From Ehretia macrophylla (Eukaryota; Streptophyta; Magnoliopsida; Boraginales; Ehretiaceae): DNA of 64,000 nucleotides. Location: positions 21,096,840 to 21,160,839 of the forward strand of contig CM075767.1 in assembly GCA_037974665.1 (NCBI GenBank), written 5' to 3'. The notes beneath the pieces were generated by a model. The model was given only the letters and a program-made list of their open reading frames with translations, was not told the DNA's origin and did no database searches. Both the position numbers and the translations under genes were made by a program. Within the stretch, counting starts at the first letter, position 1; the number at the start of each line of letters is the position of its first letter. Shown one piece after another: positions 1 through 64,000 of this stretch.

Positions 1-2746
1 CTGTCAAGGAAAACCTTCAAGTTGACTATCCGATCGTAACACATATAATGAGTTTCATGTACTTGTGAGATCCACCATTGAATTGCTAGACAGCCAGTAA
101 AATTCTTTCATACTATCATAGTTAAAAGGAATTATCTGTGTCATAGCATGACAATAATTGGGATGACTACATAATTAAAAGAAATATAGTAAAGATATAT
201 GTCGTACAATGTAGACCAAAGAGGTAGAGTTGGCACAAAAGAAACAAAGCATGGCAAAGGTGGCACCATGGCCCCGAAAAAGAGATTAGAACAAATTTTC
301 ACAAATTGAGGTTTTCTATAGGCCATTGAGAGCGTGGTCGGTGGATATGCAAATCTTGGTAGGCCGCGTGTCGATTGTGCATGGTGATATTATTGAGATT
401 CCACGCTTGTGTTGACCAAAAAAAAAAAATTCGACTGAGTTTTAGTCATTTGTTACGAAATTATCAAAATGACTATTGAATCCCATGTTCGATTAAACTT
501 TATACTACAAGTCTAAACTAGTCCAATGATAAATAACTTCTTTCTATAAAATAGATCTTCTATATTGAAAAAGTTGCATCAAAGTCAAAAGAAAATCAAT
601 AGAATTTCATCTTTTTATTAATTTCCTAACACTAATCCATTTTTTACAACTTGGTCATGCTGCTAAAATGATACAAAATATATGAGAATAATGTTCCTCG
701 ACTACTGAACTACGTTTTTCATTGTACTATAATTATTTATATATGTCGCGAAACAAAAAATTATTAATCATATATGTATGTTGTAGATATTATTATTTAG
801 ATGTATAAATATTAATATTCTTTTATTGAATTTCTCTTTTCACTAATTCTAAAAACTTTTAAAAAATCGCAAAATTTTACCAAACAAAATTCATGAGAAG
901 AAAATTGCGACTATAAGAGAGAGAAAAATTTAAGTATGATGTAATTTCTTAATTTCTTGTATGTTGCGTCTATAACAAAGGTGAATAGTTTATTGAATTG
1001 AAGAGTCTCTTTCCCATAAAGACCATATGTTTTATTGTTTGTAAAAGCATGAAGAACATTAACAATAAAGTGATTTTATCAAAGTGTTTCCCAAATAGAC
1101 ACAAGATGAAGAACATTAACAATAAAATGATTTTATCGAAGTGTATCCCAAATAGACACTAAATAGATTAATTTACATATTGCTTTCTTTCATACTAAAA
1201 CTTAATAGGGTCATCATAAAATATTTAAAAATATTACCTTTTCCATTTAAAGAAAATATAAAATAAAAATTGATGGAGTTCCTAAAACTAACTATAGAGT
1301 GCAATAAAGCTATCCTTTTGCGTTGTCCGTTAAAACTTTTTATAATTAATCAAGAATTGAATGAAATAATTAAATAATAATTTATAAATTTTCAATTTGA
1401 AATACAACTTAATTTCACCGTTCTTTAAAAAAATAAAATTCTAATCCTCCTCTTAATCTAAGTTGACCTAATTTGTGTTAAATTAATGAAGCAAGTTGTC
1501 GAAGATCGCGGCAAATCTTTCCTGTCAGATGGTCTCTGTCCAAATAGCCTAATGATCCACCGGCCTTGCACGTTTTCTGACTTGATATTCATTGTTTATT
1601 AACCAAAAAAAGACCAGTGCAACTTTTGTTATTCAAACAAGTCAATGCTTCAGAATTAGTGGGCAAATCATTGCTTCCAATTTTTTTTTAACTACCTTAT
1701 CATGTTATAAGCATCCATCATCATCCATTTTCAAACATGCTTAGCTAAAGATAGAGCCCCGGATGCTTCCAAATAAGAAAAAGAAAACAAACACTAGTTA
1801 CAATGAAAAAAAAAATTAGTTGGAGTAAGAAAGTGGATGAAGATTCTCATCATTTATCATTTTTTAATGTGAATTTCACATTATATTGATGATACAAAAT
1901 AAAATTGTAGCAACTAGCATTAGATTAATATTCTGAGAAAGATAAAAAGCTTAATCCTATACATCTTAATCTCTGCCAATTCATAATGAATTTTTTTTCA
2001 AACCTATCGATGAAAAAATATCTAGAAAAATATGGCGAGGCCACTTCACGAAATAAAGATATTAATTTAGTTTTTAGAAAATGTGATAATCATGTTTAGT
2101 ATTTCTACCATTAATGCAATTGCAATTACTAAATGGTCTCGAAAATTACATTAATTTGTATTGCAAAATCATTTCAGGATCCGAAAATGATTTCTAGTTG
2201 GAAGTATAAAAGGTTGAATAACTTTTGCATTTCATACTGTTAATGTATATGGCCTTCTATTTAATGCATTGTATTATGGCATTTAGGCTTAATGATCAGT
2301 AATTACCGTATCAAATTAGTTTCCGTTGTATAAATATTTTTGGTCAACAAGTTTGAAATCTATATATAAGCTCTCCTATTGTAAATGTTAATACACTTCG
2401 ATATACAGAATTAAATTCTCTTTCCATCTCACCTCCTCTTTAACATTCAAGTTGTACATGAATATAAAATTCAAAAAGAAAATATTGTGTGGTCTACCTA
2501 AGCTCTTAAATGCATTTTAATTTGCAGATCATATATCGCTTATTGTTTTCTACGCAAAGCTATATGTATAGTTGGCTATGTGATATTACTGTATTATGGG
2601 ATAAAAACTTGTCCATTCAATTACTCAGTGATCATAGTACTGCTGATGATGTATAATTGGTCCGAAGGGCACGCATTAATGTAGGTTTTATCATCATATC
2701 AAAAATATCTAGCTAGCCTCCAATGGGCATTGTCTCGAAGGTGAAC
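1..2746. other. AT-rich intergenic DNA, no gene recognised
   Basis: The stretch is AT-rich, with many A/T runs and no open reading frame that looks like a protein family. The only structure I can support is a 57-bp tandem duplication at 1049-1162, listed separately. Confidence 0.6.
1049..1162. repeat. 57-bp tandem duplication
   Basis: Two head-to-tail copies (1049-1105 and 1106-1162) begin with ATGAAGAACATTAACAATAA and differ at only a few positions. This is a simple local duplication with no coding meaning visible. Confidence 0.85.
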
Positions 2747-2754
2747 CTTAACAT

Positions 2755-3023
2755 CAGGGGCAGCAACAAGAGGGGTTGACGAGAGCCCGGCTTTCCCAAA
2801 ATTTTTAAATTTTTAAAAATATTTATGTAGTATCATTAAAAGAATTATCAGCATCCTCTTATTTAAAAAAAAAAAAAATTTATGTAGTGTCATTAAAAAA
2901 ATATTTTAACTCCTCTAATATTGGATTCCTAACTCCACCTCTACTTAAAAAAAAAAAAATTATATAGTGTCATTAAAAAAATATTTTAACTCCTTCAATA
3001 TTAGATTCCTAATTCCGCCTCTG
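2755..3023. mobile_element. hAT-type MITE, copy 1
   Basis: A 269-bp element starts CAGGGGCAG and ends CCGCCTCTG, which are imperfect terminal inverted repeats. It is flanked by a perfect 8-bp direct repeat, CTTAACAT, at 2747-2754 and 3024-3031. An 8-bp TSD with CAG...CTG ends is typical of the hAT superfamily. The interior is AT-rich and contains tandem units of about 84 bp sharing a TAGTGTCATTAAAAAAATAT core. It has no coding capacity. Other copies are at 8314-8805, 22324-22888, 27515-27719 and, truncated, 23166-23312. Confidence 0.8.
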
Positions 3024-3204
3024 CTTAACATACAAGTAATCTGTTACCACATGGCTGATAAAAGTTGAAATTGTACAAGTATCCATGTTGTTCCACTAGG
3101 TTCTTACTAAGTAGCTCTGCTCTTTATTTTGAACTGAACATATTATAAAATTAATTGCTTAATTAATAAAATTTTCCACTCAAGCATACATAGACATAAA
3201 TTAC

Positions 3205-4935
3205 CACTCTTGATTAAGGGGAAAAGCTATTTTGCTCCCTCAACTTTGTGTAAAAGGCTGTTTTGGTCCCTCACGTATGGAAAATGTCCACTTTAGTCCT
3301 TCATTTTAACTACCGTTAGTTTCATATTAATGGTCAAACCTTTGACTATGTTAAAAGATAAAATTGTCCTTGTACATTTTGGGCATGAAAGAGAGAAAAA
3401 AAAAGAAAAAAGAAAAAAGAAAGATAGCGAAACAGTTGTTGTCACTCTTGATTAAGGGGAAAAGCCATTTTGCTTCCTCAACTTTGTGTAAAAGGCCATT
3501 TTGGTCCCTCACGTATGGAAAATGTCCACTTTAGTCCTTTATTTTAACTACTGTTTGTCTCATATTAATGGTGACTGTGTAAAAAGATAAAATTGTCCTT
3601 GTACATTTTGGGCATGAAAGAGAGAAAAAAAAAAGAAAAAAAAAGAAAAAGAAAGATAGTGAAACAGTTGTTGCCACTCTTGATTAAGGGGAAAAGCTAT
3701 TTTGCTCCCTCAACTTTGTGTAAAAGGCCATTTTGGTCCCTCACGTATGGAAAATGTCCACTTTAGTCCTTTATTTTAACTACTGTTTGTCTCATATTAA
3801 TGGTCAAACCTTTGACCGTGTTAAAAGACAAAATTGTCCTTGTACATTTTGGGCATGAAAGAGAGAAAAGAAAAAAAGATTAAAGAAAAAGAAAGATAGT
3901 GAAACAGTTTTTGGGTTTAGCCGTTGAAACCCAACAGCTATTTTGGCATGACTGGATACTCTTAATCTCATTTTTTTCATATCTTTTTCCTTCAATTCTG
4001 CTTGTTGCATCAACCAAAAAAACACATTTATTGGAGGCAAAAAGTCACAAAAATATATTCCAAGAAATTTGCTCAAAATATCTAAAACATCATCATCATC
4101 GTCAATTGTTCGAGAAGATGTAGACGACAATATGGTCTATTGCCTTTATAGTTTCGGCATTAGTGAAAGCCAATGATTACGATACCTATTTTACTATTTA
4201 GGAAAAAAAAACTTGTGCTAGTCATCTACTTTAACTTGTACATTTATATTTCAACAGAACAAATAATCTTTTAGTTTTATAAATATATTTATTTAATAAC
4301 AATTTCATCTATTTTAGAATTAAAATTTTATCACAATATACGTCATCACTTTGCAACACTTAATGAAATTTTAAGTTAGAGTAAAGACAATCCAACAATT
4401 CCAACTATCCTAAACAGTTGTCACAAAAATTGCCATTATTGACAGCTACTAAACTTCCTCTGATGGCTTCATCAATATCGACTGAACATGATGGACTTGA
4501 TAGTCCATGACTATTACTAATAAGCACGATAGAGTTGTTCCACGAACATGCGTGAAAAAATGTTATCCATTAATGATTATTATCCTTTTTTACTAGTAAC
4601 TTTTTTTACAAGTAATTTTTTTTACGAGTAACCTTGACGAGTTATTAGCCTAACCTTTTTCACGCCTACACAATCTCTCATAGCTAAGTTAATGAAGCCA
4701 TTAGTATCTTCTAAAATGATTAAAAAAATACTTTAAAATATCAACAAAAAAAAATCTCCCACAAATACATCACACTTTCTTGCTCTTTTTTGCTAAAAGA
4801 CGAATCTACCCTTATCACAATTAATTTTTACGGGGAGCATTTAACAGAAGGACTAAAGTGGACATTTACCATACGTGAGGGACCAAAATAGCCTTTAAGG
4901 CAAAGTTGAGGAAGCAAAATGTATTTTCCCCCTAA
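3205..4935. mobile_element. Foldback element with triplicated left arm
   Basis: A unit of about 235 bp beginning CACTCTTGATTAAGGGGAAA is repeated three times head to tail (3205, 3443 and 3675, ending near 3906). The first 100 bp or so of the unit recurs in inverted orientation at about 4843-4935. The arms share the stretches reading as CCCTCAACTTTG, GGTCCCTCACGTATGG and GTCCACTTTAGTCCTT. The centre (3907-4842) is AT-rich and encodes nothing I recognise. Long inverted arms with a tandemly amplified end suggest a non-autonomous foldback or MULE-like transposon. I could not find a convincing TSD, so the outer limits are approximate. Confidence 0.6.
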
Positions 4936-6113
4936 ATTTATACAACACTTTTACTCTTTCATCCTTGTTTGTATAGAAAGATTTTATATATTGAATGTTG
5001 ACTATATTTTGTATATAATAAAAGTTTTATTATGTATGTAAAAGAGTTAAATTGTTGTATTGAATTCAAATTGAAACTCTAAAACTATGAGATATCAGTC
5101 AATTAATCCAACCAATTGTTATTAGTTATGCTTCATTGTTTAACAAATTCTCCCCCACTTTGTATGAGTTATTATTGCGCATAAAAAACTTCTTTAAAAA
5201 ATTAAAAGAACTTTCTAGTTCATCTTTCACATTAGTGATTTGCGGTCCCCCACTCGGTGCTCGATTCTGCGACATCACAAGTACCTAATCATCAGTTTTG
5301 TACTTCTCACAAACCAATGGCTTCTTTTGTGGAATTTCATATTCACATCTCGGATACCTATATATATATCATACTAACACTATTACAGCTAAAAAAAGTA
5401 TTTGTTTTTCTTTTTTCTTGTGGACTAGAGTAATTTCTATATATTAAAACAAAGACAGTTAGCAGTTTTAATACAATTAACCCTAATTTTCTGCTTGCAC
5501 TACTTTAATTTACTGTTTGACTGCTACAAGGAAGCCTTTTGCCAGCATTTAATAGTCTTTTAAAGGGTAGAAAAGTCAAGTCTCAAGACACGTTTTTAAA
5601 ACGATAACAATTAAAAATTTAATGATAGCTAATAGTAGGAGCAGCATAAATGAGGATTAAATGACATACAGCAGTATCAAAATAGTTGTCGTCCAATTAC
5701 GACAATTGGGACAAACGTTTTGAATTTTCAAATTTTAGCTAACCAATTAGGACAAGCTTCAGATTCATATCAGCCGCAAGATTAGTAGTATTCTAGTTGA
5801 AAACTTGAACCCTAGCAACCCTGAAAGGGTAAACGCAGTCGACATTTTTGAGCCGCAAGTTTGGCTATCAGTCCACAAGAACCAATAGATTTACGCAATG
5901 TCCTTTAAAGGAAACAAACAAAGTCAAGAGAGAATCAAAGAATTGGCCAATAATGGTAACATAATACAATTGATTAATTAAGTTTAAATAGCAATCTAAT
6001 GGATCTATGATAAGTTATTAAAATTGACAATAATGAAAGAATGAAAGTTGTTAACTAAAGTCCAATTCTACTTAGTGGAAACAGTTTTATCATACCATCT
6101 CTAGTTTTCTGTG
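4936..6113. other. Intergenic DNA, nothing recognised
   Basis: AT-rich sequence without a credible open reading frame, RNA gene or repeat structure that I can support. Confidence 0.55.
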
Positions 6114-6125
6114 ATTAGAAATAAC

Positions 6126-6930
6126 GTACATTGGTGTCGGCAAAGATATTTGTAGTGTTGCTACTTGCAGACAAGGCGGTGGGAAGCAAGCACCTCACCA
6201 AAAATTCTCTCTAGGCCGCCGCCTTGCCTTTCCTTTCCTTTGTTTCCTCCATCTTTGCCATCCTTCATCCTTCCTTTGCTTCCACCATGTTCGGCTTTGC
6301 TCTTTTTTCTTTTTTGTATTATACTTTTAGTTGTTAGTTTGGATTTGTTATTTTTGTGTTGGTGTGAATTTTTACTTTTTTTCTCTGCTCGTTACCGTTT
6401 GGAGTTCTAGAAGATTTGTGTTTTCCGGTGTTTATCATTTCTTCTCCTGATGGTAGTTGCAGATTCTCACATATTTGAGCCTCTTTTTATTGATGTCCAG
6501 GACTTTGGTTTGGTAATAAGTGATGTATGACCCACTTTGCTCGTTTGCTCTTTTTTTCAGGTATGGCGTGTTGTCCCATCTTTAGTATGTTTAGTTCAGA
6601 CTCCGTCGCTCAACCAGATTCAGATTCTACTCAGGGTTCCATGAATTGTGCTCGGAGTGTTTCGTCTACTCTTCACAATATGTCGTGTCTATTTTTCTTA
6701 TTTGGCCACTCCTGGCTCTTGTCTACACGAGTCACCCGTGTGGCAATTAGAGTTGCTTTAGTAATTAGGATAGGTTTCCTCTCCCATGGTTGGTATTTTA
6801 ACCCCCCTCTAGCATGTTTTTTGCTAGCTTTGCATGTGCAATCAGTTACTTTGGTTTCTGATTTTGGTTGAACCTTTTGTACTGTTTGATAGTTGTAATA
6901 AATCCATCTTTCGATAATAAAAAAAAAGTA
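6126..6930 (+). mobile_element. A-tailed retroposon with 12-bp TSD
   Basis: The 805-bp insert is bracketed by ATTAGAAATAAC at 6114-6125 and 6931-6942. Its right end carries an oligo-A tract (from about 6919) preceded by an AATAAA-type signal, so it was inserted by target-primed reverse transcription from a plus-sense RNA. Internally it has CT-rich and G/T-rich blocks that resemble a UTR rather than a coding region; the open frames at 6165-6410 and 6527-6871 match no family I know. It could be a 5'-truncated LINE 3' end or a processed cDNA of an unknown transcript. Confidence 0.65.
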
Positions 6931-6942
6931 ATTAGAAATAAC

Positions 6943-8305
6943 AACTCGGAATCAATTTTACCATATTTGACTATTTTGAAAAATCACTAGGAGAATAATT
7001 CATTTTGAAACACCACATGGAGAATAGTTCATTAGTTGGTATGATTTTAAAGACGAATAAAAGGTTTATTCAGGAAAGATTCTTTAGGAATCTTTCTATC
7101 TAATATTCAAACTTGAAGGTGTGAATCAGTTTGTGCTTCATGTCACAACAATTCATATCAAATACATGTTAGCGAATTTATTATTAGGATTTAAAAGGAA
7201 ACAAATTTTAGCATACCAACCACAAGAGTTAGTTTAGTGAGAAAGGGTTTAGGGATTACAGAGAAAGTTTACATACGTCTTGGTTTCAAGAGACTATTTA
7301 TATTTGGACTACCAGTTTGGTAGAGCTTATGCTTAATTAACTAGAATTATCATGTGTCTCGAGATTTAAAATTTTAGTGTAATTTTAAGAGACTTCTTAA
7401 AAGTTTTTTGTGTCATTAAAGAAAGAGAGAAAAAAAAAAATTAGCATCCCCGGCGACCATAGATCATGCGAAATGTAAGGTAAAGGTAATAGAATCCTCT
7501 TACTCAAAATGTCAAATATTAGCTAGCTAGCTAATCTTACACAATGAATAGGACATAGAAAGAAAATGCACTCAAATCTTTCATTCATATTTTAAGGAAA
7601 ACTTGATAAAATCCAATCACAAACAAATTTTACATGTTACATATTTAAGTCCATAGGTACAACTTGGAAAAGGTAGCAACAATGTAGTATATGATTTACA
7701 CACAATAGTGTGAAAAGAACACACTATCGTCGTAATATTGTAATATTATAAACGAGATTTAACGATTATAAACTATTTATATCATTTTTTTATAATTGTA
7801 TTAATAATTGATACTAATTAAATCTTACTTTTAATAGAAGCTACTTCGGGTGGGCGTGCTTGGTAGGGGCATGCATCACTTTGGACGTGTTTTTCCAGCA
7901 GATGCATGAGTCGGAACATAATAGCTAGGCATGTTGTGAGAGGAGAATAAACAAAATATGTTGCATAATCCAAGTAAAAGCCAGCATCTCACTAATCAAA
8001 ATCATCATCATGACTAGTAGTAGCTAATAAAACGACTAGTCGATCTACTGAATCAACTTTTGCCCACCCATCACGATCAAAGATCGTCAGTGGTGCTTTT
8101 TCTTCAACGGGAGGCCAGTCTCATAAGATAGGATACTTGGCTCCATTGATGTTTTCCCTCCTTCATCCCTTCATTCCAATCCATCCAGACATATATGACA
8201 ACCCATACTAATTTCTCCGATCATAATGTGATTTGTAAATCCGTACTTAATTGATGTCACCACACATGGCCTATTCATCTTGGTTATGTAATCTCCCAAT
8301 TTCCA
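6943..8305. other. Intergenic DNA, nothing recognised
   Basis: AT-rich distal upstream region of the RING-H2 gene. No gene, RNA or repeat can be supported here. Confidence 0.5.
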
Positions 8306-8313
8306 GGCCCCTC

Positions 8314-8805
8314 TAGGGGCGGAGTCAGAAATCTAACATTAGGTGACCAAATTTTGTTTTTATATAGTATTTTTTGGGTTAGTGAAAAAAAGATTCTATT
8401 TTTACAGTTTTATTAAAGAAAATTTAGTTATAATTTCATGTTACGGTACTTTTAAAAATTTGGTAAGCAAAATAATCGTTCCGAGCATATTTTTGAATAT
8501 CAACTGATTTATATTTTAGATGCATCATAAGAAATATTATATTAATAATTTTAAATTGTATATTTAACTATTTGTTCTTGTTTATGATATAAATTAAACA
8601 ATCATGTATTAAATAAATATTGAACGATCTGGATTGATGCAACATATAAACTTGAACTTATACCATTCAATATAATGTTATTTGTGACTAACCACCAAAT
8701 TAACTCTATATTTTTAAAATTTTCTATAATTTTTTGGATATTTATTAGAGGGCCAAATTTTATTTTTTTTAAAAATTCTATTTTTTTTTTTTTCCTCCGC
8801 CCTTG
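8314..8805. mobile_element. hAT-type MITE, copy 2, upstream of RING-H2 gene
   Basis: The element begins TAGGGGCGGAG and ends CCGCCCTTG, each one C-to-T change from the CAGGGGCGG / CCGCCCCTG termini of the family. Its flanks, GGCCCCTC (8306-8313) and GGCCCTCT (8806-8813), look like a decayed 8-bp TSD. Its interior is clearly homologous to copy 3 at 22324-22888, sharing stretches such as TATAGTATTTTTT and ACAGTTTTATTAAA. Its right end lies 110 bp before the TATA box of the RING-H2 gene, so it forms part of that gene's upstream region. Confidence 0.7.
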
Positions 8806-8846
8806 GGCCCTCTCATAATTCACACATTAGAAAACACACACTAAGA

Positions 8847-8922
8847 CACACGTGCACAAAAGCGTGACTCCCTGTCACACTCTACTTCTCCCACGTAACC
8901 CCCATCCCCCCTTGTATAAATA
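8847..8922 (+). promoter_or_regulatory. Core promoter of RING-H2 gene: G-box/ABRE and TATA box
   Basis: A CACGTG G-box (8849-8854, in context ACACGTGC, an ABRE-type core) and a second ACGT core near 8893 precede a TATAAATA box at 8915-8922. A TATA box here would place transcription start near 8950 and give a 5' leader of about 120 nt before the ATG at 9074. ACGT-type elements bind bZIP and bHLH factors. Arabidopsis RHA2 proteins act in ABA signalling, so the motif fits, but regulation is inferred only. Confidence 0.55.
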
Positions 8923-9073
8923 CCCTTCAAGTCTTCTAATATCTGCACATACGCGCACACACACACAAAAGCGCACAAATAACATTTTTTTTTTCTTTTT
9001 GTCTGAACACAAGTAACATAATATTTCACTTTTTTCGCGTGATTTTTAAAACTTTTTGGAACAATCCGAAAAT

Positions 9074-9592
9074 ATGGGGTTACAGGACCAGCTCACCGAC
9101 GTGTCAACGGAGTCAATCCCAATATTAGTTGTGGTAATCATCGCCAACTGCGTATGTTATCTCCGTTCCCTTCTTTTCGCTATCTTGCACAGCATAGGGA
9201 TATTGTCTCCCCGGCTAATCTACCCACATCGAATCGACGACTCTTTGTACGACATCGTTGGGTCCGGTCTAGCCGGTGTTGTTTTGTTAGCTGAACAACT
9301 CAATCTGAACCGGGCTTTTTCTTACAAAGTTGAAGATAAAGAGGGTAACAATATCGATTGCGACTCGGCCGGTTCAGATTGTGTGGTGTGCTTGAACCGG
9401 CTAGGTGACGGCGACCGCGTGCGCAAGTTAGCATGCCGCCATGTGTTTCACAAAGATTGCTTTGATGGGTGGCTTGACCATCTCAACTTTAACTGCCCAC
9501 TTTGCAGATCACCCTTGATCTGCGGCGAGCGCGTGGAGCAGACGCGCCGGCGCATGAGTGAAGATGTTCTCACCTGGTTCTCTTTGCGGTGA
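9074..9592 (+). CDS. RHA2-like RING-H2 finger protein (probable E3 ubiquitin ligase)
   Basis: This is a 172-residue, single-exon gene. The start at 9074 is chosen because the MGLQDQL...STESIP N-terminus matches the beginning of Arabidopsis RHA2A/RHA2B; the frame is open a few codons further upstream but lacks another ATG. Residues about 15-43 form a hydrophobic, probably membrane-associated segment. The C-terminal RING-H2 domain has all eight ligands: C103, C106, C121, H123, H126, C129, C141 and C144 (C-x2-C-x14-C-x-H-x2-H-x2-C-x11-C-x2-C), with the P142 that usually follows. RHA2-type proteins are small E3 ligases; RHA2A and RHA2B are positive regulators of ABA responses. That function is family knowledge, not visible here. 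The gene is intact and is preceded by a TATA box at 8915. Confidence 0.9.
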   Translation: MGLQDQLTDVSTESIPILVVVIIANCVCYLRSLLFAILHSIGILSPRLIYPHRIDDSLYDIVGSGLAGVVLLAEQLNLNRAFSYKVEDKEGNNIDCDSAGSDCVVCLNRLGDGDRVRKLACRHVFHKDCFDGWLDHLNFNCPLCRSPLICGERVEQTRRRMSEDVLTWFSLR

Positions 9593-12459
9593 ACATTCAT
9601 GGTCTGTGATGAGGATGCAGAAATGTTGACGTGTTTGATGACGATGAGTTTAGCATATACGATGAGGCTTTTTTCTTGCTGTAATTTTTGTAGATTTTTT
9701 TTTTTTTTTTTCGGTAGGAGATGTTTGGTGACACTTTTGACCTTTTGACTTTTTCTTGGGGAAATCTTTTCCTATGTTTTCTGAAGGGCTCCATGAAGGG
9801 TTCTTTCATAACTATTGCTGTAAAAAATCTTTTTCACTTTCTTAGTGCTAAATAATCCTTTTGTATTTCCCTTTTAATTAAGTAGAGAAAAAAAGTTAAT
9901 AAAAAAGACTTAATTGACTATGCTTCGCTTACATTATTACACATTTATTGGCGTATATACTTTTCTTTGTCTTTTTAAAAAAAAAAAAAATTATTTGTTG
10001 AGCCAGCGAATAATAGGATTGGGAGATTGAGACTTGAATCCGCAGCCTTTTTATTGAGACCCGATGGTTCTTATCCACCGCCTCATGAGAGATTTCTTCG
10101 TCCTTAGCATCTCCCCTCTCATACTTCCATCTCCACCCAGTTTTGAGGCTCCGGCTTTTTCGGATTTGGCTTTTGACTTTTGGTTTTTGGTTTTTTTGTC
10201 TTCCCTGTTCCATCGATCCCAACAGTTACAGTTTTGTTCTTCTTTTTTTTTTTTTTTCAGTTGTGGGAGTATTTAGGAATGACAACAGTTCAAATATTTG
10301 TTAAAATTTATAAAATTAAATTCGAACTCGTTTAAATTATATTTTATTAAACCCGTAATAGAAACTCATCAAGTTTAGATTTTATTTACCAAATTTGAAC
10401 TTATTAAATATTTAAAAACCCGCGAATACTCGAACCTGTTAATGAAAAAATAATAATAATCTTTTAAAAGAAAAACTTAAAAGATTTTTATAAGAAATGA
10501 AAAAAAGTTCTAAAATAATGACAAATTACAATGAATTAAAAAAAATAAATTAAATTTCTTGTTTATAAACAAACTTAAATTTAATAGAAATATTCAATAA
10601 AATTTTTATGTTGAAAAATTTTCATCCTTCTATAATAATATGAAATAATCTAAAGAAAAAAAAATATAAAGTATTTGTCATAATTGTAAATTATCATTCT
10701 CGTTTGAATTATTCAGCAATTGAGCGGTTGTATTATTTGAATTAAATAAAAGAATAAATAAATATAAACTATGAGAGTTAACAATTAATAATAAGAGTTG
10801 GATTATAACCCACAACTATTATTATTGAACTAATATTAAAAAATTATTATTTTTTAAATAATATATTATTTGTATATGTATGTAAATATATAAATGTTAT
10901 TATTAATTTATTTTTATTAAATTACTAATTAAGCTCTCGGGTTTCGAATTTTTTTAAATTGCTATTACTAAACTCTATTGAATTATTTGTTAGTAACTAT
11001 TTATAAAAATTAAACCCTAACAAATATTCCATCAATTTTGTAAATGGTTTATAATCAAGTCAAATACTTGTTAAATTCGAATTTAAATCCTACCATTGTT
11101 ATCCCAGCTCCGATAGTTATGACTTGTGATTGGTGATAGTGTGCCTTTTCAGTATATTAATATCTTGTTCATATAATTTTGTTACTATTACATAACTGAT
11201 TTTTAATACTATTCTGGTTGCTAACTTGAATAATTAACACGTAGGGGAAAGAATACTAAAAAAAATTACATTTATACGTATTTTGGTGAGCTGTAAGGAC
11301 TTAATTAATATGAACCAGCTGCAAAAGGTTGTGTCAAAATCACCAGCTGCAAAACTAGTGGCTGAAGTAGCAATAACAAAATCTTGTCGAGCATATTCAT
11401 TGGACAAGTTGGTTGATCTTTTGTCAAAATCACCAGCTGCAAACTAGTTGTTAAAAGAGCCATTTTAATGAGACTGTTGAAGGCAGCCTTACAGTAAATG
11501 TTTAGGAATGTTAATTTTCATGATTGTGACATATTAGTATACTAGGCCACCTGTATTGGACCAGAACAAAGGTGGCCCATCTATTTTTTTGTATTGGACC
11601 AGAACAAAGATGGCCCATCCATTTTTTTCTTGCTTTATTCTGTATGTTGTTTGTATATTATGGCCAGAAGATTGATAATTCTGACTAGCATTTTAGGGAT
11701 GAATTTATAATATTTTATTAATTGCTGGACTAATCAATAATTTCGGAGACTAAAACTAGCGATATTATAGGAGCTAAATGATTTTAACAAAAAATATCAA
11801 AATATTTTAAAACATTTCGTTCGATGAAACTGTAACTCTCACGACTTTATACTTGAATCTACCCCGGAGCATTCTATTACTTTGTTGATCACTTTTGCCA
11901 TGGCTATGAGTCAATTTCACTTTCATTCCATTGAGTGACATCGAAATTTATAAGTAATGAAGGCACCACAATATTCAGTCACCTTAGTAAATTTGAAGTA
12001 ATCTATAGTTGATCTGAAATATTTGTATAACCTCTATTATGTACCAAGGACTTGTATAGCCATTTGTCAATGGAAACTTACATGTACCAATATCCAAAAC
12101 CAAAGTACAAATATAAAAGTAAACAACCCGATAAGGGACCAGATGCAGTGTTTGGGTTTAGGTTTTTTCAGATCGATGTTACTCTTACAGCACATAGGCC
12201 AACTCAACAAGAGAGCACTGTAACTGGGCCACCCTTTTTCTATCTTTTTTCTTCTATTTTTTTTCATATTTTTTTGATAATCTGTTTTCTTTTTTTCTTT
12301 CTAATAGTATTTGTAGACATTAGTATTCTAATTTTTCAGTACTTTGGCATTTTTTTTTTCTATGACTCATTCATGATGTACTTCAATAATTATATATGGA
12401 GTAAATTAAATTGACCACTTCTTCACTCCCCTCGTTTATTTTGTTATTATTATTAATAT

Positions 12460-12511
<52 letters not shown>

Positions 12512-13218
12512 GTTATTATTGTTATTATTATTTCCATTGTTTTTGTTGTTATTGAGACAACAAAGCAAATATCTAAGATGATAGTAATCCTCCTAGTTAG
12601 GGTTTAGATTAACAACAATAGGTTAAAATAATTCTTTTACATTTATCCGTGTATTTATCACTTTATGCTCACATAATTCAAACATGATAAATAATAAATA
12701 AAATGGTCAATTTTCTAAATATATAATGGTGTCATGATAAGTGCATTTATTATGAAAAATAATCTGAAACTAATAATACTTTAATTCTGGACAATTTGAT
12801 GATCATTGGATTGAATAAAGCTTTGGATAACTAGTGATAAATACGATGGATGTCATATGATATTTGAAATTAAAGGCAACATCATAGTTATAGCATAACT
12901 ATAATTACTCAAACTCAACTATTGGCCTGTAAACATATTGAGAAATGCTTAAACCTATGTTTGCAATAGTAATGAACCCAATTCTATAACCTAAATGATT
13001 TTTTCATACGAATTGATGTAGAACAGGATGTCACAACAATAATAGTGAGAAAAAATATTCGAGTTTAGCCAATATATTGTATTAAAGATAAATCCGAAAA
13101 AAGGATCAAGATTGAAATTCTTGTCATTACAAATTCTTAGACCACATCATAAAATATTTAAAATACTTGTAAAAAGATTTAAATGTTTAAATTTGGCACG
13201 CCATAATCTTTGTCAACT
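9593..13218. other. Intergenic DNA downstream of RING-H2 gene
   Basis: About 3.6 kb without a credible gene. From 10276 to 11105 the sequence is extremely AT-rich; its two ends are roughly inverted (left GGAATGACAAC, right CCATTGTTATCCC), which could mark an old MITE, but no TSD was found. A 38-40 bp tandem duplication containing GTATTGGACCAGAACAAAG lies at about 11551-11628. A direct repeat TGTCAAAATCACCAGCTGCA occurs near 11332 and 11423. The (ATT)n microsatellite is listed separately. Confidence 0.5.
12443..12531. repeat. (ATT)n microsatellite
   Basis: Roughly 29 trinucleotide units of TTA/ATT with a few interruptions (for example TAATATTAA at the left and TTG units at the right). It is likely to be length-polymorphic. 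Confidence 0.95.
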
Positions 13219-13351
13219 CTCACTCACCTTGCCTTTGGTTCCTTCTAAACCTAGGGCTTCTCTTTTTGTACTATGGCTAAAAATAATCATAGTAAGAAAT
13301 CGACTGTGAGTAAGGAGAGTCTTTTTCCGATTTTGGAGAACGTTGGTATGG

Positions 13352-13587
13352 TGTAACGACTTGAGATTCTTGGGAGAGATTCAAAAATAAAATTTAGAAG
13401 AACATAATGGAAAATTGTATTGAAATGCAAAGCTAAAAGAAATAACAGAAAAGATACAAATAGAAGATAGTTGTTTTTTTTTAGTTTGCTTTGTGCCTAC
13501 TCTCTCCTTTTATAGGTTACTAAACACCTCACATGCCAATTGTCTTAGCCAATTCCAATTACAACTAACTGATGTGGAGTTGTTACA
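13352..13587 (-). repeat. 3' LTR of gene-capturing element
   Basis: 236 bp with TGTAAC...GTTACA ends, nearly identical to 16071-16307. Differences are scattered substitutions and one base of a poly-T run. Confidence 0.9.
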
Positions 13588-13766
13588 TTACATCCCTCAT
13601 TCAAAAGAACCTTGTCCTCAAGGTTCAGTCCCTGATACAAGTCAACAAATTTTTGCTCAATAGCATCCTTAACCTAATCTTTCGACGTTGAACCAAATAT
13701 GTTTGATGCAACAGCTTGATAAAGTGCTGATTCCTTGACCTTCTGGCAATACTCACGCCAGCTGGA

Positions 13767-14168
13767 TAAGACTTCATGGCCATGCACAAGTTTTCCAAAA
13801 ACAATGCATATCCTGTCAAGATAATGATCAGCCTTAAAGATGATATTGAATAGAAAGCCACGTGTATCCCAATCAGCAATTGCCTTTGACAAAAGGCCAC
13901 AACTGTCATGCTTCAGCTTTGGGAACTCATCTGGAAACTTTCCGCCATATATCCTATTTCCATAATTCTCATCTCGTCGAAGCAAGTCACCACCCTGAGC
14001 CAAGAATCCCTTAATAATGCGATAGAAAAACGTTCCTTTGTAATGTAGGGGTCTTCTACTTTTAGGACTATCACCTTTCTTCCTCGTACAAAGTGCATCA
14101 AAGTTCTCAGAAGTTTTTGGAACAACATCAGTGAAAAACCCAAAAACCAATCTTTCAAGAGGATCATC
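13767..14168 (-). pseudogene. Captured cyclophilin fragment (CYP95/CYP63-like)
   Basis: Translation shows DPLERLVFGFF, VVPKTSENFDALCT, PLHYKGTFFYRIIKGFLAQGGD, IYGGKFPDEFPKLKHD and IVFGKLVHGHEVL, the colinear order of a peptidyl-prolyl isomerase domain. The wording (KFPDE.PKL.H, IADRD-like, VFGKL..G.E) is closest to plant SR-type cyclophilins of the CYP95/CYP63 class. The catalytic Arg of F-x-x-R-I is present, but the family's His before it is Tyr. No RS domain follows. An unidentified tail (SSWREYCQKVKES...) joins it to the 3' LTR. Confidence 0.8.
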
Positions 14169-14177
14169 ATCAATCTA

Positions 14178-14705
14178 GACACACTTTGAAATTTCAGGGA
14201 CAATTAACTTTTGGCCACCACGATGTAGTTCAAATTTTCAAAAAATTCCCTGAATTCCAATTGTATACAACATCCGAACAGTGTTGAATTCGGATATTTG
14301 TGTTCTACCCCCGACTGCAAGTTCAAGTGCAACACTTCTGACTCTGCTAGCAATACGACCATGAGATTTTGGGGAGAAACGGTGAGTGTAGTGAGCTATT
14401 GCACCAAAAGAACCTATGCTAATCTTAATCTCTTTAGCAGCAAACATCTTCTGCTCTTTCTTCTGCCATCCAACGGATACAAATGACTCTTGACCTAAAA
14501 CATGTTGTATAAGTCTATTAGTTGTGTTGGATAGTTGACGGGCCCAAGAATTGAAAAGATTAATTGAACCATCTTTCAAAGACATGGTGAGGCCCATTGG
14601 TGCAGTAGGGTGATGAGATAGATGGTGAGTTTTTTGTACCCCTAGCACTGTCTGCATAGCCAATGAACCCATGAATTCAATCGAAGAAACTTGAGACATC
14701 TGATG
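14178..14705 (-). pseudogene. Captured DNAJC11/OWL1-like fragment, C-terminal part
   Basis: Translation contains [67 protein letters not shown] and [14 protein letters not shown], then FELHRGGQKLIVP in a shifted frame near 14237. These are recognisable blocks of the C-terminal region of plant DNAJC11-type proteins. The fragment ends near 14178, where a cyclophilin fragment starts. Confidence 0.75.
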
Positions 14706-14931
14706 TCTTAGGAGAACAGATGCACCACCAGCCTCCTTAATCTTCTTCTCAATAATCTTAGAAACAAGCTTAGCCTTAACAACAAAAGGTTGACCAGATG
14801 GTAAAGCACCTTTACCCAAAACCTTAAAGTACCCAAACTGATCAGTGACATAAATCATAGAAACATTATTTCCATTTGACTTGTCTTTGACCTCTTGTGG
14901 CACCATTGACCAGAGCTTGTCGATATTGATT

Positions 14932-14969
<38 letters not shown>

Positions 14970-14972
14970 ACG
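14706..14972 (-). pseudogene. Captured ribosomal protein L27a fragment (C-terminal part)
   Basis: The translation from [15 protein letters not shown] through [20 protein letters not shown] and [20 protein letters not shown] matches the C-terminal 85 or so residues of cytosolic 60S ribosomal protein L27a. It stops within a few residues of the usual C-terminus. It lies between two parts of the DNAJC11-like fragment, as expected from template switching rather than from duplication of one genomic block. Confidence 0.85.
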
Positions 14973-14988
14973 CATAATGCCATCACTA

Positions 14989-15363
14989 TCTAAAAAAATG
15001 TGGCAAGGACAAATTTTCCAGAATTGAACTAGATGGTCGGATATGCACATAGATTTTTTCTTGTTCCTTCTGGCGCCGTAGCCTCTCAAGCACTTCCTTG
15101 ATCTCTTCAATTTTATTCAGTTTTGGACCAAGTTCCAAGCCAGAAGTCAATCCTTCCATGCCATATATATCATATATCTGCCTTTTATTTTCATCAAATA
15201 ATATTTCATAGGCTTCACATATTCGTTGAAAGTTCTCCGTTGCAATTTCTTTCATCCGAGGGTTTTGGTATTTATCAGGGTGATAAACTTGAGCCCATTG
15301 ACGATAAGCTTTTCTGATTTCTTCATCTGAAGCGTCGGGTGAGACGTGAAGCATAGCATAAAT
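14989..15363 (-). pseudogene. Captured DNAJC11/OWL1-like fragment, N-terminal part with J-domain
   Basis: The translation contains a near-complete J-domain with the HPD tripeptide intact ([11 protein letters not shown]), then [21 protein letters not shown] and [16 protein letters not shown]. This matches the plant DNAJC11-type protein known in Arabidopsis as OWL1. It ends at [14 protein letters not shown], inside the region that follows the linker helix. The same donor resumes at 14705 after an interposed ribosomal-protein piece. The sequence is colinear coding sequence, so an mRNA template is likely. Confidence 0.8.
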
Positions 15364-15468
15364 AATCTTCGCAAATAACTCCCTTGCCGAATCCATGAGC
15401 ATAGAAGTATATGAAACACAATTCTTTTTAGGCATTTTATCAAACAGTTCATGTGCCTCATCTCTCTT
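15364..15468 (-). pseudogene. Captured PPR-like fragment
   Basis: About 35 residues, containing [21 protein letters not shown] and then [10 protein letters not shown], look like one and a half degenerate pentatricopeptide repeats of the plant PLS type (usual pattern A-x-ELFDKMP-x-KN-x-VSYTSM). It is fused in frame between the coiled-coil and J-domain fragments. Confidence 0.6.
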
Positions 15469-15675
15469 AGCCTTAATAAGCTTCTGCTCGCCTAATCGCT
15501 TCAATGGCTCACTCAAATCATTCTCCACCAATCTCTTTTCGTCGACCAAACTCTCGATTCTCTTCTCCTTCTCATTCTTTTCGCCTACAAGTTCATCAAT
15601 CTCCCGCGCCATCGCCTTTCGGGTCTCCAATCCTTCAACACACTTTTTCTCCAATTCAGCCACGCTGCTACGCAA
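15469..15675 (-). pseudogene. Captured coiled-coil fragment
   Basis: An open stretch of about 69 residues is rich in Glu, Lys, Arg and Leu with heptad spacing ([33 protein letters not shown]). It is a typical long coiled-coil segment, perhaps from a plant organelle-division factor or kinesin-like protein; the donor cannot be named with confidence. It runs in frame into the PPR-like and J-domain pieces. Confidence 0.55.
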
Positions 15676-16045
15676 CGTTTCCTCACCAAATTCGTAGTCA
15701 TTGTCATCTTGGATTTGGGTTTCGGGCTAGGTCGGGCAGTACTTGAGTTGTAGAGCCTTCCACCTTTTTTTCTACTTCATCTTGGGTATGTTGTTAGGTC
15801 GAGTTGTACTTGAGCTGCAGAGCTTTCCACCTGATCTCCACCTCGTTTAAAGCCAACTGCGTTTGTTGAGTTTTGAGGTGCTGTGAATCGAAAGGCGATG
15901 GTGTAATTTGTGGCTGGTGATAGTAGTAGTATTGTTGATATGGGTAGTATTGGTGGGATGGGTAGTAGTGTTGATAATCACCTTGTTGTTAGGGATAGTA
16001 TAAGTGAAAATCACCATTAGCAATGAGGTTCGTTCCTTCCGCCAT
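15676..16045 (-). pseudogene. Tyr/Gln-rich leader segment with internal duplication
   Basis: On the minus strand an ATG at 16043-16045 opens a short frame (MAEGTNLIANGDF) that stops early. The following sequence encodes a Tyr/Gln/His-rich stretch and then a helical piece (ALNEVE.RWKALQLKYNST). About 36 bp encoding the WKALQLKY part is duplicated, at about 15731-15766 and 15797-15833. Its source is unknown: it could be the remains of a gag leader or a captured low-complexity exon. Confidence 0.4.
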
Positions 16046-16070
16046 GTTCGACTCTCAACGAAAGCACCAA

Positions 16071-16307
16071 TGTAATGACTTGAGATTCTTGGGAGAGATT
16101 CAACAGTAAAATTTAGAGGAACATAATGAAAAATTGTATTGAAATGCAAAGCTAAAAGAAATAACATAAAAGAAACAAATAGAAGATAGTTGTTTTTTTT
16201 TTAGTTTGCTTTGTGCCTACTCTCTCCTTTTATAGACTACTCAACACCTCACATGTCAATTGCCTTAACCAATTCCAATTACAACTAACTGATGTGGAGT
16301 TGTTACA
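16071..16307 (-). repeat. 5' LTR of gene-capturing element
   Basis: 237 bp, with TGTAAT at its left end and GTTACA at its right end. It carries a TATAAAAG box on the minus strand (16227-16234). The sequence next to it on the minus strand starts TTGGTGCTTTCG, where a primer-binding site would be expected; I cannot assign the tRNA. Confidence 0.85.
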
Positions 16308-16312
16308 CATAG

Positions 16313-17373
16313 TAGGTTCTTTTCATGGGTTTACCCCTTGTTCCCTTCACTCTGAGAATGGCTTGGTGGACGTGGTGGTTCAGTCGTCTGGTGGGTTTGA
16401 AGTAGCTGTTAAAGAGGATTGTCCTCCGTTGCCGTCTACAATGGTGGTTCAGTGTAGTAGTTCTGATGATGGTGATGCAGACGCTGAGGCTGGTGGCTTG
16501 GCTTCTTGGGTGGCAGTTGGGGATGATTGTGCTTTGAGCTCCTCTAGTGGTGTGGTCCCGAGCTCGCTAGATGGAGAGTATGTTATTCTTCCTAAGGAAG
16601 TTGTTGAGGAAGGTAGCAAGCTCTGGCGAACTTGTCTTGTTGGCCAGTTCATTGACCAAGCTCCTCCATTCTTTCAGGTCAAGGCTATGGTAGACAATAA
16701 ATGGATGAAGTATGGCAAAGTTGATGTGATGACAAAGGAGAATGGTCTGTGGTTGTTTAAGTTAGGGAATGATCAGAATTGCGATAAGATTCTTGAAGAT
16801 TGTTGGCACGTTAATGGAAGGCCTTTATTCCTTCGTAAATGGCAGCCTAAGCTTCATCCTGTCCACTTGAAAACGGACAAATTAAGGAATATTCGGACGG
16901 AATATTGGAAAGACGAAGGACTTAGCTATTTGGCGAGTGGGGTTGGTGTTCCTTTGTAGCTGGATAAGTTCATAGAGGTAAGAACTAAAATTAAATATGC
17001 CCAGATGTGTGTAGAGGTTGACTTAAAGAATCATCTAGTGGAGACGCTTACTCTTGAAATGGGGAAAAGTGAAATTACTGAGGTGTCTATTAAGTATGAA
17101 TAGAAACCGAGAATTTGTTCTAAATGTAAAGGCATAGGTCATGTGGAGACCAGGTGTGTAGCAAGATCTGAGTGGAGAGCGAAACCTGATCAGCAAAAGA
17201 AGGATGATGAGGGCGCTCGTTCTGATGGTGAGGCTGTGGATTCGAGAGAATGGAGCTCGATGGGTAAGAGGGAAAAATCCCCCAAGTGTGAAATAGAAAG
17301 GGGTATTAGTAGGTCTGGCTCGCCAAGTAAGAATGACCAAGGTGTTGTGATGGCAAGTGGTAGTAAGAAGTAG
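16313..17373 (+). pseudogene. LINE ORF1 (DUF4283 plus zinc knuckle), interrupted
   Basis: ORF1 starts at the ATG at 13273 (MAKNNHSKKS...), is cut at 13351 by the LTR element, and resumes at 16313. Omitting that element and one TSD copy keeps the frame open across the junction. The DUF4283-like nucleic-acid-binding region lies at about 16560-16870 (motifs EYVILP, GQFID, WHVNGRPLFLRKWQP). The CCHC knuckle C-x2-C-x4-H-x4-C (CSKCKGIGHVETRC) is at about 17113-17154. In-frame TAG codons at 16957, 17101 and 17371 disrupt it; the last may be the natural end. In L1 elements ORF1p binds element RNA to form the particle for reverse transcription. Confidence 0.8.
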
Positions 17374-17526
17374 AATGGTGATTTTGTGCAGGGAGCTAGT
17401 ATGAACTTGGAAAATCAAAATGAAGCTCTTGTAGGGGATGAGGAGAACTTAAGCGGGGCTATTAAGGACTTGGTATCAAAAGCCAAAACCAAGCCCAAAG
17501 GTAGCTGGTTCTTCTTCCCATTCCCA

Positions 17527-20500
17527 ATTAAGATCGCATGTTGGAATATACGGGGGCTGAATAAAGCCTCGAAACAAGTAGAATTAGTCCATTTTGTAAA
17601 TAAAAATCAAATTGATCTTTTGTGTATTTTGAAAACCAAGGTGAAAGTAGATAAAGCCGCTGCTATTTTGAAGAAAAGATTCAAAAACTGAGACTTCGTC
17701 AGCAATTACGACTTTGTTCCGGGTGGAAGAGTTTGGATTCTAAGTTAAAAAGATAAAGTGTATGTTTTACGCATTCAGGCTACTAATCAAGCTATTCATT
17801 GTAGGGTTGTTTGTGATAGTAAACCTTTTCTTCTGACTGCTGTTTATGCCGCAAATGACATGGTTGATAGGAGAGGACTTTGGGATATTCTGGCTGGGTG
17901 GAAACTAAACGTTGGTAGCCTTCCTTGGGGGATCATTGGAGACTTCAATGAGATCTTAATAGTTGAGGATCGATTGAGATGTACCTGCTTGGGCTAAGGA
18001 ACTGAGCAATTTGTGGAGTGCATTGAAAATTTGGAGTTAATGGAGATGAACAGTACTGGTTCATTCTTTACTTGGAGTAATCGGAGTTCAGGAGTATCTC
18101 ATAGAGCTAGTAAACTGGATAGGTTGTTTGTGAATGCAGAGTGGGTTTTGGCGTTTCCCCATTCGAGTATTCATGTGGATCTGCCAAGTGTCTCTGATCA
18201 TAACCCGCTAATCGTGTCGATGGGTTGGAACCTTACCTCTAGACCCAAGCCTTTCAATTTTTTCAATGTTTGGGCTGATCATGAAAGATTCTTAGAAACG
18301 GTGCAACGTGCTTGGGGGAGTCATGTTGAAGGTAAGCCTATGTTTATTCCTTTTCAAAAACTGAAAAGTCTTAAAAATGAGCTCAAGGAGTTTAACAAAA
18401 GGTATTTCTAGAACTTGAATGACAAAATTGTTGAGTTGAGTAATAGACTCGATACGATTTAGATGTTAATTCTCCCTTCTGAGGAGATTGTTGGTAAGGA
18501 AAAACGTGTTATTGAGGAGCTGGTTAAAGCCGTTTTGGATGAGGAAGCCATTTCTTATCAAAAGTCTAGAGCTCTGTGGATGGAGAAAGGAGACTTTAAT
18601 TCGGGGTTTTTCCATAAGTGTGTTAAAGGCAGGTTCACGAGGAATAAAATTGCTAGGCTGGAGTTGAACGATGGGTCCTTTACTAACGATGATGTTACTA
18701 TTAGGGAGGAGTTTATTGGTTCGTATAAGCAGATCTTGGGCTCGACAAATGTTCTATATGACTTTTCCGTCGAGGATTTAAAATTTGTACTTGTGAAATC
18801 GATTCTGGTGGACGAGGTTAATGGCTTAGACACTATGGTGACTGATCAAGAGATCAAAGAAATGATATTTGCTATGAATAGGGACAAGAGTCCTGGGCCG
18901 GATGGTTTTACTGCTTATTTTTATAAGAAAGTGTGGCCTATTGTTGGGGACGATGTGGTTAGAGCTATTAAATCCTTTTTTGTGTCGGGAAAATTGCTCA
19001 AAGAGTGTAACTCTACAATCATCACCCTTGTTCCTCAAGTTAGAAATTCGTTGAAGGTTGGGGATTATAGGCCTATTTCGTGCTGTAATGTCATTTACAA
19101 GTGCATCTCCAAGCTGCTTGCAAATAGAATCAAACAAGTGCTGGATGGGATTGTTTCGGACAGTCAGTTTACTTTTGTTCCTGGGAGATCAATTGTCTCA
19201 AATGTTCTACTGGGGCAGGAGTTGGTACGTGGTTATAGGAGAAAACATATTTCCCCTAGATGTGCAATCAAGGTGGATATCAGGAAAGCTTATGACTCGG
19301 TTAACTGGAACCTTGTCATTAAAATTCTTTAGGCCTTGAACTTCCCTCGTAAATTCATTGGGTGGATTAATGCGTGCATCTCCTCCATTACTTATACTAT
19401 TGCATTGAATGGTAGTCTTGAAGATTATTTCCAAAGAGCTAAGGGTTTGAGATAGGGTGACCCGTTGTCACCTTATCTCTTTGTTCTTGTAATGGAATTG
19501 TTCTCATGTTTACTCGATAAAGCAACATTGGGGAATGCCTTCTCCTTTCATCTGAAATGTGTTAAAGGTAGGATCTCACACTTGAGCTTCGCTGATGATG
19601 TGTTCATCTTCTGTATAGCTGATATGAGGTATGTTCAGGCAGTGAAGAAAGTATTTGATATCTTTGGGAAAATGTCTGGCTTGAAGATGAATAAGGAGAA
19701 AAGTACAATGTACTTTGGAGAGTGTTGCAATGGGCTGAAATTGAATCTTCTCCAGCTTATTGGGGTTAATGAAGGAGTTCTTCCGTTTACTTATCTTGGT
19801 GTGCCGCTCTTCCTTTGCAGAGTCAGTAAAAGCTTCTTTAATCCATTGTTGGATAAAATGAGTAGAAGGATCGATCATTGGACTTTGAGATTTCTTTCCT
19901 TCTATGGCAGGCTTGTTCTTATTAAATCTATGCTTCTGAATGTTCAGGCTTATTGGTCATCTATACTGGCTCTCCCTAAGAGTGTTATTAAGGAGATGAA
20001 AGGTAAATTAGCTAGATTTCTTTGGAAATGAAAAAATGATGGTCCTGGTAGTGCAAAAGTTGCTTGGGAACATGTTTGTAAACCATTTAAAGAGAGTGGT
20101 TTGGGTATACGGCGCCTTGAGGACACAAATCTGGCTAGTTTGATGACACATCTGTGGTCCCTCTTGGCAAATCCTAGCTCTATTTGGGCTAATTGGGTAA
20201 GCAGATACTATCTGACGGGTAAGAGTGTTTGGGATCACTTCCTGAGCCCTAATGCCTCTTGGCATTGGCGAAAGCTTATGAAAGTCAGACCTTTGGTAAA
20301 ACAACGTAGTCTGATGGTTATTGGTGATGGAGCTTCTACCCATTTTTGGCTTGACCCGTGGCTTTCATGTGGTTGTCTTGCCGATTGTACATCCTTTGAG
20401 GATAGTTTGTTATCGTTGGTTAGCATGTATGGTAAGGTGCAAGAAGTTATTTTGGATGGCAGTTGGAATGGCCTGACCACCTATTTTTTAAGGCCATTGG

Positions 20501-21119
20501 TGATAACATCCCATTCTTCCCAGTTGTTAATCGTGTGGATACTTGGAAATGGAAGCCCAACTCTAATGGCATTTTTTCTTATGCCTCAGCATGGAGTGAA
20601 ATTAGATTTAAGCATGAGGAGGTGAGGTAGCATTTCCTTATTTTGAGCAAGGTGAGAGTGTCGGAGCATAGTTTCATCTCTTGGTTAGCTATCCTTAACT
20701 GGTTACCGACTAAGGATAGGCTTATGGCTTGGGGCATTGTTCAAGACAGTACGTGCAAGCTTTGTGGACTTGCTATGGAGGAAAAGGACCATTTGTTTTT
20801 CTCTTGTGGACTGAGTCAGAGAATCTGGAACCAAGGCTTAGAGTTGCTTATGATTAATGAGGGGATGAGCAAGTGGGCAGATGTTGATGCATGGAGTTCA
20901 CGATATTGCCGGGGAAAGGATCTCAGGCCTACTCTGTCTCGATTGTTGTTTTGTGGTTTTACGTATGCGGTCTGCAACAAGTTCGCCTCGAAGGAAAGTT
21001 TAGTTGCTGGCATTTTCCATTCTATTATATTAAAGATTTACACGTGTAAAAAGTATAAAGATAGTGATACAAATAGACTTTTGTGTAGGAATTGGAAGCT
21101 AGAGAGTGTGTTGATATAG
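17527..21119 (+). pseudogene. LINE ORF2: endonuclease, reverse transcriptase, zf-RVT, inactivated
   Basis: The endonuclease begins near 17527 with KIACWNIRGLN, whose usual first Met codon is ATT here. It continues with GDFNEI (about 17940) and SDHNPLI (about 18195). The reverse transcriptase shows SPGPDGF (about 18890), PISCCNVIYK, DIRKAYDSV (about 19280), GDPLSPYLF and the FADD catalytic box (about 19589). The zf-RVT region (about 20660-20840) keeps C-x2-C...H-x4-C (CKLC...DHLFFSC). Stops are TGA 17689, TAA 17746, TAA 17995, TAG 18409, TAG 18460, TAG 19330, TAG 19453, TGA 20029 and TAG 20628, where family members usually have Gln or Trp. A frameshift near 20460-20505 moves the zf-RVT part into another frame. 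Confidence 0.9.
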
Positions 21120-21206
21120 GCTTCCTTGTTTTTGGTTGTTGACATTTTTATTGAGGTTAATGAATTATTTTAACTTTCCCAGGAAAAAAAAAAAAAACTC
21201 ACTCAC

Positions 21207-22315
21207 CCTGAACTTATCTTAAAAAATGACTCAAATCTAATTGGGTTTACAAAGCAGTATCATCAATGAATACTGTTCTCTTTCTTGAAGTATTTTTTCG
21301 CGTTGAAGATGTCCACAATTATTGCGAAGCTATCCCCTTGTCTCCTTTTTCTCTTAGGACACGAAATAAAGTTGAAAGCCTTTCTAACAGAGTAGATTGC
21401 TGTGTAAGCTGATATTCTATTACTGTTCTACAGAGGTGTACATATAGTTATATGAGTACTAAGAATGATAAGTATAGCACAAAGCTGAAAAGATGCACAC
21501 CCCAGAATAATGGGATCATAACCTATCTATGTGACTTGGATTCGTTCAGAATATTCAGGGAATGGGACTTCGCCTCAATACTTTCCCTAGACTGAAATTC
21601 TAATACATCACAGTCTAGCGAATTTGCTTCTATTTGATTTTGAGCTTATTGGGCCATGGCATTTGGAGAAAGTAAACAAACTAGTTTTTCTATTTACAAT
21701 TTTACATTTGGCATTCTATAACATCTGACAAATTTTGCCCGATTGCAATGTCAGGCTTGAGCCTTGGTTACAGTTAGAAGATATTTGGGCCGAACTCGCA
21801 ACCATCCTACACTTCAATGCGAAACTGAAAAAAAGAAATGATAAAAATAGAATCTATTTACTTCCTATAGATTTTAAATATAACTTGGAATTAAATTGTA
21901 TTTGATTTATTCAAGCATATGCTATAATAAGAAGGAAATTACGTTAAGATTACGAAGCGTCCTTTCTTAGTAGGCTTTCAAACCTCGCCTCACTCTTGTG
22001 ATATGTTACTCGCCTTACTGTATGCAAGTAAACCCTCAAAAGAAATGCTTTCTATGCTGTTTAACAGATCCGGTAAAAAAACGACCATTTTGTGGCTAGA
22101 GCATATGCTTCAATAAATCAACACGACAAGTGATTTAATTCCTTTTTCTTTTTCTTTATGATGGATTGACTTTAACTTTCTGCCCATAGGTTTATATATT
22201 ATAATTGGATTTTTTTTTTTTTTTTTTGTGACTTCGTATTTGCAGGATCACAACCTTATTAGTGGGTAAGTAAAGGCCTCATAGACAATTGTTGATTGAG
22301 ATAAAGTTAACAACT
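21207..22315. other. Intergenic DNA, nothing recognised
   Basis: Sequence 3' of the LINE insertion. It is somewhat less AT-rich at 21300-21700, but no open frame or conserved motif stands out. It could include untranslated or intronic remnants of an unknown gene. Confidence 0.4.
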
Positions 22316-22323
22316 CTCTCTGC

Positions 22324-22888
22324 TAGGGGCGGATCTAGAAATTTAATGTTAGGGGTCGAAATTTGTTTTTTGTATAGTATTTTTTATATAATATTTTTTG
22401 GTCTAGTAGAAAATAGACTCAATTTTTATATTTAAATTTTTTTTTACAGTTTTATTAAATAAAATTTGGTTATGATTTTATGTTATGATATTTTAAAAGA
22501 TTTGATAAGCAAAATAATCAATAAATATTAAAATATCTGGCTTGATGCAATAGATAATAGTTTTAGTTTTTAATGATTAGATATTAAATAAGATGTTATG
22601 AGTTCGAAACTAATTAGAAGTTATATTCTTTAAATATTAATTATTTTTTATTCATAGCTAAAACTATAAAAATAAATGCAATTATAATGACTTAAACCCC
22701 AACATCAACATAATACTATTTGTAACTAACTACCTAACTAACTTGATATTTTTGAAAGCTTTTATCATTTTTTAAATATTTATTAGGGGGGTCAAATCTA
22801 ATTTTTTTTTAAAAATTCCATTAACTTTTTTTTTTTTTGAGGTTGGGAGGGTCGGGGCCTCTGCGGGTCCCCCCTAAAACCGCCCCTG
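22324..22888. mobile_element. hAT-type MITE, copy 3
   Basis: The 565-bp element starts TAGGGGCGGATCTAG (first base C-to-T against the family) and ends CCGCCCCTG. Its flanks CTCTCTGC (22316-22323) and CTCTCTAC (22889-22896) match at 7 of 8 positions. The interior is homologous along its length to copy 2 at 8314-8805. No coding capacity. Confidence 0.75.
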
Positions 22889-23165
22889 CTCTCTACAAAT
22901 AAATTTTCCAGCAATAGGAAGATAAATTTTGTCAACTTGTCTAGCGCTTGCATTTGCTCGGGTTGTTGATTAAGCCTAAAGAACAACTATAATTTTTTTT
23001 GGTATAATAGAGGCTGAAACTACGGTTTGTAACTCATAATATCTTATTATAATATGTTATTGCCCGACTATTCTAATCAACTCTTGAATAAAAAAAGAAC
23101 TATATTTAAACGAATAGGTTACATGCTGTCAGTTAGGACTGCAATTGCCACTAACCCACAAAAAT

Positions 23166-23312
23166 GTTAAAATTCTATATATATATATATATTTTTAAAA
23201 ATAAATATTTAAGTATTTTTAGTCATAAAATTAATAAGCCCCACTAAAATATAAATATATCATATAATTGAAAAATTAGGGATTTTAATCCCTACTGAGA
23301 ACAATTTCCGGA
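23166..23312. mobile_element. hAT-type MITE, 5'-truncated copy 5
   Basis: The stretch from about 23166 parallels the right two-thirds of copy 4 (shared TTAAAA-TTCTAT, CATATAATT-AAAAATTA and TTAATC blocks) and ends in CCGGATCCGGCCC, a decayed version of the family's right terminus. The left end is missing. It lies about 200 bp upstream of the TATA box of the first chitinase gene. Confidence 0.5.
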
Positions 23313-23514
23313 TCCGGCCCACCCAGCCTCATTTACCTTTCTTTCGGCCTTATTTGCAATGTTACCTGAAGACAAATATCCATTCATAATATACAAAAGC
23401 ATCTTACAAAAGAGAAGTATGCACTTGTGACAGAATATCGTATACGTTAAACTAGTGATAATTTAGGAGATACGCCCAAATTGAGAGTCATTCAAATGGA
23501 AAGCATTGATCTCC

Positions 23515-23522
23515 TATAAAAG
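23515..23522 (+). promoter_or_regulatory. TATA box of first chitinase gene
   Basis: TATAAAAG, 91 bp upstream of the ATG at 23606. It predicts transcription start near 23545-23550 and a leader of about 60 nt. Confidence 0.7.
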
Positions 23523-23560
23523 CAATTGATATCAACACAATACTTGAATCAACTCAATAG

Positions 23561-24499
<939 letters not shown>

Positions 24500-25052
24500 G
24501 ACTTGTTTGATGTTTATATATTCTGTATTGTGTTTCTGTATTTTCACGTTGTAACATATTTATATATGTAAACATAATTTCTTTGTTAAAAAAGTGTGAT
24601 TCTATTTAGAATCCTCAGTCTTCTTTTGTTTATGAAGACGAGAAACTCACAGAGCACACAGGTTCCATCTCAGTACTATAAATTATATAGTGTAACTATA
24701 CGTCCAAACACATACTATACGTCAATAGACATTAATTTGAACATAAAATATTTGATCACAATAACTTACTATCCGACTATTACACCTAAACCTTAAGGGC
24801 TCGCTTCGTTAGCTTTGTCATGAGCCAACACCATATTTTAGCATGCTTGCCACTATCAAGCTAAAAGTGGAATAGAATCAACAAAGTTCATAAATATCTA
24901 ATCAATAGAAATATCAATACATGAATCTATGATTAAAATATATATGACTCCCCTGTATAAAGCATCAACAGATCTCATATATAAAATCAGAACCAAACAA
25001 GAAAAACCTCATAGTTAAAGCAGTGAGTCCTTGTTCATTGATGCAGTTGATG
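24500..25052. other. 3' flank of first chitinase, intergenic
   Basis: A 3' UTR is expected here; T-rich sequence and ATATTTATATATGTAAAC near 24555 could serve polyadenylation. Beyond that nothing is recognised. Confidence 0.5.
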
Positions 25053-25060
25053 CATTAATT

Positions 25061-25438
25061 GAGGGTAAATGACGGCTATGGTCCTTTATCTTTGGGGATT
25101 GTGACATTTTTGTTTTTTATTTATCAAATGTAACAAATTAGTCCCTTATCTTTAAATTTGTGACACCGTTAGTCATTTTAACAAATTTCGTCAATTTTTT
25201 TAACACGGGTTACATGCGCCCTACACGTGACAAACTTAAATAGAATTTTGGAGGGGTAAGGAACTACTTGGTCACTTGCCGGACATATGCAATCTATGTT
25301 AGAAATTTGACGAAATTTGTTAAAAGGACTATTGACATCACAAATTTAAAGATAAAGGACTAATTTGTCATATTTTTTAAATAAATGATGAAAATGTCAC
25401 AAAGGTCAAAAATAAATGATCATTTCGATCATTTACTC
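25061..25438. mobile_element. MULE-like foldback MITE
   Basis: A 378-bp element whose arms are long inverted repeats. The left arm reads GAGGGTAAATGA, and the right end is TCATTTACTC. Matching internal blocks include AAAGATAAAGGACTAATTTG on one side and its inverse on the other. The flanks are CATTAATT at 25053-25060 and 25439-25446, extendable to 9 bp with G on one reading. An 8-9 bp TSD plus long inverted repeats fits a Mutator-like MITE. Confidence 0.75.
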
Positions 25439-25621
25439 CATTAATTGATTCCAGAACTTAAAACATAACTGTGCTCTTAATGTATGTCTCGCCCTACCTA
25501 GGATTCCTACTTGTGCCAAATATCAACGTTTTTCTACAATTCTGTGAAGTCTTTTAATTTCCCTCGTGGAAAAAATCATGATTTATTGAACAATTCACAT
25601 GTAGGAAAAAGTCTAAAATAA

Positions 25622-25744
25622 CTGGTCATTTGGTCTATTGGTATGATTCAGATTTTAGATGCGAAAGGTTTCGAGTCTCGAGATCAATTCTCATGTTTAA
25701 TATTTTAAATTATGTGTAAAATGACGTAGACCTTCCTTAAAAAT
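25622..25744 (+). mobile_element. SINE with tRNA-Pro-derived head
   Basis: The first 73 bp or so (25623-25695) closely follow plant tRNA-Pro, with GGTCATTTGGTCTATTGGTA (A-box region) and a decayed B-box near 25670-25690. The anticodon stem no longer pairs, so this is not a working tRNA. The body ends in an A-rich tail. The unit is flanked by AAAAAGTCTAAAATA (from 25606) and AAAAAGTCTAAATAA (25745-25759), a 15-bp TSD with one indel. A short tRNA-headed, A-tailed element with such a TSD is a SINE. Confidence 0.7.
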
Positions 25745-25904
25745 AAAAAGTCTAAATAATAAGTACAGTGACCTAAAAATTAACCAATTAAAATAAATTA
25801 ATACATGCATAAATGTACAATGCAACGAAACACTAGAATCCTTAGCAATTTAATTAATTTCACTTCTCGTAGGTGTACATGGCATGAAATACCTATTATA
25901 AACC

Positions 25905-26480
25905 ACTCAACATATCTCTCACTAATGTGATACATTACAATCACCATCGTTGTTGAAGACCTAACTTCCTCGTCATAGGTTAGTCACTCAGGCCGAACAC
26001 TGACTTTAAATAGCATAATGTTATGTCACGTGTCAAAAATCTCAAGCTCGCAAGTAAGACTAGTATTATTGGATTAATAACCACTTAGGCCTCAAAATAA
26101 GTTTAAAATGGTTAATTCAAGTTATATTTAAATCCATAACACTAACTTATAAATCACTTCTTTAACATATCTCTCACCAACATGAGTCATTAAAATCACC
26201 ACCTTACGCCATTATGGGGCATTACAATTATCACCCTTTGTTGAGGATTTGACATCCTCATTTAGGCACAATCACATGGGCCTAAAATTGGCTGTGAATA
26301 CTATTTTGCCATGTCCAGTCCAAAATACCAAATCCACAATAAGACTAGTCTCGTAAACTTAAACATATCTCAAATTTACTAGTTCAAAATGGTCCCAAAT
26401 TATATTTGAGTCCACAATACTACTTGTAAACTAAACTACTCACCTAATATATTTTTCACCAATGTGGTACATTACAACCC
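25905..26480. repeat. Diverged repeat of about 250-280 bp, two and a part copies
   Basis: The phrase ACATATCTCTCACCAA-TGTG-TACATTACAA, with variations, recurs near 25910, 26165 and 26445. Between these, blocks about a TTGTTGAGGA-TTGACATCCTC-like phrase and AATAAGACTAGT are repeated. The copies are about 70-80% alike by eye. It may be an amplified MITE or LTR fragment; no ends were defined. Confidence 0.45.
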
Positions 26481-27506
26481 AATTCCTTTCTTCAGAAAAA
26501 TAAAAAATAAAAAAGAAAAAAGAAAAATAAACATCCAACTCCCTGCTTGGATCTGGCACACCAGCCACTCGAGCCTACTATCTGGGCCAATGCGATGACA
26601 CGGAAATTCACATCCCCTGTTTGGGTTTCTGAAAATGCACTATGAGGTCTCAAGTACTGTCCCTATGCAGTAATGCTGCATATCTTCTACCTGGAGACAT
26701 AGATCTCCTAAGAGCTAAAAAATTGTTTCTTGAAATCAGACCACTGGTGATTGTTGATTGAAAGAATAGCTGGTCGGACCACTTTAATGTAGGATTTACA
26801 CACTCTAATTTCACCTAGAAGAAATCTTACAGCCAATAAATTGAAGGGAGAGAAATTAGATGATTACTAAGATTGATGTTAGATAATTGAATTATTATAA
26901 AACATGAATAAATCGGGACTTGCATGACTAATATATAAGATTATGGACTATTCTACTTATCACAGCTGTATATAACCTTCCAAATTCGTTCTATTGAAAA
27001 ATTTAATTGTTGTACATGTATATATAAAGACTTTTAAGACCATTATATAAAATGGTGAGTATTCCATTTAACACGACCATTTAATTTTATGACAAAACTT
27101 CAGGTTAATTAACACAAAATTCAGGATACTACATCACAAGCGGTCAAATGTGAAATTAGAATGCCTCATGGACTCAAGAAAGGATTCAAACAGGTGACAC
27201 ACATTCCAGGGATCATAATTCATATCATATGAAGATGGTTAGAAGTTATTCATATTTGATTACTACTTTAGACTTAAACCTGATCATGAAGTTCAGACAA
27301 AAATATTACCATAAATTTCTTGTCGTCCAAGGAAGTGCAGACAATAGCTAAATACAAGATGTTCAGACAACAACACACATTTTTGTCAAGTCTACTTTGG
27401 TTTTATGAACTCCGTTTACGTTACATTGCGGTTTAGGTGAAACTAGATGACTGTTCAACCACGATTACCTTCCGATCCATAAGCAAGTGCAATTTCTTTG
27501 ACATAT
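26481..27506. other. Intergenic DNA upstream of second chitinase
   Basis: No gene, RNA or repeat that I can support. The GC content is slightly higher at 26540-26760 but there is no recognisable coding motif. Confidence 0.4.
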
Positions 27507-27514
27507 TTTACGAC

Positions 27515-27719
27515 CAGGGGCAGATGCATGTGGGAAAAAGTGAGGTTGTAGCTCCCACTAATAAAAAATATTAAAAATTCTATGTATAAAAAAAATTAGA
27601 TAACTATATATTTTTAGTTAAAAAAAATTAATTAGTTCCCCTAAAAAAAACTATACTCATATAATTAAAAAATTATGTAATTTAATCTTCATTAATAAAA
27701 ATTTCTAGATCTGTCCCTG
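27515..27719. mobile_element. hAT-type MITE, copy 4, in promoter of second chitinase
   Basis: 205 bp with ends CAGGGGCAGATG and CTAGATCTGTCCCTG (10 of the first 11 bases pair as inverted repeats). It is flanked by a perfect 8-bp TSD, TTTACGAC, at 27507-27514 and 27720-27727. It ends 67 bp before the TATA box at 27787, inside the proximal promoter. Confidence 0.9.
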
Positions 27720-27786
27720 TTTACGACATAATAGTATTATAATTGAGAAGGCCGACAACTGGGGTATAATTCAGCAATCTTTACAC

Positions 27787-27794
27787 TATAAAAG
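27787..27794 (+). promoter_or_regulatory. TATA box of second chitinase gene
   Basis: TATAAAAG, 76 bp upstream of the ATG at 27863. Expected transcription start is near 27820, giving a leader of about 45 nt. Confidence 0.7.
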
Positions 27795-27835
27795 GCCTAC
27801 ATATTTTGCCATCTTTTAGGCAGAATCAGCATTAA

Positions 27836-28759
<924 letters not shown>

Positions 28760-28983
28760 TGTACATAGTAATTGTCTATGTAAACATCAGAATATTATCT
28801 AGCAGTATGCATTGCTATCGTATCCCCTTCGTGTGTATACGATGGAGTGTCTCAATCTATATTTCTGTTTGCATTAACTAATATATTGTTCCAAACAGTT
28901 GAGGTTTGTGCTAATTTAAATAATTCCCTTCTCCATGATACATGCATCCAAGGATATTTCAATTTCGACATAAATTTAATGAT
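28760..28983. other. 3' flank of second chitinase
   Basis: Expected 3' UTR and downstream DNA up to the target site of Copia element A (TSD ACATT at 28984-28988). Confidence 0.6.
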
Positions 28984-28988
28984 ACATT

Positions 28989-29197
28989 TGTGAGAATATT
29001 TTTGGCTGTGCGAACTACTATTCTTATTCAACAATTTATAATGCATCGTACAACAAGAAATCAGCTACAAGATTTACATAAGATTTATCTACCAAAAAAG
29101 TCAAAAAAGGAGTATATCTCAAAGTGGCCTGCAAGATAACGATAAGAGATGAACAATTTACAATTCAAAAAAGGGATACTCTAGGACTGATTTGACA
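28989..29197 (-). repeat. 3' LTR of element A
   Basis: 209 bp; pairs with 60919-61126, with scattered differences mostly of transition type. Confidence 0.92.
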
Positions 29198-29229
29198 CCC
29201 CCCACTCCCCCCCTACCCCAACCCCTACG

Positions 29230-29571
29230 CAAGCTGAAGGTGGGGAGTGACCTGAAGCTTGAGTCGTAGAAGCTCGTAACGTGGTTTAAAAAGTGGCTTT
29301 GTAAAAATATATGCCAACTGATTTTCGGTGCCAACATATTGCTACCTGATAGAGTCATTGCTAACCTTTTCCGCACAAAATATACATCAATTTCGATATG
29401 CTTGCTTCGATTTTGTATATCATGATTCATTGCAAAATAAATGGAGCTGATGTTATCACAAAAAAGAAGTGAAGGACTATAATGGGAGATTCTAAGAAAT
29501 TTTTTTATTTCCGTTACCCACAAAATTTCAAACGTAAGAGAAGCAAGTGCTCGATACTTCAACCTCGACAT
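29230..29571 (-). pseudogene. Element A RNase H, C-terminal part
   Basis: YRALASLTFEILWVTE, LLFCDNISSIYFAMN and KHIEIDVYFVRKRLA are the C-terminal Copia RNase H blocks. The upstream half, with a YSDADWAGYP block, is found on the far side of elements B and D at about 49170-49215, showing that both insertions split one gene. Confidence 0.9.
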
Positions 29572-29631
29572 TGGACTTTGAAACAGTAGACTATTTCTCG
29601 GAGCTCCAACAGATTAAATTTGAACCAATAC

Positions 29632-30624
29632 TGTTGAGAGATTAATTGATTGTCTATTGTTTTGCAAAAATCTAATTGATTACCTTTTTGGTTTTGTAGA
29701 AAAGTTCCTATGAATGAAAGTTTTTAATGAAGGAATTTGCTTTGAAGGTTTCTAGAAAAAGTTCAAAACAGGTTTTCTTGAAGAAATTCTAGAGAGATCT
29801 AATTTACCATATTGGAGGAAAATCAAAAAGGCAAAACTTGGAGCACAATCAGTGGGATTTCTACAAGCTTTCGTGCATATTTATAGGTGTGCAGATCATG
29901 GCAAGACAGTGAGAAGGAGAGTCACGGAAAAGTTGAAGAAGAATTTAGAAGAATCATGTTCCGTGTCATGTTATAACATAGTATGTCTTGAGTACTTATT
30001 GTTCAGTGTTGCAACCTAGTTTGTGACAGTGAGTCATGAGTGAATTGTATTAGGCTTTGAGTTTTTCATTCATTGTCGTTTTTCCTTGTTCATTCTTACG
30101 GAGAAGAAGGTGTAGTTCTCGAGAGAAAACGTTACAAGTCAAGGGGAGTTCGTCAAACCAAAGTTCATTGAAGAGTTCACAATTAAGGCATCAAAGTTTA
30201 AGAGGGAGTCTTTACTTGTGTAAGTTCATTGATATTGTAACTTATTATATTGCTTAATAAACAGGTTTGTTGGACCAAGGGAGATCCCGTGGATGTAGAC
30301 CGCACGGTTGAATCACGTTAAATCTTAGTGTTCTTGTTTCTGTTACAATTCTATTATTTTCGCTGTCGCTAACTGTTATAACATATGTTGGAACATTAAG
30401 TGGAACGTCGATGTTTGTGGACTAAGTTGTTAGAAAATCAGTCAGTTAACAAACTGAAAAAGAGAGCATTGTCTAGTTAATGTTGTAACATCACGTGTAA
30501 CAAATTTGTTTTTCACCAAGTAGTTACATTAGTTGTTTACCTTTGTCACAGAGTTGTGTCAATTAAACAACTTTGCTATTTTACCTCGAAATTAATCCAT
30601 ACTTATGCTACACAAACTCTAACA
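29632..30624 (+). repeat. 5' LTR of element B
   Basis: 993 bp, TG...CA, followed by the tRNA-Met-type primer-binding site. Confidence 0.92.
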
Positions 30625-30701
30625 AGTGGCATCAGAGCCGGTCACTAAAAATTACTCGGTGAGATCTTTGGGAGGTTTAAGTTATTTTTGCAGGAATAGG
30701 T

Positions 30702-32420
30702 ATGGACACTTTGCAGGATGGAGGTTCAATTACCAAACCACCACTATTGAATGGCTCAAACTACTTATATTGGAAGGCACGCATGAGGGCGTTTATCAAG
30801 TCCATTGATAAGAAATCTTGGAAAGTAGTTCTAACAGGTTGGGTGCATTCTACAATTACCGATGCATAAGGCAATGTTGCACCAAAACCTAAAACAAAAT
30901 AGATCAAAGCACAAGATCTATTGGCAAATTACAATTCCCAAGCATTGAATGTCATCTTTAATGTCGTTGACATAAACCAATTCAAATTGATTTCAACGTG
31001 TGAATCAACCAAAGATGCATGGATGATATTAGAGATGGCATATGAAGGCACTGCAGCTGTAAAGGTATCAAAACTTCAAATTCTTGCGACAAGATTTGAA
31101 GATTTGAAGAATTGAAGATTAAAGAAGATGAAACTATCATGGAGTTCAATGTCAGGCTGTGTGATATTGGCAATGAGGCCTTTGCCTTAGGGGAGATATA
31201 TTCAGATTCGAAGTTGGTAAGAAAAGTACTAAGATCACTTCCAGATAGGTTTGCTATCAAAGTTGCAGCAATAGAAGAATCCAAAAATGTTGATGAAATC
31301 AAGATTGATGAGTTAATAGGCTCTCTTCAGACGTTTGAAATGAAGTTCAAACAAAAGAAGAAAGAAAATAGCATTGCCTTAAAAACATATTTCGAAAATC
31401 AAGATGATCTATACTATTCTGATAATGTCATAGAATCTTTAGCCTCACTCATAAAGAATGTCAACAAAGTGCTGAAAATATTGAAGAAGAAAAAAAAATT
31501 AATGTCATGAATATGAAGGATTTGGACATATACAATCTGAATATGGAAACATTATAAAGAATAAGAAAATTGCCATGAACATCACATCGACTGATGAAGA
31601 CGTGGAGGAGTATACAGAGAGTGATGAAGAATACACCAATAACATTGTTGCATTAAATGTTACAATAGTCCAACGTAATGATAAGGTAAGCATAGAAGAT
31701 GGTGTAAACAGTGTTACAACAGATGAAGAAACATGCAGCTTAAAGTCAGAAAGTGATGATGATTTGGATGTAGAAGACGTCTTGAAAGCCTACAAAGAGA
31801 TGTACAAAAAATGGTTGATCGTGTGCAAGAAAAATTGTGACATAGATGTGAGGATCACAGAACTCTCGATGCAAAAATATGATATGGAAAAGACAACAAA
31901 AATTCATCAAGATCTGGCTGCTAAAAGACTACAGGAAACTCAAATGTTACAACAAGAGCTTAAACAAATTCAGCGAAATGTAAAAATGCTAAATTGTGGG
32001 ACTGAGAAACTTGATTACGTGCTATCAATTCAAAAATCAAGCGGTGATCACGCGGGACTTGGATTTTATGGAGGTGAACCATCTGGAAAAACAACCTTTG
32101 TTAAAGAAAATGAAGGGCCAAAGCTGGAATCGAATGTTGCAACAAAACAGAATGACAAGACTATTGATGTCGCAACTGATATTGCAACAAAAGCTGTAGC
32201 AGAAAGTAAAATTCCAGAATTTAAGAAAAAGAAGTTTGTGCCAGTTTTTCATTTTTGTCACACTCTTGGACACATCAGATCACGATGCTACAGGTACATT
32301 GACATGCTGAAAAGATATAAGTTTGTTAAACCCTTTGTTCATGATGATTTTAGGAGGCCACCACAAATGATAGCGAATTTGGGTAGAAAAATCAGTTTTA
32401 CCTTGTCTAGTAGAGCATAA
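30702..32420 (+). pseudogene. Element B gag, frameshifted
   Basis: From the ATG at 30702 the translation reads PPLLNGSNYLYWKARMRAFI, the Copia gag N-terminus (DUF4219/UBN2 type). It continues STKDAWMILEMAYEG and, after a frameshift near 31110, MEFNVRLCDIGNEAFALGE and KVLRSLPDRFAIKVAAIEE. A second frameshift lies in the A-run near 31490. The knuckle at 31503-31544 reads CHEYEGFGHIQSEY, where two of three Cys of C-x2-C-x4-H-x4-C are Tyr. A second zinc-finger-like block (FHFCHTLGHIRSRCYR, about 32245-32292), normally near the gag-protease border, has its first Cys replaced by Phe. Coding similarity ends there. Confidence 0.8.
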
Positions 32421-33763
32421 AAAGGTTGTTTCAAATTATGTTGCAACAAAAAATCAACTGACAGATATTGTTATTAAGGCACCAAATTCTATAAGATTTG
32501 AGACTTTGAGAAAAAAATTAAGAATTTATAGTTTTTTAATGTTGCATCAAAAACTGAAACATGATTATGAAGAGACTCAAGACATGTAAAAGTTTAATAA
32601 TAAAATCAGCTTGTGATTTATTTCTTAAACCATATTAGTTGAGCACACTATATTTTGATCTGATTGAGAAACTGATTTTAATGGTTTGCAAGTGCACGAA
32701 TTTGAATTTCCTGGTGACTTTGGATATAAATAGAAATCTCTTTATCCATTTATGTACTCTATTTACTCATGGTAAGGGGGAAAAAACAAAAGCAAGAAAA
32801 AAAGAAAAAAAAACAAAAGCACAAAAAAAAGGAATGTGGAGAATAGAAAAAGCTACCTAAACCAGATTGAAAGTTCTAGAGTGAAAGCTATCAAGTCTAA
32901 TATTCTTTTTTTTTTTTAAATTGCAATGTGATTAGATGATCAGGTTGTTTGAACAGGTTGCTTCGAATTCTAAATCTTACAAATCCTGATTCTGAGGAAT
33001 TTCAAGAAAGATCTTTATACAGTTTTTCACACACACACATATGGTTCAAGTTATAAATCTTGTTTGGTTTAACTATTGAATGAGTAAATTTTCTTGACGT
33101 TGAATTCATAAATCATGTTCATATCATGCATTTTTCTTTTCTATTCACGAAAAAAAGAAGTTTTAATTTTTGAGTCACAAATTTCTGAGAGTAGGTGCTA
33201 AAGTTAAAATATTCTGTTTAGTTGAATTGTGTTGCAACAGTCATCTGAAACAATCATGTTTATCATAATTTTTCTCATATCATTGTGTTAACACTTTATG
33301 ACACAAATGTTAATCTGAATTGTTGTGATAACTTGTCAAATGGCTTACTGAAGTTCTTGCAGGGAGAGTACAAAGTAGATATTCAGGGTGAGAACATTCT
33401 CACTAGTTCCAATGATGTGCAACAACTCAGAGAGAAGAAAAAGAGATGAAACTTTTTTCACTATAAGCTAGTGATTATTGTTATTAATGTTGTTTCCACT
33501 ATTTCTGATCTAATTGAGTGTTGCGCTTATCTCATTTATTTTATTATATCTTTAAGCATGTTGCAACAAATACTGGAAAAGATCCATGGGCTACATTGTT
33601 GGAACAAATGTCAGAACTTCAGATTAGTACTTTGGTTTATTTTGGCAAAAAAAAGGGGAGAGAATAATGCTTATGATTTTGCTTCATTTCATGTTTTATT
33701 TGCATTACTCTGATTATTGATTAGATATAAGATTTTTGCCAAAACAAAGCCAAATGTGGAGAT
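32421..33763 (+). other. Element B non-coding interior downstream of gag
   Basis: 1.3 kb of AT-rich sequence between the gag remnant and the 3' LTR, where pol would be in an autonomous element. No pol motif was seen in any frame. TTGCAACA words recur through element B. Confidence 0.6.
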
Positions 33764-34434
33764 TGTTGAGGGATTAATTGATTGTCTATTGTTTAGCAAA
33801 AATCTAATTAGTTACCTTATTGGTTTTGTAGGAAAGTTCCTATGAAGGAAAGTTTTTAATGAAGGAATTTGCTTTGAAGGTTTCTAGAAAAAGTTCAAAG
33901 CAGGTTTTTTCGAAGAAATTCTAGAGAGATCTAATTTACCATATTTGAGGAAAATTAAAAAGGCAAAACTTGGAGCATAATCCGTGGGATTTCTACAAGC
34001 TTTTGTGCATATTTATAGGTGTGCAGATCATGGCAAGACAGTGAGAAGGAGAGTCACAGAAAAGCTGAAGAAGAATTTAGAAGAATCATGTTCCGTGTCA
34101 TGTTGCAACATCGTCTGTCTTGAGTACTTATTGTTCAGTGTTGCAACCTAGTCTGTGATAGTGAGTCATGAGTGAATTGTATTAGGCTTTGAGTTATTCA
34201 CTCACTGTCGTTTTTCCTTGTTCATTCTTCGGGAGAAGAAGGTGTAGTTTTCGGGAGAGAATATCGCAAGTCGAGGGGAGTTCGCCAAACCGAAGTTCAT
34301 TGAAGAGTTCACCAACAAGGCGTCAAAGGTTAAGAGGGAGTCTTTACTTGTGTAAGTTCATTGATGTTGTAACTTATTATATTGCTTAATAAACAGGTTT
34401 ATTGAACCAAGGGAGGTCCTGTAGACGTAGACCG
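33764..34434 (+). repeat. 3' LTR of element B, first part
   Basis: 671 bp matching the beginning of the 5' LTR, preceded by a purine-rich tract (AAATGTGGAGA). It is interrupted at 34434 by element C; the remainder is at 45716-46036. Confidence 0.92.
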
Positions 34435-37400
34435 TGTCACATCCCAACCCCACTTGTAGAGGCTAGACTAGGGTATGACCTAAATCATTATTGCTATTTT
34501 ACGACATTAACTATTTGGCTATGATTTATGCTTATTCGTTGGCCTATAACTCCAAAAAAATTTCGAAAAACCAGCAGCATAAAGGCTGTATTTAGAACCT
34601 TTGGTTTTACCTAGTTTCTAGAACACATCAAAAGATCGAATCATTAATTTGCTTACCACTAAAACTTTCGTTCTACCATCGATTGATATGCCTACTAGTT
34701 TATCTTGAAGGTTCTATTGAATTAACAAACCTATCTTGGCAACTACATCCCATTTATTTATCAAATTCCTATTTAAGCAAGTATCTATTGTCATTTAGCT
34801 TACAAATGAGTACCTTGATTGAGTATAAGTAGGACTAACGTAGTTGATTTTTCACCTATTGGTTTAAACACCTAATGATAGCTACTAACCATAATGATGA
34901 AAACAAATGACCGAAATAAAAGAGTTCGTCCAGTTATAATTAGTACAAATCAAAATTAGAACCCAAATTATAACGGGGGTCATTTACAACAACAAAATAA
35001 ATAGTCTTCAAATAACGCAACATCCCTAACAACATACATGTTCACGAAAAGCACGTAATGCACATAGTCATTCCAAAGGTTCATCAACTAGCACATTCTC
35101 TTCGGGCATCTGTTCCCAAATCTGCTTCACTTGTAATGACAAAAGATGGTGAGTCCTTATGAACTCAGCGAGGGGAAACAAATGACAAGGTTTTGAAATT
35201 CTTTTCCGGTTAACTTGTGAAAACTCCTTTAAAAACATGTCATGTAATACAAATAAGAATGTAAGCATAGTATAAGAATCAAATTGAACAATAGATATAT
35301 TTACCAATCATTTCAAGGATACGGTGAGCTTTCGCTCTCAAGATCGATCGGTGAGCATTTGCTCTCAAGATCATTTCCAATAACCATTGTTGTTGCCGGC
35401 ATCAATCATCCACTTATCACTCCCAATGGGTGTACGCCGGATTGTACACCAAATCCTATGAGCCAACTCTCCGAGGAAGTCTAGCCCCCAAGTGAGAGAG
35501 GGAATTGGACCATGATAGTCACGCCAATACACCGGCAAGCCCGATGTTGCCCGATGTTGCCCGGAGTGACGTGAACGTTACCATGCCACAATGCAAGGTT
35601 GCAACCTTGTATGCAATGCACATTTATGCCATTTAACATTTCACATTAGGAGGTCAACAAAGTAGGTTACCTCCAAGAAAGTATATGATCATATTTTGAC
35701 ATATTGGCACATAAGGCATTATAAGAACATATAATCATTTCATATATCAATTTGAAATCAACTAAACTTTCACGGGCCACCAAGTAATCATGTTCAAAAT
35801 AAGCCATAGAATATCTTTTAACATTTTAACAATTCACATTAGGAGGTCAACAAAGTAGGTTACATCTGGATACACGTATGATCACATATCGACAAGTAAA
35901 CATACGAGGCATGCTTTGACATGTAAATCCACTTTGTATAACACCTAGAAGCATATGAACATTTATCGGGCAGCCAAGTAATGTCATACAAAACAAGTCA
36001 TATATCTCATTTTTGTTCATATACCAAGTATTAGGGACATACGAGCATGCTACGACACTTTACCTAAAACCGGGTGCAAGAATAGTTAACTTATCAATAT
36101 GCAATCATCAAGAATCATGCTTAGAGCTATAAAGACAATTCCGGGCAGCCCATTAACATTCCTCAACTTCAATTATAAGTCACACAAGAGTGGTTTATGA
36201 CTTGAGAGTCTACGTAGCCATTAGGGTTTACAAAGGTCGTGCTCGGGTGTAGGTTTAGTTAGCTAAGAACCACAAGAATCACTTAAACCAATTCAAGCTT
36301 ACTTAGAGATTATTGGGCAGCCTACTAACCACTCAAATGAATTCATTTAACTATACGATAGTCACTTAGCAAGCATGCATAGGCAATAGGGCCTCAATTT
36401 CGTGCTTACACATACGATTAAGCAAGAATCCGTCATATAATGAACCTAAGTCAGGCATCAACCAATTTAAGCAATCTCAACCAACCAAAACAGCCCATGC
36501 ACTTCTAATTTCCACAAGTCCGAGCATTAAACACCTCAAACTACAATTACAACATGATTTAAATCAAGTTTCCAAGCATAACCTCACTGCAATAGCCTGG
36601 TTTTCTTCATTCTGCTAACCAAGCAAATATCCTCCAAATTCAGTGAATCAAAATTCAAATTTAAGCTTAACGAGTGCTTTAAATATAGGAACAAACCTTG
36701 CTGTATTTCGAGTTCGGAAATAGGAGTTATGACCAAAACCGTGAGACCACGCAAATCTCTCAATTTTATACACATTTCGATATTTTCCCTTTTTGGGGGT
36801 TTTAAACTCAAAATTAGCCTTAACCTATTTCTGAAAGATATGTTCAGAACTGAAAAATATAGTGACTTACCAAATTTCATTCATTTTTAACATTGTTTAC
36901 TAGACCAAAAATATCTCATTCTACACGGATAGAGAGCTGCCAGAAACATAACTTCACATTTCCAAGTTGTCCAAATTTAGACACATTAGGATATTTTCCA
37001 TTTTTAGGGGTATTAAACTCAAAATTAGCCTTGGTCTATTTCTTCAAGATATGTTCAAAACTGAAAACTATAGTGACTCACTAAGATTCATGCTGTTTTA
37101 CCATCATTTGCTAGGTCAAAAATATCTCGTTCTACACAGACAGAAAGCTGCCAAAAACATCACTTCATATTTCCAAGTTTCCATCAAGTTTCAAGCCATG
37201 CAAGGGTAGATATGCTCATATAAACACATGCACATGAACTTCAAGAGTAAATACAGCCATATAAGAGCATGCATGTGAGTTTTTGAAGCATTTGAAAAGA
37301 TTTAACCCTCACCTATTTGAAAATTTAGCAAAAATGCACGAAATCCTTGTTTTTTAGCTTTGAAGGTGCCAAATCCTTCCTACTCTTAGCTTGGCCGAAT

Positions 37401-38780
37401 GGTAGCTTGTTTTTCCTTAAATCCTAGCCTAGTTAGCAAGGGTAGAAGGTGTGCATGTGCTTAAAACCAAAAGAGGAAGAAGATGAACCACAAAACTTAC
37501 CTTTGGCCGAAATAGTGAGCTTTTTGAAGGATTGGAGTGTTCTTGCTTGGCTTGCTTGCTATGGCTGAGTTCTTGAGAGTCCAAGAGAATGAGCATGAGC
37601 CTTGGAAGCTCAAGAGAGAGCTAGAACCAAAATGGAAAGAGAGTGAGAGAGTTGAGAGGAAAAAATAAGAGTTTGAAGTGTTTGCATGTGTGTGTCGGTT
37701 TTGATGAGTTGAGAGGGCATGTTTGTGTTGTGTTTTGTGTATAATCTGAATTTTAATTGTGTGTAGGATAGCTTGGTTGAAAATGGCCTAGTCTTGGTCA
37801 AAATGCCTTTGTTTTGTCTTGTTGTAGCTATTAGTTGAGCATGTAAGAGTTGTGTAAGCTTTGTGTCTTGTGTAGAATGTTTAGATAGTAGGAAAAGTTC
37901 TTAGGGTTTAGGGATTTGTAAGAGAATGTTGGGTATGTTTAGAGGTTTGTGAGATTTTGTCTTGTAGTGGGTTTAAAATATGGTATTTAGATGTTAGTGG
38001 ATTTTGTAGGAAAAGGTGATTAGGTATATTATATTGGGGATGGTTTGGATGATGATAGGATTTTGTCTTGTAGTGAATTTGAATTAGGATTAGATTAATG
38101 ATAGTGGAATGTGTAGGAATAGTTTAATATTATTTTATTGTTAGTGGAGTTTGTAGGATTTGAATTAAGAATTTAATAATGGTTAGTGGATTGTGTAGGA
38201 TTATTTTATTGTCTAGTGCTTTGTGCAGGAATCTTTCTAGATTAGCGTGCAAGCACGCATTCCTAGGTCTAGGACATGAATTATGAGGTAGACACGAACT
38301 ACGAGGTAAAGCACGTACTTCAAGACTAAGGCACATACTTCAAGGTAAATGTACAGATTCTAATTCTAATGCACGTAACCCTAGGTAATGCACGTAAACC
38401 AATGTAAAACATGTATTTCAATGCAATGCACGTAAATCAAGGTATAACACTTAAATCTAGGTTAAGGCACGCAGTTCAAGATTCGTGCACACAAATTGAG
38501 GTATTGCACATCAATCGAGGTCAGGGCACACAATTCTAGGTCAAGGCACGTATGACAAGGCATGCACGAAAATCAAGGAACATATCTAAGGTATTGCACG
38601 TAACCCAATACTAACGTAGTTAATCCTATGTTAAGGCTCGTGCTTCGAGACGAAAGCATATTCTTTAATATAGGTGTACGTAAACCAAGATAGGGCACGT
38701 AATCCAAGGTCGGTCATATAATTCTGGGTCTAAGGCACGTAAATCGAGTTAAGACACGTTATTCGGGATCGGGCCCCACA
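34435..38780 (-). repeat. 3' LTR of element C
   Basis: 4,346 bp. Within it about 36690-37170 holds diverged tandem units of roughly 180 bp, and 38225-38770 holds the degenerate GCACGTAA array (see findings). Confidence 0.9.
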
Positions 38781-41368
38781 TCCTCCCCTCTTTAAAAGAA
38801 TTTCATCCTGAAATTCATTTTTACCTGTTGAGGTCATTTAGACGGATTCTGACCCTTATTATTCTTCCCACTTCTGTTCGTCCCGTGTTCTGTGATCCCT
38901 CTTACCACGACCAATTCACTTCTTACATTTCTCTAATCATTTAATTTGGTGTGACCCTTACATTTATAGTTCGTTCCCTTGAACGACTCTATTTTATCCA
39001 ATTGATCTTAAAGTCGAGTTCATTAAATGAGGTTATAACCTCTAAACATAGTACTCAAAGCTGCATCGGTATTCTAACAATATAACTATAACTCCAAAAT
39101 CATGACTTATGTTGTGTCAATCTTGCATTTATACCTCAAAAGGAATATCACAATAATACCATGATCCTATGGCAAAATATACTAATTTCAAGATGATAGG
39201 TCTATATCCGATTTACATATCCTATCAACTAGCTTCAAAATTGTTAACACGTAGGACATACACATGTTATGGATCATTTTTACAATACGACCCTATTTTC
39301 AGGAAGAACTCACCAAACAAACTAATCCATCTCAAGTCATCATCTATCGATAGTATCATAGTCCTTATCTCGTAGGTACATTGATTAGCAAATCTTCTAA
39401 TGACTAGTCTCCTTGTTACAAGCTCCTATTCACTAACATTCTTTCCCAGCTTCGTTAACCTCCATGCTCGTAATCAAGGAGAAAGACCATAGAGATTCGT
39501 TAAACTCAAACTCTAAGGTTTATTAAATACCACCAACAAATTGCCATCGACATTGCATAGGTAAACTAATCGTGTTGCACTAGTTCAACTCTTACAAGTA
39601 AATTTCATCAGCTTGTGATCCACAATTTATTTCCTCATTCAAATCTCTATCTTCGAGTCACGAGGCTTCAAAATTTCTTTTAATCTTAACCAAGACTCCT
39701 AAGGCGAATAGTTTCAACCTCAAATAAATTTCACTCTCCTCAATCCAAGGTTACATCATACTTAAGAAGATAATGGTCCTACTCACTTAGCGACCTAATA
39801 ATTCCTTTGAACACTTAATGCCAGCCAATATATCTTCAACATTAGTGTTACTAAGCTAGGGACATAGCCATATAAGTGACATCGATGCTCTACTAGGTTA
39901 CCGGTCGTACAACAACAATCCTAGGACTATAAATGGGTACCGAAATGATCTAGCTCATAAGATACCTACCATACTAATCCAAGTAGCTTGTTACACGAAA
40001 TAACTTCAAAACTATATCAACACAAGAATTATGATCGCAAGGCATCCTTCAATATAATCTAATAGAACTTCAAAAGTAATCAACCACTCATTTAACTATC
40101 ACTACAAAATCCACCCTCTATTCAACGACCACGATTCGAAGCTTACCAACTGTTAGTTTCTAGACGTGAAACGGTGCACATAAATACGATTTTCTAACAG
40201 CAGTCTCTTGGGTCATCATAACTCTAGTTCATCTCTATCTTAACTATATGAAATCTTACTTTCCTCATTTACATGTTCAACTAGCTAAGAGCATCAAGAC
40301 TCATTGACCTTAGGTCCTAGGGTTTATTATAAATCATCATGCATACTTACTATTAACTATTTATAATTACTAATCATACCCTAACGACTTCACTTTGCAG
40401 CCAGATGCTTTAATCTCACTTCTATGGTTTATATACTAGGTTCATCGGTATTACTTAGGGATACATGCTTCCTAACATCCACTATGATATCCAAACAACC
40501 AGTGTGTAGAATGATTTACTTTGTATAATCACAACTAAATCCGAGGGGGCACCAAACTAATACCATGATTCTTAATATCACCAATATCCAACTTAGGACC
40601 TTTAGCAACGTTAGTCATCTAATGCATAATTTCATTCAAGTAAGGATTCAATCATATAAATAGTCTATTACAGCAATTTAAGATATAAGAATTTGATTCA
40701 AAAGCAACTTCTAAGTCAAACTTCCATTATAAGCATATGAATATATATATATTACTCCACATGTCCAATAGTATACTCTTATATCTAAGGAAAATTGTAT
40801 GTCTTTAACATTTATACTTGAACCATAATTAGAAGAACGGTCTAACAGAATCAAGAACTTCATAGATATAAAATTGATAACTTAATCATAGGTATGGGTA
40901 TTCCAAAGATAAGGAGATAACTTTACCTCAACAATTATACCTGTGCTACGCATTTTATATATGCATATCCAATAATACATACGATCTATCGAGTACCTGT
41001 GAAGATGCGAGAAATCTTTAACCGAGCTTTTTTGTTCTTCCTGTATAAATTCACTTCCCTGAAAGTCCTAATCCTAACTATCTATGTACATAAACAGTCA
41101 GTCATGGTCATATGACATGCACATGTATCAAGGAAGGAGTATAAAACAAGCATGCATTATCGAGGGCACCAACGTGTCGGTGTGCAGGACACATAATACA
41201 TATGGTCCACAAAGGCACATTATATTCAATGCTCAAAGAAATTAAAGCACATTATCATACATTAACACATATAAACAAGACATCCTAATTACCTTAAGGC
41301 TTCTACCCATGGTCCGAGAGTTGAACCCGACTAATGCAAAACTACGCTCTGATACCATTCTAATAAGG
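38781..41368 (-). other. Element C interior, non-coding
   Basis: 2.6 kb lacking any gag or pol motif in the available frames; open frames are shorter than 70 codons. It contains only the primer-binding site and polypurine tract as recognisable signals. Confidence 0.65.
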
Positions 41369-44300
41369 TGTCACGCCCCAACCCAACCTGTAGAGGCTAG
41401 ACTAGGGTATGACCTAAATCATTATTGTTATTTTACGACATTAATTGTTTGCCTATGACTTACGCTTATTCGTTGGCCTAGAACTCCATTTTTTTTTGAA
41501 AAATCGGCACCATAAAGGTTGTATTTAGGACCCTTGATTTGACCTAGTTTCTAGAACACCTTAAAAGATCGAATCATTAATTTGCTTACCACTAAAACTT
41601 TTGTTCTACCATCGATTGATATGCCTACTAGTTTATCTTGAAGGTTCTATTGAATTAACAAACCTATCTTGGCGACTACATCCCATTTATTTGTCAAATT
41701 CCTATTTAGGCAAGTACCTATTGTCATTTAGCTTACAAATGAGTGCCTTGATTAAGTATAAGTAGGACTAACGTAGTTGATTCTTCACCTATTGGTTTAA
41801 ACACCTAATGATAGCTACTAACCATAATAATGAAAACAAACGACCGAAATAAAAGAGTTCATCCAGTTATAATTAGTACAAACCAAAATTAGACCCCAAA
41901 TTACAACGGGGGTCATTTACAACAACAAAATAAACAGTCTTCAAATAACGCAACATCCCTAATAACATCCATGTTCACGAAAAGCACGTAATGCATATAA
42001 TCATTCCAAAGGTTCATCAACTAACACATTCTCTTTGGGCATCTATTCCCGAATCTGTTTCACTTGTAATGAAAAAAGATGGTGAGTTCTTATGAACTCA
42101 ACGAAGGGGAACAAATGACAAGGTTTTGAAATCCTTTTCTAGTTAACTTGTGAAAACTCCTTTGAAAACATGTCATGTAATACAAATAAGAATATAACCA
42201 TAGTATAAGAATCAAATTGAACAATAGATACATTTACCAATCATTTCAAGGATACGGTGAGCTTTCGCTCTTAAGATCGATCGGTGAGCATTTGCTCTCA
42301 AGATCATTTCCAAAACCATTGTTGTTGCCGGCATCAATCATCCACTTATCACTCCCAATGGGTGTACTCCGGATTGTACACCAAATCCTATGAGCCAACT
42401 CTCCAAGGAAGTCTAGCTCCCAAGCGAGAGAGAGAATTGGACCATGATAGTCACGCTAAAACACCGGTAAGCCCGATGCCGCCTGGAGTGACGCGAACGC
42501 TACTATGCTACAATGAAAGGTTGCAACCTTGTATGCAATGCACATTTATGCCATTTAACATTTCACATTAGGAGGTCAACAAAGTAGCTTGCCTCCAAGC
42601 AAGTATATGATCACATTTTGACATATTGGTACATAAGGCATTGTAAGAACATATAATCATTTCATATATCAATTTGAAAGCAATTAAACTTTCACGGGCA
42701 GCCAAGTAATCATGTTCAAAATAAGCCATAGAATATCTTTTAACATTTTAACAACTCACATTAGGAGGTCAACAAAGTAGGTTGCCTCCGGATACACGTA
42801 TGATCACATATCGACAAGTAAATATTCGAGGCATGCTTTGATATATAAATCCACTTTGTATAACACCTAGAAGCATGTGAACATTTATCGGGCAGCCAAG
42901 TAATGTCATACAAAACAAGTCATGTATCTCATTTTTGTTCATATACCAAGTGTTAGGGACATACGAGCATGTTACGACACTTTACCCAAAACCAGGTGCA
43001 AGAATAGTTAACTTATCAACTTGCAATCATCAAGAATCATGCTTAGAGCTATAAAGACAATTTCGGGCAGCCCATTAACATTTCTCAACATTAATTATAA
43101 GTCACACAAGAGTGGTTTATGACTTGGGAGTCTACATAGTCATTAGGGTTTACAAGGGTCGTGCTCGGGTATAGGTTTAGTTAGCTAAGAACTACAAGAA
43201 TTACTTAAACCAATTCAAGCATACTTAGAGATTATTGGACAGCCTACTAACCACTCAAATGAATTCATTTAACCATACAATAGTCACTTAGCAAGCATGC
43301 ATAGGCAATAGGGCCTCAATTTCGTGCTTACACATACGATTAAGCAAGAATCCGTCATATAATGAACCTAAGTCATGCATCAACCAATTTAAGCAATCTC
43401 AACCAACCAAAACAGCCCATGCATTTCTAATTTCCACAAGTCCAAGCATTCAACACCTCAAAGTACAATTACAACATCATTTAAATCAAGTTTCCAAGCA
43501 TAATCTCACTGCAATAGACTGTTTTTCCTCATTCTGTTAACCAAGAAAATATCCTTCAAATTTAGTGAATCAAATGTGAAATTGAAGCTTAACTAGTGCT
43601 TTAAATCTAGGAACAAACCTTGCTACATTTCGAGTTCGGAAATAGGAGTTATGACCAAAACCGTGAGACCACGCAAATTTGTCTAGTTTTATACACATTT
43701 CGATATTTTTCCTTTTTGGGGGTTTTAAACTCAAAATTAGCCTTAGCCTATTTTTGTAAGATATATTCAGAACTGAACAATATAGTGACTTACCAAATTG
43801 CATGCATTTTTAACCTCGTTTTCTAGACCAAAAACATCTCGTTCTACACGGACAGAGAGCTGTTAGAAACATAACTTTACATTTCCAAGTTGTCCAGATT
43901 TAGACACGTTACGATATTTACCAGTTTTAGGGATTTTAAACTCAAAATTAGCCTTGGCCTATTTCTTCCAGATATGTTCAAAACTGAAAACTCTAGGGAC
44001 TCACCAAGTTTCATACATTTTTAGCATCATTTTCTAGGTTAAAAACATCTCGTTCTACACGGACAGAAAGCTGCCAAAAACATCACTTCATATTTCCAAG
44101 TTTCTATCAAGTTTTAAGCCATGCAAGGGTAGATATGCTCATATAAACACATGCACATGAACTTCAAGAGTAAATACAGCCATATAAGAGCATGCATGTG
44201 AGTTTTTGAAGCATTTGAAAAGATTTAACCCTCACCTCTTTGAAGATTTAGCAAAAATGCACGAAATCCTTGTTTTTTAGCTTTGAATGTGCCAAATCCA

Positions 44301-45710
44301 TCATACTCTTAGCTTGGCTGAATGGTAGCTTGTTTTTCCTTAAATCCTAGCCTAGTTAGCAAGTGTAGAAGGTGTGCATGTGCTCAAAACCAAAAGAGAA
44401 AGAAGATGAACCACAAAACTTACCTTTGGCCGAAATAGTGAGCTTTTTGAGGGATTTGAGTGTTCTTGCTTGGCTTGCTTGCTATGGCCGAGTTCTTGAG
44501 AGTCCTAAAGAGTGAGCTTGAGCCTTGGAAGCTCAAGAGAGAGCTAGAACCGAAATGGAGAGAGAGTGAGAGAGTTGAGAGGAAAAAATGAGAGTTTGAA
44601 GTGTTTGTTGAGTGTTTGCATGTGTGTGTCGGTTTTGGTGAGTTGAGAGGGCATGTTTGTGTTGTGTTTTGTGTATAATCTGAATTTTAATTGTGTGTAA
44701 GATGGCTTGGTCAAAAATGGCCTAGTCTTGGTCAAATTGCCTTTGTTTTGTCTTGTTGTAGCTATTAGTTGAGCATGTAAGAGTTGTGTAAGCTTTGTGT
44801 CTTGTGTAGAATGTTTAGATAGTAGGAAAAGTGCTTAAGGTTTAGGGATTTGTAAGAGAATGTTGGGTATGTTTAGAGGTTTGTGAGATTTTATCTTGTA
44901 GTAGGTTTAAAATATGGTATTTAGATGTTAGTGGATTTTGTAGGAAAAGGTGATTAGGTATATTATATTGGGGATGGTTTGGATGATAATATGATTTTGT
45001 CTTGTAGTGAATTTGAATTAGGATTAGATTAATGATAGTGGAATGTGTAGGAATAGTTTAATGTTATTTTATTATTAGTGGAGTTTATAAGATTTGAATT
45101 AAGAATTTAATAATGGTTAGTGGATTGTGTAGGATTATTTTATTGTCTAGTACTTTGTGCAAGAATCTTTCTAGATTAGTGTACAAGCACGCATTCCTAG
45201 GTCTAGGGCATAAATTACGAGGTAGACAGGAACTACGAGGTAAAGCACGTACTTCAAGACTAAGGCACATACTTCAAGATAAATGTACAGATTATAATTC
45301 TAATGCACGTAACCCTAAGTAATACACGTAAACCAATGTAAGACACGTATTTCAATCGAGGTTAAATTAAAGTATGACACTTAAATCTAGGTTAAAGTAT
45401 GCAGTTCAAGATTAGTGCACACAAATTGAGGTATCGCACGTCAATCGAGGTTAGGGCACACAATTCTAGGTCAAGACACGTATGAGGAGGCATGCACGAA
45501 AACCAAGGAACATATCTAAGGTATTGCACATAACCCAATACTAACGTACTTAATCCTTGGTTAAGGCTTGTACTTCGAGACGAAAGGATACTCTCTAATA
45601 TAGATGCACGTAAACCAAGATAGGGCACGTAATCCAAGGTCAGTCATATAATTCTGGGTCTAAGGCACGCAAATCGAGATAAGACACGTTATTCGGGGTC
45701 GGGCCCCACA
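41369..45710 (-). repeat. 5' LTR of element C
   Basis: 4,342 bp, colinear with the other LTR over its whole length; the GCACGTAA array is at 45180-45695. Confidence 0.9.
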
Positions 45711-45715
45711 AACCG

Positions 45716-46036
45716 CACGGTTGAACCACGTTAAATCTTGGTGTTTTGTTTCTGTTACAATTCTATTATTTCCGCTGTCGCTAACTGTTTTAACTTATGT
45801 TGGAACATTAAGTGGAATGTCGTTGTTTGTGGACTAAGTTGTTAGAAAATCAGTCTGTTAAAAAACTGAAAAAGAGAGCATGTTCTAGTTAATGTTGCAA
45901 CATCACGTGTAACATATTTGTTTTTCACCAAGTAGTTATATCAGTTGTTTACCTTCGTCACAGAGTTTTGTGAATTGAACGACTTTGTTATTTTACCTTG
46001 AAATTAATCCATACTTATGCTACACAAACTCTAACA
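45716..46036 (+). repeat. 3' LTR of element B, second part
   Basis: 321 bp matching the end of the 5' LTR, ending CTCTAACA before TSD AATAC. Confidence 0.92.
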
Positions 46037-46078
46037 AATACAAATAGCAAAACTAGTGGTGAAACACCATGTGCATGG

Positions 46079-49000
46079 TGTCACAACCCCATTTCTTAAT
46101 TATTGTAATAGCCTCTGATACCACGATAACGACAAAGAAATGGATATATTCAAACTTATATAAACTTCGAACATCTGGGATCGTGATGCCACAGGCTTAA
46201 GAAGATCGCTCCTCTTAGGTCCGCTAAGGCAAAAGTTATTAGCCCAAATACTAATATCCATAAAACCATACAACCAAGATGCTAATAATACCATTACATT
46301 ACTCATGGTTATACCAATTCTAATAAAATGCATTATACAAACTTCATCACAATGAATTAAAATTACAACCACCGAGGTTATATTTACAAGACTTAGATTT
46401 AATTAATTATACCTACACCCAGTCCCAACCAGACCCTTAAGTCTCAAGAGAACAAGGACTAAGTTAGATACAAGTATTAGTACCCAAAAGTTAATACATT
46501 ACATCAAGATTTTTAAATACAACATAATCTCCTACATAAAATTTATAGTTACAACAACAAGCATGTAGATCACAAGAACATAAGCACGTCCTGACAGGTA
46601 GGGAAATTCTTGCATCAACTTGGAAAATGGGCCTGAATCCAAGCTCACCTATAATTGTCATAAAGAGGGAGTGAGTTACACCTAGCTCAATGAGGGATAA
46701 GGGGAATAGGGTTTTTCACAAGCCTTTTTAACGCTTAGGAAGATTTTTGAAAAGTTGTGCCATGCACAGAGGGACAACTAATAAGAAACAGGGTAAAACA
46801 TGATAAATAAACTAGTTTAAGCATGATGAAACAAGTAAAACTAGTAGAAAATGAATATCCAGAATATTTGATGAAAGTGAAACCAAGCAGGACAATAACC
46901 AAGTTAAACATGATAAAGAGACTTTGTCATGCACAAAGATACATGTATTATATATAAGCCACATGGAATCTTGTCGTGTAGTAAGTAACAAAATTAAACA
47001 TGTAAACAAGTAATTAACTATTCTTCCTGAATGAGAGTGGTTGTACATATAGTAAAAAGAAACAAGCAACACTTTCCTCAAGAACCTCAAGGGACCTAGC
47101 GAGAATGGTTGCAAAAGTAGGAGATGGTCCATCCCGATGTTTCATCAATATCACAATCCCATACGCCAAACAATAGGGTATTACGGAGGCAACTTATGAG
47201 GAGGTACTCCAGAGGTAACCCAACAGTACGCCAACCAAGAGGGCACTATAATCAACAGGGCACTACCGAGGCATCCCGTGGGAAGGGTACTCCACAGACA
47301 ACCCAAAAGCATGACAATCAACAGGGCACTACGGAGGTAACCCATGGGAAGGGTACTCCGCAGGCAACCTAACCCCTGATAGCCCAAGTCCGTCCTGGCA
47401 AGCCCAACACCGCCCAGGCGGCCCAGAACTTCTACCGTGGGTTTTTATAACATATTTGTATCCTTTATTCACCTTTTATTTTTCCAAGGAAAATTTACCA
47501 AGTGCGAGGGGATTTCAAACGAAGTAAACAAGCTCAGGAGTACAAGGTAGGTTGCCACTAGTTAGGGATAACAATTAGACACATATCAATATATTTCTAA
47601 CCCCATTGGAGTTCATATAATACATGGACATGCAAGTGGAGGTTAAGGAAGAAGGTGACCTCTAGCTTTCAAGTGTATACATAATCCAAACTTATTCAAG
47701 CATACTTATCATAGAGTCAAACAAGTAAACATGTGAACACCATGCATTTAGAATTCATAAGACACAAAGTGGAGGACAACAAGGAAAGTTGCTTAATTAT
47801 GCAAGTGTTTAACCGTGTAGCGACCTCATACGAACATGTAGAGATATGCGCATTGTTTAGATATTCATAAAACCAATACTCATCATGCTTGACCATATTA
47901 TTACCATGTAGAAAAACTTAACATAGTCATATACCAAAGGAGGGTGTAAAAATATCTTAAAACAACTCAAAACGACAATAAAATCCGAGCTCGAACGAAA
48001 CTATGAAGCATTCCCAACCCTCTTGCATTAACCTAACTTAGAAGGTTAATTTTCCTCTTTTCCGAACTCCAATTACCCTAATTTTGGTCTAGAATCGAAG
48101 CTTATCGAATGTATATAGTTCTAGAATCAAACGAAACTCAATTCGGAGTTGAAACAAATAAGATATGGCCTCCGAAAAATCACTGCGCAGAGTTGTCAAA
48201 CATCCGGGCATTGTAGCCTTCATCCGGTCGACCGGATGAAGCAGGTAACGCCCGGATGGGAGTTTTCTGCCGGGCGTTGTGGCCTCTATCCGGGTGACCG
48301 AATAGGGGTTGTAACGCCTGGATAGCTGCACGGGAAAGACATAATTTTCTCAAAAATCAACCTAACAATCCACACAACCTCCTACTACCAATCAAGCATG
48401 TTCAATGTAGTTTATGGGCAACATAAAAGGGTTCAAACTCAATCAAAACCACCTCACAACAACAATCAACAACCACCCAACATGAAATTCAAATTCCTAG
48501 ATCTACAACACAAAATACTCAATCTCTTCATCATTCAAGCCTTTGTATGCAAGTTATAACAAGTCTAGCAACACATAATCATTAACTAACTTGAATGAAC
48601 TCTTTAAAACCATTTATGAAAAATCCTTCACCTTAGATTTGATTGACAATGCAAGAAATAGGCCTAGGAGAAGCTTGCATATGCAAGAAATAGCTTGAAG
48701 ATGACTTGTTCTAGCTTGAAAATGCTTTCATCTTCATCTTCTTCTTTTTTTTCTCTCTTCTTTTTTCTCTCCCGTTCTTCAGATCATGTGTTGTGAGTGT
48801 TTCTGATATGTGTGTGTGTGTAGTGTTTTTGTGTGTGTTGAGTATGTTTTGAGTGGGAGAGAATAGTGTTATTAGGTGAGATATTATTTTTGACATGCCA
48901 AATGACCACATTGCCCTCCAACTATGTTATGTACTACTAGTTTGCCATTTTAGTTGTGTTTGGACTAATTAGTTACTTGTCCTAGCTTAGTAGTAGTTAA

Positions 49001-49169
49001 TTAATTCCTACAATACTTAAAACACTTAAATACACGTATTTGACATAATTGTACGTACAATGATGCAAATGCACATTAATTGATAAATAGCATATTAAAT
49101 GATGCCAAATTATATGAAATGCACATGAGCTCTGGTATAACTCGGTACGGCTCAATACGGGGTCTCACA
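46079..49169. mobile_element. Element D: solo LTR of a gypsy-type element
   Basis: A 3.09-kb unit with TGTCACAACCCC at the left and GGGGTCTCACA at the right, flanked by CATGG (46074-46078) and GATGG (49170-49174), four of five matching. No internal primer-binding site or second copy is present, so it is most simply a solo LTR left by LTR-LTR recombination. It shares short blocks with F and C (for example a GGATAAGGGGAATAGGG-like phrase near 46685), suggesting related gypsy families. A cluster of CCGGATG/CCGGGCGTTG repeats lies at 48195-48335. Confidence 0.8.
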
Positions 49170-49246
49170 GATGGATACCCTGCCCAATCAGCATCGCTAT
49201 AGCCACTAAGGTGACAAGCGGGTGAAGGTGTGAACTGCAAACCTTG

Positions 49247-49690
49247 TTAGATAGTGCCTTTGATATACCTCAACACACGCTTAGCTGCCACTAAATATGA
49301 TGTACGTGGTGAGTGCATGAATTGACAGATTGAATTAACAACATAAGAAATGTCTGGCCTAGTCATCGTCAAATATTGTAAAGCACCCACAAGCTGTCTA
49401 AAATTAGTAAGGTCTTGTAATAACTCTCCTTCATTTGGATGTAATCGAGCACCAACCATTGGAGTGGAAATAGGTTTGGAGCCATCTAAACCAAACTTAG
49501 AGAGCAGTTGGACTGAATATTTCGCTTGTATAAAAGTGATACCACTGGCAGTGAAATGAACCTCCATGCCGAGAAAGTAATGTAGATAACCTAGGTCCTT
49601 CTTATCGAATGTCTTGGAAAGATCATGAATAAATTCTTTGATAACCGTAGAAGAGCTCCCAGTGATAACAATATCATCGACATAGATCAA
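49247..49690 (-). pseudogene. Element A reverse transcriptase, YVDD part
   Basis: MIYVDDIVITG keeps the YVDD catalytic box. DLGYLHYFLGMEVH, YSVQLLSKFGLDGSKPISTPM, RQLVGALQYLTMTRPDISY and VAAKRVLRYIKGT follow in the usual order, leading into RNase H. The frame is open for 147 codons. Confidence 0.92.
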
Positions 49691-49792
49691 TAAAATCAGA
49701 AAATGATCTATGGAATGCCGGATGAATAACGAAGCATCATGGTACGTGTGTACAAAACCACAAGAGAGTAAAAAGTTGTTGAATTTATAATA

Positions 49793-50214
49793 TCAAGCTC
49801 GTGGATCCTGCCTCAACCCATAAAGTGATGTGTGCAGTTTACATACGTGACCAGGATAGTCAGGGTCCACAAAACATTGTGGTTGTTCCATGTATACAGT
49901 CTCAGCAAAATCCCCATGTAAAAATGCATTCTTTACGTCAAGCTGACGTAAGGGCCAGTTGTTGGAGAGAACAATAAACAAATAAGTCTAATTGTGTTAG
50001 GATGGACCACTGGACTGAAAGTATCACCAAAATCCTGACCAGGGTGTTGGTAATATCCTTTTGCAACCAAGCGCGCCTTATAGCGCTCAAGCGAGCTATC
50101 TAACTTTTGCTTTACACGGTGTACGCATTTACAGCCAACTATGTTCATATGTGGAGAAAAAGGTACTAGTGACCAAGTTTTATTTTTGAGGAGGGAATTG
50201 AATTCCTCATTCAT
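49793..50214 (-). pseudogene. Element A reverse transcriptase, N-terminal part
   Basis: [44 protein letters not shown] and, in a shifted frame, [24 protein letters not shown] and LYGLRQDPRA are the ordered Copia RT blocks. The region continues leftwards into the YVDD part at 49690. Element E (50440-55277) lies between it and the integrase. Confidence 0.9.
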
Positions 50215-50439
50215 TACAGCACGCCAATTCGGGTCTTTAGAGGCCTAAGTGTAGCAAGAAGGTTCAGAAGGTAGAGTCATTGAGATGGTGAGGAGGTAGT
50301 GAGGAAAAGGGTAACGAGTTGAGATGAGTACCTTGGGTTTTCGGGTGCCATCCATGGTGCGAGTTATCATTGGATGATGACAAGTAGAGTGATCTGTAAG
50401 AGGTAATAGATCATTTTTGAAAACGTTGGATAGGGTAGA

Positions 50440-52495
50440 TGTAACGATCCCAACCCGACTATTCTCAAGACTAGGTCAGAATCTACGTTCGTTGTCGTTG
50501 CGGTCTCGTGTACATAACTTTCTATAATATTATAAGGAAGTACAAAGATCTTTAATAATAACTAGTTAATAAACAATAATTTCGGTACAAATGGGTATTA
50601 CAACATCTGAGATCCGATAGCTGCCCGGCTATCATTCAAACTGGGGTTTCAGCACAGCTACCCATCTACCCGAGAATGATACAAGCAAACTCTAACCTCC
50701 GCAACTTGGATCTAAACATGATAGGTAGGGAGCTTTGAGCATGTAAACATTCAACTTCAGCATATAAAGTCAATTTCTATTTCAAGCTAAGCTGCACCTG
50801 CACTGGGCGGAGAAAAGAGGGGGAGCTCTTGGGGAAGCTTAGTGAGGATAGAATAGACGAGTTTGAAAACATTTCTGGTCAGTCGCTTTTGCAAATCATG
50901 TCGCAACTCACATACGGTAGTATAACATATTATCCACATATAACAAGTAGAAATTGCTACCCCACTCGAGTCACATATCAAATAACGGTAACAAATTTTA
51001 GATAGATAGTCAATTTATATTGCATTAATAATTATACTTAGTGGCATATGCCCGCATCACATATCAACCTACTCTCCGAGGGTGGAATGCTAAATGAGAG
51101 TAGGACACTATTCTCCAAGAGTGGTACCAAGCGAGAGTAGGAACAAGTCGATTATTTCACGAGGTGGCCAGCCTTGATCACAATTCCAACTTCTTATATC
51201 TCCCAAGAGGGTACTCCGGATTGTACCCGAATCTTACGACCCAACTCTCCGAGGGTAGTATCAAGCGAGAGAGGGAATAGATCCACGATAGACACGGGAG
51301 CACCGGCAAGCCCTGTGCCGCCCGGCGTTCGTGCGAGCTATCGGGCCTAAGGTTGCAACTCCCAATTTCAAGAGCACATAGGCATACACAAATACTCATA
51401 GAACATACAACATATCATATAGGGATCAACTAAAGTGGTTGTTATGGGCAAGTAATAAACATTTTCTTGGCAATTCAGAGAGTAACGACCATAAGAAAGC
51501 AATTTCCAAGTATAAATTAGGCATTATGACGGCATGCAAATAACCTGTATAACATTCCTGGAAATAATTGGGCAGCATCTCTACTTATGCTAAAACAATC
51601 AGATAAATCGGGCAGTATATATTAGCAATTAACTGGACAAATTTAAGTATAACAAGGATATACTAACAAGTGTAGATATCATAAATAAGTAAAAGCAATA
51701 AAACCATTGCCTCAAAATGTCAAAAATTGGAGAAGACTCGAGTTGATTTTGGAACTTTCAGAACGCTAACTAAATTGAAACGATATAATTTATTAAAACT
51801 GGGCCAAAGAAAACTTGTCTGCCTGTTTGATTTCAGGGGGTCAAGTGACCCCTTTATATAGGCCCTCAAGGCCGACGCAGGGGAGGCCACGTGTCCCTCC
51901 ACATGTCTCACATGTGTGGCACGTTCACGCATGTGTAACACGTGTCCCGAGTCACGTGTCACTCCCCGAGAGTGACACCAACGTTCTATTTTTTCTCCTG
52001 TTTGGTGCGCAGGTGTCCGGGTTTTCGTATTTTTCGGGCCGGGATGCAATTTTGCCAAACTTCGCCATTAAGTAGTACAAGTTAAAAAAAACCCAATGGA
52101 GTATGCCCATTTTTCGCAACAGGATCTCGATTTTTCTATAATTGGCTCCGAAGTGAATCCCATTTTCTGAACCAAAAACCCATAAAATTGAGAAAACAGT
52201 CGAAATGGCCCGAAAAGTTAAAGGAAATCACCCATACTCTTGTAAGCAGCTGAAAAGTTTTACTTGGTTACGATATGGGGCTTTACATCCCTGTAACAAC
52301 CCTAAGCTTAATGTTAATTCATGTTATAAGAACACCTAATAATAAGTTACTATGAATCATAATACTAATTGATTTTTAAATAGTAAGACAATTAACTATA
52401 GATTAAATGCAAATAAATAATCACAAAGACACATTTTCCAAAAATAATGAAAAAAATAAATATTTGTAAATACATGGTCGGGCTCGGGTATTACA
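50440..52495 (-). repeat. 3' LTR of element E
   Basis: 2,056 bp with a single 51-bp G-box unit at 51886-51936. Confidence 0.9.
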
Positions 52496-53118
52496 TCATC
52501 TTCCCCTTATAAAAATTGCACCCTCGAAATTTACTTCTCCAGTACCTTCATTCCACTGTGTAAGATTGAATACCGGATACCAAGTAAGAATTCCAAACAT
52601 GAACCTCGAATAGGAATACCCGGATGAGAATACCAAAGAAGACCGTACAAGAACACCTCACCAGAATACCAAGAAATCCTGAATAAAAATGCCAAATAAA
52701 GGCAATATGAATACCAAATAAAGGCTCATCTTCAGAAATCTAATAAGTAAGAAGTCCAGAGAAAATGCTGAATAAGAATTTCAAATGAAGATACTAAAGA
52801 GATTACCAACGACCAATATTAAGCTCCGAGCATCAGATAATCAATTGTTCCTTCTTCGGTTGATTCACATTTGAGAAGATCCGTTACTAGCCGATGCTTT
52901 CAGGGGAGGGGGGATTACTTACCATTTTACGGGTAATGCATGCATACAATTAATAACTTCAGCACAATTAAACATGCAACTTATAGAAAATAGATTCACA
53001 CTTAGTAGATAAGCACATCAAGCACATATTATCATGCAAAATACATAATCCTAAAATGGCTACCCACTGACCGAGGATCCTATCCCGGCTTATGAGCTAA
53101 CTAAGCTCTAATACCACC

Positions 53119-55277
53119 TGTAACGATCCCAACCTGGCCCTTCTCAAGATTAGGTCAGAATCTACGTTCGTTGTTGTTGCGGTCTCATGTACATAACTTT
53201 ATATAATATTATAAGGAAGTAAAGTACAAAGATCTTTAATAATAACTAGTTAATAAACAATAATTCTGGTACAAAATGGTGTTATAACATCTGAGATCCG
53301 ATAGCTTCCCGGCTATCATTCAAATTGGGGTTTCAGCACAGCTACCCATCTACCCGAGAATAATACAAGCAAACTCTAATCTCCACAACTTGGATCTAAA
53401 CATGATAGGCAAGGAGCTTCGAGCATGTAAACATTCAACTTCAGCATATAAAGTCAATTTCCATTTCAAGCTAAGATGCACCTGCACTAGGGGGAGAAAA
53501 GATGGGGAACTCTTAGGAAAGCTTAGTGAGGATGGAATAGAAGAGTTTGAAAACATTTCTGGTTAGTCACTTTTGCAAATTATGACGCAACTCATGTACG
53601 GTAGTATAACATATTATCCACATATAACAAGTAGAAATTGCTACCCCACTCGAGTCACATATCAAATAACGGTAACAAATTTTAGATAGATAGTCAATTT
53701 ATATTGCATTAATAATTACACTTAGTGGCATATGCCCACATCACATATCAGCCTACTGTCCGAGGGTAGAATGCCAAGCAAGAGTAGGACACTAATCTCC
53801 GAGGGTGGTACCAAGCGAGAATAGGAACAAGTCGATTATTTCACGAGGCGGCCAGCCTTGATCACAATTCCAATTTCTTATCTCTCCCAAGAGGGTACTC
53901 CGGATTGTACCCGAATTCTACGACCCAACTCTCCGAGAGTAGTACCAAGCGAGAGAGAGAATAGGTCCACAATAGACACGGGAGCACCGGCAAGCCCTAT
54001 GCCGCCCGGCGTTCGTGCAAGCTATCAGGCCTGAGGTTACAACCCCTAATTTCAAGAGCACACAGGCATGCACAAGTAGTCATAGAACACACAATTGATC
54101 ATATCGGGATCAACTAAAATGGTTGTCATGGGCAAATAATAAACATTTTCTTGGCAATTCAGAGAGCAACGACCATAAGAAAGCAATTTTCAAGTATAAA
54201 TCGGGTATTATGACAGCATGCGAATAACATGTATAACATTCCTGAAAATAGTTGGGCAGCATCTCTACTTATGCTAAAACAATCAGATAAATCGGGCAGT
54301 ATATATTAACAATTAATTGGATAAATTTAAGCATAACAGGGATATACTAAAAACGTGTAGATATCATAAATAAGTAAAGCAATAAAACTCTTGCCTCAAA
54401 ATGTCAAAAATTGGAGAAGATTCAGATCAGTTTTAGAACTTTTTTAACTAAACTGAATTGATATAATTTAGTGAAACTGGGTCAGAGAAAACTTGTCTGC
54501 CCGTTTGATTTCAGGGGGTCAAGTGACCCCTTTATATAGGCCCTCAAGGCCGACACAGGAGGGGAACACGTGGCCCTCCACGTGTCTCACATGCGTGGCA
54601 CATCCATGCATGTATAACACATGTCCCTCAACGTGTCTTCGCATGCGTGGTACGTCCACGCATGTGTAACACGTGTCCCTTTACATGTCTCGCATATGTA
54701 GTACGTCCACGCATGTGTGACACGTGTCCCGAGTCATGTGTCACTCCTCGAGAGTGATGCCAACGTTGTGTTTTTTTTTTCCGTTTCGCGCGTAGGTGTC
54801 CGGGTTTTTGAATTTTTGGGTCGGAATGCAATTTTGCCAAACTTCGCTATTAAGTAGTACAAGTTAAAAAAAAATCAATGGCGTATGCCTGTTTTTCGCG
54901 ACGGGATCCCGATTTTCCTATAATTGGCCCCGAAGTGAACCCCATTTTCCAAACCAAAAACCCTTAAAATCAAGAAAACAATCGAAATGGCTCGAAAAGT
55001 TAAAGGAAATCACTCATACTATTGTAAGCAGTTGAAAAGTTTTACTTGGTCACGATATGGGCCTTTACATATCTATAACGACCCTAAGCTTAATGTTAAT
55101 TCATGTTATTAGAACACCTAATAATAGGTTACTATTAATGGTAATACTAATTGATTTTTAAACAGTAAGACAATTAATTATAGATTAAATGCAGGCAAAT
55201 AATCACAAAGGCACATTTTCCAAAAATAATGAAAGAAATAAATATTTGTAAATACATGGTCGGGCTCAGGTATTACA
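53119..55277 (-). repeat. 5' LTR of element E
   Basis: 2,159 bp with three G-box units at 54565-54718. Confidence 0.9.
54515..54770 (-). promoter_or_regulatory. Element E LTR promoter: TATA box, G-box array, hairpin
   Basis: On the minus strand the order is: the array of CACGTG/CATGTG-rich 51-bp units (54718 down to 54565, plus a partial unit to about 54750), then TATATAAA at 54538-54531, then a perfect inverted repeat GGGGTCA-2-TGACCCC (54530-54515). Transcription would be expected to start about 25-30 bp beyond the TATA box. The other LTR has the same order. Confidence 0.65.
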
Positions 55278-55399
55278 GTAGAGTTATCGTCAATTTGGGG
55301 AAAGAAGGAACAGCGACTACGAATGGTGGAATTAGGAGAAACAAATGGCTGAGAGGGGTATAGGGCACAGTGGGTTATGTCGTGAGGATTGACTGGCAT

Positions 55400-58112
55400 T
55401 GTCATGCCTCGAACCCAACCCATCGCTAGGTTAAGGCCAGAACATGACGTTCGTAAAGCTTAAAACTTGAAATTAACATTTCAATAACCTGTACATTCAT
55501 TTTACATTCTACAAAAGTTACCAAAGATTCCCAATTCATCGGCCTTAAGGGGTTATATCAACCTGTTATATAGGTACAAGACCTTCAGTCACCTGTTCAT
55601 ATGTAATATATATCTAACCAAGGATCAAGCTTCTAGGTCTCAGAAGAATATTCATCAGCTTAAAGTTATATTAATTCAATAGTCATGTTATACAACCTTC
55701 ATCACTAATAACTAAGGTCATAACCACAATCCATCAAATTACATAATATCTTTCCATCTACTACATCCAAGTCTCCAAGGAGTTATAACCAACTTAGTTA
55801 CATAACAATTTACCCCAAAAGAATCTACAAGATAACAAATTAACCCAACACATAGGATGTCCTCCACAAGTACGCACGTAGAGCACGACAACATAAATCC
55901 AACTCAACACGTCAAGGGAACTATTCTTCAATAAGCAAGCGAACATGTACCTGAGATGTTAAGGAAAAAGGGTGAGCTACAACTAGCTTAACGAGGGATA
56001 AAAGGAACGGGGATTTTCGCAATGATTTTATCATTTCAAAATCTATTTTTGAAAACAATGCCATGTACATATACATATAACCCACAAATATCAATACCTG
56101 ATCCTGTACATATTCAATATGAACATCTGGTAAAACATTAATTGAGACAACAATTATGCCATGCTGACAGTATCCAACTCTACCCTTCGAGGACCTCGAA
56201 GGACCAAACGAAAGTAGGAAAAACACATATCAAAGCATATATCCCAGATGTAATCAAGAGATTGATACAAAATAAGAAAGGTGGCTTATACGGATTCAAG
56301 AGGTATCTCCCACTATCACAGTTGTGTGCACCGAAAGGTATCTCCCACTATCACTTATGTGTGTATTTTGCTTTGTATAGCCCCTTATTCCTTTACCATA
56401 ACCATATAGGAGTTAATAGGGTAGGGAGGTATCTGCCACTATTACAGCTGTGTGCACCTCAAAATGTATCTACCACTATCATTGTCATGTGCACCTTTGG
56501 TCCCATCCTTTAACAAATAAGAGGTTGTAACCAAGCCACGCATATACAGTCCAAAAACATTTATATTCAAGCTAGAGTGCCACAAGTAATACCACTTCAT
56601 ACTCAACGATATAGTGAGTAAGCATATTACAAGTACATCTAAGCACATTTCATGTTTGCCTCAAGTAATCACATCAAGTATCATTCATGTAAGCTCATTT
56701 ATCATGTGGCAATTAAAAGCATGTATTCAACCTTATTTAAGCCCATTTTAATATACACCATAAACCAATACACACAAGGATAACAACATACAAGGGGCAG
56801 GGAGAATCGGGCGAGTAATTGATAAGTCAAGGTAAAGAAAAGAGATCCCCGATCAATCGACAAAACTTCCTGATCGATCAGGCGATATGAAAATAAAATC
56901 CGAACTCTTTTCAATCGATCGGGCAATATGGCTGATCAATCAGGTACTCTGTCCGATCGATCGGGCTAGGTGGCTGATCGATCTGGCATTATGTAAATTT
57001 GGCACGAATAATGCCTAATCGATCGGGAAGAAGGTAAATTTGGCACGAATAATGCCTAATCGATTGGGCCTCATCCCTAATCGATCGGGATCTACACAAA
57101 ATGGGAAATTTCCCAACTTCACCAACTTTTTCCTCTTCCTTGCCATACATGAGTTTCCATACTAACTACCCTTCAACTATATCTCCAAAACCTCACTTAG
57201 CATGCTTGTACAACATCTAGAACCACAATCCATCAAGAATCAATCAAAATACAATTCAACATTTATAACACATATATGGGTGATTTCCACAATTACCACC
57301 TATTGTTGCATTGTCTAGCATCTACACCACCAACTATGCTTAACATACTTTCCAACACTAGCAAGATCATCATCTAATTCGTCACACAACTTCTCAAAAG
57401 CTAGTTAAGACAAAGCCCTAGCTCAACAATACATAGTGAAACTCAACTCTTACAATAACTCTTATGTTAACACCATAAGCAAGAAAATCAATGAATATAC
57501 ATCATGTAACCTTGGGTGAGCTTTAACAAAAGTTTTTAGAAGAATCCCTCACCTTTGATCTTGGAATTGAATGCTAGATTTGATGTTGAAGATGCAAGCT
57601 AGAGTTAAGAGATGCAAGAAAATAGCTTAATCTTCCTTCTTCTTCCTTCCTCTTCCTCTATTTTTCTTCATTCTTCTATTCTTCTATTCTTCTTCTTCTT
57701 TCTTTCTTTTATCTCAATCGTGTGTATGTGTGTGTATGATCAGATGTGTGTATGTGTATTGTAGTATTTTTGTATGTGTAAAATGTGTTGTGTGTGTTTT
57801 ATGTTAGGTAGGATATTTTTATTTTAGTCCATTTTCCCCATTTGCCCCTCTAACTAATAGGTTATTTCTAGTTTTCCATTATGGTTAGTTTCTAATTATT
57901 TAGTTAGCTAGTGTAGTGTAATGTAGTTTATTTATCTCTTACTATATCTAAATCGCTCTAATACACGTTAAATAATGCAAATGCATGTAAAACAATATTA
58001 GTGCACATAAAATGATACAAATGCACATAAAATTACCCAAATGTACATAAATCAATATGAACACATATTAAATGATATGATCCACATATGGGGTTTCGTG
58101 CGAGGCTTCACA
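55400..58112. mobile_element. Element F: solo LTR of a gypsy-type element
   Basis: A 2.71-kb unit from TGTCATGCCTCG to CGAGGCTTCACA, flanked by GGCAT (55395-55399) and AGCAT (58113-58117), one transition apart. Its ends form an inverted TGTCATGCCTCG/CGAGGCTTCACA pair. No interior signals are visible, so it is a solo LTR. The block GGGATAAAAGGAACGGGGAT near 55996 parallels D. A GATCGATC-rich array lies at 56840-57095. Confidence 0.8.
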
Positions 58113-58204
58113 AGCATAATGGTTGGTGTGCAGGATTTGACAAGAGAATGAGTAGGTGAAAAAGTAGAATGAGCTAGGGTGGGAGTCACATTGAAAACAG
58201 GAGC

Positions 58205-59400
58205 TTAAGAAGTGGACATTTGTGGGGACAAGGCATTGATGTTGTCCAACAAAGGAGTATTAAGTTGGCATGGCCAACAGTGGGCATTAGGTGTGGTAGG
58301 TTTTGACCATGATGGTGAAGGGATCTCTAATAATGGATCATTAAGTGGGCATGGCCCACGGTTTGAAGTTTGGGTAGTAGATAGACTAGTGTTAACCGTT
58401 GGATCGATATGGCTTGGAGCGGACTTGGTCAGTTGAGATGCGTTTGAGGATGTAGTTTCAATGGATGAGGGGTGTATATGAGCAAAGGGTATGGTTATGG
58501 GATTGGTACGAGAACTTTGAGCAATATGCATGCACAGTAGACCTGATGGAAAGGGCTTAATGTTAAAACTTGACATTGGTGACACTAAAGAGCTGGCACC
58601 ATCTGAGAATGAGAAAATAAATTTATTTTCATCAAAGCAAACGTGTCGCGAAATGATGATTTTGCTATTGACTGGATTATAACACTTATACCTTTTGTGG
58701 TCTATATTGTATCCCAAAAATAAGCACTGACAACTCTTGAAAGCTAGTTTGTGATGCCTATATGGTGTTAAATACAAATAACATATTGAACCAAATACAC
58801 GAAGCGTAGAATATTGTGGCATCACACCATAGATCAATTCATACAGAGTCTTGAAATTGAGTTGTTTGGATGGTAATTGGTTAATGAGATAAACCGCTAT
58901 TGAGAAAGCATGAGTCCAAAACTGAGATGGTAAGAGATTGTATGCCAAAAGCGTTAGACCAGTTTCTATAACATAGAGATGTTTACGCTCTGCAACCCCA
59001 TTTTGTTCAGGAGTATGTGGACAGCTTAACCGATGAATAATTCCATGTTCCCAAAATCATTCTTCAATTGTGTGATTAATAAATTTTCCTCCACCATCAT
59101 ATTGAATATATTTGATCTTTGAGTTGCATAAATTCTCAACCATGCGAATGAAGACTGGAAAAATTTGTGCCACATCTGATTTGCGAACAAGAGGATAAAA
59201 ACAAGAATATCTGCTAAACTCATCCACGAACATTAAACAATAGCGAAACTCTTCCAAACAAATTGTCGGAGAGGGTCCCCATACATCACAGTGCACAATA
59301 TTCAAAAGAGATTAAGAACGCTGAATTTTATTCTCAAACTGAAGTTTATGACTTTTTCCAAGATGACAACTACTACAAAGATTATTATCAGATGACTAAG
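58205..59400 (-). pseudogene. Element A integrase remnant
   Basis: The catalytic core is recognisable by HCDVWGPSP (first Asp), YIQYDGGGKF (second Asp) and, in a different frame near 58990-59040, CPHTPEQNGVAERKH with the catalytic Glu. It continues as LLPSQFWTHAF, LINQLPSK, LRVFGSICYLYLTPY and LFLGYNIDHKRYKCYNP, standard for Copia integrase. Frameshifts and a stop separate the blocks. Confidence 0.85.
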
Positions 59401-59749
59401 AAGAAATAGGAAAAAGTTGATGAAGGCGACTCAAAATTTGATCAGAGGGATGCCCCAAACATGCATGCTAAATGCTTGAGCTCATTTTTTGACTGAGAAA
59501 AGTCTACTTGAGAGGTTGCTGCAAGCTATAGAGGCCAATATTAAGTGTCCCCTGATGTAGTAGTTTTCATGTCTTCGCATCCTTTATGCAATAACTAGAA
59601 GCATTAAAAACAAAAACACAATTATGGTCACGAGTAAACTAAGCAACATATATAAGACATTTTACAAGAGATGGAACATGTAAAACAGAACAGCCTATAA
59701 CTGAACCACTAGACAAAGATAGCGAGGCATGACCCGAATAGGAAATAGG

Positions 59750-60860
59750 TTATCCAGTACCATTACCAACCATAACAGTATCTGAACCAGAATAAGTGGT
59801 CTTACTAGAGAGCGGAGTATCGACCGGAGTCATGTGATGTCTGGCACCAATATTCATATACCAATTAGGATCATTTGGACCAGTTATGTTCATAGTACTA
59901 AAGGCTTTGGTAGAGGAGGCAATAACATCATCAAGAGCCCAACAGGTATTTGCCTTGTGATATAGGTGACCACAATGGTAACAGACAACTGCAGAAGAAG
60001 AATTATTCTGACCTCTCCCACATCCAGAACCGGGACCACCACGGCCACGTTTGCCAGAGTTATAACTACGACAACCACGACCTGACTGTTGAAGGTGGAA
60101 AGATGGAGTAGAGTCAGAGAAATTGTTGTTGTTGTTATGGACTGGGCCAGAAGGGCGCGATGTCGAAAAGAAAAACGAAAATGACTTGTCAAGAATGGCA
60201 GCCAAAGATTGCAAGCAAAGTTCATAATCAAGAAGTAGTCCACAACCTCTGAAAAGGTTGGAGAGACAGGTCTGGAGTTGATAATAGCAACAATTGGATC
60301 GAATTCAAAACCGAGACCTCGCAAGGTCCATAAAATCAAGTCATCATCATCAACATGTTTTCCTGCACTAGCAAGAGCCAAGAAGAGTGACTTGGCCTGC
60401 TAAATATAAGCATGAATTGTGAGAGAACCTTTGTTGAGAGACTGGAGTTCTGTTTTGAGTTGTTGAATACGAGCTCTAGAATGGGAATCATACAACATTT
60501 CTAGTGTCTGCCAAACATCACGAGAAGTGGATTTGTCAACTACCTAAGATAGAATAGCATCCGAGAGAAAGATTAACAACCAGCCAAGGACCATTTAATC
60601 CAAGCGTACCCATTGAGTTACTTAATCAAGTGAGTAGTTGGCTTGAGCAAAGTGCCATCAATAAAGCCGAGAAGTCCATGACAACGTAGGACTGGGTAGA
60701 CTTGAGTTTTCCATAACATAAAATTATCATTGTTTAATTTCAATTAGATGTCGTTATGGATACGATCATGAGTGGGTAAAGAAAGAGGAGTGGTGTTGGT
60801 TGTATTAGTGGGAATTGTAGATGATGACGACAATGCCACGATGATGAGAGAGGAAAAAGA
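59750..60860 (-). pseudogene. Element A gag and protease remnant
   Basis: Gag pieces include DDDDLILWTLRGLGFEFDP and ISRPVSPTFSEV-like text (60381-60250), typical of the Copia gag (UBN2-type) region. A Gly/Arg-rich segment and a CCHC knuckle (CYHCGHLYHKANTCW, about 59935-59980) follow. The protease start reads NWYMNIGARHHMT, where functional Copia proteases have D-T/S-G-A; Asp to Asn and Thr/Ser to Ile changes destroy the active site. Frameshifts split the region. Confidence 0.75.
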
Positions 60861-60918
60861 AAGAGCAAACATTGAAAATAAATGACAAGCTAAAAGGTAA
60901 CCTTGACTATCGATACCA

Positions 60919-61126
60919 TGTGAGAATATTTTTGGCCGTGTGAAGTACTATTCTCATTCAACAATTTATAATACATCGCACAACAAGAAATCAACTACAA
61001 GATTTACATGTGCTTATCTAGCAAAAAATTCAAAAAAGGAGTTTATCCCAAAGTGGCTTGCAAGATAACAAAAAGAGATAAACAATTTACAATTCAAAAA
61101 AGGGATACTCTAGGGCTGATTTGACA
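60919..61126 (-). repeat. 5' LTR of element A
   Basis: 208 bp, TG...CA. On the minus strand it is followed immediately by TGGTATCGATAG, which matches the tRNA-Met-type primer-binding consensus in its first seven bases. Confidence 0.92.
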
Positions 61127-61130
61127 ATAT

Positions 61131-61426
61131 TACTACCATATTTTTATATGTTGTAACAGTTAAAACTGTTAAAAAAAGGCAATAAATGTTGCAAATGACT
61201 TTAACCATTGCATATGACCCTTTTGTAAATTTACTACTGCAACAGTTTGATTTTAAACTATTACAAAAAAGCAATCTCATAAGCAATTACTAAAAAACTA
61301 TGATTAAAAAATTTTAACTGTTACAAAAAGTTTTATAAGTTTATGTAACTTTCAATAAGACACGTATTATAGCAGTTTTTTCATTTTGTAATAGTAGTAT
61401 TCCAAAAGACCTAAACTATTGTAGTG
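61131..61426. mobile_element. CACTA-type MITE
   Basis: The right end reads ACTATTGTAGTG, whose complement CACTACAATAGT matches the left end TACTACCATATT at 9 of 12 positions if the first base is a C-to-T change. Subterminal repeats related to AACTGTTACAAAAA occur several times inside in both orientations, as in CACTA transposons. No matching 3-bp TSD was found. Element A is inserted exactly at its left tip. Confidence 0.5.
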
Positions 61427-62620
61427 TAATATATATTGAAGGTTCATAATTTCTGCTCAGGTTTTTGAATCCTGGGTTAGCTTAGCTATGTTCAAACTTT
61501 AAAGCATTGTTTATATGCCAGCAGCAAGAGTTGAACAAGGGCACTATGAAGGAATATATAGATCTTAGTTTTGAAAATTCCACCAAGCTGTACGTAATGA
61601 TTCCACATAGGAATCTCATCCTTACAGGGGTGCTTCTTTAAGTACAAGGGGTTCTCCCACCTATCAGACTAATCTTTTGAGATGGGCTCTCCATTTGAGC
61701 TTGAATTGTTATATTCTTTAAGTACAAGGACTGTATTTCAACAAGATTAGGCTTTTTTTATTTTTTTCCTTTCTAACTGGGCTGACAGCTAACATGGACT
61801 GTATTCATTTCTTTCTCAAATTTTTAGAATGTGAGCTAATTAAAGCTTACAAGCTTACTGTAGATGTTTCATAAAGAAATCTTATAATTCAAAAAGGGGC
61901 GAGGATGTTGTTTTTGAATACTCTGCCTATTAAGTTAGTAATAAGAACTTCTGCGAGCTTTATAATGAAGGGCATGATCATATAGTCTAGATGCAATGTT
62001 CCAATGTTTATCAAAAGGATGCAGAGTGGCCTTTTATAGTAGACCTTCAAAAGTTTATCATGGGTAGGAATTTTCTTTAACATGTAAGAAATTATTATTA
62101 CTGAGTAAGGCCATCTGATAATTACAAAACATTTGGTAGCAAGGTGAGTTGAGATGATTGAACATTTATTCAAAAAATTTACAAAAATACCTTTGCTTAA
62201 GTACTATGATTATTTATTGAGAGTTCTCAACATCTAACCAACTCCAACAACAATCATATTAATTAATTTTTTCTATTAGAAGGAGTGCCTATTTTAGTTT
62301 TACTCTAACAACACTCAATTTTGCTAACGTATTAATTATGTTACTTTTTATAATTTTTTATCTCTTAATATTAAATTTTAGTAATTATTGTTCTTTTCAT
62401 TGATCATATTCATAATAATATAGTACTAATCATTGTGTTATCATATTTCTATGTAAAAATTACTTTGAATTGAAAACTTAATGCATAAACTTAAATAAAA
62501 TAAATTTAAAACATAGAATATGAAATTAAACTACAATATAAAGGAAGACAAAATAAAAAGATAAAGTGTGGGTTAAGGAACCGTTTTTCCTCTTCAAGGC
62601 TTCTTCTTTTTGCTGTAAAA
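61427..62620. other. Intergenic DNA, nothing recognised
   Basis: No gene, RNA or defined repeat. The open frame at 61889-62173 (minus) resembles no known family. Confidence 0.4.
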
Positions 62621-63410
62621 TATTTTTCTCCTAATTTTCTGGTGTTTTAAATTAATTATTATTAAATAAAGATTAATTAATTTAATAATACAAAGTAATT
62701 AATTGGTAATTAAAAATTATTTAATAGTAAAAAACTAAGTAATTTTAATTTAATGACTAATAAATTAATAATTAACAAAATTATATTTAATATTAATTTA
62801 ATTAATTGAAGATTTTATTTATTTAATAACTATTAATTAATTATTTATCTAATTTTATAAATTAATAGTAATTAATTTAAATATTAATTAACTTAATAAT
62901 AAAAATTAATTAAAAAAATAATAAATTTTATTTATATATAATAAAAATTAATTAATTAATTATTTTAATGACTAATTAATTAATTAAATTAATAATAAAA
63001 TCATATTTAATATTAATTAATAATAATTAATTAACTAACTAATTTATTTATGCCTGTAACTATGAGAAAAAGTCAGTGCATAATGACTGTGTGATTGAAA
63101 AACAAAATATTTTTTAGAGTTTGGTTGCTACACTGAAAATTTTTTTCTGGTATTTGGATATAATAGTAAAAAATTAATTAAAACTATTATTTTTTAAAAA
63201 TATTATTAATTAATTAATTAATTGAAATTATTAATTTATTAATACATTTTAAAATAATTCATTAATAAAAAATTTATTTAATACATAATAAAAATAATTA
63301 ATTAATTCATAATTCATAAATTAATAATAATTAATTGATCAATTATTATTAATTTATAAGATTTGATCAATGATTAATTAATATCTAATAATGGGACCAT
63401 AGTGTATTAT
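62621..63410. repeat. Extremely AT-rich block built on TTAATTAA words
   Basis: Nearly 800 bp of A/T sequence dominated by TTAATTAA and TTAATAAT words on both strands. It looks like low-complexity DNA and resembles a matrix-attachment type region or decayed MITE cluster; no ends or period could be set. Confidence 0.7.
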
Positions 63411-63423
63411 TGGAAATTGAGTC

Positions 63424-63720
63424 CTTTTTTTTTTTTAGTCAATAAAAGAGAAATGCATTTCAACAAGAAGTTTACATGAGTTTATCCAATACCAGACTGT
63501 TCATGGTCAGCCTTAAGAAGGTTACAAAGATTTTTGAGAGGATTGACTAACCAATTTCCTGTTAGGTTACTAGATGAGATTCTAGTATGATGCTAGATGA
63601 GCAGTAGCATTTTGCCAGTAAGCATGCATGATTTAAGTCCATAAACCACTTAACTTTCAAATATCCCATTAGGCTTCCACTCAAAAAGAGAAAAGAAAAT
63701 GGAATAGACCTAAAACACAT
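63424..63720 (-). mobile_element. Possible A-tailed retroposon end
   Basis: A run of T residues at about 63424-63437 followed by GTCAATAAAAGAG reads, on the minus strand, as a non-repetitive sequence ending in TTTATTGAC plus poly(A), like a retroposon 3' end. No TSD was found, so this is tentative. Confidence 0.3.
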
Positions 63721-63879
63721 GGAGGATAATTGAAATAGAGCTGAAAAAATGAAAGCCGATATTATGATGTAAATGGGGGTTTAATAATGATACTGTTGTT
63801 AGTTGTGAGGGTATCTCTAATGGGGAGCACTATTCACAAAAACTAATCATTTTTGGTTATTTTTAAAGATTTAGGTTTC

Positions 63880-64000
63880 TAAAAATTATTATGAGTAAAA
63901 TGCACCATACCTCCTTGTGTTTTCACAAAGTTGCATCATAAACTCTGTGTTTTAAAAAGTCACGTTATAAACCTTGTGTTATGGAAAACGTTGCATATAA
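63880..64000. repeat. Short tandem-like units cut by window end
   Basis: Three related units of about 33-36 bp (CTTGTGTTTTCACAAAGTTGC, CTGTGTTTTAAAAAGTCACG, CTTGTGTTATGGAAAACGTTGC) run to the last base. They resemble the arm of a foldback or MULE-like element continuing beyond the window. Confidence 0.4.

Follow-up and report, generated by a model that had tools for sequence, protein, structure and literature searches.

How does an LTR element come to carry, in place of genes of its own, pieces of several unrelated host genes? This question is raised by a 2,956-bp element at positions 13352-16307 of the window, the whole 64,000-nucleotide stretch of DNA that was analysed, which lies on contig C4 of a 1.58 Gb genome in 20 contigs. 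A preliminary description, made from the sequence alone, had proposed repeated template switching between co-packaged mRNAs. The element has its sense strand on the minus strand (Table 1), and alignment of its two LTRs, which are 236 and 237 bp long, directly repeated and bounded by TG..CA, showed 94-95% identity, which agrees with the LTR pair described. A primer binding site (TTGGTGC..) follows the 5' LTR, and a purine tract, seen in relatives as GGGGGAGG, precedes the 3' LTR. Gag and pol had been said to be missing. Pfam matching of frames indeed revealed no gag or pol domains belonging to the window element, but what look like short remnants of gag and pol are left at its two ends; MAEGT in the leader may be a gag-like start, as suggested by a match of five residues. 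A search of the genome with the joined flanks, carried out for an empty site of the window insertion, returned only the window's own two flanks. TRIM elements are very short and lack coding sequence; at 2,956 bp and with long frames, the window element is not one of them.

Table 1. Features of the window element and its flank, with positions in the window.
Feature	Positions	Strand	Basis or remark
Flanking target sequence	16308-16959	+	DUF4283 3.4e-11, LINE-like
5' LTR	16071-16307	-	TGTAACA..TTACA
Primer binding site TTGGTGCTTTCGTTGAGAG	16052-16070	-	Core in common with Ty3 element of the same genome
Leader	15729-16045	-	ATG with MAEGT, then Tyr/Gln-rich stretch
Coiled-coil (cingulin/golgin-like) plant protein piece	15478-15726	-	Homologous proteins
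PPR-like piece	15361-15476	-	Common to many family members
N-terminal DNAJC11 piece (J domain)	14972-15360	-	Donor C1:5889739-5891591, 1 intron absent
RPL27a C-terminal piece	14722-14976	-	Donor loci C15:36186002 and 36189458 (92-93%)
C-terminal DNAJC11 piece	14196-14730	-	Same C1 donor gene, 5 introns absent
PSMD12/RPN5 relic, about 21 nt	14175-14195	-	Predicted by comparison with L016, L022 and L027
Cyclophilin piece	13768-14174	-	Donor C10:69141948-69145589, 6 introns absent
PRPF40 piece	13675-13767	-	Predicted; continues into PRPF40 FF domain in L027
Tail	13591-13671	-	LNLEDKV, resembles pol end of related Ty3 elements; purine-rich tract adjoining 3' LTR
3' LTR	13352-13587	-	LTR pair alignment

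Sense frames of the element matched the Pfam families DnaJ (1.6e-21), L27A (5.1e-10), DNAJC11 beta-barrel (3.3e-11) and cyclophilin (7e-26), confirming the J domain, the L27a piece, the C-terminal region of DNAJC11 (OWL1-like) and the cyclophilin domain that had been proposed. For PPR, the window copy matched weakly (0.047). L028, a relative, has a PPR match of ~1e-5 directly after the stretch in common with the window, which supports the PPR reading of the window piece as originally suggested, and when L028 was used as the query, six plant coiled-coil proteins were matched at 40-49%, in keeping with the coiled-coil piece described. The PSMD12 relic and the PRPF40 piece had been overlooked, and the earlier list of pieces was incomplete to that extent. 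The window mosaic represents about seven donors, with a donor locus in the same genome found for three of them (DNAJC11, cyclophilin and RPL27a); the two RPL27a loci on C15 are neighbours.

Comparison with the donor loci showed that the captured pieces had lost their introns. The DNAJC11 piece aligned with a single C1 gene in eight separate stretches (91-96% identity), and the cyclophilin piece with the C10 gene in seven (86-100%). Both are continuous in the element, and 6 introns are therefore absent from each, 12 in all. This check had been set beforehand in the preliminary description, and it turned up no intron in any captured piece with a located donor. The position of RPL27a inside the DNAJC11 piece was also borne out by the donor loci, and the microhomology expected at joints was present at both ends of the L27a piece, with TATGC in both donors at the DNAJC11 to L27a joint and TGGTGC in both donors at the return joint. 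L27A and DNAJC11 domains did not occur together in any of the 99 homologous proteins listed; a host gene with the same mosaic outside an LTR pair was thus not turned up among them.

The preliminary description had advised a search for further copies, and the genome does contain copies that share both LTRs and mosaic with the window element. Three are full-length (95, 94 and 93%) and are flanked by perfect 5-bp target duplications (TCTTC, CAAAC and CATTA), a fifth copy, L012, carries about 2.5 kb extra plus a deletion, and L013 and L014 are partial copies. Target duplications were read by eye for 10 elements and were perfect in six, including the three other full-length copies of the window mosaic. 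One mismatch was seen in L012 and in L019 and two in the window copy (CTATG/CCATA), while L017 had none in register. LTR divergence (K2P) was 0.058 for the window copy and 0.030, 0.082, 0.109 and 0.073 for L009-L012, corresponding to about 1 to 4 million years at a mutation rate of 1.3e-8.

The same LTRs, leader and tail are common to a family of different mosaics. The assembly yielded 564 first-look candidates, of which 40 were scored, and the examined members carried ~23 Pfam-named gene families (our own count over their Pfam tables, E <= 1e-3) in at least 12 arrangements. Type B, with five copies (94-95% to L016), combines the window's LTRs and 3' end with aldo-keto reductase, PSMD12 and cyclophilin. 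Further members carried Argonaute, Sec15 and cyclophilin (L020); amine oxidase (L021); Piwi, aldo-keto reductase, PSMD12 and cyclophilin (L022); pectate lyase and DEAD, ~5 kb without named cargo, and then MutS-V, alanyl-tRNA synthetase and cyclophilin (L025); pectate lyase (L026); TAF12, PSMD12, cyclophilin, PRPF40, MCM and UDPGT, all within one 716-codon frame (L027); PPR and Nodulin-N (L028); enolase and a thioredoxin-like piece that we take to be PDI (L034); PPR (L035); enolase, malic enzyme, UDPGT and PPR (L037); and PPR, TPR and NOG1, all within one 604-codon frame (L038). The matches to MCM in L027, pectate lyase in L026 and the NAD-binding part of malic enzyme in L037 lay just under Pfam's own cut-off, and the single frame scanned in L036 gave no Pfam match. 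A long PSMD12 piece is present in type B, L022 and L027, and comparison with relatives suggests a PSMD12 origin for the 21 nt that precede cyclophilin in the window. Judging from the shared joints, the window mosaic probably arose by insertion of DNAJC11 cargo into an older element that already carried PSMD12, cyclophilin and PRPF40.

Exon-by-exon matches to other donors showed that introns were likewise absent from the aldo-keto reductase (3), PSMD12 (2), enolase (5) and PDI-like (3) pieces, bringing the total to 25 absent introns over six donor genes. Intron-free stretches of PSMD12 (C16:53158624 and C5:34373359) and of the PDI-like gene (C18:45150246) exist elsewhere in the genome, so that an intron-free intermediate donor, either a retrocopy or another element, is conceivable, and capture may possibly have proceeded through intron-free retrocopies rather than directly from mRNA. 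Family frames were also searched for homologs outside this species: one search returned a single protein, a PPR protein, with 5% of the query covered, and a second search, with L028 as the query, returned the 6 coiled-coil proteins, which are of the donor type.

All pieces in the window element are in the sense orientation, as the preliminary description had stated, but they are not fully colinear as coding sequence, because one joint, between DnaJ and L27A, is shifted in phase in the window copy; in L012 the two lie in one frame. In the window, L27A is in the same frame as DNAJC11, and a long frame over fusion joints, as earlier claimed, was confirmed by the frame at 15726-14986, which spans the coiled-coil, PPR and DnaJ joints. 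None of the 6 plus-strand frames inside the element (71-111 aa) matched Pfam at 0.01. Across 11 relatives, with the middle of L034, type A and L025 left out of the antisense set, no antisense frame of 60 aa or more (90 in all) matched Pfam at 1e-3, whereas long sense frames matched many families. Short sense frames from the same 11 relatives (28-54 aa) also gave no match at 1e-3 (0 of 148), indicating that small out-of-phase pieces had not simply been overlooked.

We listed distinct pairs of neighbouring donors by hand from the Pfam tables, with unnamed stretches lying between the members of some pairs, and found 20 of 23 pairs in phase, compared with the one third expected (P 1.6e-7). When the window copy was used for the DnaJ-L27A pair, the count was 19 of 23 (P 1.7e-6). 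Sixteen of the 20 in-phase pairs were contained in one open frame, and the remaining 4 had at least one stop between them. All 11 pairs in which both matches were at least 55 aa long were in phase, and the three out-of-phase pairs all involved shorter matches. Donor pairs alone were counted here, and joints to the leader or to the tail did not enter; in L021, L026 and L028 the tail is out of phase with the preceding named cargo. In L016 and L018 the whole mosaic forms a single frame, which is 818 and 799 codons long from stop to stop, or 758 and 746 from the M of the leader. The tail-bearing frame stops 43 nt inside the 3' LTR in eight members (L016, L017, L019, L020, L021, L025, L026 and L028), and at 40 nt in L013 and 19 nt in L018.

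Stop codons were then compared with expectation. The five type B copies had 2 stops in the right frame where 11.4 were expected, as against 10 (11.0 expected) and 15 (11.5 expected) in the two shifted frames, and after removal of L016, the copy that defined the frame, 2 were seen against 8.9 (P 0.0066). For the cyclophilin segment alone the depletion was suggestive only. In the four type A copies there was no depletion (17 seen, 14.4 expected), and type A is in plain neutral decay. Of the type B changes, 167 of 211 are private to one copy, and much of the depletion thus concerns changes that probably occurred after insertion; this part is not explained by a filter on spread, and fits kept copies equally well. 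The phases of the joints are therefore stronger evidence for a frame filter than the stop counts, which come from a small sample. The ratio dN/dS over the whole type B frame was about 0.66 uncorrected (mean of ten ratios) and 0.93 corrected, and that of the cyclophilin part across types was 0.70-1.84, with 0.56-2.47 in shifted frames. With values near 0.9 and no better than those of shifted frames, purifying selection on the proteins was rejected. The amino acids evolve near-neutrally, yet one subfamily, type B, has few stops.

A possible source of the machinery came from a Ty3 element lodged in inverted orientation in a family member. Its gag (Retrotrans_gag, 1.1e-11) starts with MAEGT, its reverse transcriptase matched at 1.2e-34, its primer site contains the family's core, and its pol ends in NLEDKV after a weak chromodomain match (0.00069). 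L032 has a pol end of the same kind, and the chromodomain matches beside NLEDKV were weak and below Pfam's cut-off (0.0013 in L032 and 0.00069 in L039). No autonomous element with the family's LTR was found. These similarities, with a gag-start match of only five residues, point to a chromovirus-like Ty3 element as the probable origin of the family and source of its enzymes.

We consider it very likely that the mosaics arose through repeated template switching among packaged RNAs, together with some open-frame filter, in a non-autonomous LTR lineage of the Ty3 type. This explanation builds on insertion as LTR elements, loss of introns, uniform orientation, frame bias, the occurrence of several mosaics and their spread in multiple copies; the template switching proposed earlier is itself supported by the intron loss, the shared words at the L27a joints and the further copies. 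The lineage would have retained the LTRs and primer site together with the start codon of gag and the tail of pol, while its interior was replaced by host coding sequence. Host mRNAs would be packaged together with element RNA, and reverse transcriptase would switch templates at short matches during minus-strand synthesis, joining spliced sense fragments. Template switching by reverse transcriptase is a textbook route of exon shuffling for retroelements. If older and newer element RNAs were co-packaged, the PSMD12-cyclophilin-PRPF40-tail block could be inherited while the upstream cargo changed. RNAs that read from the gag start codon to the stop just inside the 3' LTR would spread best, possibly because an early stop would lengthen the 3' UTR, and long 3' UTRs trigger nonsense-mediated decay in plants. 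Co-packaging, a chromovirus-like Ty3 element as the enzyme source and the cause of the frame bias are what we infer here. Further, and more tentatively, the LTR family may be a continuing exon-shuffling engine, in which an RNA-level filter, probably nonsense surveillance before packaging, passes mainly in-frame fusions and so produces long open chimeric proteins without amino-acid selection; we regard this as possible, if somewhat doubtful.

Other origins of the mosaics were weighed against the same evidence. Intron-free pieces, and the LINE-like sequence adjoining the element, might be expected if nested processed pseudogenes made by LINEs had been inserted serially into one LTR element and trimmed later. 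The pieces, however, are internal fragments, in sense only and mostly in phase, short words are shared at the two L27a joints, and no poly-A tail was visible at those joints that were read by eye, making such a history very improbable. Helitrons and Pack-MULEs characteristically capture genomic DNA with its introns. DNA-level capture inside an LTR element, be it Helitron, Pack-MULE-like or by genomic rearrangement, would have retained introns, and the absence of 25 of them from six donor genes leaves it with hardly any likelihood; nor, with introns absent from the captured pieces, is the element itself a Helitron or Pack-MULE, although these often bear gene fragments according to passages of PMC2774510 and PMC13317346.

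The frame bias, for its part, could be a by-product of switching at codon-aligned short matches, with no filter acting on RNA, and the TATGC joint holds an ATG that, by eye, is in frame in both donors. We know of no three-base rule in template switching, however, and the type B stop depletion would be left unexplained, so that we think this account unlikely. Alternatively, the fused frames may be chimeric genes that are useful to the host and under protein selection, the LTR family having only spread them. Long open frames in two of the five type B copies (those of 818 and 799 codons) and a stop depletion mostly among private changes are what such genes would show, but dN/dS of about 0.9 does not differ from that of shifted frames, the cyclophilin part is not conserved between types and type A decays neutrally; we hold this account to be decidedly unlikely.

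Among known systems, the closest counterpart is Bs1 of maize, which was reportedly described by Jin and Bennetzen in 1994 and by Elrouby and Bureau in 2001 and 2010. The comparison with Bs1 made in the preliminary description was apt, but it understated the case, since many different mosaics are present on these LTRs. The part of PMC13317346 that deals with Bs1 describes an LTR element whose sequence includes segments from three host genes, those for ATPase, xylan endohydrolase and glucanase, and which has a hybrid open frame. By described features, the window family resembles it in having intron-free, sense fragments of host genes and a hybrid open frame across donors; it differs in that there are about seven donors per window mosaic and ~23 gene families among examined members, against three donors in Bs1, and in that many mosaics have common ends and inner blocks. 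Gene-fragment-bearing LTR elements are reported from maize, rice and sorghum in passages of PMC2774510 and PMC3726574, and these too contain captured host coding fragments. In maize, as stated in part of PMC2774510, 425 intact gene-bearing LTR elements derived from at least 189 captures, and under the conditions used by the authors not one of them combined fragments of different nuclear genes; Bs1 is the standing exception to this finding, and the multi-gene mosaics described here are unlike that set. In Veju TRIMs and BARE-2, switching between packaged RNAs gave rise to new element forms, but these took in unknown or other-element sequence, as far as a section of PMC13317346 relates, whereas the window family took in a series of host coding fragments. 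We found no description of the frame bias or of a family of such mosaics in the literature searched. One genome with many related mosaics and shared blocks makes the order of capture, the length of switch words and the phase bias measurable, hints at a link, open to testing, of mRNA surveillance with which retroelement RNAs spread, and suggests that new genes might obtain long open frames from this family. The family is of the Bs1 kind, on a much larger scale.

In one family member (loci L021 and L039), a Ty3 gag-pol was found in inverted orientation. At the junction between the two, primer binding site lies against primer binding site, and an identical 20-nt word is present at both ends. The Ty3 sequence may have entered by recombination, or as a one-LTR form, rather than as an ordinary nested copy.

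In L012, a copy of the window mosaic (type A), approximately 2.5 kb of additional sequence is placed at the border between the coiled-coil and PPR-like pieces, its edges bearing a 12-nt repeat of the element, and the DNAJC11 part has a deletion. In the window copy itself, a 51-nt unit of the leader is repeated at 78% (window 15715-15832), and the repeat encodes the motif RWKALQLKY twice.

Locations of these features
Feature	Location
L012, copy of the window mosaic	C7:28283209-28288533
Inverted Ty3 gag-pol in family member	L021 1-2913 and L039 from about 490 (C20:45645089-45650412)

Two family members on contig C18, L022 and L023 (78.2 and 74.6 Mb), are 98.8% alike in the cyclophilin segment; they are perhaps a segmental duplication. 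Four members whose hits cover identical ranges of the query are found inside a 600-kb stretch at C1:30944728-31535817, and could represent a segmental array.
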